In this document: piece by piece, positions 1 to 41,353 of the stretch
How the letters are laid out: every line of letters begins with the position of its first letter
Position numbering within the stretch: the first letter of the stretch is position 1
Source: a virus
Length of the DNA: 41,353 bases
Reading direction: 5' to 3' (one strand)
Virus record (IMG/VR): IMGVR_UViG_3300025818_000041
Location: 1-41,353 of that record
The notes under the pieces: generated by a model
The model's input: only the letters and a program-made list of their open reading frames with translations
Told to the model about the DNA's origin: nothing
Database searches by the model: none
Program-made: the position numbers and the translations under genes

Positions 1-1707
1 CGTGAAATTAATAGCGCCTTTAAGTGTGCGCTTCTTACCATTTGCAAAGGCAATGTAATCGCGGAACTCTTGGTAATGTTCGTGCGCTTTGCCTTGCTCT
101 ATTTTCTTACGACCTAAGTGACGATAGCCTCTGCGGATTGCTTCGCCCCACCACTTGTCGTGCAGAACGTTCATACACCAAACGACTGCTTCGCGCTTCA
201 TACTTGGCGTAAAGCCGCCAGCGGATACGGCGTGAGTTGCGATTACGCAGCCATCATCATCGTTGCTATCGTTGTTGCTATCATTGTCGCCGCTTGATGG
301 CGCGGGAGCGGGCGCAGGTGCGGGCGCAGGTGCGTTGCTCTGATTGTAAAGAGTACCGCCAACATTAACGACTGGATCGCTTGCGCTGTTCAGGACTGTA
401 CCTGTAGCGATTGTTGTGCCTGTCGGTATGACTGTCGCGCCAGAGCTGGTTGTGGACACAGGTGTGTAGCTGTCGTTGTCGTTATTGCTGCTGCCATAGT
501 TGATATACGGATCAAGAGTTGGATCGCTTTCTAGTGCGGCAAAAAACTCTTCGTCACTTAGACCAGATGTGATTAACCCTGTTTCTTCAGCTAAGTTGCC
601 ACCGTAAGCTATAGCGTCTGGCCCAGCGACTGGCGCAACTTGCGCATTTGCACTGGCAGGCGCAGGTGTGGGCATACCGACTGTTGGCGTGTAAGTCTGG
701 AAGCCAGATGTGTCTATCGTCGGCGTAGCTGACGTATCAGTGAACCAAGAGCTAATGTCATACGATCCATCGTCTTTCTGAGTTGACCCAGCAGCTTCAG
801 CAAGTTGCTCTGTCTGCACGCCCATCGCATACTCAGGTGCAACATTTGCTATCGCTGTGTCTAAGATTTCACCAGTAAGACCAACCATTGGCGTAAAGTC
901 ACCGCTCAATCCACCAGTAACGAGAGAACCGCCGTAACTACCTGTGCTGCTTGGGTCAGCAAACGTAGGCTCATTGCCCATCAACATGTCAGGCACATCC
1001 GCTATACCTGTTGCCCCAGTGGCAAGCTGGTTCATGTAGATCGTGTCTTGTGCAATCTGCGCCGCTGGGTTTTGATCTATCAAGGCACGTTCTGCGGTTG
1101 TTAAAACATCAGTCGCAGGGTTGTAAGTCGGATCGCCAATGGCATCGCGGATAACGTCAACATTTGCATTATATTCAGTTGTTGAAAGTGCCGAACCAGT
1201 GCCGCCGCCAGTGCCACCGCCAGTTACGGCCCCTGTAGTTGTACCGCCACCGCCATCGGTAATGACAGGTGTAGATGGAAACGCAGTTGTGTAGTCAATA
1301 GGTGCTGCAACATTGGCACCCACCTGACCTGTAACTGGGTCAATGAATAAGCTCTCCATAAGATTAACTTGCGCTGGGCGTCTTGCAGTAAGCTCACCAA
1401 GTGCCTGCTCATACAGTGGCGCTGACGAATACCCCTGAATACCGCCCGCAAATTGTTGAGGTGCGGGCATGCCTGCCATTGCTCCACCCGCAGGCGTTGA
1501 TAAACCAAATGCGCCCGCCTGACCCGCTACGTTTTGAAATGCCGCCTCTTGCGTGGGATTAAATGCTGCAACGTCTGGGCCGTAGTAAGGCACATAACCA
1601 ATTTGGCTAATAACATCAGCCCGCGACAGATTGCGCTTTGCCGCTTCTTCAATGTACTCAGGTACTTGAACGCTTGTCGTTGTTGACCCGCCTTTACCGC
1701 CTGCCAT
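1..1707 (-). CDS. Virion protein, long allele with Cys-box C-terminal domain (partial, runs off left end)
   Basis: Open for all 569 codons from ATG at 1707 to base 1, with no stop, so the C-terminus is missing. The N-terminus (MAGGKGGSTTTSVQVPEYI) is collinear with the 513 aa protein at 36796-38337, whose start lies exactly 36,630 bases away. The two are therefore alleles of one structural gene. The middle is low-complexity and acidic/proline-rich (APAPAPAPAP, then Asp/Asn/Ser). It is followed near residue 490 by CVIATHAVSAGGFTP and a Trp/Arg-rich segment (KWWGEAIRRGYRHLGRKK). This resembles the Cys-containing 'CFI-box' C-terminal modules of phage and secreted proteins. The right-hand allele lacks this module and ends in a glycine-rich tail. 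Position between the tail genes and the internal proteins suggests a tail or ejection role, which is inferred. It follows the GNAT-like gene; the start has a good RBS (AAGGAGATATAGTA). Confidence 0.8.
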   Translation of the reverse strand, partial: MAGGKGGSTTTSVQVPEYIEEAAKRNLSRADVISQIGYVPYYGPDVAAFNPTQEAAFQNVAGQAGAFGLSTPAGGAMAGMPAPQQFAGGIQGYSSAPLYEQALGELTARRPAQVNLMESLFIDPVTGQVGANVAAPIDYTTAFPSTPVITDGGGGTTTGAVTGGGTGGGTGSALSTTEYNANVDVIRDAIGDPTYNPATDVLTTAERALIDQNPAAQIAQDTIYMNQLATGATGIADVPDMLMGNEPTFADPSSTGSYGGSLVTGGLSGDFTPMVGLTGEILDTAIANVAPEYAMGVQTEQLAEAAGSTQKDDGSYDISSWFTDTSATPTIDTSGFQTYTPTVGMPTPAPASANAQVAPVAGPDAIAYGGNLAEETGLITSGLSDEEFFAALESDPTLDPYINYGSSNNDNDSYTPVSTTSSGATVIPTGTTIATGTVLNSASDPVVNVGGTLYNQSNAPAPAPAPAPAPSSGDNDSNNDSNDDDGCVIATHAVSAGGFTPSMKREAVVWCMNVLHDKWWGEAIRRGYRHLGRKKIEQGKAHEHYQEFRDYIAFANGKKRTLKGAINFT

Positions 1708-1709
1708 TA

Positions 1710-2069
1710 CTATATCTCCTTAACGTATGACGCGTGCAGCGGCTTCCAGCCATGCTTGGTCAAAGGTTTTTTCCATCCGTGGCGACCTGTTATTGTCACT
1801 GCTACACATCCTTGCGCTTTAGACCATGCTATCACATCTTTATGCATATCCATAAGCTGATCTAATTCTCCAGCACCTAGAAACACATTTAGCACCTTTT
1901 TTCTAGGATATACCACAATTTCTGTCACTATGCACCCCTTGGGCGCAGGCCACAACTGCATCTTACCTGACGCAAGCGCTTCAGCTACGTCATCAAAGTT
2001 GTGCGTGCCGCCTGAATACTCCAGCGCGGCCTCTATCCAAGGGCGGCATCTCTCTAGCTCCTTATCCAT
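1710..2069 (-). CDS. GNAT-fold-like virion-associated protein (allele A)
   Basis: 119 aa, starting MDKELERCRPWIEAALEYSG. The order of elements (TEIVVYPRKKVLNVFLG, then WSKAQGCVAVTITGR, then GWKKPLTKHGW) resembles a reduced N-acetyltransferase fold found in small proteins of tailed-phage structural modules. No acetyl-CoA-binding Q/RxxGxG/A loop is obvious, so a structural rather than enzymatic role is likely. The same gene occurs as a second, diverged allele at 38337-38699. Start chosen at 2069, where it overlaps the C1q-like gene by 8 bases. The family assignment is by pattern only. Confidence 0.75.
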   Translation of the reverse strand: MDKELERCRPWIEAALEYSGGTHNFDDVAEALASGKMQLWPAPKGCIVTEIVVYPRKKVLNVFLGAGELDQLMDMHKDVIAWSKAQGCVAVTITGRHGWKKPLTKHGWKPLHASYVKEI

Positions 2070-2721
2070 GAAGCCTCACCATAGATATAGTTGCTGACGG
2101 CGTAGCGGGCGCAAATGCAGTTGCGGCCACTGCTTCCAAATAGCCGCTTATGCTGTTAGTTGCCCACATGACCTCTATGTAATCTCCTGCGGAAAGTTGC
2201 AGTATCGCTGACTTTGTAACGACAAGAGTTGATCCATTTTGGTGCAACGTGTTTTCCATTGCAGATTTGGGAACATCTGTGCCATTAATTCTAACCCAAA
2301 ACCACATCCTAACAGTTGAGGCAGATGTTGAGGCCATTTGCATTGAATATGTCACAGAATATTGCCCAGCCTCGTCAACGACCAAACGCGAAGCTGGCGT
2401 GCCGTTCGTTATTCCTTCAGCCAAATCTTCAGTAAACGTCAGCGCGTATGCCGTATTTATTAATGCCGCCGTCTGATCTGTGCTGATAGTGCCATCGTAA
2501 TGGCCGTCTTCCAGCACAACTTGCCGCCACTCGCCGTTCTTACTGACAACGGGGTATTCGTTTATGCGATCCCACATCAACACGCCGTCTTCTGCCGCGC
2601 TCTCGCCGCCCGTCTGCTGCACAAGCGGTGATCGCGTCTGGCCAAGATACAGCATCATGCGCCGCGCCCATGACTTCCAGTCATCGCCCTGCGGCTCTGG
2701 TGCGCGATACTGCTGCGTCAT
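2062..2721 (-). CDS. C1q/TNF-like jelly-roll tail protein (copy 1)
   Basis: 219 aa. The N-terminal part (MTQQYRAPEPQGDDWKSWA) is helical and likely a connector. From about residue 85 the sequence has the features of C1q-like beta-sandwich domains in marine-phage tail proteins: AGQYSVTYSMQMAS, VRMWFWVRINGTDVPKSA, then LSAGDYIEVMWAT. Such domains form trimers on the virion surface. A 4-base ATGA overlap couples it to the upstream nozzle gene. The last ~35 codons carry the only differences from the copy at 38692-39351 (for example GDYIEV against GDHIEV). The boundary between identical and diverged sequence therefore falls inside this gene. Confidence 0.75.
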   Translation of the reverse strand: MTQQYRAPEPQGDDWKSWARRMMLYLGQTRSPLVQQTGGESAAEDGVLMWDRINEYPVVSKNGEWRQVVLEDGHYDGTISTDQTAALINTAYALTFTEDLAEGITNGTPASRLVVDEAGQYSVTYSMQMASTSASTVRMWFWVRINGTDVPKSAMENTLHQNGSTLVVTKSAILQLSAGDYIEVMWATNSISGYLEAVAATAFAPATPSATISMVRLHG

Positions 2722-4199
2722 CTACGTCCACCCGCAACAGTGTCCAAGCGATTTACTCCAACGCGCCAATCCGACAGCCTTGCGCCGTCAACGCGCATCC
2801 GCACTTGACGCCCCGTGAAGCGCATGCTGGTTGGGTTGGCCATGCTGAACGGGCCATATGATCTCTCAACGCCATTGGGGTAAAAGCGCGTTTTGAACGT
2901 GGCGCTGACGTCGCCCTGCGTCTTCTCGTCGGGGATCATCTCCGTGACACTGATAACTTTATCGCCAGTTCCAAGCATGATTGGGCCTGTCTCTGCAAAT
3001 GGCGATAGGTTGCCATATTCAAAGCCAACCTCATGCTCGTATATTTTCTTATCCGACGGATCTGCCATCATAGGTTGACGGAATGCTCCGCGATCAGCAC
3101 CCGCAGTGCGCGCCAGCGTGCCAATAGACCATGTGTTTTCTACATAGTTATATGTGACGTAACGGTCGTTTTCTGTTGATGCAGCAGACGGGTAGAACCA
3201 CCATATCTCGCCATAGTTGCCGTTCGACATGGCAAACGCCTTACTGATTTGACCACGGTTTATGTCGTTAAACACGTAATCTGACACGTCGCTCTGGATC
3301 TCCTGCACACCGCCGCCAGTGTAGGCGTAGAAGGCATGCACGCCCATCCAGAAGCATCCAGCGTCAACGGTCGCATATGCAAGGTTAGCGGCGAGACCGC
3401 ATGAAGACCCAACGCGCTCAATGCCGTAAACATAGGGCGGGCCAATATAGTTCGCCACATGCGCGTCCGTCGTTGTCAGGATAAGCGTCTGGCCGCGCAC
3501 GTTCATTCCAGCCACAATTTGGCCATTCGTTTCCAACTCAAGATCGCCAGCCTCGTTTGTTGCAGCAGGCGTCCACGTTGTATTGTCTTCGCGGTCAGAC
3601 CACTGCACTTTTCGCGGGTTGCCGCCTGCGCCAAGGCAAAATAGGAAGCGCTCTGCCGTCACAACTATGTTTCTGTTGTTAATTGGCGCGTTGGCAACTT
3701 GCGCGGCAATAGTGCCAGTATTGAGCTGCCACTCGTAAACCTTGCCGTCGTCTTCGTTATTGGCCAGCAAGTATTCACCCCAGCTCTGCAAGTTCCACGA
3801 CGTGGCTGGCTGGATACGAATGGTATCGGGGCGCGCAATGCCGTAGGCATAGTTGCCGTATGTGCTACCGCCGTAGCCAGTAAACGATACCGCGTCTTCA
3901 CGGCCAGCCGTCAGGCCGCTTGGCGTGATGTCGTATTGGGTGCCGGTTTCGCTGTACACGTAGAGCTTGTTGTATGTGCCGGTGCCAATCCAACGATCAT
4001 TGCTGTTGTCGATCCAAGTGTGCATGCCGCGCGGAATAGCATTTGTTGCGGTGCTTGATCTTGTGCGCCAGCCACCAACGGGGCGCATTGTGCCGTCGAT
4101 CCAACGGATCAAACTAGCATCGCGCCAGCGGCCCATGCTCTGCAAGTCGGTGCCGTTGCGGTAAACCCCAGCGGGTACTTCCAAATTTATCAGAGCCAT
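2718..4199 (-). CDS. Tail nozzle / tail-tube protein (copy 1)
   Basis: 493 aa from MALINLEVPAGVYRNGTD. Repeated Trp/Gly/Tyr-rich beta segments (GRWRDASLIRWIDGTMRPVGGW, split here as GRWRDASLIRW and DGTMRPVGGW) suggest a beta-propeller. This is the pattern of the nozzle proteins of podoviruses (T7 gp12, P22 gp10 and SU10 nozzle class), which extend the tail below the adaptor. A longer frame begins 20 codons upstream, but that stretch holds a sigma70-like promoter. ATG at 4199 is preceded by CGAGGCAACG, so I chose it. An identical copy lies at 39348-40829. The function is from general fold features and gene order, not a specific motif. Confidence 0.75.
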   Translation of the reverse strand: MALINLEVPAGVYRNGTDLQSMGRWRDASLIRWIDGTMRPVGGWRTRSSTATNAIPRGMHTWIDNSNDRWIGTGTYNKLYVYSETGTQYDITPSGLTAGREDAVSFTGYGGSTYGNYAYGIARPDTIRIQPATSWNLQSWGEYLLANNEDDGKVYEWQLNTGTIAAQVANAPINNRNIVVTAERFLFCLGAGGNPRKVQWSDREDNTTWTPAATNEAGDLELETNGQIVAGMNVRGQTLILTTTDAHVANYIGPPYVYGIERVGSSCGLAANLAYATVDAGCFWMGVHAFYAYTGGGVQEIQSDVSDYVFNDINRGQISKAFAMSNGNYGEIWWFYPSAASTENDRYVTYNYVENTWSIGTLARTAGADRGAFRQPMMADPSDKKIYEHEVGFEYGNLSPFAETGPIMLGTGDKVISVTEMIPDEKTQGDVSATFKTRFYPNGVERSYGPFSMANPTSMRFTGRQVRMRVDGARLSDWRVGVNRLDTVAGGRR

Positions 4200-4230
4200 C
4201 GTTGCCTCGTTGGTGTTGCGCGCTTGCCGC

Positions 4231-4259
4231 AGTGTAGCACATGACCATTTGATGCGCAA
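4231..4259 (-). promoter_or_regulatory. Sigma70-like promoter for the nozzle gene
   Basis: Read on the minus strand: -35 TTGCGC (4259-4254), a 17-bp spacer and -10 TACACT (4236-4231). It lies 31 bp upstream of the ATG at 4199, just after a hairpin terminator. Repeated at 40861-40889. Confidence 0.5.
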
Positions 4260-4261
4260 AA

Positions 4262-4280
4262 GGGCAGCGTTTTGCTGCCC
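4262..4280 (-). terminator. Hairpin terminator between the DUF6447-like gene and the nozzle gene
   Basis: A perfect 7-bp stem GGGCAGC/GCTGCCC closes a 5-base loop and is followed on the minus strand by TTTTG. The T-tract is short, so termination may be partial, letting the late transcript through. Repeated at 40892-40910. Confidence 0.5.
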
Positions 4281-4305
4281 CTCGCGTTTTTTCTATGCTG
4301 CGCGG

Positions 4306-4512
4306 CTATTCCGCGTCAGGCTCAAGGGCAGCTTTCAGCTCGGCCATGAAGCCCTGCCTGCCCATCTGAAGCTGCACCAAGTTAAACTGCGCAGATCCGA
4401 TCTTCTGGTCTAGCGAATTGATGTGATTTATGCACATCTTTGCAGTGTCGCTCAGTTGATCTTCAGTGTATTCCACATCGTCAATCGTAATGACCTTTTT
4501 TTCTTCAGTCAT
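4306..4512 (-). CDS. DUF6447-like small protein (copy 1)
   Basis: 68 aa. Begins MTEEKKVITIDDVEYTEDQL, with a beta-hairpin (ITIDDVEYTEDQLS) followed by a long amphipathic helix and an acidic end (LEPDAE). The pattern fits the DUF6447 family, common beside phage tail genes and of unknown function. The RBS AAGGAAATC precedes the start. Identical copy at 40936-41142. Confidence 0.7.
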   Translation of the reverse strand: MTEEKKVITIDDVEYTEDQLSDTAKMCINHINSLDQKIGSAQFNLVQLQMGRQGFMAELKAALEPDAE

Positions 4513-4529
4513 ATGATTTCCTTTCTAGG

Positions 4530-4841
4530 TTATGCTGCCCAAGGTGTTCCTGCGGCAGTCGTTGGATTTACCATTGCGTCTATTTTTGACGCTATGGCAG
4601 CTTCGGTATCCTCTTGGGATACATGACCCCACACCCAGCCTTGAGCTTGAGCCTCAGTAATATCGGCATAGGGTGTAAAGTCGGACGCAGAGGCATCGTA
4701 GGTTAAGCCACAAGTGCCATATGAGCTTGCTGTGTTGCCATCATCATCAACGCCTGTGCAGCGCCAATGTGCAATGTAAACGCCACCATCAGCAGTGTGA
4801 CGCTCTAGGGTTGGAATAGTCCAAGTGTAAGTTACAGCCAT
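4530..4841 (-). CDS. Small tail-region protein of unknown function (copy 1)
   Basis: 103 aa. It has beta-strand character (VTYTWTIPTLERH, GGVYIAHWRCTGVDDDG) and ends in TTAAGTPWAA after a helix (SQEDTEAAIASKIDAMVNP). Similar small proteins lie next to fibre genes in many marine phages, and a DUF7936-type assignment is possible. It follows the fibre gene by 12 bases and has its own RBS (GGAGAAAAATT). The right end of the window holds a truncated second copy. Confidence 0.7.
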   Translation of the reverse strand: MAVTYTWTIPTLERHTADGGVYIAHWRCTGVDDDGNTASSYGTCGLTYDASASDFTPYADITEAQAQGWVWGHVSQEDTEAAIASKIDAMVNPTTAAGTPWAA

Positions 4842-4853
4842 AATTTTTCTCCT

Positions 4854-6923
4854 TTAGGCGTTTTCTAAGGCAGTAATACGTGCCTCTAGTTCTTTGATTG
4901 TAGCAACCAACAATGGCACTAGCTTGCTTTGATCAATGCCTTGGTAATCAGGAACGCTACGAGTACCCATGACAGCCTCGGTGACGACATTACCATCATC
5001 ATCTAATACCGCTGGTGTGACTTCATATTCTTCATCACGCATTGCGTCCTTAGCACCAGTGACCGCCTCTGGTACGACTGACTGAACCTCATGTGCAAAA
5101 AAGCCATCAACCCTAGTGCCATCTGCAATCCACTCAAAGTTAACAGGGTTAAGCTGCTTAAGGCGATCTGTTGCACCTGTCATTGGCTGTATGTCAGTCT
5201 TTAGGCGGTAGTCTGAGGAGGTGTTGTAGGCGGTGGCGGTGTCTGTGTAGCTAATGCTCCCCTTAGCACCTCCTGCGTCTTGAAACACAACAGCAAAACT
5301 TGTCGATGCAGTAGTGTTGCGATTAAATACAATCTGACCCGCACCGTTCGAGGAATTTGGGTTGAGAGTAATTCCCCCCACGCCGTTTATGCTTGGAGTC
5401 CCCACCAGCAAGTTACCGATGCTGTCTATGCGCATGGCTTCTGAGCTGGCAGTGTTATCATAAAATCTAATTGCACTGCTAGTATTTTGAATTGACCACT
5501 TATAAGAACTGTTAGCACTATCTACGAAAGATATTTGTGGGTTTGATGCAGTAGAAATTATATATCCGCTGCTGTCGATGCGCATGCGTTCTGAGCTATT
5601 AGTGCCGAATACTAAGTTTCCAGCCTCATAGTTCCAAAAATACCCATCAGATGTCGCATTAAGTCCTACAATAACACCATCACTAGAAGTGGAACCTGTT
5701 GTTGTGTTTGTGAAAATTGCATAATTGGTTGAGCCGCCAGATGATTGGTGTGAATGAATTTGACGTGCAGGCGAACTCGTCCCAATGCCCAAACTCTCAG
5801 CAGCCGCATCCCAGAAGAACTTTGCCGTGGTGCCAGTATCCTCGTAGAAGCTGATGTCGCCGTTTTCCTTAAAGGTTGCAACTTCCTGACCTGCGTTTGA
5901 TCTAAAGTAGACCGCTTGGTCAGCAGAGTTACTGTCGTCATCAACAGTAAATACAAAGGAGTTTACGGTTGTAAAGCGACCTGTGCCAAGCGAGAAGTCT
6001 ACTGTAGTATCACCGCCATCAAAGGTAGCACCACCATCCACAGTCAGCCCATCGCTGGTCAAAGTACCCGTGATGTCTACGCCTGTGCTGTTAATTCGTG
6101 CGATTTCTGTTAATACGCCAGCCCCATCACCAACACTAAAACGAAAATCACCAATACCTTCTCCACTGCCGGGTTGGTGGATTGAAAGGTTTGCCGCTGT
6201 GTGTAAAGAAGGGCCAGTCTTTGCTAAAAAGTTTAACAGCGCAGCACCTGAAGTAATAGAGCCACTTGTTGCTTCCATTTGTATATTTAACGGCCCTGCG
6301 CCAACTTCCTTAATATAACTTGCGCTGCTGTCATGATAAATCTCTAGGTCAGACCCAGCGCCGAAGATGGCTTTGTCGTTGTCACCAAAGGTTACATCTG
6401 CCGTTACTGTAGCGCCACCGTCCTTTAGAGTTACGCCATCAATAACCACACCATTAGCCGCAGTCGTTTCAGAAATAGTATCCACAGTAATAGACTGACC
6501 AGCAGTAACAATAATGTTATTAGAGCCAGTCGTGTTGCCATTGCCAAGAACCTCAGCAAGCGTATCAACCGTACCAACTTGCGCATCCACATAAGCCTTA
6601 ATAGACTGCTGCGTCGCCAGCTTAGTAGCGCTGTTAGATGACATATCATCTTCGTCTAAGATCCCATCAACCGTAGTGCTGCTGGCAATGTTAAGGCTTG
6701 TGCTTGCTGTAAGCGCGCCGGTAATATCCACCCCGCCAGACGTTGTCACCAGCTTCGCGCTATCTGCATACGACAATGTTCCGGCAGCGGTTTTACCGCC
6801 GATCGCGTTGATGATCGTGTCGAGGCTATCCAGATCTGTGTTTAGCTTCGTTCCCCACGTATCCTCTGACGCGCCTACCTCTGGCTTCGTTAAGCCATAT
6901 GCCGTTGTTGTCGTATCTGCCAT
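4854..6923 (-). CDS. Tail fibre/spike with C-terminal S74 intramolecular chaperone
   Basis: 689 aa. N-terminus (MADTTTTAYGLTKPEVGASE) followed by TWGTKLNTDLDSLDTIINAI is the usual virion-anchoring start of marine-phage fibres. The middle is made of repeated short beta segments typical of trimeric fibres. The last ~140 residues are a peptidase S74 domain: SSDYRLKTDIQPM contains the Ser-Asp/Lys-Asp signature, followed by FEWIADGTRVDGFFAHEVQ and a terminal coiled coil (LVATIKELEARITALENA). S74 domains assist trimer folding and cleave themselves off at the serine. It is the most likely receptor-binding protein of the phage. The family is clear; the receptor is unknown. Confidence 0.92.
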   Translation of the reverse strand: MADTTTTAYGLTKPEVGASEDTWGTKLNTDLDSLDTIINAIGGKTAAGTLSYADSAKLVTTSGGVDITGALTASTSLNIASSTTVDGILDEDDMSSNSATKLATQQSIKAYVDAQVGTVDTLAEVLGNGNTTGSNNIIVTAGQSITVDTISETTAANGVVIDGVTLKDGGATVTADVTFGDNDKAIFGAGSDLEIYHDSSASYIKEVGAGPLNIQMEATSGSITSGAALLNFLAKTGPSLHTAANLSIHQPGSGEGIGDFRFSVGDGAGVLTEIARINSTGVDITGTLTSDGLTVDGGATFDGGDTTVDFSLGTGRFTTVNSFVFTVDDDSNSADQAVYFRSNAGQEVATFKENGDISFYEDTGTTAKFFWDAAAESLGIGTSSPARQIHSHQSSGGSTNYAIFTNTTTGSTSSDGVIVGLNATSDGYFWNYEAGNLVFGTNSSERMRIDSSGYIISTASNPQISFVDSANSSYKWSIQNTSSAIRFYDNTASSEAMRIDSIGNLLVGTPSINGVGGITLNPNSSNGAGQIVFNRNTTASTSFAVVFQDAGGAKGSISYTDTATAYNTSSDYRLKTDIQPMTGATDRLKQLNPVNFEWIADGTRVDGFFAHEVQSVVPEAVTGAKDAMRDEEYEVTPAVLDDDGNVVTEAVMGTRSVPDYQGIDQSKLVPLLVATIKELEARITALENA

Positions 6924-6933
6924 GTTTTATCTC

Positions 6934-7650
6934 CTATGCCGCATCGGCCCAAGTTTCGCTTGAAGCTGATGCCGGTGTCCAATCCGTCGATGTGGGGGAA
7001 ACAGCCGCCCAGCTTTCTGGCGTGCTGCCCGCATCTTGCCACGTTTTGCTGTTTTCCGCAACAGGCGTCCACGTCTCAGGCGTGTCAGGCTCAGGTTCCC
7101 ACTTCTTGCGACCATTTGCGACCACAGACGCCGCGCACACGATGGTCGCGCTGTCACTCTGCACGCGGTTGCATGTGGCGCTGACAGTTGCTACGCATGT
7201 CGCGGTGGCGCTGTCCTGATATACCGCAACGGCGCTTGCCGTTGTGGACGCCTGCACAGCAATCGCGGCAGCGCCATCACGAACCCTCAGACCAGACGCA
7301 ACAACGGATGCAGCAGCGGATATGGAAGCGGAGCCAAGGTGTATGCGCTCAGCGGCAGCCGTAACGCTGGCAGACGCTGCAATCGTGGCAGACGCCTCCC
7401 TAACGCGCGTGGCAGACGCGGCAACGGATGCGGCGACGGCAATGGTGGCGCTGCCCTCTCGAACGCGATCAGCAGCAGACGCTGTGGTCGTAACCGTCTC
7501 GATGATCGACGCCGCACCGCGAACGCGCACAGACGCGGCGGCGGTGGCAGATGTGACGGCAATAATGGAGGCGGCGCCGATAATAGCGCCGTCCAAGCCG
7601 TAGTTGTAGCTGCCGTAGGTGCTTCGCCCGTAGCCGCTGCGATACGTCAT
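6934..7650 (-). CDS. Repeat-containing virion/fibre protein (eight 20-residue repeats)
   Basis: 238 aa. After a Tyr/Gly/Ser-rich N-terminus there are eight consecutive repeats of exactly 20 residues, residues 25 to 184. They follow the pattern (G/S)A(A/S/T)I...A(A/T)S..A...RVR, for example EGSATIAVAASVAASATRVR. The C-terminal 45 residues carry a second short repeat centred on T-x-W or S-x-W (PETWTPV, SKTWQDA, PESWAAV, TDWTPA, SETWADAA). The first repeat looks like a beta-solenoid or rod; the Trp repeat may bind a partner fibre. It lies between two fibre genes and has no homologue that I recognise. Function is inferred from position. Confidence 0.75.
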   Translation of the reverse strand: MTYRSGYGRSTYGSYNYGLDGAIIGAASIIAVTSATAAASVRVRGAASIIETVTTTASAADRVREGSATIAVAASVAASATRVREASATIAASASVTAAAERIHLGSASISAAASVVASGLRVRDGAAAIAVQASTTASAVAVYQDSATATCVATVSATCNRVQSDSATIVCAASVVANGRKKWEPEPDTPETWTPVAENSKTWQDAGSTPESWAAVSPTSTDWTPASASSETWADAA

Positions 7651-8030
7651 TAGTCTAGCGTGATGTCAAGATCGCCCGCAGGAATGCGGAACACGTCGCC
7701 GGTGTCAATCGTCTTGCTGGCAGTCAGGTTGGCGTAGGCCAGCAGATTGCCGCCCGTGGCAGCGTCAAAGATGCCAACGGCAACAACGGTGCCATACCCT
7801 GCCGTGGCGACGGGCCACTCTTCTGCGGCGCTATTTGTCGCCGTGTTACCTGACACGGTGAACGCCGTGGCTTGGCGCGCGTAGCCCCCGCCGGATACCT
7901 CTGTGCCGCCGCCAGTATCGTCAGGCGCAACGGTGTATAGCGCGGTGTGCCACTCTGTCGGGCGTGTCGCGCTGTTGGTGGTGAACGCCCATGTCAGGAC
8001 GGTTGTCTCGAAGGTGTTGGTGAAGCTCAT
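7650..8030 (-). CDS. Phage tail fibre-type structural protein
   Basis: 126 aa. Contains EWHTALYTVAPDDTGGGTEV followed by SGGGYARQATAFTVSG, a signature seen in small proteins annotated as tail fibre or tail attachment proteins in many tailed phages. The rest is beta-rich and ends IPAGDLDITLD. It directly follows the adaptor gene and its stop overlaps the start of the repeat protein. The exact position in the tail is not determinable. Confidence 0.75.
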   Translation of the reverse strand: MSFTNTFETTVLTWAFTTNSATRPTEWHTALYTVAPDDTGGGTEVSGGGYARQATAFTVSGNTATNSAAEEWPVATAGYGTVVAVGIFDAATGGNLLAYANLTASKTIDTGDVFRIPAGDLDITLD

Positions 8031-8031
8031 C

Positions 8032-8652
8032 TCAATACGCCTTTATCTTCATGCGGCGACCAGAACCGCCAAATTTCGCTTTATCATTGTCTGCGGTTAT
8101 ACCACCAATCGCGTTCGCATACAAAGATGACCACACTTGCAAACGCGCATCGTCTTTCAGATACGGCGCAGAATGCGATAGAGCGCCATATAAATACGCG
8201 TCGGGGAAGTATTCCAGCAGCCAGTTAGACGTGTTGCTGTCGGACAGCGCGTCGATCTTGGCATAGTAATACAGCTCCGTCGAATATGTGCCATCGGGAA
8301 CGGGGAACACCTCGATCTCGCCCGCCGTGATCGCGTAGTAGCGCGGCTCGTAGGTGGCGTTGGCCGTGCGGCGCTTGCGCTCTAGCAGCTGAAACTGGCT
8401 CAGCAGCTCAAGCGGCTGCGTGTTGCCGGAGGTAATATACATCCGTATGACCTCGTAAAAGTCAGACGGCACGGCGCTGTACTGCGTGTCGATGTTTGCC
8501 GTGGCGCGCTTCTCCTGACGCCAGTGGCGTATCTGGCGGTTCATGTCTGCCTCGGCCAGCGAAATAAACGTCGGGATGACGCTCGTCAGGTCATCGCGGT
8601 CAAGGAAGTCTGCGATGCTGGATTGCAGCTCTGCGTATGTTGTTATGGGCAT
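8032..8652 (-). CDS. SU10-like head-tail adaptor protein
   Basis: 206 aa. The N-terminal helical region (MPITTYAELQSSIADFLDRD, then IPTFISLAEADMNRQIRHWR) followed by VPSDFYEVIRMYI is the pattern of adaptor (connector) proteins that dock beneath the portal ring in podoviruses (phage adaptor/SU10 type). The C-terminal half keeps the usual LLEYFPDAYLYGALSHSAPYL helix. Position next to the tail nozzle and fibre genes agrees. Confidence 0.85.
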   Translation of the reverse strand: MPITTYAELQSSIADFLDRDDLTSVIPTFISLAEADMNRQIRHWRQEKRATANIDTQYSAVPSDFYEVIRMYITSGNTQPLELLSQFQLLERKRRTANATYEPRYYAITAGEIEVFPVPDGTYSTELYYYAKIDALSDSNTSNWLLEYFPDAYLYGALSHSAPYLKDDARLQVWSSLYANAIGGITADNDKAKFGGSGRRMKIKAY

Positions 8653-8653
8653 A

Positions 8654-10999
8654 TCAATATTCCATCATTAGCAATCCAAGGTTTCTGCGCTGCTCTGGGG
8701 TAAGTTGCTTTACCTCTGTGGCAGCACTTCGTATGCGGCTGGGCTTAGATGCTCCACCACTAGGTCGTACTGGCCCTGTATCTCCGCTTCCGATATTTGA
8801 GCCGCTGGCTTGCGATCCAGAAGTCGTCTGTACGCTTGGCTCAACATTCTGTCCTGCCGATCTGATAGAGCCGACGTCTTTTCCGGCCCCAAAACCTTCA
8901 AAACCCTGCTCAAAAACGCGCTGACTTGCGTTTGCTCTTTGTTCATCTGTTCCGCTCCATTTCATCAAAACAACGTCAGGGAACCCTTGGCTCTCATCCC
9001 AGCCTTCAGATCGCCACTGACGCAGAAGATCGTCATACGCGGCTTGGCCGCGCTCTTCAATGTAATATTCTTTGCTAAATGGTATACGTTTTAGCTCTTT
9101 AAATCCATAGCCGCCATAAACGTTTGGCAAGAAACCTTCTGGAAAACGTTTACTTGGCACCGCAAATGCGTTTAGCACAGACGCGCCTTGCTCAATAGCT
9201 TTCCCCATAACGGCGGGTGATGCCACACCCTTGGCCCCTATCTCGTTGCTAATTACGGCAACGAGATCAATTTCGTTATCGCCAAGCTCAGGTATCGGTT
9301 TCCCGTCGTTCATCCATGTGTAGTCTGGGTTTTTCTTCAAGCCAAAATACAAATCTGCATCACCAAGCTGAAACACTTCAAAGTCGCCAGCTTTTTTACC
9401 AACGGTCACATCTTTTGCCGTGTATGGCTCTAAGGATGGCAGCGACGGGTTGCGCAGCAACGCGCGCTCGAAATCTGTAGGAGAAATGCCACCTTTAGTT
9501 TTTGGGATGCTAGATGTTTTCCAGTTTCCGCGTAAAGCCTGATCAATCAATTGAGCCTGCTGCGGCTGCTCAATGCTGTAATATTGCGTTGCTTCAAAAA
9601 GATTTCTCGCGCCTTCTGGCGTGATTTTTTCCGATGGCAAAGCACGCCCAAATGAGTAGGCCATGCGCGCTTCGTCAACATTGCCTGATTTATCAAGCAT
9701 TGTTGGCCGCGATGAATATTCTGCTTCAAAACTTGGGAACAATAAACCGCGTGAGACTGGGTTTTCAAAACGCCCTACAACACGACCTCCAAGTCCAGTG
9801 TCGTAAGACATATGCGTCGGCAGACCCTCTGACTCCAAGTTTAATAAGCCACGACCTTTATCAAGCTCCAAAAGCAACAGCGCATCGCCAAGATTGCTTC
9901 CGGCAAACTCTGGTTGGATTGTCGCGTCTAAAACTTTTTGGAAATTAGGGCCGCCAATCGCCATTGCTTTTGGAGACGTCATAAGTTTTGAAATGGCTTC
10001 CCGCTGCGGAAATGTTGCATTCCGCATAAATTCATTGAAAAATGGGCTATCAAACCCAACAAAACCACTCAGCTTTTGCAACTCTGGGTCAACTGTAGTT
10101 TTCCCAAAATTTGACACCACATCATTTAATTTTTTAACATTTTCATCTGGCAATCGACCTGACTGAATATACGCTTCAAGCGTTCCCATATACGCATCAG
10201 CAATTGACGCATTGGATTGATGGGCTTGCGGAGACATTGCAGTGACAGCAACAAAATCGCTATCTTTGCCAAGTTTTGTCGATCCTTTACTTGCGCTATC
10301 AACAAGCCAAGCAATCTCTGCATCTGAATATTGCTTTTGCAACGGGAACAGCGGGCCGCCTTGCAACGGCGTTCTGCGCGTTGTTCCTGCCGCGTCAATC
10401 CCTTCATAAAACGTGCCAGCGCGAGTTAGATCCGCAGGCGTTGGAGAGATTTTAGCGCCAATAAGATCGCGCGGGTCAATCACTTCCACATCTGCATATG
10501 GCGTAACCTCACCGGCTGGCGTAGTGGCAGCAGCGCCAGCAGAGCGCGCCTCACCGGCTGGCTGAAAAATCTCGCCGAGCATGTCGGGGTCGAGCTGCAT
10601 CGCTGATCGCGCCAAGCCTGACGCGTCTGCTGCAAGCTTGCCAGCGTCCTCTGCGATCTGCTGCTGCGCTGGCGAGCCGCCAAGCAGCCCCTCCATAACA
10701 CCTTGAATAGGCGTCAGGTATCCGCGTGCAGCCAAGGCGGCAGGCGTGAGCGCAAGCGCCATCTCGACGCCCATATCAAGCGCAGCGCGCCTGCGCGCCT
10801 CCGCAGTCTGATCGGGATCGAAGACAACGCCGCCGGCAGTCATCGCGTTCATCTGACCCTGCACGGGGTTCATCTCGGCAACCGTCTCTACCGCTGGACG
10901 TAGGTTTGGGGGAACGTAACGCTCTAAGCCAGCAAACAGCTCGTCAAGTGCGGTGCGGCGCTGCTGGCCGCTGCTGAAGAAGTTGAAAAGCTGTTCCAT
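8654..10999 (-). CDS. Large internal virion protein with GNAT-like C-terminal region
   Basis: 781 aa. It starts MEQLFNFFSSGQQRRTALDE and has an Ala/Gly-rich central stretch (MEMALALTPAALAARG) like proteins ejected with the DNA. Residues ~600-690 (IDLVAVISNEIGAKGVASPA, then GASVLNAFAVPSKRF, then YGGYGFKELKRIPF) have the strand-helix order and the 'YxxxGF' ending of N-acetyltransferases. A catalytic role cannot be shown. The last ~85 residues are Ser/Gly-rich and are overlapped in another frame by a plausible gene (8710-8946). Position next to the adaptor suggests a late-expressed ejection protein; an alternative is an effector carried in the virion. Confidence 0.7.
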   Translation of the reverse strand: MEQLFNFFSSGQQRRTALDELFAGLERYVPPNLRPAVETVAEMNPVQGQMNAMTAGGVVFDPDQTAEARRRAALDMGVEMALALTPAALAARGYLTPIQGVMEGLLGGSPAQQQIAEDAGKLAADASGLARSAMQLDPDMLGEIFQPAGEARSAGAAATTPAGEVTPYADVEVIDPRDLIGAKISPTPADLTRAGTFYEGIDAAGTTRRTPLQGGPLFPLQKQYSDAEIAWLVDSASKGSTKLGKDSDFVAVTAMSPQAHQSNASIADAYMGTLEAYIQSGRLPDENVKKLNDVVSNFGKTTVDPELQKLSGFVGFDSPFFNEFMRNATFPQREAISKLMTSPKAMAIGGPNFQKVLDATIQPEFAGSNLGDALLLLELDKGRGLLNLESEGLPTHMSYDTGLGGRVVGRFENPVSRGLLFPSFEAEYSSRPTMLDKSGNVDEARMAYSFGRALPSEKITPEGARNLFEATQYYSIEQPQQAQLIDQALRGNWKTSSIPKTKGGISPTDFERALLRNPSLPSLEPYTAKDVTVGKKAGDFEVFQLGDADLYFGLKKNPDYTWMNDGKPIPELGDNEIDLVAVISNEIGAKGVASPAVMGKAIEQGASVLNAFAVPSKRFPEGFLPNVYGGYGFKELKRIPFSKEYYIEERGQAAYDDLLRQWRSEGWDESQGFPDVVLMKWSGTDEQRANASQRVFEQGFEGFGAGKDVGSIRSAGQNVEPSVQTTSGSQASGSNIGSGDTGPVRPSGGASKPSRIRSAATEVKQLTPEQRRNLGLLMMEY
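8710..8946 (-). CDS. Possible overprinted gene inside the large internal protein gene
   Basis: 78 codons, ATG at 8946, +1 frame relative to the 781 aa gene. The product (MNKEQTQVSAFLSRVLKVLG, then PEKTSALSDRQDRMLSQAYR) has a normal, charged, helix-forming composition. The host frame over the same bases is low-complexity Ser/Gly. A GGAG sits 8 bases upstream of the ATG. No homologue recognised. It could be an accidental open frame, but its composition is better than most shadows here. Confidence 0.4.
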   Translation of the reverse strand: MNKEQTQVSAFLSRVLKVLGPEKTSALSDRQDRMLSQAYRRLLDRKPAAQISEAEIQGQYDLVVEHLSPAAYEVLPQR

Positions 11000-11000
11000 A

Positions 11001-11276
11001 TCAACAATCCCACGCGCGGCGCGACCAGTAATTCGCGCTCAGCTTGCTCGACTTGCCCTTGATGCCGCCGGAGCGTGCGCAGTAGGACGCTTTGCGTTTC
11101 GGCTGATCCTTCTTGATGGACATATTGGGATCGCCAAAGTTGATCTTCTTCACCGTGTCGCCCTCAACTGCCAGCACCTCAAACTTCTTCGGCCCGCCGC
11201 GTCGCGGCTTATTCACCGCCGTAAACCCGTGGCGCTTCTTCGCTGCTGCGATCTTCTCTGCCTTCGTGCGCGCCAT
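11001..11276 (-). CDS. Small basic DUF6321-like protein
   Basis: 91 aa. Lys/Arg-rich start (MARTKAEKIAAAKKRHGF), a middle FEVLAVEGDTVKKINFGDP, and the C-terminal signature YCARSGGI...SANYWSRRAWDC. The last part is shared by a family of small marine-phage proteins (DUF6321 type, unknown function). Two conserved Cys and an aromatic-basic end suggest nucleic acid binding. It begins 1 base after the stop of the next small basic gene. Confidence 0.7.
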   Translation of the reverse strand: MARTKAEKIAAAKKRHGFTAVNKPRRGGPKKFEVLAVEGDTVKKINFGDPNMSIKKDQPKRKASYCARSGGIKGKSSKLSANYWSRRAWDC

Positions 11277-11277
11277 G

Positions 11278-11424
11278 CTACTTCTTCTTCGCGGTCTTCG
11301 CGGCCTTCTTAAACGCCTTCGCGGTGGGCGCGCCCTTGCTGCCCACCTTGCGCATCTTCTCGCCAGACCCAGCAGCGATGCGCTTACGCTTCGCGTGGAT
11401 GTTGGCGTATAAACCCTTGGCCAT
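11278..11424 (-). CDS. Very small basic protein (48 aa)
   Basis: MAKGLYANIHAKRKRIAAGS followed by GEKMRKVGSKGAPTAKAF and a Lys/Ala tail ending KTAKKK. About a third of residues are Lys or Arg. Start ATG at 11424 follows the stop of the preceding gene directly; GGAGCTTAG supplies the RBS. Similar short 'KGLYANIHAKRKRI' proteins are frequent in marine phages and lie near structural genes; their role is unknown, perhaps DNA-associated in the head. Confidence 0.75.
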   Translation of the reverse strand: MAKGLYANIHAKRKRIAAGSGEKMRKVGSKGAPTAKAFKKAAKTAKKK

Positions 11425-11610
11425 CTAAGCTCCTTCGCCCCACTGGACGCATTTATAATCGGTTGCGCGGTATGCAGGAAACATCTGCTGCGCGTATTCC
11501 AGCCCGCTCGGTATGGACTGTATGCACTCGCTCTCGCTCTGCATCACGGGGCTGCCAAACGAAAAACAACTACCCTCAACGCTGCACAGCAGGAGCAGCG
11601 CCGTCCACAT
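11425..11610 (-). CDS. Small secreted or membrane-anchored protein (61 aa)
   Basis: Begins MWTALLLLCSVEGSCFSFGS, a short hydrophobic signal-like segment with Cys at 9 and 15, followed by a polar region with two further Cys (SECIQS, DYKCVQW). It could be a small exported protein with disulfides or a lipoprotein. Start overlaps the upstream stop (TAATG) and its stop lies against the next start (TAGATG), so it is translationally coupled in the operon. Confidence 0.65.
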   Translation of the reverse strand: MWTALLLLCSVEGSCFSFGSPVMQSESECIQSIPSGLEYAQQMFPAYRATDYKCVQWGEGA

Positions 11611-11723
11611 TATTTTTTCTTCTTCGCGTATGACACCTTCTTGCCAGACTTCTTGGCGGCGGCCTTGGCTTTCGCCATGCCTTTGGGCGTGTACGCGTAG
11701 TGCTTCGATCCAACTTTGGGCAT
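11610..11723 (-). CDS. Very small basic protein, first gene of the late operon (37 aa)
   Basis: MPKVGSKHYAYTPKGMAKAK followed by AAAKKSGKKVSYAKKKK. The ATG at 11723 has a strong RBS (GGAGGTTGCG). Frames that reach further upstream run through the terminator and promoter region and are rejected. Same style as the 48 aa protein two genes on (Lys-rich, no acidic residues). Function unknown. Confidence 0.7.
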   Translation of the reverse strand: MPKVGSKHYAYTPKGMAKAKAAAKKSGKKVSYAKKKK

Positions 11724-12012
11724 CGCAACCTCCGTTATATCTTCCAGCATAATAACATTAAAACGCCAAAAAGAAACCCCGCGCGCGCAATGGGAGGAAC
11801 GCGGCGGGGCCAAGTTACGCGAGACAGGGAGGAAACTCGCAATGAAGCATAGATAGCGCGAGCAGGAGCGCTTGTCCATGTGGGGGTAGGGTAAACTTTT
11901 TTCAGAAAAATGCAAATAGCTGCATTTAGGGGGTTGCATCTATGTTAACATTGTGTTAACTTAAGGTATAAATCAACAGGGGCTGCGGCTCCGCAACGCT
12001 CGGGAGGGCAAC
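11724..12012. promoter_or_regulatory. Divergent control region between the late operon and the plus-strand gene
   Basis: 289 bp without a gene. It holds the minus-strand terminator, an inverted repeat AAATGCA-N6-TGCATTT (11908-11927), and a plus-strand promoter for the gene at 12013: -35 TTAACA (11945-11950), 16 bp, -10 TATAAA (11967-11972). The -35 lies in the 12-mer GTTAACATTGTG (11944-11955), also found upstream of the ribbon-helix-helix gene (20694-20705). A possible late-operon -10 (TATTAT on the minus strand, near 11750) has only a weak -35. Confidence 0.5.
11777..11809 (-). terminator. Rho-independent terminator (minus strand)
   Basis: On the minus strand CCCCGCCGCG (11809-11800) pairs imperfectly with CGCGCGCGGGG (11787-11777), followed by TTTCTTTTT. 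It would end transcription arriving from the terminase genes, after those transcripts have passed antisense through the plus-strand gene at 12013-12522. Confidence 0.55.
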
Positions 12013-12522
12013 ATGACTATCAACGAAATTATCAACTACTTAAACGAAATGCCATCATCTGGCTTCGCCGTACACTGCTACGACGAAAACGATGACTTCA
12101 GCGATGACGACGATTGGGTCGACACCGCGTCACCATACACACGCAACGACGGCGGTCGCGCCGCGTCAGGCCGCAAGGGCAGCGCCGGAGATTGCGGCGT
12201 GCGTGCAATGGCCATCGCGCTGGGCCTCGACTACGACGCCTGCTACAAGGAGCTGGCTCAAGCCAACAAAGACGCCGGACGCGCCAAGTCGATGCGCCGT
12301 GGCATTATGAAGTCAGACTTTGACAAAGTGCTGGCGCGCTACGGTTGGGTCTGGCACTCAGCGCCAAAGTTTGACGGGCGCAAGGCGCGCTGCTCAGACA
12401 TGCCAGCAGGCAACGTCATCGCGCGGCAGTCTCGCCACTTCGTCGCCGTCATCGACGGCCAGCCGCATGACACCTTCGACAGCTCCGGCAAGATGGTCTA
12501 CGGCTACTGGCGGTTGCCCTAA
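12013..12522 (+). CDS. Papain-like cysteine protease-fold protein
   Basis: 169 aa, one of only two plus-strand genes. The acidic N-terminus (DENDDFSDDDDW) precedes GSAGDCGVRAMAIALGLDY, with the candidate nucleophile Cys61 at the start of a helix. His142 (RQSRHFVAVIDG) and Asp153 (PHDTFDSS) follow on strands. This Cys-His-Asp order is that of papain/C39/NlpC-type peptidases and related transglutaminases. It could cleave a protein or an isopeptide bond, possibly as a host-takeover factor; that is inference. It has its own promoter and a strong RBS (GGGAGGG, 12002-12008). Its 3' end overlaps the end of terL by 4 bases, convergent. Confidence 0.75.
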   Translation: MTINEIINYLNEMPSSGFAVHCYDENDDFSDDDDWVDTASPYTRNDGGRAASGRKGSAGDCGVRAMAIALGLDYDACYKELAQANKDAGRAKSMRRGIMKSDFDKVLARYGWVWHSAPKFDGRKARCSDMPAGNVIARQSRHFVAVIDGQPHDTFDSSGKMVYGYWRLP

Positions 12523-13919
12523 GCAATCCCCTGCAAATTGCGCCTAAGCGCACCACGCCAACGTGACATCGGCCCGCTCAGGGCCGTTGCCGCGTCTGAC
12601 GCCATCGTCAGGCACACGGCGTCGGCAAGGTCAGGCGAGCGCAGGCCGCGCTTGCGCATGGCGTCCTTGCTCTCGGCAGCCATCTTCCCAGAGGACGTGA
12701 ACGCGTAGCGGATGCCGGTCAGGTCAGCCAGCAGCTCGTCGTCGTTGGGCAGCTTGCAGCTGCGATCCTCCAGCCACGCCTTGCACTTGAACCACAGCTC
12801 CGTGCGCAAGTTGTTATACGTCTCCTTCATCGAGGGAGCCTCGGCGACGTTCACGCCGCGCACGGGGGCGCCAAGCTCGTGCATCCGATCCACGACGCCC
12901 GACCCTATGCCAATGCTGTCCACAAGGATCTCGCTGGGCTGCTGCGACGGGGGCAGCGCATCATATTCAGCCATCACGCGGCCAACGGTCTGCATGAGAT
13001 CAAGCCCGCGCCACGACTTGATCTCCGTAATCACGCTGCCCTCGCGCTTGCAGAACGCGGTGCGGTCGGTGCCAAAGCGCGCAGGATCAATCGCCCACAC
13101 GGCGCGCGTATTCGGCGCAACCTCGATGTCGCGCCGCATCGCGGCCTCGGCCAAGTGGTACGGCACGATCGTGTCATCATCCGCCAGCGGAAACTCGCCA
13201 AGCACGCGGATGCGAAACGCGTTGCTCTCCTCCCCGTAGCGCATGCGCATCTCGTCAACGAACTCGTCGCTGACAAGCGGGCTGTCAACGCACGACCAGC
13301 GGCGCGTCCACCAGCTGCCCGCCATGCGCGTCTGGCTCTCGTAAAACGTGCCAGAGGATCGCGTGGGGTTGCTCAGCAGCACCGTGGTGGCGCTGTGGCC
13401 AGACATGCTGCCCGCAGCAGCCTCGAACACCTTCTCCGGCACACCTGACGCCTCGTCGATGACCAGCAAAACATGCTCGCTATGCACTCCGGCCAGCGCC
13501 TCCGGCGTTTCGGCGCGAGACGTGCGGGCCGAGATGAACGCCTCGGACGCGGCAGCGGTAAGCTCAACGCGATCAGACTTCACCGTGACCATGTCCTTCA
13601 GATTAGGCGGCAGCTCGTTGATCCACCGCTTCATCTCCGCGAACAGCGCGTCAAAGAGCTGGCCAGATGTGGGCGCGGTGACGACAACCTTATTCGGAAA
13701 ACGCAGAAACAGGAACCACAGCATCGCCCAGCTGGCAGACGTTGACTTGCCGGTGCCATGCCCAGAGCGCACGCTGATCTTGCGCTCGCCGGACGCAATC
13801 GCAGAGAGGAACTCGGCCTGATATGGCAGCGGGGATGCGCCAAGCACCTCGCGCACAAAGCGCACGGGGTCGTCGTAATACTCGACAACGAAGTCGTCAA
13901 ACGGGTTGGCGTCACTCAT
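12519..13919 (-). CDS. terL: Terminase large subunit
   Basis: 466 aa from MSDANPFDDFVVEYYDDPVR. ATPase domain with Walker A GHGTGKST (residues 53-60) and Walker B VLLVIDEASG (about 150-159), then motif III-like TTVLLSNPTRSSG. RNase H-like nuclease domain begins at WAIDPARFGTDRTAF (Asp278), followed by EILVDSIGIGSG and DLADAVCLTMASD, the expected acidic residues. It packages DNA into the prohead through the portal. A longer frame starts 9 codons upstream, but ATG at 13919 overlaps the terS stop by 8 bases and gives the normal N-terminus. Confidence 0.97.
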   Translation of the reverse strand: MSDANPFDDFVVEYYDDPVRFVREVLGASPLPYQAEFLSAIASGERKISVRSGHGTGKSTSASWAMLWFLFLRFPNKVVVTAPTSGQLFDALFAEMKRWINELPPNLKDMVTVKSDRVELTAAASEAFISARTSRAETPEALAGVHSEHVLLVIDEASGVPEKVFEAAAGSMSGHSATTVLLSNPTRSSGTFYESQTRMAGSWWTRRWSCVDSPLVSDEFVDEMRMRYGEESNAFRIRVLGEFPLADDDTIVPYHLAEAAMRRDIEVAPNTRAVWAIDPARFGTDRTAFCKREGSVITEIKSWRGLDLMQTVGRVMAEYDALPPSQQPSEILVDSIGIGSGVVDRMHELGAPVRGVNVAEAPSMKETYNNLRTELWFKCKAWLEDRSCKLPNDDELLADLTGIRYAFTSSGKMAAESKDAMRKRGLRSPDLADAVCLTMASDAATALSGPMSRWRGALRRNLQGIA

Positions 13920-14403
13920 CCGACACCTCCACATATTCCGCGTCAATCGTGGCGGCCTCGGCCTCGCTGTTCACGCGCTTCATGTCGGCGCTGAACTTGC
14001 GCAGCGCATCCAAGTGCAGGTCGCCAATGGAAAGCGTGACATTGCTCTGCGGGCGCGTGCCGTAGCGCTCCTGATTCATCGAGCCAGCCATGAACTTGCG
14101 CCACTGCACCTTCTCGCGCGTGGCAGCGATCTCCGTCGGGCTGCTGGCGCCGCTCAACCCGTCAACCATCTCCAAGCCCTGCTCCACCAGCGCATCCGCA
14201 GCCTCGCCGCGAGCCTTGCTCAGCGCAGCCGCATACTCAGGCACGCTGTTCAGTGACCTGCTAACATAGCTGCGCGTGCAGCCGTATTGGCGTGCCAGCT
14301 CGGCGACGGTGACGCCGGACGCGATCTGGTCAAAGAGCCAATCTGCGCCGCCGTTGGAGGCGACCTCCGTCAATATGCGCTTGCGTAACGCCTTGCCTGC
14401 CAT
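13912..14403 (-). CDS. terS: Terminase small subunit
   Basis: 163 aa. Residues ~28-50 (SGVTVAELARQYGCTRSYVS) form a helix-turn-helix that would bind the packaging site. The central helices (LSKARGEAADALVEQGLEMV) suit ring assembly, and the acidic C-terminus (AEYVEVSDE) is where small subunits meet TerL. Immediately upstream of terL and overlapping it. RBS AAGGAGAAACATC. The 14481-14518 palindrome upstream is a candidate packaging or regulatory site. Confidence 0.88.
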   Translation of the reverse strand: MAGKALRKRILTEVASNGGADWLFDQIASGVTVAELARQYGCTRSYVSRSLNSVPEYAAALSKARGEAADALVEQGLEMVDGLSGASSPTEIAATREKVQWRKFMAGSMNQERYGTRPQSNVTLSIGDLHLDALRKFSADMKRVNSEAEAATIDAEYVEVSDE

Positions 14404-14777
14404 GATGTTTCTCCTTGTACGCGGGAAATTTTAGCGCGGGGCCATGGGTATGGCAAGCGCGTAGGGGGTGCGGGGGTGCGGGGGGCGTGTGCGCGCTTTT
14501 CTATACACACACGCCCCCGTCGAAACGCGAAGTGGGGGGGGTGTTTTGCGCTCAGCGCATAGCAAAACGGCGGTCGCATAATAGTTATTATGTTAAATAA
14601 CTGCTTTTGTGTAACGTTATCAAGCACTTACGTTTCTCCGAAGCTATGCGTTTACGTCAAACCACAACATATTGTGTTTTTACCGAATGGTAAAAAATTG
14701 ACCATTTGGTAAAAAACGCGTATTCGCGCACGCGCGTCTGAGCGTCGGCGTGCCTGCCGCAGAGGCTAAACATGCCC
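14404..14777. promoter_or_regulatory. Regulatory gap upstream of the terminase genes
   Basis: 374 bp with no supportable gene, rich in inverted repeats. (a) An 11-bp perfect stem with 16-base loop: GGGGGCGTGTG (14481-14491) with its complement at 14508-14518; no T-run follows. (b) CATAATA-GT-TATTATG (14577-14592). (c) Two ACC-N4-GGTAAAAAA elements, 14682-14696 and 14701-14716, the first in a longer palindrome TTTTTACC-GAAT-GGTAAAAA (14677-14696). A minus-strand promoter is possible with -10 CATAAT (14592-14587) and -35 TTACAC 16 bp upstream. The layout suggests an operator/promoter for the packaging genes and perhaps a pac site. Confidence 0.5.
14677..14716. promoter_or_regulatory. Pair of operator-like sites ACC-N4-GGTAAAAAA
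   Basis: Two copies whose centres are 19 bp apart, nearly two helical turns, suggesting cooperative binding by a dimeric regulator on one DNA face. The phage encodes a ribbon-helix-helix protein (20496-20657) that could be the regulator, but nothing links them directly. Confidence 0.4.
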
Positions 14778-15017
14778 TCACGCTCGTTTTAACCACCGCT
14801 GAAGCGGCATAACGACAAAGCAGCTGGTCACCCCCCTGTAAACCTCGATTGGCTCCTCCAGCGGCTTCCCAGCGCCTCTGAGCAACTTGCACATCTCCCG
14901 CACAATAAATCCGTTGCCAACGACCTCCAAGCCTTCGCACCTCGCGCGCTGCATCTTATCGTATGTACCGCCGAAGCGGTCATACCTCCGCACGGTGTCC
15001 AGCTCAATCCTCGCCAT
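14778..15017 (-). CDS. Small protein of unknown function (79 aa)
   Basis: MARIELDTVRRYDRFGGTYD opening, then a region LEVVGNGFIVREMCKLLRGA and a hydrophobic-basic end SCFVVMPLQRWLKRA. No family recognised. It overlaps the DUF6378-like gene by 14 bases and has an upstream GGAGGCGGGGC. A gene is supported by packing and RBS; the role is unknown. Confidence 0.55.
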   Translation of the reverse strand: MARIELDTVRRYDRFGGTYDKMQRARCEGLEVVGNGFIVREMCKLLRGAGKPLEEPIEVYRGVTSCFVVMPLQRWLKRA

Positions 15018-15279
15018 GCCCCGCCTCCAATTCGCCCGCTATCGCAGCGTAACCGCACACGTCCACCCAGTTGTCCGAGTGATCGCTGGCGCGCGATCGC
15101 GACACCTTCAGCAGCACCATCATCGCCGCCACGTCCACCTCGGTCACGTCCACGCCGAGATACGCTGACCACATGCCAGCAATCCTCGCGTGACTGTCCT
15201 TCGCCGACCCGTAGGTCGCCTGCCTGTCGCCCGTGATAAGCTCACCGGCTGTGCGCAACACGTCTTCCCTCGTCACCAT
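15004..15279 (-). CDS. DUF6378-like protein
   Basis: 91 aa, close to the whole domain. Signature order: VLRTAGELITGDRQATYGSA, ARIAGMWSAYLG, VTEVDVAAMMVLLKVSR, DNWVDVCGYAAIAGELEAG. The pattern is that of DUF6378 phage proteins, related in layout to all-alpha nucleotide pyrophosphohydrolases. The conserved acidic helix ends (E/D in VTEVDVA and DNWVD) may bind metal, so a nucleotide-metabolism role is possible. It lies with the replication genes. Confidence 0.8.
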   Translation of the reverse strand: MVTREDVLRTAGELITGDRQATYGSAKDSHARIAGMWSAYLGVDVTEVDVAAMMVLLKVSRSRASDHSDNWVDVCGYAAIAGELEAGHGED

Positions 15280-15860
15280 GGAATATCGTCCTCTATGTTT
15301 CCGTTGCCACTTTCGTCCACCACACGCGTTACCTTCGCGTTGGGGAACGTCTCAAACGCCTTCTGCAAAAACGCCTCGCTGAAGTGCTGCTTCAGTATGC
15401 ACGCGGCATCCTCGAACGAGTAGACCACCCACTCGGGATACCGTTTGCGCAGCTCGGCGCATCCCTGCCGCGCGAAGCACACGATCTGCCCGCCATCCAC
15501 CTCCACGCACCACGCGTGCGGCGACAGCGGCTTATGCCCCGCGCCCTCCGCTTCTGCTTCCATGCGCTTCCACCCCGCCATGAGCTGCGTGGCGATCTTG
15601 TTCGTCCTGACGACATCACAATCCACGACCGCCTGCTTCAGCGCCTCATACGCCGCCTCAAACTTGCCCGCCAGCTCCGGCGTGACCAGCGACGGCAGCG
15701 TGTCACCCCACCGCTCGGTCATTTCCCTCGCCACCCGATCGAGCGGCTCCAGCTGACCCCAGACTGCCGCCGGTATAGGCTCCGTCCTTTCACCAACCGT
15801 GAACTTCCCCTTCGACGCTATCTGCTTTGCCGTAGGCCGACGCCCTTTCTGCTTAACCAT
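15273..15860 (-). CDS. Protein of unknown function ending in an SSB-like acidic tip
   Basis: 195 aa from MVKQKGRRPTAKQIASKGKF (15860); ATG at 15866 is an alternative start, and the frame stays open 23 codons further. Basic N-terminus, a helical core (VAREMTERWGDTLPSLVTPE; WKRMEAEAEG), then CVEVDGGQIVCFARQGCAEL and a tail GNGNIEDDIPW. The last six residues mimic the DDDIPF tip by which bacterial SSB recruits repair proteins. The body is not an OB fold by eye; the N-terminal part recalls P27-type small terminases (KQKGRRPTAKQIA), a weak resemblance. It could dock onto replication proteins. It lies just downstream of the putative origin. Confidence 0.65.
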   Translation of the reverse strand: MVKQKGRRPTAKQIASKGKFTVGERTEPIPAAVWGQLEPLDRVAREMTERWGDTLPSLVTPELAGKFEAAYEALKQAVVDCDVVRTNKIATQLMAGWKRMEAEAEGAGHKPLSPHAWCVEVDGGQIVCFARQGCAELRKRYPEWVVYSFEDAACILKQHFSEAFLQKAFETFPNAKVTRVVDESGNGNIEDDIPW

Positions 15861-15896
15861 GAACATGCCCCCTACGCATCCCCAGCAAAACAATCT

Positions 15897-16040
15897 CCGC
15901 ACCTTCAATAAATACGCCCGCACTTCTCTCCGCACCTTGCATATATATATGCAAGTGGTGCGGCGGAAGATTTCTTGCCGTATTTACCGCACCCTCGGCA
16001 CCACGCCGCACCATAAGTGCGGTAAGTGCGGAACGTGCGG
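15897..16040. repeat. Iteron-like GTGCGG repeats around a 20-bp palindrome: candidate replication origin
   Basis: Nine copies of GTGCGG or its complement in 144 bp, starting at 15897, 15918, 15930, 15958, 15987, 16006, 16017, 16026 and 16035. The last three are spaced exactly 9 bp apart. In the middle is a perfect palindrome CTTGC-(AT)5-GCAAG at 15936-15955. The segment lies in the ~230-bp gap after the Toprim-helicase gene, where no ORF is supported. Iterons beside an AT-rich meltable palindrome are the usual form of an initiator-dependent origin; an operator cluster for the downstream genes is the alternative. Confidence 0.5.
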
Positions 16041-16088
16041 AAACGCCCCCAAATCCCACGCCCCCGACGCCACCCGTCTCGCTGGCCA

Positions 16089-18290
16089 TCATACCCCCGC
16101 CTCCTCTCCCGTTATCCATTCACCCACCACAACGCACGGCACATCCCTGCCGTCACGCTTGCTTGGCGCAGACGTCTTGCGCAGCACGCCGTTCTCGATC
16201 CACTTGGCCACGATCGCCTTGGCCTTCGCCTTCTCGTGGCGCTTGTCCAAGTCCAGCCCCAGCACGTCTGCCACCGTGACGCCGACCCACGTCTTGGCCT
16301 GCACGTTTGCGCGGAGCGGCTCGCCCTGCGTTTCCGCGTCGCCCACCGCGCGCTGCACCTTCATCGCGTCGCGCGCCGACACGCCGTCGAAGAGATCCGG
16401 CATCGCATACTCCGTGGCCACGCCGACATATTCCATGTTTGGCAGCTGCACGCCCACCATGCGCCGGTAGACCGCCTTTGCGGCTGGCGGTGCCAAGTTT
16501 GCCTTGCCGTCGTCCACGCGGAATATGCCGAGGCTCTCCGCTTCGCTCACGCCGAGCTTCTGCGCGTCTTCCGCGCTGATCTTGTTTATGACCCGCGCCG
16601 CCCTCGCCGCCCCGATCAGCGACCCCGCGCCCCTGACGCTGTCTATGGTTGCCTCGTCGCCGTTGCCCTTGCGGATGTGATGCACCAGCGCCACGGCGCA
16701 GTCTGTCTCGTCGCAGATGCTACGCACGGCCCCGACGGCTGCATTCATGGCCACGTTGTCGTTCTCGTTGATCTGGTTCGCGCCAACCCACGGGTCGATC
16801 ATCACCATGCCGATGTCGTTCTCCTTGATCTTGGCCGCCATGTAGTCGAGCATCTCGTCGTTTACCTCGATCCCGTCGCGCCCTTGGTTTGCGAACACCA
16901 TGTTGAGGCTCCTTCCGGCGTCGAGGAACAAGCGCCCCCGTATTTCCTCGGCGGTGACGCCGTAATGCAGCATCGCCGCCGCGAGGCGTCTCTGCATCTC
17001 CTCCAGCGGGTCTTCTAGGTTGATGATCCACACCTTGCACGGCTCGTGTATGGCCTCGCCCAGCAGCGGCTTGCCCGTTCCGATGCACAGAGCCTCCACG
17101 ATTTGCAGCGACGTCTTCCCGACGCCGCCCGCAGAGGCCAGCACGCTGACATGGCCTCGCACGTAATGCTTCCCGTATATCCACCGCCGCGCCGGTATTG
17201 TCGCGGGGTCTATTGGCTCGTATGCGGTTGGCCACTGGCGCTCGCCTGCGATGCGCTCCTGCTTTACTTCCTCGACCGGCTTCGCCAGCGCCAGCGCCTC
17301 GCGCAGCTTCTCCGCGCCCGCCTCCTGCAGATAGTCGTTGGCATCCTTTACGTTTTCCACGCCCAGCGCGTCGAAGCGCACGACGTGGACGTCGGTGCTG
17401 CCGTCTCCGCGCAGCACGTCTGCGACCGCCTCCACGTCGAGATCAGGGTCTGCGCAGATCGTGACGTCTGATGCACGCGGCGCGTTAAACGTCTTCATGC
17501 CTGACTTGCCGAACGTGCAGACGATCGTCGCCTCAACGTGGCCCATGATTGCCTGACGCACGCTCAGCGCATCCTCTGGCCCCTCGACCAATATGATCGC
17601 GCCGCCCTCGTGCTGGTCGCCGATCCGCATGGCATTGCCGACCAGTGATCCGCGTGAATACTTGTTGATGTTGTTATGCTCGCGCTTCTTCCCGTCCGGC
17701 GTCAGCAGCACCGCCTGCACGCCGCAGACGTCGCCCTCCGCGTTGGTCGCGGGAAACAGTATCGCTGGCCCGTCGTATAGGCTGGGGCTGAACCGCGCGA
17801 CGCCCTCTGCGACGCCTGCGCGCATCCCACGGTTATTCAGATACAGCAGCGCCGGTCTGACGGCGTCCTTGTTCTCGCGTGATATTGGCACGCTGCGCTC
17901 CCACGCGGCCTGCGCCTTTGCGATTTTCTCGGCGCGCGTTTCCTCGTCGCGTATCAGCAGATCCTTGCTGGCCAGCCTTACGATCAGGCGATCCATCTCG
18001 CTCGGCTGAAACGGCACCGCGTCATCGTTTTCGAGCTGCTTGGGGTTTTCGCTGCCCCGCTTGAAACCGCTGCCAATGGTTGCCTTGATCTCGTGCTCCT
18101 GCAGCCCGATTGCCTTGGCCGCCGTGTGCAAGTCTATGACGCTGCTGTCGATGTTGGCGGCGTCCATGTGCGCGTGCCGACCCAGCGCGTATGCCGCTAG
18201 GTTCAGCGCCTCGTTGCGACGCCCCTTCGGAGCCATGCCGATCTCGGAAACGACGCTTTCCCGTACCTTTGCAAAATAGTTTACGCTCAT
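16089..18290 (-). CDS. Toprim-helicase (primase/helicase-like replication protein)
   Basis: 733 aa. Residues ~228-300 form a Toprim domain: GGAIILVEGPEDALSV carries the catalytic Glu and VTICADPDLD the DxD pair. Residues ~365-570 are a RepA/AAA_25-type RecA-like ATPase: Walker A SAGGVGKTS (386-394), VWIINLEDPLEEMQRRL, Walker B GMVMIDPWVG (494-503), and VALVHHIRKG with sensor His. The C-terminal ~130 residues may be a winged helix (DKRHEKAKAKAIVAKWIENG, then VLRKTS). It would unwind and prime DNA at the nearby origin. No zinc-binding N-terminus is obvious. It is the only replication-fork enzyme seen; no polymerase is encoded. Confidence 0.9.
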   Translation of the reverse strand: MSVNYFAKVRESVVSEIGMAPKGRRNEALNLAAYALGRHAHMDAANIDSSVIDLHTAAKAIGLQEHEIKATIGSGFKRGSENPKQLENDDAVPFQPSEMDRLIVRLASKDLLIRDEETRAEKIAKAQAAWERSVPISRENKDAVRPALLYLNNRGMRAGVAEGVARFSPSLYDGPAILFPATNAEGDVCGVQAVLLTPDGKKREHNNINKYSRGSLVGNAMRIGDQHEGGAIILVEGPEDALSVRQAIMGHVEATIVCTFGKSGMKTFNAPRASDVTICADPDLDVEAVADVLRGDGSTDVHVVRFDALGVENVKDANDYLQEAGAEKLREALALAKPVEEVKQERIAGERQWPTAYEPIDPATIPARRWIYGKHYVRGHVSVLASAGGVGKTSLQIVEALCIGTGKPLLGEAIHEPCKVWIINLEDPLEEMQRRLAAAMLHYGVTAEEIRGRLFLDAGRSLNMVFANQGRDGIEVNDEMLDYMAAKIKENDIGMVMIDPWVGANQINENDNVAMNAAVGAVRSICDETDCAVALVHHIRKGNGDEATIDSVRGAGSLIGAARAARVINKISAEDAQKLGVSEAESLGIFRVDDGKANLAPPAAKAVYRRMVGVQLPNMEYVGVATEYAMPDLFDGVSARDAMKVQRAVGDAETQGEPLRANVQAKTWVGVTVADVLGLDLDKRHEKAKAKAIVAKWIENGVLRKTSAPSKRDGRDVPCVVVGEWITGEEAGV

Positions 18291-18320
18291 CCCACTTCCC
18301 CGTTCAAACTTTTGTTATAA

Positions 18321-18344
18321 CCACGCCCGCCGAAGCAGGCGTGG
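18321..18344 (-). terminator. UUCG-capped hairpin between SSB-like and Toprim-helicase genes
   Basis: On the minus strand CCACGCCTGC-TTCG-GCGGGCGTGG: ten pairs, one a G-U wobble valid only on this strand, closed by a C(UUCG)G tetraloop. It is followed by TTATAAC, not a T-run. It may be a weak terminator, an attenuator or a 3'-end stabiliser that sets expression of the two genes apart. Confidence 0.5.
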
Positions 18345-18355
18345 AGCTTGTTATC

Positions 18356-18943
18356 TTAGAAGCCGAAATCGTCTGCGTCTACCACGCTTGAAACGGGTGC
18401 CGATGCGGTTGGCACCGGCTCCGGCTTAGGCGGCGTGCTGTCTGCGGGTTTCGCAATCCACTTGGATATGGCAAAGCCCAGATCGTATGACGTTCCCTTG
18501 CCGACCACGACGGGCGTGGACGTCGTGACGCTGACGACCGGCACCATGCCCTGCGCGAACTCCGGCGCGCTTTCCGCTTGGTTGTACAGCTTGGCAATGA
18601 ACTGCCCCGTGCCGTATGAGTTGTTGCTGAACTGCGCCTTGGTGCCGTCCGACATCCAGCAGTCCACGTCGAAGCCCTGCTTGTACGCTGGCTTGCCCTC
18701 CGAGTCCGTCTCGGTCGGCTTCGGAAGCGGCTGCGATGGCGATGGCCACTCCTGCCAGTCGCGCATCCCGACGGCGATCTTGAGCCACCCGAACTTCACG
18801 TTTGCAATGTCGATTGCGATACCCTTGGTCATGTCGATGGCTTCGGGGTCGCCGCCCTTGTTTACCGTCCAGCGGTTCTGCGGAAGGTTAACCCGTATAT
18901 ACGCGCCGCTCGCGTCTGATGTTTCTCCGAAAGATATTGGCAT
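18356..18943 (-). CDS. Single-stranded DNA-binding-like protein
   Basis: 195 aa. A beta-rich N-terminal ~150 residues (SGAYIRVNLPQNRWTVNKGG, KFGWLKIAVGMRDWQEWPS, VSVTTSTPVVVGKGTSYDLG) with exposed Trp/Phe/Tyr suits an OB-like ssDNA-binding fold. A Pro/Thr/Ser linker then leads to an acidic, aromatic tip DADDFGF, as in bacterial and T7 SSBs. It lies between RecE-like nuclease and Toprim-helicase, which fits. Start at 18943 has RBS AAGGAGACAAAC. The fold is inferred; the tail and context are the main evidence. Confidence 0.7.
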   Translation of the reverse strand: MPISFGETSDASGAYIRVNLPQNRWTVNKGGDPEAIDMTKGIAIDIANVKFGWLKIAVGMRDWQEWPSPSQPLPKPTETDSEGKPAYKQGFDVDCWMSDGTKAQFSNNSYGTGQFIAKLYNQAESAPEFAQGMVPVVSVTTSTPVVVGKGTSYDLGFAISKWIAKPADSTPPKPEPVPTASAPVSSVVDADDFGF

Positions 18944-18972
18944 GTTTGTCTCCTTGACGTTGTGTGCCTGTG

Positions 18973-19773
18973 CTATGCGCCGTGTGACGCGGTGAATTGG
19001 AACGCCCAGCGCGGTATCTGGAGCGTTTGCAGCTCCCCATACCCGTAGCCCCAGACGCCCGTGTTACGCGCTATCGCATACTGCTCCAGCGCGTGTTGAA
19101 CTGCCGCGTCGCCCTCGTTAAGCGTGCGCCAGTCAAGCTCGTACACACCAACGGGGTAAGGCGCTTCCTTGCCCACGCTGATGAAGATAAACCTGTCGAT
19201 CTCCTCGCCGATCAGGCCCATCGTCCTGCGGTAGAAGCTTTCTTGTATGTGGTAGCCGAAGTTGGCCACCTGCTTGGAAAAGCCTTCGGGGTCAGGCGCG
19301 ATCGTCGTCTTCAAGTCGATCAGCGCCCCGATGTCACGACGCCACCCGTCTGGACGGCAGCGCAGATCCACGCCCGTCTTCTCGTCCTTCGCAAATATGC
19401 TGGCCTCGCAGATCAGGTCGCCGGATAGCAGCTTGGCCACCTCCTTGTTGCTGCGCACCGCGTTTGCCGCGTCCACGGCGATCTTGTAATCGCCTTCCGT
19501 CAGCAGCAGCGCGCCGTTGGCGTCGGCCTCTGCCTTATGCTGCGTCCACTCCTTGCCGCGCCGCGTCTCCGGCCCGCACCAGACGGTGTTTGCGTGCTGC
19601 GGCTCGAACACCAGCGTGTGCGTGGCCGTGCCGACGTCAAACGCTGTGCTTTCCTTGCGCTCGGCATATTTGTAATGCGCCAGCGACTTCATGGCGATTG
19701 TTTTAGCGCCAGAGGCGCTGAGCGCGTCGCTGAGGTGATATTCCTCGTTTGACATCGTGGTTGATATGGTCAC
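18973..19773 (-). CDS. RecE-like PD-(D/E)XK exonuclease
   Basis: 266 aa, GTG start overlapping the upstream stop (GTGA); ATG six codons in is the alternative. Motifs in order: SASGAKTIAMKS, GTATHTLVFEP (His52), LICEASIFA (Glu123), CRPDGW (Asp142), ALIDLKTT (Asp153-Lys155) and NFGYHIQESFYR. This is the RecE/exonuclease VIII and DUF3799 pattern of 5'-3' nucleases acting in phage recombination. With the SSB-like protein and RuvC-like resolvase it forms a recombination module. No separate annealing protein such as RecT is visible. Confidence 0.88.
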   Translation of the reverse strand: MTISTTMSNEEYHLSDALSASGAKTIAMKSLAHYKYAERKESTAFDVGTATHTLVFEPQHANTVWCGPETRRGKEWTQHKAEADANGALLLTEGDYKIAVDAANAVRSNKEVAKLLSGDLICEASIFAKDEKTGVDLRCRPDGWRRDIGALIDLKTTIAPDPEGFSKQVANFGYHIQESFYRRTMGLIGEEIDRFIFISVGKEAPYPVGVYELDWRTLNEGDAAVQHALEQYAIARNTGVWGYGYGELQTLQIPRWAFQFTASHGA

Positions 19774-20225
19774 GCCTTCCCCCTTCCGTACAGCGCTATC
19801 AGCAGCGCCTCTGCTCTATGTTCATCTTTCTTGCGCTTCAGCTCGCTCGCCCTGTCGGGGAACCACTGCTGCGCCATGCGACGCGCCGCGTCCTTATCCT
19901 TTGGCAGGTTCATCGCCCGCTTCCACACGACCGGCGTTACCATGGTGTAGCGCGTGCGCGACAGCGCCACGGTCGTCGTGATCTGGCCAAACGCATACCC
20001 CAGCTTGAACGTCGAACTGACGCCCTGCTTTGGCATCGCCTGCTGCCTCTCGATCCAGATGTGGTCGAGCCGATCGAGCGACGTGAGAATGTCCATCAGC
20101 GCCACGACGTCAACGCCGCCCTCGCTGTAGACGGGTAGGTCATGCACCTCCGACCAATTTTCGCCGACCAGCGCAACGCCGCCCGTGCGGTAGCCGCAGT
20201 CTATGCCACACGTTACGATGCTCAA
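19770..20225 (-). CDS. RuvC-like Holliday junction resolvase
   Basis: 151 aa, the usual size. RNase H-fold acidic residues are in place: Asp9 (CGIDCGYRTGG), Glu59 (IWIERQQAMP) and the C-terminal KKDEHRAEALLIALYG with Asp134 and Glu139. It would cut branched DNA before packaging or during recombination-dependent replication. It sits between RecE-like nuclease and a 101 aa unknown, with 4-base overlaps on both sides. Confidence 0.88.
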   Translation of the reverse strand: MSIVTCGIDCGYRTGGVALVGENWSEVHDLPVYSEGGVDVVALMDILTSLDRLDHIWIERQQAMPKQGVSSTFKLGYAFGQITTTVALSRTRYTMVTPVVWKRAMNLPKDKDAARRMAQQWFPDRASELKRKKDEHRAEALLIALYGRGKA

Positions 20226-20527
20226 TGCATGTCCTCCTTGTCGGGCGTGTTGTACGTTTCAAATATGATCCCCATGGTCATGGCGATGGCGTCCTGCACG
20301 TCGCAGTCGTGCTGGCGCATGTAGCCAACGACTGCCTGCAATCCAGCGCCCAGCGCATACACCTTAGCGAGATCCGGCAGCTCTGTGCGATCGGTGATCG
20401 CCAGCATGTCACGCATCAGCGCGTTGACCTCGGCCATCGTGTTGCTGGCAACCGCGTGCATCTCTGCCTGCTGCTCCGGCGTCAGCGTGAACTCTTTATC
20501 CACGCTGTACCTCAACGCCATGCTCAT
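20222..20527 (-). CDS. Protein of unknown function, helical (about 101 aa)
   Basis: Mostly alpha-helical: LTPEQQAEMHAVASNTMAEV, then MLAITDRTELPDLAKVYALG and VGYMRQHDCDVQDAIAMTMG. No motif. Starts possible at ATG 20527 or 20521; either overlaps the ribbon-helix-helix gene by about 30 bases, and its end overlaps ruvC-like by 4. The overlaps point to translational coupling. Confidence 0.65.
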   Translation of the reverse strand: MSMALRYSVDKEFTLTPEQQAEMHAVASNTMAEVNALMRDMLAITDRTELPDLAKVYALGAGLQAVVGYMRQHDCDVQDAIAMTMGIIFETYNTPDKEDMH

Positions 20528-20657
20528 CAAGCAGGCGCAGGATGGCGCGCTCCGTCAGGCTTGCCATGCTGATGCGCTCCTGCTTTGACAGCTCACGCAG
20601 CGCCTCGAAGACGTCGGCGCGGATGCGCGATCCAAGTTGTTTCATCTCAGTGTCCAT
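20496..20657 (-). CDS. Ribbon-helix-helix DNA-binding protein (53 aa)
   Basis: MDTEMKQLGSRIRADVFEAL followed by RELSKQERISMASLTERAIL and a short tail. The beta strand (KQLGSRIR), helix (ADVFEALRELSKQ), 'RIS' turn and second helix (MASLTERAILRLLDEH) form the Arc/MetJ-type fold, which binds operators as a dimer of strands. Very strong RBS GGAGGAAATT and its own promoter upstream. A phage transcription regulator, possibly autoregulatory. Confidence 0.8.
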   Translation of the reverse strand: MDTEMKQLGSRIRADVFEALRELSKQERISMASLTERAILRLLDEHGVEVQRG

Positions 20658-20680
20658 AATTTCCTCCGTTGGTCTGGGCC

Positions 20681-20708
20681 ACTATAACGCCGCGTTAACA
20701 TTGTGCAA
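20681..20708 (-). promoter_or_regulatory. Promoter of the ribbon-helix-helix gene and recombination module
   Basis: Minus strand: -35 TTGCAC (20708-20703), 16-bp spacer, -10 TATAGT (20686-20681). The 12-mer GTTAACATTGTG (20694-20705, on the plus strand) lies within it and recurs in the promoter at 11944. It may be an operator, conceivably for the RHH protein itself. Confidence 0.5.
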
Positions 20709-20711
20709 GTG

Positions 20712-21044
20712 CTAGAACGCAAACTCTTCCTGCGTGCGCAGCCGGTACAGCTGCTGGCCCTCGATGAACGACGTCTTCACGATTGTGCGCCGCTCCCGCA
20801 TGGTCTTCAGCCCGATGTCGATATGCACGGCGTCCTGCTCGATCATGCTGCACAAGTCGCCCACCGACAGCTCGCCATGCCTGCTCAGGCAGCGCTTGAT
20901 CTCCTTGCGCAGCTTCTCAAGCGGCCACGGCTTGTGGGCATACGCGTGCATGTCATCGCGGCCAATGAGCCTGCGCTTCATGCGCGCGTTCTCGATGATC
21001 GCCAACTCCTTCCAACGCTCCAGCGGTGTCATGTTTTCCGTCAC
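20712..21044 (-). CDS. Small protein of unknown function (110 aa, GTG start)
   Basis: GTG at 21044 overlaps the upstream stop (GTGA). Basic helical protein: ERWKELAIIENARMKRRLIG, then LEKLRKEIKRCLSRHGELSV followed by GDLCSMIEQDAVHIDIGLKT. The second half could be a winged helix (VGDLCSMIEQDAVHIDIGLK, then RRTIVKTSFIEGQQLYRL). No homologue recognised. Confidence 0.6.
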   Translation of the reverse strand: MTENMTPLERWKELAIIENARMKRRLIGRDDMHAYAHKPWPLEKLRKEIKRCLSRHGELSVGDLCSMIEQDAVHIDIGLKTMRERRTIVKTSFIEGQQLYRLRTQEEFAF

Positions 21045-21271
21045 AGCCGCTTCTCCAGCATCTCGCAGAGCGCCATGATCTCCTCGGCGCGCTGCTTGAT
21101 CGTCAGGCGCTCTGGGCCACGCCCCGCGTCCATACGCATGATGTCTGCCTTGCGCCGGATCGACATGACCAGCATCTGCGGCGTTGGCTGCGTCGGCGTG
21201 CTGCTGTCCTCGTCGATATACGCGCCCACGCTGGCGCTGTTTTCCAGTTTTGATAAATCCCATTTAGCCAT
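21041..21271 (-). CDS. Small protein of unknown function (76 aa)
   Basis: MAKWDLSKLENSASVGAYID, a Thr/Pro linker, then basic helices IRRKADIMRMDAG and LTIKQRAEEIMALCEMLEKR. ATG at 21271 is chosen because AGGAG lies 7 bases upstream; the ATG two codons earlier is too near it. Starts inside the end of the previous gene. Confidence 0.6.
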   Translation of the reverse strand: MAKWDLSKLENSASVGAYIDEDSSTPTQPTPQMLVMSIRRKADIMRMDAGRGPERLTIKQRAEEIMALCEMLEKRL

Positions 21272-21464
21272 TTTCATTCTCCTGTGTTGGCCGTGGCTGT
21301 GGTCTGACGTCGGGCCACGGGCGGCGGTAGTCTGCCTCGCCGCCCATCTCGACGCATTGCGGCTCAAAGATCCGCGCTAAGTCGTAGTGTTTCGCAAACG
21401 CCTTGCACTCGTCTACGGATGAAAAGACGGCGAATGCCATGAAGACTGGTTCTGCTAGGGTCAT
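21264..21464 (-). CDS. Small protein of unknown function (66 aa)
   Basis: MTLAEPVFMAFAVFSSVDEC followed by KAFAKHYDLARIFEPQCVEM and a Pro/Arg/Asn tail. The beta-alpha-beta layout (VFMAFAVFSS, then CKAFAKHYDL, then EPQCVEM) recalls small ferredoxin-like folds. ATG at 21464 overlaps the stop of the 30 aa gene by one base (TGATG), supporting the start. Confidence 0.6.
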   Translation of the reverse strand: MTLAEPVFMAFAVFSSVDECKAFAKHYDLARIFEPQCVEMGGEADYRRPWPDVRPQPRPTQENENG

Positions 21465-21556
21465 CACATCCACCCCATGCTGACGGCGCCGATCCAGCCC
21501 AGCACCGACGCGGCAATCGCTGCGGCGATGATGATGTCTTGCGTCCACTTAGTCAT
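21464..21556 (-). CDS. Tiny membrane protein (30 aa)
   Basis: MTKWTQDIIIAAAIAASVLG followed by WIGAVSMGWM. A single hydrophobic segment flanked by an N-terminal polar turn. Start overlaps the upstream stop (ATGA) and stop overlaps the next start (TGATG), exactly as in the surrounding coupled genes, so this short frame is likely translated. Role unknown. Confidence 0.55.
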   Translation of the reverse strand: MTKWTQDIIIAAAIAASVLGWIGAVSMGWM

Positions 21557-22257
21557 GCTGCTTTCCATTCTACAAATAAATCACGCACCAGCTTCTTTGT
21601 CATGTATCTCAATGCACGATTGTGCGCGTGGCCATCGCTATCTACACGCTCGCGCTCAAGCGTTTTGCGCGTGTCATATATCCTGCGATACGGGCCAGCG
21701 TTTTCTTCTTTTCCTTGGCTCTTGAGCAGGCTGTCGCCGATCGTCCAGAATACCGAATGACGTGACGGGCTATATCCATGCGCCAATGCCATCTCCGCAT
21801 TGCTGCATTTGCGCTGCCTCTGGCCATCTATCACGGCAAGCCCAGCGCGCTTATATATGCCGTCAAGCTCCTTTTCGTATTCCATAAAGTCGCCTACCTC
21901 GCCAACAATGCCCGCCAAGCCCAGATGGCCAAAGCCTTTCACCTTATCGACAAACGTTGATACTGGCAGCTCCTTTGCCAGCCCCACAAGCCACTTCTCA
22001 AACTCGGCACGGCTTTCTAAGAGCGGCTGCCTTGCCTCAAATAGTGGCTTTGTGGCGGCGTATTCATCCATTGTGCCTTCGCCCCTCTTCAGTTGGGCGA
22101 ATAGCTTATTGGCTTCCTTGATGTCGCCGTCACGAAAGCTGCGGCAGATTGCTTTAATCTGCAACACCAGCTTTGCTTCAGCGCGAACCATGTTCTGCCT
22201 ATTGCGCCAAGTCAGATATATCTTGGCAATGGTTGGGTCTTCGTAACGTTTATCCAT
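21553..22257 (-). CDS. IS110/Nop-like RNA-binding protein associated with the hairpin array (stand-alone Tas-like)
   Basis: 234 aa from MDKRYEDPTIAKIYLTWRNR. N-terminal ~100 residues are long helices suited to a coiled-coil domain (ICRSFRDGDIKEANKLFAQL; EFEKWLVGLAKELP). Residues 104-150 (DKVKGFGHLGLAGIVGEVGD, then FMEYEKELDGIYKRAGLAVI) match the Transposase_20 pattern of IS110 transposases, in which a helix-hairpin-helix precedes 'GLAGIxGExGD' and 'KRxGL'; this region is akin to the Nop fold. Residues 161-231 (GYSPSRHSVFWTIGDSLLK, GPYRRIYDTRK, GHAHNRALRYMTKKLVRDLF) are basic and fit RNA binding. There is no DEDD/RuvC, HNH or serine-recombinase-like catalytic part, so it should bind rather than cut unless a partner acts. 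ATG at 22257 has an excellent RBS (AAGGAG, 7 bases). The frame stays open 143 codons upstream, but that stretch is the array. A degenerate IS110 remnant is the alternative. Confidence 0.75.
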   Translation of the reverse strand: MDKRYEDPTIAKIYLTWRNRQNMVRAEAKLVLQIKAICRSFRDGDIKEANKLFAQLKRGEGTMDEYAATKPLFEARQPLLESRAEFEKWLVGLAKELPVSTFVDKVKGFGHLGLAGIVGEVGDFMEYEKELDGIYKRAGLAVIDGQRQRKCSNAEMALAHGYSPSRHSVFWTIGDSLLKSQGKEENAGPYRRIYDTRKTLERERVDSDGHAHNRALRYMTKKLVRDLFVEWKAA

Positions 22258-22279
22258 AATGGATCTCCTTGTTTTATGC

Positions 22280-22719
22280 GAGGCGGAGGCAAAATGACTT
22301 TTCTGCGTAGCTTGAGTGGCCTCTGGTTGTTGGTGCGCCAGTTCTATGGCATCTCTGCGGGTTCTGATCGGCACCAAATAAAGTGGGAGCGCGGGCTTCT
22401 TGGCATTTCTGCGTAGAAAATTTGGCTCCCTGTTGTAAGGCGGGGGTGCATGATCGGTGGCATTTCTGCATGCTTTAGATGACCCCCTGTTGAATGGTTG
22501 GGAAGGGTGACGGCTAATCGGCATTGCTGCATGGTCAGTATGACCCTTCCCATTGGCGCGCTCAGTATTCGGCATAATGCGATGATCGAGTGGCACCAAA
22601 ATAAGGTGGGGGCGTGGATTGCATGGCATTGCTGCGAAAACCCAATGACCCCCTGTTGTAAGGCGGGGGCGTCGCATCGTTGGCATTTCTGCGTTGGTTG
22701 ACCGACCCCCTGTTAAACA
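22280..22719 (-). ncRNA. Eight-unit hairpin array resembling a TIGR guide-RNA array
   Basis: Begins 9 bases after the stop of the 177 aa gene and ends 22 bases before the Tas-like start, so it is co-transcribed on the minus strand. Units: 22665-22710, 22608-22653, 22553-22599, 22500-22551, 22442-22487, 22385-22430, 22330-22377, 22280-22323. All eight read: 5' edge arm ending YC, 11 variable bases, loop, 9 variable bases, then NCR and the 3' edge arm. The loop is GCAGAAATGCC (units 1, 5, 6), GCAGCAATGCC (2, 4), GCAGAGATGCC (7), GCATTATGCC (3, one base short) and GCAGAAAAGTC (8, degenerate). GCA/TGC encloses GAAA, GCAA or GAGA, all GNRA tetraloops. Edge arms pair perfectly (GGGGG/CCCCC; GGGAAGGGT/ACCCTTCCC; GGGAGC/GCTCCC; TTGGTGC/GCACCAA) with compensatory changes. 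YC plus 11, 11 and 9 bases plus NCR is 36 bases, the tigRNA length as I recall it. Function as guides is inferred. Confidence 0.8.
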
Positions 22720-23253
22720 TTATTCTACCAAAGCCTGCTCATACTCAGCTTTGACTTCGCTGATATTCCAAACATCTCTGACGACTTTATCATCAGTGAC
22801 GCGGGCCTTGATGGCAGAATAGAAGCTGCGCTGCCCCTCATGGTGCTTGCTGCGGGATGTCTCGTGCATAATCGCCTGCTCAAGATCCTCGCTTGTTGCA
22901 TCGCCCAAGCAGATGCCGGTATTGGGCAATAGCCAACGCTCAAACATATCCTTTGCATATGCGGGTGCCATGTTTTTCAGTGACACGGCTGGCGTTGATG
23001 TCTCGCCCTTGCTCAGCACAGTTTGATGCGCTGCACGCTTAAGTCGCGCGCGGTAGCCTCTGGGCTGCGCAACAACATCCAAATATGCAATGCGCTCCAA
23101 GTGGCGGCGTGTAGCCTCTTCGCGCAAAACATCGTCTTGCTGAAGCATAACCAGATATTTCTCCGATGCTTCCTTCGCGCTAGCAGATCCCTCCCAAGCC
23201 TTTTCTACGGCCTCGGACACAATCGAAATAATATTTTCTTGCTTAGTCATCAC
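22720..23253 (-). CDS. Protein of unknown function upstream of the hairpin array (177 aa)
   Basis: Helical N-terminus (IVSEAVEKAWEGSASAKEAS, EKYLVMLQQDDVLREEATRR), basic stretch GYRARLKRAAHQTVLSKGET, then DMFERWLLPNTGICLGDATS and HETSRSKHHEGQRSFYSAIK. No family recognised and no nuclease motif visible. It ends 9 bases before the array, so array transcripts pass through it; a partnership with the array is possible but only positional. Confidence 0.6.
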   Translation of the reverse strand: MMTKQENIISIVSEAVEKAWEGSASAKEASEKYLVMLQQDDVLREEATRRHLERIAYLDVVAQPRGYRARLKRAAHQTVLSKGETSTPAVSLKNMAPAYAKDMFERWLLPNTGICLGDATSEDLEQAIMHETSRSKHHEGQRSFYSAIKARVTDDKVVRDVWNISEVKAEYEQALVE

Positions 23254-23399
23254 TCTTCCTCTTCTTCATTGCGCCAATTGAACTCGTCTTCGTCTTGGCA
23301 TTCTGGGCAGCGCACTATTGTCCACGCGTCGCTGTCCGGCGTGTTGACGAAACGCGGCAACTCGATGAAGCCGGTTCCGTCGCAAGTCGTGCAGATCAT
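23250..23399 (-). CDS. Zinc-ribbon small protein (49 aa)
   Basis: MICTTCDGTGFIELPRFVNT, then AWTIVRCPECQDEDEFNW and a poly-Glu end. Two CxxC knuckles (ICTTCDG, RCPECQD) about 25 residues apart form a zinc ribbon, of the type also seen in DnaJ-like Cys-rich repeats. Start at 23399 and stop both make ATGA overlaps with neighbours, which rules out the longer frame. Confidence 0.7.
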   Translation of the reverse strand: MICTTCDGTGFIELPRFVNTPDSDAWTIVRCPECQDEDEFNWRNEEEEE

Positions 23400-23938
23400 T
23401 TGTACACATCCGCGTTGATGCTCCACAGCACCAAGGTCGCGCGCTGCTGGCCTGCACGCTGGTTTACATGCGCTTTGCATATCTCGCCGCGTGCGTGCAT
23501 GTTTTCGAGATGCTGTGATAGCTTGCGCGTCTCAACGCCAACGACCTCAGCGATGTCTGCCGTTTCGCAGTAGGTCGCCGCGTCGCTCCGCAGGAACGCA
23601 ATGACCTCGCGCTGCACGGCAGGCCAATTAATCGGCTCAGGCTTCTCGGTGGGCGTTTGCACGGCCTCTGCTGGCGCGTCAGTCGCCAAGCCCAGCACGT
23701 CACGCGCTGCGCGTCGCTCCTGCACATATGCGGCGACCCACGGCGTGCGCTCGCGCTGCTCTTCCACGGCGTTCTGCACGATGATGCCGACGCAGATGTC
23801 GTCGAGGTTTGCGTGCGCCTGCTGGAGCAGACGCGGCGATATGTGGACGCTCTCGCCGTTGTCGGTGCGGACGCCAAAGCCTGTGCCGCTGTCGGTGATG
23901 TGCGTGATTAAAAATTCATGTGTGTGCGTAAGGTTCAT
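23396..23938 (-). CDS. OB-like plus winged-helix DNA-binding protein
   Basis: 180 aa. Residues ~5-55 (EFLITHITDSGTGFGVRTDN, GESVHISPRLL) have the 'SGxGFG...G..VHI' layout of cold-shock/OB domains. After an Ala/Pro-rich linker, residues ~107-165 (VQREVIAFLRSDAATYCETA, DIAEVVGVETRKLSQHLENM) form a winged helix with a recognition helix. Likely an early regulator or ssDNA/RNA-binding factor. Not assigned to a named family. Confidence 0.65.
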   Translation of the reverse strand: MNLTHTHEFLITHITDSGTGFGVRTDNGESVHISPRLLQQAHANLDDICVGIIVQNAVEEQRERTPWVAAYVQERRAARDVLGLATDAPAEAVQTPTEKPEPINWPAVQREVIAFLRSDAATYCETADIAEVVGVETRKLSQHLENMHARGEICKAHVNQRAGQQRATLVLWSINADVYK

Positions 23939-24017
23939 TATGGTTTCTCCGTTTCAGTTTCGTGGCCGGTTTGGCGCACGGCAAGGCAGCGCCGCGCGGG
24001 CGCTGCTAAGCGATGCG

Positions 24018-24587
24018 TCAATAATCTTCTCCGTTGACTGTGACTTTTGTGGGGCGCTGGATGATGGTCTGCTTGACGCCATCGCGCACGCCATGCTCTT
24101 TGACTTTGGCCGTGCAAGTTACTTGAGCGCCTTTGGCCCAATACTGCGTGCCTTTGTAGATGACAACGTTGTCATCAGCGTCACGGCAGATGTGGAGGTG
24201 TGAAATGCCATACATGCTTTCCAGCTCGACAATATGCTTGACTGTGAGTGCGAAGTCTTGGCGCTCGCCTACGGTGCCAACAAACTCGCACTTGCCATCT
24301 CTGGTGGCCCACTCAGCTTTTTGAGCGGCACGCTTGTCCAGCGTCTTGACCATGGCGTCACGCATGTTAGGTGTCGGCTGGCCGTATGTGTTGATGCCCT
24401 TCTTAACCGCTGAGAAAAACCCTTCGCCCTCTGGGCTGTAGTCAGCCAAGAAGTCGATAATCTCTTGGGCGCGATCATCAGACGCCAGCCAGTTTACACG
24501 ATTGGCGTGGGCAGCATTTGCCAGCTTGCGGGCGCGAATTGATGGGTAGTAATTATGCTCATATTCATGCGTTGGGTCGTATGCCAT
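24018..24587 (-). CDS. Early protein of unknown function (189 aa)
   Basis: Starts MAYDPTHEYEHNYYPSIRAR at the second of two ATGs, because the first lies in the RBS (GGAGGAAGAT). Middle: IIDFLADYSPEGEGFFSAVK, KTLDKRAAQKAEWATRDGKC. The C-terminal ~90 residues (EFVGTVGERQDFALTVKHIV, then ISHLHICRDADDNVVIYKGT) are beta-rich and OB-like, ending QRPTKVTVNGEDY. First gene of the early operon, so probably expressed first on infection. Confidence 0.65.
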   Translation of the reverse strand: MAYDPTHEYEHNYYPSIRARKLANAAHANRVNWLASDDRAQEIIDFLADYSPEGEGFFSAVKKGINTYGQPTPNMRDAMVKTLDKRAAQKAEWATRDGKCEFVGTVGERQDFALTVKHIVELESMYGISHLHICRDADDNVVIYKGTQYWAKGAQVTCTAKVKEHGVRDGVKQTIIQRPTKVTVNGEDY

Positions 24588-24599
24588 ATCTTCCTCCAT

Positions 24600-24694
24600 T
24601 GCTTATATTGTTAACATACAGTTACCACAGCATATCGCAAGCAAAAAATGCACCTGACGGAAACTTTTTTTCGCCTCTATATAAAACCGTTTAA
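24600..24694. promoter_or_regulatory. Divergent early promoter region
   Basis: Minus strand: -35-like TTGCGA, 16 bp and -10-like TATGTT, 30-50 bases upstream of the ATG at 24587. Plus strand: -10 TATATA/TATAAA (24678-24685) only ~10 bases before ATG 24695, with a weak CTGACG 18 bp upstream. A GTTAACAT motif (24610-24617) resembles the repeats at 11944 and 20694. Confidence 0.45.
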
Positions 24695-25075
24695 ATGCAG
24701 TATGTTGCGCGCGTGGCCAACAGCATCAACGTCGGACGTGCAGGCGAGTTTCTCGTTGCAGCCGAGCTTGAGCAGCGCGGGATACGCTGCCATCGGGTAG
24801 ACATGCAGGACGATGACCTATGGGTGAAGTCGGCCAGCGGTGAGCTGTTGACGATGCAAGTGAAGGCGACCATCGAGCCGCGCGCCGATCGCAGGCGCAA
24901 ACCGTGCTACATGTTCACACGCGCAAATGGCGATGCGCAAATATTTGCGTATGTGGCTCTGGATATACGATTGTTTATACTGCGCGACGCGCCGAGCGGG
25001 AAGACGGTACGCATAAAGCCCGCCGATTTTACGCGGCAGGCTATGGATGACAGCATTAAGGCGATGCTAGGTTAG
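24695..25075 (+). CDS. PD-(D/E)XK nuclease-like protein
   Basis: 126 aa. VGRAGEFLVAAELEQRGIRC (Glu19 in the opening helix), then QDDDLWVKSASGELLTMQVK with Asp42 and the Q-x-K pair, an accepted variant of E-x-K. This is the order of the small endonuclease-like PD-(D/E)XK domains often found in phage and mobile DNA (resolvase or DUF4365-like). Plus strand and convergent with the endolysin gene (4-base overlap). There is no RBS before the ATG; a -10 box lies ~10 bases upstream, so a leaderless mRNA is likely. Role: recombination, defence or counter-defence, undetermined. Confidence 0.75.
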   Translation: MQYVARVANSINVGRAGEFLVAAELEQRGIRCHRVDMQDDDLWVKSASGELLTMQVKATIEPRADRRRKPCYMFTRANGDAQIFAYVALDIRLFILRDAPSGKTVRIKPADFTRQAMDDSIKAMLG

Positions 25076-25527
25076 ACCATCAGCTCAAAGTGCGGAGCGT
25101 CGATAAACGGGCGTCTGCCCTGCCCGCGACGCGTGTCGATGTAGTCGTTCATCGCGTCCTCCATCGTGCCATCCCACTGTGCTATATTTGGCACAGTCCA
25201 CGCGGCACCCCACCTGATTGGCACGTCCACCTCGCGCGCAGCTTCTGCCATTGCGTCAGCGATGTCGTCATATAGGTTAAGCTCCCACGATCCACGCGGG
25301 CCAACATAGGCCATAAGATCGACGGCCAACCCGTCTATATGTTTCGATTTCATCGTCTGCGACGCGCCGCTTTTCACAAGCTCGCGCTGCTCCTCGATGG
25401 TGCGAAGCCCGCAGATGACGCCGAAGTCAATCTTGGTTCTGTGGATTGCGCTGGTGACGACAGCCGCCATGCGCTCGTCCACGCCTGATAGCTTATCGCG
25501 GCTGCGTGCTGATAGTTTGAACGTCAT
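25072..25527 (-). CDS. Endolysin, peptidase M15 family
   Basis: 151 aa from MTFKLSARSRDKLSGVDERM. Zinc ligands of VanY/L-Ala-D-Glu peptidases: SKHIDGLAVDLMAY (His63, Asp70) and DAPHFEL (catalytic Glu in the HFE context, His146). FGVICGLRTIEEQREL is the typical preceding segment. It cleaves peptidoglycan cross-bridge peptides at the end of infection. No signal peptide, so it needs a holin, and the next genes supply candidates. Start at 25527 overlaps the holin-like gene by 4 bases. Confidence 0.92.
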   Translation of the reverse strand: MTFKLSARSRDKLSGVDERMAAVVTSAIHRTKIDFGVICGLRTIEEQRELVKSGASQTMKSKHIDGLAVDLMAYVGPRGSWELNLYDDIADAMAEAAREVDVPIRWGAAWTVPNIAQWDGTMEDAMNDYIDTRRGQGRRPFIDAPHFELMV

Positions 25528-25868
25528 TTCTTCAAGCCTTTCATTGTGCGGATGCCAAAGCTGGCGGCGATGGACGCATACATGCCCCACTGCACCCAGA
25601 GCGGCGTTGTTTCAAGATTGGCGAATCCCTCTGCCATTACGTCCTGCATGGACGGCACAAAATTCATGCACAATATGGCCACGAAAACGATTGTCCACAG
25701 CTCATCCTTCCAGCTGTCTTTGCTGGCCTCGATGGCCGACTGCTCCCAATCCATCTCGCCGGTTGCCTGCTTCAGCTTGATCTCGGCATTCGCCTTCTGG
25801 ATTGCCGTCTTGCCGTCGAGGTAGCTTGTGGCCAGCCCGCCTAATGCGCCTACTATCTGGCCAATCAT
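25524..25868 (-). CDS. Holin-like protein (114 aa)
   Basis: N-terminal weak hydrophobic segment (MIGQIVGALGGLATSYLDG), an acidic helical middle (WEQSAIEASKDSWKDELW), then two membrane spans, TIVFVAILCMNFVPSMQDVM and WVQWGMYASIAASFGI, and a basic end MKGLKK. Lies directly upstream of the endolysin gene, so it is the best holin candidate. Exact holin family not assignable by eye. Confidence 0.75.
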   Translation of the reverse strand: MIGQIVGALGGLATSYLDGKTAIQKANAEIKLKQATGEMDWEQSAIEASKDSWKDELWTIVFVAILCMNFVPSMQDVMAEGFANLETTPLWVQWGMYASIAASFGIRTMKGLKK

Positions 25869-26053
25869 TTCTCAGACCCTAGCCACACGGCAAAAGCACC
25901 AGTCATGGCACCGGCAACAACGCTAATAAGCGCACTCTGCTGCGTGCTAAGGTCAGGCTGCGTCAGCGCCCACTCGATGCAGCGTATATACATAATCGTC
26001 ATCACGGCCATCATTAGACGCGGCATGATCTTATATTCCAAAAGCTTTTCCAT
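25865..26053 (-). CDS. Small two-span membrane protein (62 aa)
   Basis: Spans RLMMAVMTIMYIRCIEWAL and SALISVVAGAMTGAFAVWLG, ends EK. Size and two hydrophobic helices with short polar ends fit class II holins or antiholins. ATGA overlap with the holin-like gene suggests the two work together. Confidence 0.7.
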   Translation of the reverse strand: MEKLLEYKIMPRLMMAVMTIMYIRCIEWALTQPDLSTQQSALISVVAGAMTGAFAVWLGSEK

Positions 26054-26054
26054 C

Positions 26055-26309
26055 TTACACCTCTATGTTGATGTTTGTGCCTTGCGGCCTGTCAGCAGTG
26101 GTCTTGGTGCCAAACCTATCATAACCCTTGCCTAAGTCCAACTTCTGCTCTCTGAGCGCCTCCAGATGCGTGTGATTGGCTCTATGCTCCTTGGCTACCC
26201 TCTGCTCCGTCAGATGCGCTTCTATGCGCTCACGCGTCTGCGTTTGTTGGTGTATGTCCGACTGCACGTTAAACGGTGCGCTGCCTATGCCTGATACACC
26301 GTCAGCCAT
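26055..26309 (-). CDS. Small hydrophilic protein of unknown function (84 aa)
   Basis: MADGVSGIGSAPFNVQSDIH, then a charged, His/Arg-rich helical region (TRERIEAHLTEQRVAKEHRA) and a Gly/Thr-rich end (TTADRPQGTNINIEV). ATG at 26309 overlaps the previous stop by one base (TGATG), fixing the start. Position in the lysis/late region; no role can be given. Confidence 0.6.
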   Translation of the reverse strand: MADGVSGIGSAPFNVQSDIHQQTQTRERIEAHLTEQRVAKEHRANHTHLEALREQKLDLGKGYDRFGTKTTADRPQGTNINIEV

Positions 26310-26770
26310 CAGCGTTTCACCGCGATCCAGACAAAGCCAAACAACGCGCCCACGCAGATCAGAAACAGGAACAAGCCCGCCGCCCACGCGATGATCGTCT
26401 CCTTGCGCTCGATGCGCTTATACATTGCGTCTTTCTGCTTCTGCCGGATGTCGTTTTCCATGCGGATCAGCTCCTGCCACGCAGACGGGCCAAGCGTTTC
26501 GCTAATCATCTTGCGCAACTCGTCGCGCATATTCTCGCGCTGCTTCTTCTGCACAAACAGATCCATCGCCTGCTGCTCGACGCTGCCGAAGCTCTGATAC
26601 CATTTTGGGTTTTCTACGCGCTTCGCTGCAAAGTCGAAGTCGCTGATCGCCTTAGACCAGCGCCCCAGATCGCCAGCCATGCCTTCCAGATCACGCCCGA
26701 TCTGACAGCCCTTCTTGATTGCGTTAAACGCAGCACCAGCGGCCATGATTGCGGTTGCGGGGTCTATCAT
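26309..26770 (-). CDS. Coiled-coil membrane protein (153 aa)
   Basis: N-terminal MIDPATAIMAAGAAFNAIKK, a long charged helix (VQKKQRENMRDELRKMISET, IRMENDIRQKQKDAMYKRIE) and a C-terminal membrane span (IIAWAAGLFLFLICVGALFG) with a short basic end. One coiled coil plus one anchor recalls spanin-type or tape-like proteins. Not assigned further. Confidence 0.65.
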   Translation of the reverse strand: MIDPATAIMAAGAAFNAIKKGCQIGRDLEGMAGDLGRWSKAISDFDFAAKRVENPKWYQSFGSVEQQAMDLFVQKKQRENMRDELRKMISETLGPSAWQELIRMENDIRQKQKDAMYKRIERKETIIAWAAGLFLFLICVGALFGFVWIAVKR

Positions 26771-26943
26771 TTGGCATCTTTACCCACGTCAGCTAAACGC
26801 GGGCATCCACTATTATACTCCACCCTTATAACATATGGGTAGTGATACCAGAAGCTTGGGTATGGGCATCTGTATATACACGCCGTGTAAAGCTGCCCGT
26901 ATGCAAGCACGCCAACGGCTACGCTGGCGAGCGAGCAGATCAC
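26767..26943 (-). CDS. Small GTG-start Cys/Tyr-rich protein (58 aa)
   Basis: GTG at 26943 overlaps the upstream stop (GTGA); its stop overlaps the next ATG (ATGA). Hydrophobic start (VICSLASVAVGVLAYGQLYT), then ACIYRCPYPSFWYHYPYVIR and a polar tail with a fourth Cys (SGCPRL). Probably exported or membrane-tethered; could be the outer partner of a spanin pair, but no clear lipobox. Evidence is the tight overlap on both sides. Confidence 0.55.
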   Translation of the reverse strand: MICSLASVAVGVLAYGQLYTACIYRCPYPSFWYHYPYVIRVEYNSGCPRLADVGKDAK

Positions 26944-27173
26944 CGCTCCATCAGACGGTCTATTTTCTCCTCGATGCGATCAAAGCGCGCTACGATCTGC
27001 GCCATGACGGCAGTGCTGTCTGCCTTGGTGACATAATCTTTGGCCATTTCTTCGCGGGTCTTGTTCAGCAGAATATTGAGGCGCTGCATCTCGTCCACAG
27101 CGCTTTTCAACACCCAGCCGATCAGGCCCAATCCGGCAGTAAGTGCCGCCGTCCAAAGCATGTCAGCGTCCAT
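26940..27173 (-). CDS. Single-span membrane protein with coiled coil (77 aa)
   Basis: Short N-terminus outside, span MLWTAALTAGLGLIGWVLK, then an amphipathic coiled coil (MQRLNILLNKTREEMAKDYV; AQIVARFDRIEEKIDRLMER). The topology matches i-spanin (Rz-like) or small holin proteins of tailed phages. It lies upstream of the 58 aa gene with a GTGA overlap, an arrangement seen for Rz/Rz1 pairs. Confidence 0.65.
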   Translation of the reverse strand: MDADMLWTAALTAGLGLIGWVLKSAVDEMQRLNILLNKTREEMAKDYVTKADSTAVMAQIVARFDRIEEKIDRLMER

Positions 27174-27460
27174 CAGTAAGACCCCTCCCAGACGCGCATC
27201 TTGGCGAACTCGCCTGACATCATCTTACGCTTGACGACCTCTTTGGCCGCCTCCGTATCAGACCACGCCACACCGGCTTCCTTCAGCCACGCGGTAAGCA
27301 CAGCGCCGTCCAGAAACCCGACAAGCCGGTTTTCGCCTGACATGCCTATGCCAGCATCTCTGGCCGCCTGCGCGTCTTTCAGAGACTGGCTGACGTCATG
27401 ACGTTGTTTTATGACCATGTGGTCATGCTCGAAGTCGATCTTTTCCGAAATCTTCGCCAT
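27173..27460 (-). CDS. Virion-region protein of unknown function (95 aa)
   Basis: MAKISEKIDFEHDHMVIKQR, then HDVSQSLKDAQAARDAGIGM and NRLVGFLDGAVLTAWLKEAG. The C-terminal ETAAKEVV-type helix ends in RVWEGSY. The second half recalls small proteins next to capsid genes in marine podoviruses, but I cannot name a family. Confidence 0.6.
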   Translation of the reverse strand: MAKISEKIDFEHDHMVIKQRHDVSQSLKDAQAARDAGIGMSGENRLVGFLDGAVLTAWLKEAGVAWSDTEAAKEVVKRKMMSGEFAKMRVWEGSY

Positions 27461-27463
27461 GTC

Positions 27464-27655
27464 TTATTTCTTCTTGGCGCGCTTCGTTGGTGCGGGTGCA
27501 GGCGCTGGCTCAACGTCGCCAGTGACGATCAGTGCGTCTGGGCGAACGCGCATCAGCGTTTCAACCTCTGCGTTTGGCAGCTCGGCGTTGTCGCCTTTTA
27601 CCAGCTTGCCGATTGACGTGTGTACCTTGTGGCCTACAACTGTAACTTTTTTCAT
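27464..27655 (-). CDS. Small protein next to the major capsid gene (63 aa)
   Basis: Beta-rich core (MKKVTVVGHKVHTSIGKLVK, NAEVETLMRVRPDALIVTGD) and a Pro/Ala then Lys-rich tail (PAPAPAPTKRAKKK). Position after the capsid gene suits a capsid-decoration or head-completion factor, unproven. Confidence 0.6.
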   Translation of the reverse strand: MKKVTVVGHKVHTSIGKLVKGDNAELPNAEVETLMRVRPDALIVTGDVEPAPAPAPTKRAKKK

Positions 27656-27673
27656 GTCGATCCCTCGTTAAGC

Positions 27674-27698
27674 AGAAGGGGCGCAAATCGCCCCTTCT
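27674..27698 (-). terminator. Hairpin downstream of the major capsid gene
   Basis: A 10-bp perfect stem, AGAAGGGGCG with CGCCCCTTCT, loop ATTTG on the minus strand, 9 bases after the capsid stop. No T-run follows. Such hairpins usually give partial termination or protect the capsid mRNA 3' end, keeping capsid expression above that of genes beyond. Confidence 0.6.
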
Positions 27699-27707
27699 TG
27701 TAGTATA

Positions 27708-28664
27708 TTACGATGTGGTGTTGTCGTAAATTGCGCCGTTGGCTTTCTCGTTTTTCGAGCAAAGCGCCAGCTCTGTTGTCACCTGACGTGTGGTGTTGTC
27801 GCCATTTTTGGCCAAGGCAACGTTTTTGGTTGGACGCAATACTGCGCATTCCCACATGTTGTCCTGCAAAATGAACACGTCACGGCTACGGTTTTCGCGT
27901 GAAGGCATGAACTGCACGGTTCCCCACGGTGTCACGTAAACTGCAAGCGATTTGACCACAGTCTCGTCACCGGCTTGCACCGCTGAGCGCTGGTTGTTGT
28001 TACCAGTGAAGCCCAGAGCAACGTTCATCTGGAAGGCTGACAGATAGCAAGTATCTGGCTTACCGCCTTCTTCCCAGATTGACTGCATAACGTCGTCAAA
28101 CTTGGCCTGCGAGAATGCAGTTGGAGTGCCGTCGTCTGTACGGGCGTCTGTGCCGTCGCCGGTTGGGTTTGCACCAGAGTTACCAGACTGGAAGTTTACG
28201 TTTGTAATCAACCATGATGGTACACCACCAGTTTTACGTGCAGCAGTTGAAGAGCCTGCAACGTTACCTTGGTTAGCAAACAACGCCTTTTCGATGTCGA
28301 GCTTTTGCTCTTTAGCGATAAGCAATGTTTGGTACGCCATTTCCTTGGCGCGGCCAGCATTGTCTACTGCTTCATCGGTATCGGAAATCACCACAGCGTT
28401 TTTAAAGATCTGTGTTCTCGCTCCGAGGCGTACAGTCGGCGTAACGGCATCGGCAGATGTCGCATCACCTTCGATGTGAGCGTTTACGGCTGACGCGCGC
28501 AACGCTTGTGTTTGCCACTCAACCAAAGTGTTGCGTGCTTTTGTTTTGCTCGACTTAGAGTAAAACGGTGTTTCAGATGGGTCTACATTGTAGATCACAT
28601 CTGACAAATCTTCACGAATGCCTACGGCATCATACGTGTCGAATGTATTGGTCGGCTGTGCCAT
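27708..28664 (-). CDS. Major capsid protein (SU10/DUF5309-type HK97 fold)
   Basis: 318 aa. Features of the DUF5309 capsid family: N-terminal TYDAVGIREDLSDVIYNVDP followed by SETPFYSKSSKTKARNTLVE and WQTQALRA; ARTQIFKNAVVISDTDEAVD; KEMAYQTLLIAKEQKLDIEK; then the C-terminal VYVTPWGTVQFMPSRENRSR and DVFILQDNMWECAVLRPT. Next to the scaffolding gene as expected. Good RBS (AAAGGACG). Confidence 0.93.
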   Translation of the reverse strand: MAQPTNTFDTYDAVGIREDLSDVIYNVDPSETPFYSKSSKTKARNTLVEWQTQALRASAVNAHIEGDATSADAVTPTVRLGARTQIFKNAVVISDTDEAVDNAGRAKEMAYQTLLIAKEQKLDIEKALFANQGNVAGSSTAARKTGGVPSWLITNVNFQSGNSGANPTGDGTDARTDDGTPTAFSQAKFDDVMQSIWEEGGKPDTCYLSAFQMNVALGFTGNNNQRSAVQAGDETVVKSLAVYVTPWGTVQFMPSRENRSRDVFILQDNMWECAVLRPTKNVALAKNGDNTTRQVTTELALCSKNEKANGAIYDNTTS

Positions 28665-28682
28665 TTTTTCGTCCTTTCAAGA

Positions 28683-29666
28683 CTAGCTTTTTAACATCAA
28701 GCTCAATGCGTCTTCGATTGAGCCTGTCTTCTGCAAGCGCTGTTGCGCTTTTTTACGGGTAGCAGCCTGTCCGTCTGGGCGTTTCTTTGCGCCAGCTTTG
28801 ACAACGGGTCGAGCGCCATCAGCTTTTGACTGTGACTTCTTCCTATTGGCAACCAGTTGACGATATTTACGCGCGTCGTTTAACGCCCGCACATATCTCG
28901 CATCAGACACGCTAGCCATCTCTTCGGGTGTGAAGCCGTAGTGAACGCCTGTATCTATGATGCCCGCCTTCAGCTTTTCGCCTTTTTCGGGATCTGCGAT
29001 TTCAGGGATATACTGTTTCAACACTTCCGCTTGCTCCGCAAGGTAGGCTTGTCTGGCCGCTTGCTGTTGCTGCGCTTGTTGCTGATGCATACCCCGCAAC
29101 TGGACTAATTGCTGGTCGTGCGCGGCCTTTGCCTCGTCATATTGCAGCTTCGCTTCCATGTATCCAATCGGATCTTGGTCGAAAAGCTCTTTGGACGGTG
29201 GGGTTGGGGCTTGCAGACCACCTTGCTGGGCTTGTTGATACAAAGCCAAGACTTGTTGCTGCTGTTGGGCCAATGCTTGAGCCTGCTGCTTGTATTGCTT
29301 TTCCAAGGCAGCATTTTCTTGCATCTTTTGATTGATGTAACCCTGACCCGCCGCAGATTGCTTTAACTGATCCAGTGTCCAATGCTCTTCTTTGCCGTTA
29401 ATTTTAACGGGGATGAGATTGGTGTCTTCAGCCGCCTCTACTAGGTCGTCGTCATCAATTTGGTCATCTTCGACATATTCTGCGTCTTCTATGTCATCGC
29501 CGGATGCCTCGACGTCATCATCGCCCTCGGCAATATCTTCAACTGCTTCGCTCTCAACGTCTTGAGATGGCGCTTCAGCTGCTTCCACTGCTTCGCTTTG
29601 ATTTTCTTCACTTGGCGCTGGGGCCAACATTGCCTCTACGGCACTATCTAGGCTAGTCGCTTCCAC
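28683..29666 (-). CDS. Scaffolding protein
   Basis: 327 aa. Very acidic N-terminal third (EGDDDVEASGDDIEDAEYVE), then IPVKINGKEEHWTLDQLKQS, Gln/Ala-rich coiled coils (QQAQALAQQQQQVLALYQQA) and a highly basic C-terminus (ARPVVKAGAKKRPDGQAATR). This charge layout and position just before the capsid gene are diagnostic of phage scaffolding proteins, whose basic end binds capsid during prohead assembly. Confidence 0.88.
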   Translation of the reverse strand: MEATSLDSAVEAMLAPAPSEENQSEAVEAAEAPSQDVESEAVEDIAEGDDDVEASGDDIEDAEYVEDDQIDDDDLVEAAEDTNLIPVKINGKEEHWTLDQLKQSAAGQGYINQKMQENAALEKQYKQQAQALAQQQQQVLALYQQAQQGGLQAPTPPSKELFDQDPIGYMEAKLQYDEAKAAHDQQLVQLRGMHQQQAQQQQAARQAYLAEQAEVLKQYIPEIADPEKGEKLKAGIIDTGVHYGFTPEEMASVSDARYVRALNDARKYRQLVANRKKSQSKADGARPVVKAGAKKRPDGQAATRKKAQQRLQKTGSIEDALSLMLKS

Positions 29667-29670
29667 GGTG

Positions 29671-29913
29671 CTAGTTCCTCTGTTTGCGATCTAAAAGCGT
29701 CTCTGCTGCAAGTGCAGCGTCGAGGGTCACTTCGATCTGGTTAAGCGCACGGATTATCGCGTGCGCCTCTTCACGGGCGGCCACGTCAGCCACCCCACTG
29801 CTTGCGAAAACCTGCATTTGGTTATCGCGCACACTCTGCATAAACTGCTTAAATGCAGTATCGTTTTTCAAACGACGGGCCTCTTCAGCCTCTATGCGTA
29901 TTTCTGTTGTCAT
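29671..29913 (-). CDS. Small protein before scaffold (80 aa)
   Basis: Helical, charged: MTTEIRIEAEEARRLKNDTA, FKQFMQSVRDNQMQVFASSG, then REEAHAIIRALNQIEVTLDA. The layout resembles a family of small head-module proteins with a 'NDxxFxxxxxxxRxxxxxxI' core. Coupled to the upstream gene by an ATGA overlap. Confidence 0.65.
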   Translation of the reverse strand: MTTEIRIEAEEARRLKNDTAFKQFMQSVRDNQMQVFASSGVADVAAREEAHAIIRALNQIEVTLDAALAAETLLDRKQRN

Positions 29914-30248
29914 TTTGCTAAAAGTCCTTGCATTGCTCCATTCATTGCGCTTCGGTGCATGGCACGCTCTGCACCAGCGCCAAAGTTTCCGCGCTCAAAT
30001 CTAGGAAACTTTTTACCAGTGGCTTTTTCGTAATCTAAAGACAACATTCTTGCCGTTTCGACCGGAACTTTAACTGCCTCACCATTTGGCTTGAACCAAA
30101 TGGTCGGGAAGTTAAACGGAACGCCATCCTCATCTGCCTCTGTCGATATATGCTCAGTTGAAAGCCCACCAAGCCCTAAATCTTGGGGCTTGTGCTTTTC
30201 TGGATCAAATGGCTCAAGGCCAAATGTCTTGCTCAGTAGTCCTGTCAT
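29910..30248 (-). CDS. Head-module protein of unknown function (112 aa)
   Basis: Basic/Gly N-terminus (LGLGGLSTEHIST), core PFNFPTIWFKPNGEAVKVPV, then YEKATGKKFPRFERGNFGAG. The 'FPTIWF...G...P...A...YE..TGK.FP' pattern recurs in small proteins of podovirus head modules and in internal proteins. Overlaps portal by 4 bases. Confidence 0.65.
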   Translation of the reverse strand: MTGLLSKTFGLEPFDPEKHKPQDLGLGGLSTEHISTEADEDGVPFNFPTIWFKPNGEAVKVPVETARMLSLDYEKATGKKFPRFERGNFGAGAERAMHRSAMNGAMQGLLAK

Positions 30249-32335
30249 TGTTGCACCCCTTGAGCCATGCCGCCGATCATGCGCATTTTATCCTGTTCCG
30301 CTTTTACACGCGCTACATCTACGGCAGTGCCGTATTGGCCATATATCTTGGCAGCATCAACCATGAGATCCTGCGCCATCTGATCGCGCTTCAAGTCGTC
30401 ATCTGCGGCTGCTTTCTGCGCCTCAAGCTGCAGCTTCATCATGTCAGTCTGCGCTTTGCTTTGCGCCTTGATCTGCTCGGCCTGCAGGAATGCGGCGTTT
30501 GGATCTTGCGCCTGCCCCTGCTGCGCCATCATGGCCTGCTGTTGCTGTTGCAACTGTAGCATCTGCATTTCTATTTCCGGCGTAATCGGCGCGAAGTAGC
30601 GGTCGGCATTGCGCACGCCTGACAACGCCAGACTGTCGGCCAGCGTGTTGCGGATGTTGGTCAGCGATACCAAGCCGTTCATCGGGCCATATTGCTGGTA
30701 AACCATCTGCTGCATCTGCAACGCCTGCTGCAACGCCATCTGCTTCTCTTCTTCGCGGCCAGTGCCAAGCCCGACGTTGATGCTGATGTCCATCGACGTA
30801 TCCCAGACACGCGGATCAACTGGCACAAACTGCCCGTTCATCCGCATCATCTTCTGCTCGTCCATATTCTTATTCATCAGGCGCAGCATGATGCCAAACA
30901 GGTCGCGCAGGCCGTCGGCCAAGTTGCGCACCATCACCTCTGTCTGGCCCGCAGCGGCCTGCACAGACGCCTGAACGGCTGCCTTAGTGGTAGACTGTAA
31001 AGCGTCAGGATTAAGCCCCACAGAGGCGCTTGTGACGCCCGTCTTCTGCTCTGTGAGCTGATCCATGTATGCCAGCGCAGATAGCGTCTGGCCAGCAACA
31101 AACGGCACGCTGAGATCCTGCACAGATCCTGCTTGGCGCATCCGCACAAGTGACCCGATCTCGTTGTTCAGCACGTCGTCAATATTTACTGCGCCGTCTA
31201 CGATACCAATGCGCGGATTGTTGGTCATCGCCACGTTATCCAAGATGCCACGCAGAATAGACGTTGCCGCATCTTGGTCATTTTCTACCAGCTCAGACAG
31301 GCTGTGTCCGTACCAGCTGTGTGGCTCTGGGTCGATCTCAAACTTGGCAAACGGGATCTCGTCGCACGGCATGAAGTCTAGCAGCTCGTATGACGTGCCG
31401 CCGCAGAGAAACTTGTACAGCACCGGCACGCCGGTTCCGTCCACATCCATACGCATGTAGGCTTCTGTAATTCCCACCAGCTTCATGGACGGGTCTAGCT
31501 CGTCTTCGTCTGACAAGTCTTCCTCGTATCCTTGGCGCTCAAGCACCTCTGCGCCAGACATATCGTTTGTGCCGTCTATTGGCGTCAGGTTAGACACGAC
31601 GTCAAAATCAAAGCCCATCTCGACCAGATCGCCGACGCGCATATCTGTGCGGTGCGCCACGACATATGCGTCATCGAATGACCGGCAGTCGCGGTTGACG
31701 AAGAACTCTTCCGGCGGGATGCTTTCTATACGCAGCTCGCCCTTCATCTCTGTGCGGCTAATCTTGACCGAATGGACAGGAAGCTCGATGTCCATGCCCA
31801 TCTCGTCCACCTCAATCGACATTTCCATCGTATGCTCGATCACGTCCACGTTATCTTCTTGGATCAGAAACGTGTATTCATCATCAGACAGGTCGGTGTA
31901 GGTGTATATTTCGGCCACGGGGTAGTCGTGCCAATACGCCTTCACGATGCCCTGCTTCTTCACCATGGCGTCTTGAAACGCGTCGTTTAGCACGCGGTAG
32001 CCGTTTAGACGCGTAAACTCATGCTGGATGTAGCTGGTGGCCTGCTCGGCCAGCGCAACGTCTTCTGGCCCCTTCGGGATAAACTCTACCGGCCTTGCGG
32101 TGGACATGAAGATCCGCATCAGGCTTGGCTTCACAGAGCGTACGGTATCCCGTACCTTTGTGGCCACAACCTTGCTGCGCCCGTCTTCGTGGCCAATATC
32201 AACCTCGCCGTCATAATAACGCTGCGCCTTGATGCGGTCTTCGCTAATCTCGCTCTCAACGAAATCAACGGCCTCGCTGATCGCATTTTGAACAATGCTT
32301 TCTATCTCGCGGCGATCTTTTGGCTGTGGTTGCAT
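30245..32335 (-). CDS. Portal protein
   Basis: 696 aa, in the P22/SU10-like size range. Starts MQPQPKDRREIESIVQNAIS; then YYDGEVDIGHEDGRSKVVAT, KVRDTVRSVKPSLMRIFMST (the wing/clip pattern of large portals), IPPEEFFVNRDCRSFDDAYV, HSWYGHSLSELVENDQDAAT and MTNNPRIGIVDGAVN. The C-terminal 150 residues are Gln/Ala-rich helical barrel (MQLQQQQQAMMAQQGQAQD-like). Forms the dodecameric DNA channel with TerL and the adaptor. Confidence 0.93.
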   Translation of the reverse strand: MQPQPKDRREIESIVQNAISEAVDFVESEISEDRIKAQRYYDGEVDIGHEDGRSKVVATKVRDTVRSVKPSLMRIFMSTARPVEFIPKGPEDVALAEQATSYIQHEFTRLNGYRVLNDAFQDAMVKKQGIVKAYWHDYPVAEIYTYTDLSDDEYTFLIQEDNVDVIEHTMEMSIEVDEMGMDIELPVHSVKISRTEMKGELRIESIPPEEFFVNRDCRSFDDAYVVAHRTDMRVGDLVEMGFDFDVVSNLTPIDGTNDMSGAEVLERQGYEEDLSDEDELDPSMKLVGITEAYMRMDVDGTGVPVLYKFLCGGTSYELLDFMPCDEIPFAKFEIDPEPHSWYGHSLSELVENDQDAATSILRGILDNVAMTNNPRIGIVDGAVNIDDVLNNEIGSLVRMRQAGSVQDLSVPFVAGQTLSALAYMDQLTEQKTGVTSASVGLNPDALQSTTKAAVQASVQAAAGQTEVMVRNLADGLRDLFGIMLRLMNKNMDEQKMMRMNGQFVPVDPRVWDTSMDISINVGLGTGREEEKQMALQQALQMQQMVYQQYGPMNGLVSLTNIRNTLADSLALSGVRNADRYFAPITPEIEMQMLQLQQQQQAMMAQQGQAQDPNAAFLQAEQIKAQSKAQTDMMKLQLEAQKAAADDDLKRDQMAQDLMVDAAKIYGQYGTAVDVARVKAEQDKMRMIGGMAQGVQQ

Positions 32336-32336
32336 G

Positions 32337-34298
32337 TTATTCTCCGCGTGTTGCGCCGTAAGTTGTCAGGCCGAAAGTGGTCAAGGCGTCAAGCACTTGC
32401 TGCGCCCGTGTTGGGTCTTGAAGCCGTTTAGCTTCTTGTAACAGAATTGGCACTATTATGTCACGATCTGCGCCCTGCATCGACAGTAATTCACCAATCT
32501 CGCGGTTTAAGTTTGAGCGCCTTTTGCCGTACATAATTTCGTCTATAATGCGATTGAGCGGATCAGCTATAGCGCCTCTGTAAATGCGCGAAAATGGCCC
32601 TTCTCTTTGCGTTCCAGAAGGATCGCGCAAATCAGCGACATCAGCCGCTCCTTCCATGCGGAAAGCACTCTGGGAACCCTTTAAAACATCGCTGCGCGTG
32701 CCGGAAAACTCTTTTTCGGCAAACAACCTCTGTATGACGGCATCCGCGTCAGGCTTGCCAAGTAGAAGTTGCAATTTCTCGCGGTTCCAAGATTTGTCAA
32801 ACTGCTGCCACGCGGTTGCCGCATCGCTTCTCGATGTACCCATAAGAGCGGCAATGTATTCTCTCGCGCCTTTCACATATGCGTCACGCTCAAGCGGCTT
32901 CATTTTATCAAGCATTGCTTTTAATTGCGCTGGAGGCAAAGCAGACGTTGGGCCGCCAGAAAACACAGTGCGTCCATCCATTACGGCATCCTCAATTTTT
33001 GAGCTTTCGGCGTATCCGGCGCGCGCCGTGGCGTAGTTTGGGATCTCATCAAGGCGCCTGTCCATATCGTCTAATATGGGCATCAACTGCCTTGCTTTGC
33101 TCTTCTGACCGGCTATTTTAGCAGCGAAGATCGCGTCGCTCAAAGCGCTGCGGGCGTTGTGGAGCTTAGACGCAGAAACTGGCCCCTCCTTACCCAGATC
33201 ACGCAGAACAACGTTCAAGGCGCTTCTGACGTTAGACGCTGCATCGTCTGCCATCATAACCAAGCCAGAACGCAACGCGCCAATATCAAACTTAATATCG
33301 CTCTGCGTAGCCGCGTCATACATTGGGCCAAACTCAGACGACTTGCGCATTTCCTGCGCTGCGCGCTCCTCGGCGGCAGCTATTTCTGGGCCAAGCCTCT
33401 CGGTAACAATGTCTTCAGTGCGTTGTCCTGCGCCGCCTGCTCGTTGCTCTATTCGCGTGCGCAATACGTCCGAACCCTCCCCTTGCAACACTGCTAAAGA
33501 TTGCGCCAGCCCGCGCGGAGATCCGGCAATATCGGCCACCATTCCTTCTGGGCCAAGAGACTGCAAGTATTCTTCAATATTTCGCCCCGCCACCATCGGG
33601 CTTTGCAATTTTTTCCCAACTCTGCGCAACGAAGCTCCGCTGAAGCCCCCCTCGCCAGCACGGCCTATATCTTGAATGCCTCTGGTAACAGCGCCTGCCA
33701 CGCGACCCGCCACTGGCGCAGCAGCGCCAATCGTTGCTCCTGCTGCTGCAGTAAACGGCGAAACCTCTGCCATGCGTGGCCCGAAGCCTCCCTCGCCACC
33801 AGCGAACTCTGGCAGCGTTGCCGTCGCCGCTCCTGTGCCTGCCCCAGCAACAACTTTCCCTGCCGTTCCCAATCCTCTAGCCAAACGCATAGACGTGCCG
33901 ACAGGCAGCATCGCACCCGCAACGCCGCCTGAGACTTCACCTTTGGCAAACTGCTCTGGAGCCAGCAGCTGCGCCGCCTCGTCGCGCTGGCGAACAAGGT
34001 CACGATATTTTGCGTATGCTTTTTTCGCGCCCTCGATGTCGCGTTTGCGGAGCAACTCGTTTGCCGCTTGGTATGCGCCAGCAATCTCGTCGGCCAAACC
34101 TAAGCTGACGCCCTTCTGCGCGCCGCGATATGTGGCGATGGTTTCAATTTCAGCCTGCCTTGCTGGCTTGCGCTTTTCCCGTGCAGCGTCCAGCGCCTTC
34201 TGGCCGTCAGCGCTTATCGTTCCGGCGGCCTCAAGTTTTTCTAAGGCGGCGATTGCCGCTTGAATATTGGAGGCTTCGGCGTATGTCATTTCAGCCAT
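32337..34298 (-). CDS. Internal virion/ejection protein (653 aa)
   Basis: Helical N-terminus (MAEMTYAEASNIQAAIAALE), then KGVSLGLADEIAGAYQAANE, a Gly/Ala-rich putative membrane-active stretch (GKVVAGAGTGAATATLPEFA; VAGRVAGAVTRGI) and long helices. Composition and location between portal and a lysozyme-like gene fit the ejected internal proteins of podoviruses (T7 gp14-16 class). No catalytic motif seen. Confidence 0.75.
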   Translation of the reverse strand: MAEMTYAEASNIQAAIAALEKLEAAGTISADGQKALDAAREKRKPARQAEIETIATYRGAQKGVSLGLADEIAGAYQAANELLRKRDIEGAKKAYAKYRDLVRQRDEAAQLLAPEQFAKGEVSGGVAGAMLPVGTSMRLARGLGTAGKVVAGAGTGAATATLPEFAGGEGGFGPRMAEVSPFTAAAGATIGAAAPVAGRVAGAVTRGIQDIGRAGEGGFSGASLRRVGKKLQSPMVAGRNIEEYLQSLGPEGMVADIAGSPRGLAQSLAVLQGEGSDVLRTRIEQRAGGAGQRTEDIVTERLGPEIAAAEERAAQEMRKSSEFGPMYDAATQSDIKFDIGALRSGLVMMADDAASNVRSALNVVLRDLGKEGPVSASKLHNARSALSDAIFAAKIAGQKSKARQLMPILDDMDRRLDEIPNYATARAGYAESSKIEDAVMDGRTVFSGGPTSALPPAQLKAMLDKMKPLERDAYVKGAREYIAALMGTSRSDAATAWQQFDKSWNREKLQLLLGKPDADAVIQRLFAEKEFSGTRSDVLKGSQSAFRMEGAADVADLRDPSGTQREGPFSRIYRGAIADPLNRIIDEIMYGKRRSNLNREIGELLSMQGADRDIIVPILLQEAKRLQDPTRAQQVLDALTTFGLTTYGATRGE

Positions 34299-34299
34299 G

Positions 34300-35835
34300 T
34301 TAACCTCCGCTCGATGGTTTTAGCGTTTTAAGCGCTTCTTCTTCTGTCATGGACGGCGCGGGTATATCTGCGCCACCCCCAAGGAAGCTTCTGACGCTTT
34401 CAAATGGATCTGGCAATGCTGCGATTTCCTCTTCGGCTTGCTGGATGCTAAAGTCTGGGTCAGTTAGCGCTCTGGACGCTATTCTGCCAACTCTGGCATT
34501 GTGTTCAGTAATCGCCACCATGCTCTTCACGATAAGCTTGTTGCCGTTTGGCTGGTTCTGGATGGCTGGCAGCGATGCCTTATACAGCGCCAAGTCTGCA
34601 TCCGAAATAACGCCAGAACCGGCTGGCCTTTGCGCCGGAACAAGTTGGCTGATTATGGCTTCGGCTGCTGCTGCTGGGGCGCTTCTAAAGTCTACGCCAA
34701 AATACTGGTTGGCGCGTGACAAGAAGCCTGCGCTTAATCCTGTGTCACTTTCATCAAGCAGATCGTCAAGAAGCTTAATGCGCCCAAGATTAGACGTCGC
34801 GTCTCGTCCGGCCTGCGCCATCTCGGCAAAGTTTCTAGCCAACTCGGCTTGGCCAACCTTCACAAACTCACCTTCACCGCCGCCAATCTGAACCATTGGG
34901 CCGCCGCCGATCTTATTGGCAGTGCCGTCTGGCTTCAAATTGTACAAGCCTTCAGCGATTTCCGCATTCGGGTACATCTTGCGCAACTGCTCGGCGCTTA
35001 CGATCTGGCCTTTGCCCTTCGGCGTCTCCAGCGATTTGCTGACCAACGCATTCATAATATCCTTTGCGCCGATTGACCCGCCCTCTACGGCGTCAGCATA
35101 ATCGTCGTAGCCCATCCTGCGCAGATACTCGACTGTCTTGTTCTTTGTCGCAGCCGCCTGCCGCTGCGCGCCGCGCGCCCTGATCGCTTCGCCAGCACGC
35201 AGCTCCGGCATAATTAGCGGATCGAGCGCCGCAGCAAATTGCTCCGCTCTACTTAGACCCGTCGTCGGGCTTGGCGTTCCAAGGTAATCCATGATGCCGC
35301 CTAAACCGCCTCTACGCTGCTGCGGCGCTGCCGCTGCCTGCGGGCGATCCTGCCGAAGCGCTGACAGAGGCGCGCGTGGCGCTGTTCGTGGTGCCATGCC
35401 GGTGGCCAGCATCTGCTGGCGCAGCTCTTCTTCGCGCGCCCTATCGAATGGAGTTGCCATGTCTTTTCCTTTCAAACCTTCCCAAGCTGATGGGCCTTGC
35501 GTTTTGTATATCCACTGCCCGATCTTATCTTGCAAATCTTCCGTCATCATCTCGCTGCCAGTTAGCCCAAGACCTTTTTTTGCCTCTGCAAGAGTAGACC
35601 CAACCACTTGATAAGCGCCCATCGGTGTGGCAACGCGGCCAACTTGGCCCTTCACATATTGCGCGTATGGGCCAGACGGGCTGGCAAACTCAAGCGCCTC
35701 GTCAACCGTCATGCCCGTAAGATTAAACCCAGCGAAAGGATTTCCTGCGCGGTTTGCGTAGTTATACAGCGCGTTATAATCGCCGCCGCTTTCAGTGGCG
35801 AATATACTTGGCTTTAGGCGCTCAAACGGTGTCAT
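34300..35835 (-). CDS. Internal virion protein with N-terminal lysozyme-like (transglycosylase) domain
   Basis: 511 aa. Residues ~1-140: KPSIFATESGGDYNALYNYA with candidate catalytic Glu15 in 'ESGGD', RVATPMGAYQVVGSTLAEAK as the 'MGxxQ' element, then QDKIGQWIYKTQGPSAWEGL. This order fits lytic transglycosylase or lysozyme folds. The remainder is helical (LRRMGYDDYADAVEGGSIGA; VPAQRPAGSGVISDADLALY). As a virion enzyme it would open the host wall locally when DNA enters, separate from the late M15 endolysin. Confidence 0.8.
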   Translation of the reverse strand: MTPFERLKPSIFATESGGDYNALYNYANRAGNPFAGFNLTGMTVDEALEFASPSGPYAQYVKGQVGRVATPMGAYQVVGSTLAEAKKGLGLTGSEMMTEDLQDKIGQWIYKTQGPSAWEGLKGKDMATPFDRAREEELRQQMLATGMAPRTAPRAPLSALRQDRPQAAAAPQQRRGGLGGIMDYLGTPSPTTGLSRAEQFAAALDPLIMPELRAGEAIRARGAQRQAAATKNKTVEYLRRMGYDDYADAVEGGSIGAKDIMNALVSKSLETPKGKGQIVSAEQLRKMYPNAEIAEGLYNLKPDGTANKIGGGPMVQIGGGEGEFVKVGQAELARNFAEMAQAGRDATSNLGRIKLLDDLLDESDTGLSAGFLSRANQYFGVDFRSAPAAAAEAIISQLVPAQRPAGSGVISDADLALYKASLPAIQNQPNGNKLIVKSMVAITEHNARVGRIASRALTDPDFSIQQAEEEIAALPDPFESVRSFLGGGADIPAPSMTEEEALKTLKPSSGG

Positions 35836-35843
35836 CTACTACC

Positions 35844-36767
35844 TCAAAACGGCAACTGCTTAGGTTTAAACATGCTTGCGCCAAGCTGCAGATAGTTGAA
35901 CAATCCCGGCTGCATTGACTGCGTTGTCGTTGACTGGCTTGGCGTTGCCCCAAGCGCCGCCAATGGCGCTGCGAGCGCTGCCTGCGGTGCGCCTGTGTAG
36001 CCTGCATATTGGCCGCGCGCCGCGTCGATAAGCGCCTGCTGCAATCCCTGCTGCATGAGACCCTGCTGCATCTGCTGCTGCTGGATCGCCTGCCCTGTTC
36101 CGAATGCCTGCTGGCCAAGTCCGGCGAGCTGCCTCGCTGCGCTCAAGCGCGTACCCATTGCGGCTTGCTGAGCTTGCAGATTTTGCTGCTGAGCCGACGC
36201 CGCCTGCTGGGCTGCGAATTGCGCGGCTCTGTTTTGCGCTGCGATGTCTTGGCCTGCCATACCCATTGCGCCTTGGTATCCTTGCTGGCGCAAGCCTGAC
36301 GCAGTGCGCGCCGCCTGCTCGGCAAAGGCGCGGTTGGTTTCCGCTTCAGCAATGCCGTGTCGTGAACCGCCAAACGCTCTGGCGCGTGTTGCCTGCGCGC
36401 CGCCTAAGTTTTGCTGCATCTGGCGTGCGCGCTCAAGATCAGCCAGAGATTGCTCCACGACTTGCGCCTCATACGGGTTGGTATATGGCGCGAGGCTTGT
36501 GCCAGCAATCTGTGCTGGCGTGTATCCGACCGCCTCGATCTGGCGCGGCGTGAAGCCAAGCCCGCTTTGCGCGGTTCCCATCGCCTGCTGTAACGCGCCA
36601 GCGGATGCAAGATTTACGTTGAAATCTTGCGTCGGGGCCAGTGGCGGCGGCGCAGGCGCTGCGACTTGCGGCGCTGTTGGCGTAATCGGGGCCATGCCGA
36701 ATGTAGGCGTTGCGCCCATTGTTGGCGCTACTACCTGACCGCCGCCTTTTGCACCTTGTCCAGCCAT
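35844..36767 (-). CDS. Gln/Ala-rich internal virion protein (307 aa)
   Basis: Pro/Ala/Thr N-terminus, then a long helical domain very rich in Gln and Ala (EQAARTASGLRQQGYQGAMG; QQQNLQAQQAAMGTRLSAAR) and a conserved-looking ARAFGGSRHGIAEAETNRAF. Ends FNYLQLGASMFKPKQLPF. The 'SRxGIxEAExNRxF' segment is widespread in internal proteins of marine podoviruses. Probably an ejected protein. Confidence 0.75.
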   Translation of the reverse strand: MAGQGAKGGGQVVAPTMGATPTFGMAPITPTAPQVAAPAPPPLAPTQDFNVNLASAGALQQAMGTAQSGLGFTPRQIEAVGYTPAQIAGTSLAPYTNPYEAQVVEQSLADLERARQMQQNLGGAQATRARAFGGSRHGIAEAETNRAFAEQAARTASGLRQQGYQGAMGMAGQDIAAQNRAAQFAAQQAASAQQQNLQAQQAAMGTRLSAARQLAGLGQQAFGTGQAIQQQQMQQGLMQQGLQQALIDAARGQYAGYTGAPQAALAAPLAALGATPSQSTTTQSMQPGLFNYLQLGASMFKPKQLPF

Positions 36768-36795
36768 TATGCTGCTCCTTTACTTATCTTGTAAA

Positions 36796-38337
36796 TCATT
36801 TGCCACCGCCTCCACCGCGCCTAGCGGGCTTTGATGGAGGGGCGATTGTGGCCCTTCCAGTGGTAGGCGCAAAAGAAATCGGTTCATTTCTAAAACTATC
36901 ATCTCTTTGCGGCACAATAATTGGCGCTGGCAAGTCTGGATCCACAAACCCAGCCGCGCCGCCTGCAAACATCGGGTCGCCAACACTTACCGCTGGCCCT
37001 AATATACTTTCCATTATTGCGTTTACATCACTAGAGCCAGTGTCGGCAGGCGACGGTGGGGTCGCCGGTGCCTCTTCGACTATGTTGTACTTGCTTGCCG
37101 TGTCTGCGCCAAACATTGTACTTATGTCTCCGGCTTGGTTCCCGCTTTGCTGCAAGTTGCCAGCAGCGTCAAATAACTGATACGATGAAGTTCCATCACC
37201 TAAAGGCGTGTATCTTATAGTTTTCTTATTTGGGTCTATTGCTGGTGCGGAGGGCGCTGCTTGGCCAATACCAAGCGCCTCCTCTAAAGCGCCGATTGCG
37301 GCACCAGTTATGCCGCCACCCATAATAAAGTTGCCAACATCAGACAGCAGCCCGCCGCCCTCGAATGGGCCGCCAGCCGCATTAGGGCCGCCGCCGTCAA
37401 TCATATCTATAAAGCCTGTGTATTCTTGTGGCTCTAAGCCCAATATTGCCTGCTCGCCTGCAGCAAGTGGCCTTCCCTCTATCGGCGTGTAGCCAATTTC
37501 ATCTATCGCTGCGCTAATTGCGGGGTCTAATGTGTAGTCGCTGGGAACTGTTGGCGGCAAAAATGCATCAACACCCGCAGCATCAATAATCTCCGGCGTT
37601 ATGCCAAATCCAGTTGATTGCCCTGTCGGGTCTTGCGCTGCCTGCGCGGCTTGGTATTCGTAAACTGTTTGGAAAGCCTCATTATAATCAGGGTTTGTGG
37701 GATCAGTTGCCATTATTTGCTGAGCAATCTGAACCTCTGGCGGCGCGATATTAAATATTTGGTCGTTTGGCTGCACAGCCAAGTTTGGGTTAGCCGCAAA
37801 GCTTGTTGTCTCATATGTAACATTTTGCGGCCCCGCAGCCGCCTGCGCCTGCGCGATCGCAAGCTCGTTTGCGCGATCTGCTGCGCGGATGTCTGCCATC
37901 GTACCCATAGTGCTGTAATCAACAGCAGGCTGCACACGCGTTCCGGCTTGGCCTGTCACGGGATCAATGAAAAAGCTCTCAATGTATTGCGCCTGCGCTG
38001 GGCGCTGCGCGGCAAGCTCGTCAACGGCCTGCTGGTACAATGGAGCTGCGCTATATCCGCGTACACCGCCAGCAAACTGCGTTGGCTCTGGCATGCCGCC
38101 CATAATATCAGCTTGCGTTGTTGGCGTTCCCAACCCAAACGCAGACGCAACGTCAGCGGTTTGCTGGAAGCCAGCCTGCTGGAACGGCGTAAACGCGGCA
38201 ACATCCGGCCCGAAATATGGCACATAGCCAATCTGGCTGATGCCTTCGGCCTTTGCCAAGTTACGGCGCGCTGCTTCTTCAATGTATTCTGGAATCTCGA
38301 CGCTTGTCGATGTTGACCCGCCCTTGCCGCCTGACAT
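36796..38337 (-). CDS. Virion protein, short allele (513 aa)
   Basis: N-terminus (MSGGKGGSTSTSVEIPEYIE) followed by EAARRNLAKAEGISQIGYVP, then FGPDVAAFTPFQQAGFQQTA and YQQAVDELAAQRPAQAQYIE. The middle contains Pro/Ala-rich segments. It ends in a Gly-rich tail (PARRGGGGGK). Homologous and collinear with 1-1707 for the first ~130 residues; beyond that they diverge, and this allele lacks the Cys-box domain. Function unknown; position fits tail/ejection. Confidence 0.8.
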   Translation of the reverse strand: MSGGKGGSTSTSVEIPEYIEEAARRNLAKAEGISQIGYVPYFGPDVAAFTPFQQAGFQQTADVASAFGLGTPTTQADIMGGMPEPTQFAGGVRGYSAAPLYQQAVDELAAQRPAQAQYIESFFIDPVTGQAGTRVQPAVDYSTMGTMADIRAADRANELAIAQAQAAAGPQNVTYETTSFAANPNLAVQPNDQIFNIAPPEVQIAQQIMATDPTNPDYNEAFQTVYEYQAAQAAQDPTGQSTGFGITPEIIDAAGVDAFLPPTVPSDYTLDPAISAAIDEIGYTPIEGRPLAAGEQAILGLEPQEYTGFIDMIDGGGPNAAGGPFEGGGLLSDVGNFIMGGGITGAAIGALEEALGIGQAAPSAPAIDPNKKTIRYTPLGDGTSSYQLFDAAGNLQQSGNQAGDISTMFGADTASKYNIVEEAPATPPSPADTGSSDVNAIMESILGPAVSVGDPMFAGGAAGFVDPDLPAPIIVPQRDDSFRNEPISFAPTTGRATIAPPSKPARRGGGGGK

Positions 38338-38699
38338 TATTCAAACTCCTTCACATATGAGGCGTGCAGTGGCACCCAGCCATGCGCCTTCAGTGGTTTC
38401 TTCCAGCCAAACCGGCCCGTCATGGTCAACGCAGAGCATCCTTGCGCTTTTGCCCATGCTATCACATCTTCATGCATTTCTAAAATCTGATCCAACTCGC
38501 CGCCGCCAAGAAACACGTTTAAAACTTTCTTTCTCGGATATACCACTATTTCGGTGACTATGCACCCCCTCGGCGTAGGCCAGAGCTGCATCGTTCCCTT
38601 GTATATACCCTCGGCCACGTCGATGAAGTCATGCGTGCCGCCGGAATACTCCAAAGCGGCCTCAATCCATCCACGGCATCTCTCAAGCTCTTTATCCAT
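38337..38699 (-). CDS. GNAT-fold-like virion-associated protein (allele B)
   Basis: 120 aa from MDKELERCRGWIEAALEYSG. Same elements as the 119 aa allele at 1710-2069 (TEIVVYPRKKVLNVFLGGGE, WAKAQGCSALTMTGRFGWKK) with many substitutions. Longer frames upstream are rejected because ATG 38699 matches the allele exactly at the 36,630-base offset. Stop overlaps the next start (TAATG). Confidence 0.75.
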   Translation of the reverse strand: MDKELERCRGWIEAALEYSGGTHDFIDVAEGIYKGTMQLWPTPRGCIVTEIVVYPRKKVLNVFLGGGELDQILEMHEDVIAWAKAQGCSALTMTGRFGWKKPLKAHGWVPLHASYVKEFE

Positions 38700-39351
38700 G
38701 AAGCCTCGCCATAGATATAGTTGCTGACGGCGTAGCGGGCGCAAATGCAGTTGCGGCCACTGCCTCTAAGTACCCGCTTGTACTGTCGGTAGCCCACATG
38801 ACCTCTATGTGATCTCCTGCGGAAAGTTGCAGTATCGCTGACTTTGTAACGACAAGAGTTGATCCATTTTGGTGCAACGTGTTTTCCATTGCAGATTTGG
38901 GAACATCTGTGCCATTAATTCTAACCCAAAACCACATCCTAACAGTTGAGGCAGATGTTGAGGCCATTTGCATTGAATATGTCACAGAATATTGCCCAGC
39001 CTCGTCAACGACCAAACGCGAAGCTGGCGTGCCGTTCGTTATTCCTTCAGCCAAATCTTCAGTAAACGTCAGCGCGTATGCCGTATTTATTAATGCCGCC
39101 GTCTGATCTGTGCTGATAGTGCCATCGTAATGGCCGTCTTCCAGCACAACTTGCCGCCACTCGCCGTTCTTACTGACAACGGGGTATTCGTTTATGCGAT
39201 CCCACATCAACACGCCGTCTTCTGCCGCGCTCTCGCCGCCCGTCTGCTGCACAAGCGGTGATCGCGTCTGGCCAAGATACAGCATCATGCGCCGCGCCCA
39301 TGACTTCCAGTCATCGCCCTGCGGCTCTGGTGCGCGATACTGCTGCGTCAT
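38692..39351 (-). CDS. C1q/TNF-like jelly-roll tail protein (copy 2)
   Basis: 219 aa, same as 2062-2721 except near the C-terminus (GDHIEVMWATDSTSGY here). Identity with copy 1 is complete upstream of codon ~180 and breaks near 38811. See copy 1 for domain description. Confidence 0.75.
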   Translation of the reverse strand: MTQQYRAPEPQGDDWKSWARRMMLYLGQTRSPLVQQTGGESAAEDGVLMWDRINEYPVVSKNGEWRQVVLEDGHYDGTISTDQTAALINTAYALTFTEDLAEGITNGTPASRLVVDEAGQYSVTYSMQMASTSASTVRMWFWVRINGTDVPKSAMENTLHQNGSTLVVTKSAILQLSAGDHIEVMWATDSTSGYLEAVAATAFAPATPSATISMARLHG

Positions 39352-40829
39352 CTACGTCCACCCGCAACAGTGTCCAAGCGATTTACTCCAACGCGCCAAT
39401 CCGACAGCCTTGCGCCGTCAACGCGCATCCGCACTTGACGCCCCGTGAAGCGCATGCTGGTTGGGTTGGCCATGCTGAACGGGCCATATGATCTCTCAAC
39501 GCCATTGGGGTAAAAGCGCGTTTTGAACGTGGCGCTGACGTCGCCCTGCGTCTTCTCGTCGGGGATCATCTCCGTGACACTGATAACTTTATCGCCAGTT
39601 CCAAGCATGATTGGGCCTGTCTCTGCAAATGGCGATAGGTTGCCATATTCAAAGCCAACCTCATGCTCGTATATTTTCTTATCCGACGGATCTGCCATCA
39701 TAGGTTGACGGAATGCTCCGCGATCAGCACCCGCAGTGCGCGCCAGCGTGCCAATAGACCATGTGTTTTCTACATAGTTATATGTGACGTAACGGTCGTT
39801 TTCTGTTGATGCAGCAGACGGGTAGAACCACCATATCTCGCCATAGTTGCCGTTCGACATGGCAAACGCCTTACTGATTTGACCACGGTTTATGTCGTTA
39901 AACACGTAATCTGACACGTCGCTCTGGATCTCCTGCACACCGCCGCCAGTGTAGGCGTAGAAGGCATGCACGCCCATCCAGAAGCATCCAGCGTCAACGG
40001 TCGCATATGCAAGGTTAGCGGCGAGACCGCATGAAGACCCAACGCGCTCAATGCCGTAAACATAGGGCGGGCCAATATAGTTCGCCACATGCGCGTCCGT
40101 CGTTGTCAGGATAAGCGTCTGGCCGCGCACGTTCATTCCAGCCACAATTTGGCCATTCGTTTCCAACTCAAGATCGCCAGCCTCGTTTGTTGCAGCAGGC
40201 GTCCACGTTGTATTGTCTTCGCGGTCAGACCACTGCACTTTTCGCGGGTTGCCGCCTGCGCCAAGGCAAAATAGGAAGCGCTCTGCCGTCACAACTATGT
40301 TTCTGTTGTTAATTGGCGCGTTGGCAACTTGCGCGGCAATAGTGCCAGTATTGAGCTGCCACTCGTAAACCTTGCCGTCGTCTTCGTTATTGGCCAGCAA
40401 GTATTCACCCCAGCTCTGCAAGTTCCACGACGTGGCTGGCTGGATACGAATGGTATCGGGGCGCGCAATGCCGTAGGCATAGTTGCCGTATGTGCTACCG
40501 CCGTAGCCAGTAAACGATACCGCGTCTTCACGGCCAGCCGTCAGGCCGCTTGGCGTGATGTCGTATTGGGTGCCGGTTTCGCTGTACACGTAGAGCTTGT
40601 TGTATGTGCCGGTGCCAATCCAACGATCATTGCTGTTGTCGATCCAAGTGTGCATGCCGCGCGGAATAGCATTTGTTGCGGTGCTTGATCTTGTGCGCCA
40701 GCCACCAACGGGGCGCATTGTGCCGTCGATCCAACGGATCAAACTAGCATCGCGCCAGCGGCCCATGCTCTGCAAGTCGGTGCCGTTGCGGTAAACCCCA
40801 GCGGGTACTTCCAAATTTATCAGAGCCAT
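39348..40829 (-). CDS. Tail nozzle / tail-tube protein (copy 2)
   Basis: 493 aa, identical to 2718-4199, with the same start choice, RBS, upstream promoter (40861-40889) and hairpin (40892-40910). Represents the same gene seen again because the window wraps. Confidence 0.75.
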   Translation of the reverse strand: MALINLEVPAGVYRNGTDLQSMGRWRDASLIRWIDGTMRPVGGWRTRSSTATNAIPRGMHTWIDNSNDRWIGTGTYNKLYVYSETGTQYDITPSGLTAGREDAVSFTGYGGSTYGNYAYGIARPDTIRIQPATSWNLQSWGEYLLANNEDDGKVYEWQLNTGTIAAQVANAPINNRNIVVTAERFLFCLGAGGNPRKVQWSDREDNTTWTPAATNEAGDLELETNGQIVAGMNVRGQTLILTTTDAHVANYIGPPYVYGIERVGSSCGLAANLAYATVDAGCFWMGVHAFYAYTGGGVQEIQSDVSDYVFNDINRGQISKAFAMSNGNYGEIWWFYPSAASTENDRYVTYNYVENTWSIGTLARTAGADRGAFRQPMMADPSDKKIYEHEVGFEYGNLSPFAETGPIMLGTGDKVISVTEMIPDEKTQGDVSATFKTRFYPNGVERSYGPFSMANPTSMRFTGRQVRMRVDGARLSDWRVGVNRLDTVAGGRR

Positions 40830-40935
40830 CGTTGCCTCGTTGGTGTTGCGCGCTTGCCGCAGTGTAGCACATGACCATTTGATGCGCAAAAGGGCAGCGT
40901 TTTGCTGCCCCTCGCGTTTTTTCTATGCTGCGCGG

Positions 40936-41142
40936 CTATTCCGCGTCAGGCTCAAGGGCAGCTTTCAGCTCGGCCATGAAGCCCTGCCTGCCCATCTGAA
41001 GCTGCACCAAGTTAAACTGCGCAGATCCGATCTTCTGGTCTAGCGAATTGATGTGATTTATGCACATCTTTGCAGTGTCGCTCAGTTGATCTTCAGTGTA
41101 TTCCACATCGTCAATCGTAATGACCTTTTTTTCTTCAGTCAT
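40936..41142 (-). CDS. DUF6447-like small protein (copy 2)
   Basis: 68 aa, identical to 4306-4512. Same gene seen again through wrap-around. Confidence 0.7.
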   Translation of the reverse strand: MTEEKKVITIDDVEYTEDQLSDTAKMCINHINSLDQKIGSAQFNLVQLQMGRQGFMAELKAALEPDAE

Positions 41143-41159
41143 ATGATTTCCTTTCTAGG

Positions 41160-41353
41160 TTATGCTGCCCAAGGTGTTCCTGCGGCAGTCGTTGGATTTA
41201 CCATTGCGTCTATTTTTGACGCTATGGCAGCTTCGGTATCCTCTTGGGATACATGACCCCACACCCAGCCTTGAGCTTGAGCCTCAGTAATATCGGCATA
41301 GGGTGTAAAGTCGGACGCAGAGGCATCGTAGGTTAAGCCACAAGTGCCATATG
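41160..41353 (-). CDS. Small tail-region protein (copy 2, truncated by the window end)
   Basis: Corresponds to 4530-4841. The stop is at 41160; the first ~39 codons lie beyond the window. No sign of decay, only truncation by the end. Confidence 0.7.
   Translation of the reverse strand, partial: YGTCGLTYDASASDFTPYADITEAQAQGWVWGHVSQEDTEAAIASKIDAMVNPTTAAGTPWAA

What the first reader, a model, noticed from the sequence alone, without database searches (positions are those of the whole stretch)
21553..22257. Nuclease-less IS110/Nop-like protein directly behind the array
The protein has the KGFGHLGLAGIVGEVGD and KRAGLAV core of Transposase_20 and a basic C-terminal segment (GHAHNRALRYMTKKLVRDLF), but neither the IS110 N-terminal DEDD domain nor HNH or RuvC. 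In TIGR-Tas terms it would be a stand-alone Nop (TasA-like) effector, which should bind DNA without cutting. In a lytic phage this could silence genes of rival phages or the host, or recruit another nuclease.
Basis: partly seen in the sequence, partly recalled or inferred. Interest (0 to 1): 0.85.

Follow-up and report, generated by a model that had tools for sequence, protein, structure and literature searches.

The report
Phage TIGR-TasA guide system with partner
A marine phage carries a small protein of the TIGR-Tas family, which should use RNA guides from the neighbouring stem-loop array to grip chosen DNA without cutting it; its guide sequences differ in almost every relative while the rest of the locus stays nearly constant, and it always comes with a second, undescribed small gene.

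Summary
Window 21553-22257(-) encodes a 234-residue protein made of the Nop (RNA-binding) part alone. It matches NCBIfam TIGR_Tas_endo (E=6e-22, below NCBI's cutoff) and the solved TasR sequence (profile E=1e-15). Its AlphaFold2 model (pLDDT 91.8) superposes on the Nop part of TasR (Z 17.4), TasH (16.3), IS110-type recombinases (about 14) and Prp31/Nop5 (about 8). No nuclease domain is present.

Two things go beyond that paper's main text. (1) Among 18 near-identical phage loci (TasA DNA 96.5% identical), spacers are only 32-65% identical while loops and stem order are conserved. (2) A small gene of no known family (22720-23253 here) lies upstream of the array in all 68 distinct TasA loci with enough sequence.

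Targets were not found: not in 1.9 Mb of related phage DNA, and for three guides no more than chance hits in IMG/VR. What the system does to its targets remains inference.

The parts
21553..22257 (-). tasA: 234-aa solo Nop-domain protein (N-terminal coiled coil, C-terminal Nop RNA-binding part)
   Evidence: ORF; NCBIfam NF052498 E=6.4e-22; TasR 9mty profile E=1.2e-15; AF2 pLDDT 91.8 and VIA Z 17.4 to TasR
22278..22711 (-). Stem-loop TIGR array, 8 units: stem - box C - 9-nt spacer A - box D/loop/box C - 9-nt spacer B - box D - stem
   Evidence: covariation; matches the published stem-loop arrays (PMC12045711)
22664..22711 (-). unit 1 (first on the transcript): spacers GTCAACCAA / ACGATGCGA
22607..22654 (-). 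unit 2: TTGGGTTTT / TGCAATCCA
22553..22599 (-). unit 3: CTCGATCAT / AATACTGAG (9-nt loop element)
22502..22549 (-). unit 4: TACTGACCA / ATTAGCCGT
22441..22488 (-). unit 5: TCTAAAGCA / CCGATCATG
22384..22431 (-). unit 6: AATTTTCTA / AGAAGCCCG
22330..22377 (-). unit 7: ATCAGAACC / TAGAACTGG
22278..22325 (-). unit 8 (next to tasA): CTCAAGCTA / TTTTGCCTC
22720..23253 (-). Conserved partner gene (176-177 aa, no known domain) directly upstream of the array, same strand
   Evidence: present upstream of 68 of 68 distinct TasA with enough sequence; detected by held-out profiles at E=6.5e-15; no Pfam, NCBIfam or PDB match and no significant PHROG match
22258..22277 (-). Leader of tasA with AAGGAG ribosome-binding-site-like sequence
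   Evidence: sequence

Best explanation
This is a TIGR-TasA system of the stem-loop-array type. The array transcript is processed into single stem-loop guide RNAs, each with two 9-nt spacers held between box C and box D. A TasA dimer binds one guide through its Nop domains. The two spacers pair with opposite strands of a roughly 18-bp DNA site, which is unwound and bent. Lacking a nuclease, TasA stays as an RNA-programmed clamp that blocks transcription or replication of the site, most likely on DNA of competing mobile elements or of the host. The small protein encoded upstream of the array is an obligate partner of unknown role (processing, guide loading or an effector step). Shown here: family, fold, absence of a nuclease, guide anatomy, constant partner gene, hypervariable spacers. 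Taken from published work on TasR and TasA: processing, dimerisation, dual-strand pairing. Inferred: binding without cutting, silencing as the outcome, target class, partner role. The confidence given is for the identity and guide-binding part; for silencing as the outcome I would say about 0.5.
For: Profile match to TasR E=1.2e-15 and to TasH E=0.005; NCBIfam TIGR_Tas_endo E=6.4e-22; model pLDDT 91.8 with Foldseek hits to TasR and TasH only below E=0.001, VIA Z 17.4, rmsd 2.3 over 190 residues to TasR 106-296. Units have two 9-nt spacers, box C CCA/TCA and box D CG/CA, whose pairing bases covary (C-G, T-A, T-G), and covarying stems, as described for stem-loop TIGR arrays in PMC12045711. Arrays next to homologues down to 33% identity. 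Spacers vary far more than everything around them, as expected of guides under turnover. The window phage's own guides have no self-target with fewer than 4 mismatches outside the array.
Against: No target found: related-phage DNA gives no excess over wrong-geometry controls, three guide targets give no more than chance in IMG/VR, and two guides give only chance hits in Rhizobium genomes. Score against NCBI's Tas model is below its curated cutoff (78.6 vs 100 bits). Stand-alone folding of single array units is only modestly better than shuffles. Nothing here measures expression or binding.
Confidence: 0.9

Rival explanations
1. TasA with its guide is only the targeting half; the upstream partner (or a host or phage enzyme it recruits) is the effector that damages or modifies the target.
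For: The partner gene is found with TasA in 68 of 68 loci, and 14 of 14 loci fetched with the partner as query have TasA.
Against: The partner has no recognisable nuclease or methylase domain and matches no Pfam, NCBIfam or PDB entry; its N-terminal half resembles small uncharacterised alphaproteobacterial proteins.
Confidence: 0.25
2. RNA-guided DNA bending by TasA helps phage recombination or integration (a possibility raised in PMC12045711) rather than silencing.
For: TasR bends target DNA by about 180 degrees; the window phage carries exonuclease VIII-like and Holliday junction resolvase genes close by; relatives include temperate Rhizobium elements.
Against: No integrase seen among proteins scanned in this phage; eight different guides with hypervariable spacers do not fit a fixed attachment site.
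Confidence: 0.1
3. The protein is a decayed IS110 transposase fragment with a chance hairpin cluster.
For: PHROG calls the family 'transposase'; IS110 similarity E=3e-4; fold Z about 14 to IS110-type recombinases.
Against: Better match to Tas proteins by sequence and fold; full-length conservation over dozens of phages; arrays and partner gene kept throughout.
Confidence: 0.02
4. The array RNAs regulate RNA, as box C/D guides do, rather than DNA.
For: Nop-domain proteins of box C/D particles act on RNA; fold similarity Z about 8 to Prp31 and Nop5.
Against: No fibrillarin-like partner or L7-type protein seen; Tas relatives bind DNA, and TasR does not cut RNA (PMC12045711).
Confidence: 0.05

Closest known systems
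TIGR-TasA with stem-loop array (Faure et al. 2025, PMC12045711; Peromyscus gut contig)
   Same: Solo Nop protein without nuclease; tandem stem-loop units with two short spacers between box C and box D; palindromic variable stems in place of edge repeats.
   Different: Here the loop element is constant (YGCAG-N-AATG-YCA) and the stems come in a fixed order; a conserved small partner gene precedes the array; the paper's main text says TasA lacks clear protein partners. Its supplement could not be read here.
TasR (PDB 9mty) and TasH (PDB 21kl, 9vzx)
   Same: Same coiled coil plus Nop fold, Z 17.4 and 16.3; same DGHAHNRA-type motif as TasR.
   Different: No N-terminal RuvC or HNH; stem-loop array, not dual repeats.
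TasA with TasParB (PMC12045711, fig. S14, as described in the Methods)
   Same: TasA gene linked to a second gene.
   Different: TasParB goes with dual-repeat arrays and has ParB domains; the partner here matches no ParB model.
IS110/IS621 RNA-guided recombinases
   Same: C-terminal Nop-like RNA-binding fold, Z about 14.
   Different: No DEDD domain, no transposon ends looked for or seen, array instead of one bridge RNA.
Box C/D snoRNP Nop5 and Prp31
   Same: Nop fold, box C/D logic.
   Different: Fold match weak (Z about 8); no methyltransferase or L7 protein; phage-encoded.

Membership tests
TIGR-Tas (TasA, stem-loop type) | Tas-type Nop-domain protein | tested here: met
TIGR-Tas (TasA, stem-loop type) | No nuclease domain (TasA) | tested here: met
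   234 aa, model covered by TasR Nop part only; no nuclease family hit
[quoted passage not shown]
   9/9-nt spacers, CCA/TCA and CG/CA boxes with covarying pair
TIGR-Tas (TasA, stem-loop type) | Variable palindromic stems at the unit edges | tested here: met
   stem positions 2-5 paired 96/99/95/80% vs 72/85/67/48% after shuffling arms
TIGR-Tas (TasA, stem-loop type) | Array conserved beside homologues | tested here: met
TIGR-Tas (TasA, stem-loop type) | Processed guide RNAs bound to the Tas protein | not testable with these tools
   needs RNA sequencing of a pull-down
TIGR-Tas (TasA, stem-loop type) | Dual-strand DNA targeting by spacers A and B | tested here: inconclusive
   no natural targets found
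TIGR-Tas, NCBI equivalog NF052498 | Score above the curated cutoff of 100 bits | tested here: not met
   78.6 bits for the window protein; 95.0 for L077. The model is named for the endonuclease, which this protein is not.
TIGR dual-repeat array | Two alternating invariant repeats (edge and loop) | tested here: not met
   edges vary unit by unit with compensation
IS110 transposase | N-terminal DEDD domain | tested here: not met
TasParB partner | ParB domain in the linked gene | tested here: not met
   no ParB-family hit in Pfam or NCBIfam; no profile-profile search was possible

The most novel reading that the evidence does not exclude
Stem-loop TIGR-TasA of phages is a two-protein system in which an undescribed partner works with TasA, and the phages replace guide spacers across the whole array at high rate while keeping the scaffold fixed, a form of natural guide reprogramming without any CRISPR-like adaptation genes.
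Probability: 0.5. Interest if true: 0.85.

Novelty: new variant of a known kind. Interest (0 to 1): 0.65.

Why it matters
What TIGR-TasA systems target, how their arrays change, and what a nuclease-less Tas protein does are stated open questions (PMC12045711). This abundant marine phage group supplies dozens of natural arrays that differ in spacers but share one TasA and one scaffold, which makes array turnover measurable, and it points to a second protein that should be included in any biochemical reconstitution.

Tried and rejected
Codon signature in spacers: by eye, spacer variants at one array position looked like synonymous variants of one coding target. A test over 45 guide families showed no three-base periodicity and no preferred phase (p about 0.66), so I dropped it.

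Targets in relatives: 246 guides against 1.86 Mb of related phage DNA, spacer A + reverse complement of B with gaps 0-2, gave no excess over wrong geometries (smaller run). Three guides gave 0, 2 and 0 exact hits in IMG/VR, which is chance level. One Rhizobium prophage guide in its own host gave one 2-mismatch and one 3-mismatch site, below the reversed-pattern control count. A second, searched with an N at the junction (gap 1 only, so gap 0 was not tested), gave 4 scattered one-mismatch hits in 148 genomes.

A first structure model with a shallow alignment was poor (pLDDT 62.5) and was replaced. Sigma-70 promoter and terminator scans gave no more than shuffles. Rfam gave only a sub-threshold box C/D snoRNA hit outside the array. 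Pairwise profile comparison of marine and Rhizobium partner proteins alone was weak (probability 25%); larger held-out profiles settled it.

Full report
What is there. Window 21553-22257 on the minus strand encodes a 234-residue basic protein (pI 9.4). It starts at an ATG preceded by AAGGAG. Pfam has no match, PHROGs call the family a transposase (E=1.6e-14), and NCBIfam gives TIGR_Tas_endo at E=6.4e-22 (78.6 bits, below the cutoff of 100) against IS110 at only E=3e-4. A profile of 15 relatives finds the solved TasR sequence (9mty) at E=1.2e-15 and TasH at E=0.005 in the PDB, including the DGHAHNRA motif shared with TasR.

Fold. With 30 diverse relatives AlphaFold2 gives pLDDT 91.8 and pTM 0.85. 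Foldseek's only matches below E=0.001 are TasR and TasH. VIA-align gives Z 17.4 to TasR (rmsd 2.3, 190 residues, TasR 106-296), 16.3 to TasH, 13.6-14.3 to IS110-type recombinases, and about 8 to Prp31 and Nop5. The last are at the level that unrelated helical proteins reach, so I read them only as consistent. The RuvC of TasR (before residue 106) has no counterpart: this is a TasA.

Array. Immediately upstream on the same strand are eight units (22278-22711). Each is stem, box C (YCR), 9-nt spacer A, YG-CAG..AATG-YC, 9-nt spacer B, C(G/A), stem. I collected 275 distinct units from relatives by the loop motif alone, so that stems were not selected for. Stem positions 1-5 pair in 95, 96, 99, 95 and 80% of units, against 93, 72, 85, 67 and 48% when the 3' arms are shuffled; the box C-box D pair holds in 93% against 80% and switches between C-G, T-A and T-G. 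Position 1 is almost constant and carries no information. This is the stem-loop array type that Faure et al. describe with TasA, including box C/D pairing that covaries (PMC12045711). Single units folded alone are only modestly more stable than shuffles, so the argument rests on covariation.

Relatives. Searches found dozens of phage contigs with 33-100% identical TasA, one cultured phage, Rhizobium phage RHph_X2_25, and a prophage in Rhizobium esperanzae. Stem-loop units lie next to TasA throughout. The rhizobial units keep the plan with a shorter loop, CG-AAAA-CCA.

Hypervariable guides. Among 18 loci closest to the window, the TasA gene is 96.5% identical in DNA, the partner gene 95.9% and the loop elements 86-98%, and the order of stem types is conserved. 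The spacers at matched positions counted from tasA are only 32-65% identical, and 16 of 18 arrays are distinct (two pairs of loci share an array; array length differs between loci, which lowers identity at the distal positions). Variation is found at every position, so there is no sign of one-ended acquisition as in CRISPR. Close variants of single guides also occur, with more transitions than transversions (75 to 40), so both replacement and point change seem to act. That last sentence is inference.

A partner gene. Directly upstream of the array is a 176-177 aa gene (22720-23253). The same family lies upstream of array and tasA in 68 of 68 distinct TasA loci with enough sequence; 16 more contigs end too early to tell. 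A profile built without the marine sequences still finds the window copy at E=6.5e-15; one built without the Rhizobium copy finds it at E=3.9e-10. In reverse, 14 of 14 viral loci fetched with the partner as query carry TasA. It has no match in Pfam, NCBIfam or PDB and no significant PHROG match. Its N-terminal half resembles small chromosomal proteins of some Alphaproteobacteria that have no TasA nearby. The main text of PMC12045711 states that TasA lacks clear associations with other proteins apart from tasParB, which goes with dual-repeat arrays. I could not read its supplement, so 'undescribed' means not in the main text. All loci here belong to one TasA clade; I did not test others.

Targets. 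Published cleavage geometry (8-nt 3' overhangs) implies a target of spacer A followed by the reverse complement of spacer B; that derivation is mine. Such sites are not enriched in 1.86 Mb of related phages, not seen beyond chance for three guides in IMG/VR, nor for two rhizobial guides in Rhizobium genomes, one of them tested only with a one-base gap. The window's own guides have no self-site under 4 mismatches outside the array. An apparent codon pattern did not survive a test. So natural targets are unknown.

Mechanism. From the known behaviour of Tas proteins, TasA should bind array guides, open and bend an 18-bp site, and, without a nuclease, hold it. Blocking transcription or replication of rival or host DNA is the simplest outcome; a partner-supplied effector step is the main rival. 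Identity is near certain; the outcome is not.

Novelty. The core is a new member of a known kind. The constant second gene and the fast-changing guides on a fixed scaffold make it a distinct variant worth experiments.

Noticed in passing
window 22720-23253 (-): Partner gene of no known family, constant upstream neighbour of stem-loop TIGR-TasA arrays in all loci with enough sequence.
   Followed up: yes
L302-L307: Small chromosomal alphaproteobacterial proteins (about 130-200 aa open frames) resemble the N-terminal half of the partner gene (E about 1e-6 to 1e-9) without TasA in the fetched stretch; no significant Pfam match for two of them.
   Followed up: partly
window 1560-4723 and 38190-41353: The two ends of the record repeat each other at 95.7% identity over 3.2 kb, so the record may be a circular genome of about 36.6 kb closed by two strain variants, or a duplication.
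   Followed up: partly
   Followed up: partly
L001 (MW960032.1 24663-25718): Cultured Rhizobium phage RHph_X2_25 encodes a TasA relative with stem-loop arrays on both sides of the gene: a culturable model with a known host.
   Followed up: partly

What the first reader, a model, noticed from the sequence alone, without database searches (positions are those of the whole stretch)
22280..22719. Eight-unit RNA hairpin array with two fixed-length variable segments per unit: a likely TIGR guide array
All eight units keep exactly 11 variable bases between the 5' edge (…YC) and the loop. All have 9 variable bases between the loop and the 3' edge (NCR…). The loop core GCAGMAATGCC is conserved, while the variable segments share no sequence with each other. 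This is not a simple tandem repeat or REP element: constant edges and loop with two unrelated short inserts is the layout of dual-spacer guide RNAs. The TIGR-Tas systems I know of (Faure et al., Science 2025; phage and parasitic bacteria, ~36-nt tigRNAs with spacer A-loop-spacer B) have this form. YC+11+11+9+NCR gives 36 bases. The neighbouring gene encodes an IS110/Nop-like protein. The loop/edge sequences and the alphaproteobacterial phage setting may be a new variant.
Basis: partly seen in the sequence, partly recalled or inferred. Interest (0 to 1): 0.95.

Follow-up and report, generated by a model that had tools for sequence, protein, structure and literature searches.

The report
Phage TIGR stem-loop guide-RNA array
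A marine bacteriophage carries an eight-unit array of small RNA hairpins, each holding two 9-letter guide segments, next to its Nop-domain partner protein; the array belongs to the recently described TIGR-Tas RNA-guided family, and comparison of 22 sibling phages shows the guide segments changing fast inside an otherwise constant scaffold.

Summary
Eight hairpin units (22280-22710, minus strand) lie between a 177-aa gene and a 234-aa Nop-only protein (TasA type). The protein matches the solved TasR Nop domain (PDB 9MTY, E 4e-13) and NCBIfam TIGR_Tas (E 6e-22, below that model's cut-off). The array is the stem-loop type that Faure et al. 2025 already describe, not the 36-nt dual-repeat type. 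Aligning 114 units from 21 related arrays resolves each unit: a palindromic edge stem, box C (YCA), 9-nt spacer A, box D (CG), a 3-bp GNRA-capped mini-hairpin, box C (YCA), 9-nt spacer B, box D (CR), stem. Both stems covary. The new information is population-level. In 22 IMG/VR relatives, Tas (pN/pS 0.03) and the stems and loops are almost fixed, while spacers in the same stem "slot" differ at 33-60% of positions, more than Tas synonymous sites (15%). Rhizobium-family phages and prophages carry a second version with 30-nt interiors. A systematic target search gave one credible candidate: a 17-of-18 match in a C1q-like virion gene of a related phage. The search as a whole was negative, so native targets remain unproven.

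The parts
21556..22257 (-). TasA-type Nop-domain protein (234 aa, no nuclease domain); RBS AAGGAG just upstream
   Evidence: PDB 9MTY TasR E 2e-11 / 3.7e-13; TasH 21kl E 5e-4; NF052498 TIGR_Tas E 6.4e-22
22665..22710 (-). unit 1: stem GGGGGT/GCCCCC, spacer A GTCAACCAA (22694-22702), spacer B ACGATGCGA (22672-22680)
22608..22653 (-). unit 2: stem GGGGGT/GCCCCC, spacer A TTGGGTTTT (22637-22645), spacer B TGCAATCCA (22615-22623)
22553..22599 (-). unit 3: stem TTGGTGC/GCGCCAA, 10-nt loop GCATTATGCC, spacer A CTCGATCAT (22582-22590), spacer B AATACTGAG (22561-22569)
22499..22552 (-). unit 4: stem TGGGAAGGGT/ACCCTTCCCA, spacer A TACTGACCA (22532-22540), spacer B ATTAGCCGT (22510-22518); unit with the candidate target in L032/L053
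22442..22487 (-). unit 5: stem GGGGGT/ACCCCC, spacer A TCTAAAGCA (22471-22479), spacer B CCGATCATG (22449-22457)
22385..22430 (-). unit 6: stem GGGAGC/GCTCCC, spacer A AATTTTCTA (22414-22422), spacer B AGAAGCCCG (22392-22400)
22330..22377 (-). unit 7: stem TTGGTGC/GCACCAA, spacer A ATCAGAACC (22360-22368), spacer B TAGAACTGG (22338-22346)
22280..22323 (-). unit 8: stem GAGGC/GCCTC, spacer A CTCAAGCTA (22308-22316), spacer B TTTTGCCTC (22286-22294)
22723..23253 (-). 177-aa gene of unknown function directly upstream of the array, on the same strand, in every related locus that reaches it; the array begins right after its stop codon (inferred single transcript)
   Evidence: 97-99% identical in the close relatives, 47-55% in the four distant ones; no Pfam or PHROG match

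Best explanation
This is a TIGR-TasA system of the stem-loop type. The array is probably transcribed with the upstream 177-aa gene and tasA (inferred from the gene order and from the absence of a detectable promoter). Each unit folds into an edge stem and a small GNRA-capped loop hairpin, which present two box C/D-like anchors and two single-stranded 9-nt spacers (shown by covariation). The transcript is cut in the linkers into single hairpin guides that bind a TasA dimer (inferred from Faure 2025). Spacer A pairs with one DNA strand and spacer B with the other strand of an adjoining site (inferred from Faure 2025). With no nuclease domain, TasA would bind, unwind and bend the target and so block its expression or replication, rather than cut it (inferred). 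The guide segments diverge much faster than synonymous sites in the same operon while everything else is held constant, so the targets are most likely fast-changing foreign DNA, competing phages being the best candidate (inference; one candidate target).
For: Protein: homology to TasR/TasH Nop domains and TIGR_Tas; all-helical model with a long N-terminal helical hairpin (low confidence). RNA: 43 units give edge stem + GCA-GNRA-UGY hairpin, found independently by RNAalifold, 38 compensatory cells. Box composition symmetric at edge and loop, 9+9 spacers. Turnover: spacer p-distance 0.33-0.60, stems 0-0.06, loops 0.02-0.08, tas 0.035; tas pS 0.148, pN 0.004. Alleles of one slot resemble each other more than other slots (0 of 2000 permutations). 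Independent second version next to TasA of Rhizobium phage RHph_X2_25 and Rhizobiaceae genomes: 30-nt interior, loop ...AACCCA. Candidate target: unit 4 against L032/L053, 17 of 18 spacer bases with a 2-nt gap, in a homolog (43% aa, E 8e-57) of the window's own C1q-like gene; the window's own copy does not match beyond six bases.
Against: No RNA data. TIGR_Tas model score 78.6 is below its cut-off of 100. Systematic target search of about 2.1 Mb of related phage DNA with all spacer pairs shows no excess over other gaps or orders. Other IMG/VR scans: none for two spacer families, chance-level hits for two more. A codon-phase test of spacer alleles was negative. The fold search did not rank a Tas structure significantly because the model is poor.
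Confidence: 0.9

Rival explanations
1. TIGR-TasA array whose guides regulate the phage's own genes or host genes (a programmable repressor) rather than attack competing elements.
For: TasA has no nuclease domain; no target with at most 1 mismatch was found in related phages other than the scan-derived candidate.
Against: Spacers have no close match in the window and diverge faster than synonymous sites, which is unexpected for regulation of conserved host or self genes. Host genomes were not searched.
Confidence: 0.2
2. Guide array for RNA modification or RNA binding, like archaeal box C/D sRNAs: the two spacers pair with RNA.
For: Same box C/D-like two-guide layout and Nop-domain partner.
Against: TasA lacks the fused catalytically dead RuvC domain of Nop5; sequence is closest to TasR/TasH, which target DNA; the genes next to the array gave no Pfam or PHROG match, so no fibrillarin or L7Ae partner was recognised; spacers are hypervariable, unlike rRNA guides.
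Confidence: 0.05
3. Not guide RNAs: a repetitive structural or regulatory element such as REP/BIME elements, attenuators or integration hairpins.
For: Palindromic stems of several types.
Against: Fixed interior geometry, box C/D symmetry, strict linkage to a Tas protein in 22 contigs and in Rhizobiaceae, and fast change restricted to the two 9-nt segments.
Confidence: 0.03

Closest known systems
TIGR stem-loop arrays with TasA (Faure et al., Science 2025, PMC12045711; Peromyscus gut contig)
   Same: Nop-only TasA next to tandem stem-loops; palindromic edges that vary between units; two 8-12 nt spacers flanked by box C/D; loop may be conserved in length and sequence
   Different: Here the loop is a conserved 11-nt element that folds as a 3-bp GNRA-capped hairpin; box D reads CG/CR rather than UG; each array position keeps its own stem sequence across phages while its spacers change
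Dual-repeat TIGR arrays (TaTasR, SpTasH, FpTasA; PDB 9MTY, 21kl)
   Same: 9-nt spacers, box C close to CCA, dual spacers in one guide, homologous Nop domain
   Different: No edge repeat: edges are variable palindromes separated by linkers, so 36-nt periodic processing is not expected; no nuclease domain
Stem-loop array beside TasA of Rhizobium phage RHph_X2_25 (MW960032) and Rhizobiaceae genomes
   Same: Homologous TasA (33-37% identity), tandem hairpins on one or both sides, box C CCA, same stem sequences with different spacers in different genomes
   Different: Interior of 30 nt instead of 34 nt, loop about CGNAACCCA without a GNRA hairpin; in the phage record the gene is only a hypothetical protein
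IS110 bridge RNA and transposase
   Same: Nop-like RNA-binding domain; weak profile match (NF033542, 19.9 bits)
   Different: No DEDD transposase domain, an array instead of one bridge RNA

Membership tests
TIGR-Tas | Tas protein with the Nop domain of this family | tested here: met
   PDB 9MTY (TasR) E 3.7e-13, TasH 21kl E 5e-4; TIGR_Tas profile E 6.4e-22 for the window protein
NCBIfam NF052498 (TIGR-Tas endonuclease model) | Passes the curated cut-off of the model | tested here: not met
   78.6 bits against a cut-off of 100. The model is named for the RNA-guided endonucleases and this protein has no nuclease domain, so this bears on membership of that curated model, not on the wider Tas family
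TIGR-Tas | Array of dual-spacer units next to tas | tested here: met
   8 units ending 22 nt from the tas start; 6-11 units parsed in 21 related arrays
[quoted passage not shown]
   9-nt spacers; YCA and C[G/R] at both places; the closing base pair covaries
TIGR-Tas, stem-loop type | Variable but palindromic sequence in place of the edge repeat | tested here: met
   94% of stem positions paired with geometry fixed in advance; 4 of 5 stem pairs with compensatory changes
TIGR-Tas | Array transcribed and processed into Tas-bound guide RNAs | not testable with these tools
   needs RNA sequencing
TIGR-Tas | RNA-guided pairing of the two spacers with opposite DNA strands of one site | tested here: inconclusive
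   one candidate site in the expected order, 2-nt gap; no general excess of matches
Archaeal box C/D sRNP | Partner genes for fibrillarin/L7Ae; Nop5 with dead RuvC domain | tested here: not met
   234-aa Nop-only protein; no such partner recognised among the neighbouring genes scanned
IS110 transposon | DEDD transposase domain | tested here: not met
   IS110 model 19.9 bits against a cut-off of 140, partial match
CRISPR-Cas | Single direct repeat with one spacer of about 30 nt; Cas proteins | tested here: not met
   two 9-nt spacers per unit and palindromic edges; neighbouring proteins scanned with Pfam and PHROGs gave no Cas match

The most novel reading that the evidence does not exclude
In this phage lineage a TIGR-TasA array works as a set of fixed, individually stemmed slots, each aimed at one site of competing phages. 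The 9+9-nt spacers of a slot evolve faster than neutral to track that site, and one native target is a C1q-like virion gene of a related phage, whose counterpart in the array's own genome no longer matches.
Probability: 0.3. Interest if true: 0.85.

Novelty: new member of a known kind. Interest (0 to 1): 0.6.

Why it matters
Faure et al. name the natural targets of TIGR spacers, the role of nuclease-free TasA and the way arrays change as open questions. This locus comes with a population series: 21 arrays with near-identical TasA but different spacers, plus related phages without the system. It shows that the guide segments change fast inside a constant scaffold, that units at identical stems move between array positions, and that half-units (A or B alone) are exchanged. 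That makes target origin and spacer turnover directly testable, and the marine phage and Rhizobium-phage versions give compact starting points for the stem-loop subtype.

Tried and rejected
1) Codon-phase idea: allele families of spacers seemed to vary like codons of a protein-coding target; a formal test gave no period-3 signal (p 0.45), so this is dropped. 2) Slot-7 spacers matching a small cyanophage gene in six contigs: homologs of one gene, and about as many hits are expected by chance with that degenerate pattern, so not claimed. 3) The L193 hit for the GTGAATAGCCC family: unrelated 41% GC phage, chance level. 4) Peptide-level search of target motifs gave only background-like hits. 5) Self-targets in the window: none. 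6) Fold search of the AlphaFold model: model too weak (mean pLDDT 61), best Tas hits rank 8-9 without significance. 7) Rfam: no family in the window. 8) Further literature on tigRNA in the library: only Faure 2025, a 2025 review and two passing mentions. 9) Search of a sample of the Alphaproteobacteria class for TasA: only the known Rhizobium genome in 385.

Full report
WHAT IS THERE. On the minus strand, between a conserved 177-aa gene (22723-23253) and a 234-aa gene (21556-22257), lie eight hairpin units at 22280-22710. Each has a perfect stem of 5-10 bp, C, 11 nt, an 11-nt loop element (10 nt in unit 3), 9 nt, NC and the return stem. Linkers between units are 0-11 nt (such as GCCTTACAACA).

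PROTEIN. The 234-aa product has no Pfam hit of note, but it matches TasR in PDB 9MTY (phmmer E 2e-11; profile E 3.7e-13) and TasH (E 5e-4), and the NCBIfam TIGR_Tas profile (E 6.4e-22, 78.6 bits, below the cut-off of 100; IS110 only 19.9 bits). Faure et al. state that 9MTY is their TasR structure. The window protein has no nuclease domain, hence TasA type. The AlphaFold model is all-helical with a long N-terminal helical hairpin, but of low confidence.

RELATED LOCI. IMG/VR holds 22 contigs with this protein (81-100% identity); 21 carry a readable array just upstream and one is cut off by its contig end. Related phages of 34-37 kb that share the tail genes have no detectable tas, so the system looks like an accessory module. 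By capsid protein the closest isolate is an Octadecabacter phage (62%), and one gene is 83% identical in DNA to Roseobacter phage CRP-901: a marine Roseobacter-group phage is the likely setting (inference). Rhizobium phage RHph_X2_25 and 6 of 398 Rhizobiaceae genomes have homologous TasA; several are flanked by hairpins with an interior of exactly 30 nt, a loop like CGNAACCCA and shared stem sequences (GCAGATCGGC, GGGGCGGC, TTGCTTGT) but different spacers.

UNIT ANATOMY. Composition over 114 distinct units: A1 is A/G, A2-A10 variable, A11 C/T; loop GCAGNRAUGYC; B1 mostly A; B2-B10 variable; then C. Hence box C (YCA), spacer A of 9 nt, box D (CG), a GCA/UGY hairpin closed by a GNRA tetraloop, box C (YCA), spacer B of 9 nt, box D (C then stem purine). 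This is the symmetric plan of TIGR guides (9-nt spacers, box C CCA, box D UG in TasR). RNAalifold finds the same two helices on its own. With the structure named, 98.8% of cells pair, 38 cells are compensatory, and the covariation score is 0.407 against 0.184 in shuffles. The units in that alignment were chosen with a paired stem; without that choice and with fixed geometry, 94% pair against 32-62% when slid.

TURNOVER. In 16 close arrays, units with unique stems can be compared slot by slot. Spacers differ at 33-60% of positions, stems at 0-6%, loops at 2-8%, the tas gene at 3.5%, with tas pS 0.148 and pN 0.004. The guide segments therefore diverge beyond neutral sites of the same operon. Alleles of one slot are still more alike than alleles of different slots (9.7 against 12.6 of 18 differences; 0 of 2000 permutations), so they change in part by descent with many substitutions, besides replacement. 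Identical spacer pairs are found at several array positions only among the units with GGGGG stems. Some A spacers occur with unrelated B spacers and the reverse (for example TCTAAAGCA, TGGGAACTG, B TGCATAGTA), so half-units appear to be exchanged. Four-gamete tests show recombination between a few slots.

TARGETS. From the 3' overhang reported for TasR, the target strand should read spacer A, short gap, reverse complement of spacer B (own deduction). Searches of the window, the array-bearing contigs and about 2.1 Mb of related phages show no excess at any gap or order. One IMG/VR-wide pattern search, for the unit-4 family, gave a single hit: 17 of 18 spacer bases, gap 2 nt (within the 0-2 nt Faure found tolerated), in a phage gene 43% identical (E 8e-57) to the window's own C1q-like 219-aa gene. 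About 0.65 hits are expected by chance in a collection of assumed 45 Gb (the size is an assumption). That the hit falls in a homolog of a gene of the same phage group is what makes it notable; my rough chance estimate over all scans is 0.2-1%, and it rests on a guess of how much of the collection this phage group makes up. The window's own copy of the site matches only its first six bases. I treat it as a candidate, not as proof. Host genomes were not searched for targets.

COMPARISON. Faure et al. describe exactly this second array type: tandem stem-loops, two 8-12 nt spacers, palindromes instead of edge repeats, loops sometimes conserved, processed at linkers, bound by TasA. The locus is a new member of that kind. 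What it adds is a defined GNRA-capped loop, a symmetric box C/D consensus, a natural population with fast spacer change on fixed stems, a second version in Rhizobium-family phages and prophages, and one testable target. Their supplementary tables were not available here, so I cannot say whether this very lineage is already listed in them.

Noticed in passing
window 1560-4723 and 38190-41353: The last 3.2 kb repeat positions 1560-4723 at 96% identity: the contig seems to run past the start of a roughly 36.6-kb genome into a slightly different strain, so the tail genes here appear twice.
   Followed up: partly
L023 (MW960032 20918-29703) and L194/L228-L231, L233: Rhizobium phage RHph_X2_25 and Rhizobiaceae genomes carry TIGR-like stem-loop arrays with 30-nt interiors beside TasA homologs; the annotated start of the RHph_X2_25 gene runs into its own array.
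   Followed up: partly
window 22723-23253: 177-aa gene of unknown function that precedes the array in every related locus that reaches it; a candidate partner or leader gene of the system.
   Followed up: partly
window 2065-2721 and 38695-39351: C1q/BclA-like virion gene that varies strongly (43-98% identity) between these phages while the capsid gene is about 96% conserved in the close group: probable host-recognition or decoration gene.
   Followed up: partly
L232 and L234: Two Rhizobiaceae TasA homologs (32-34% identity) without recognisable 30-nt stem-loop units nearby; they may use another array form or none.
   Followed up: no
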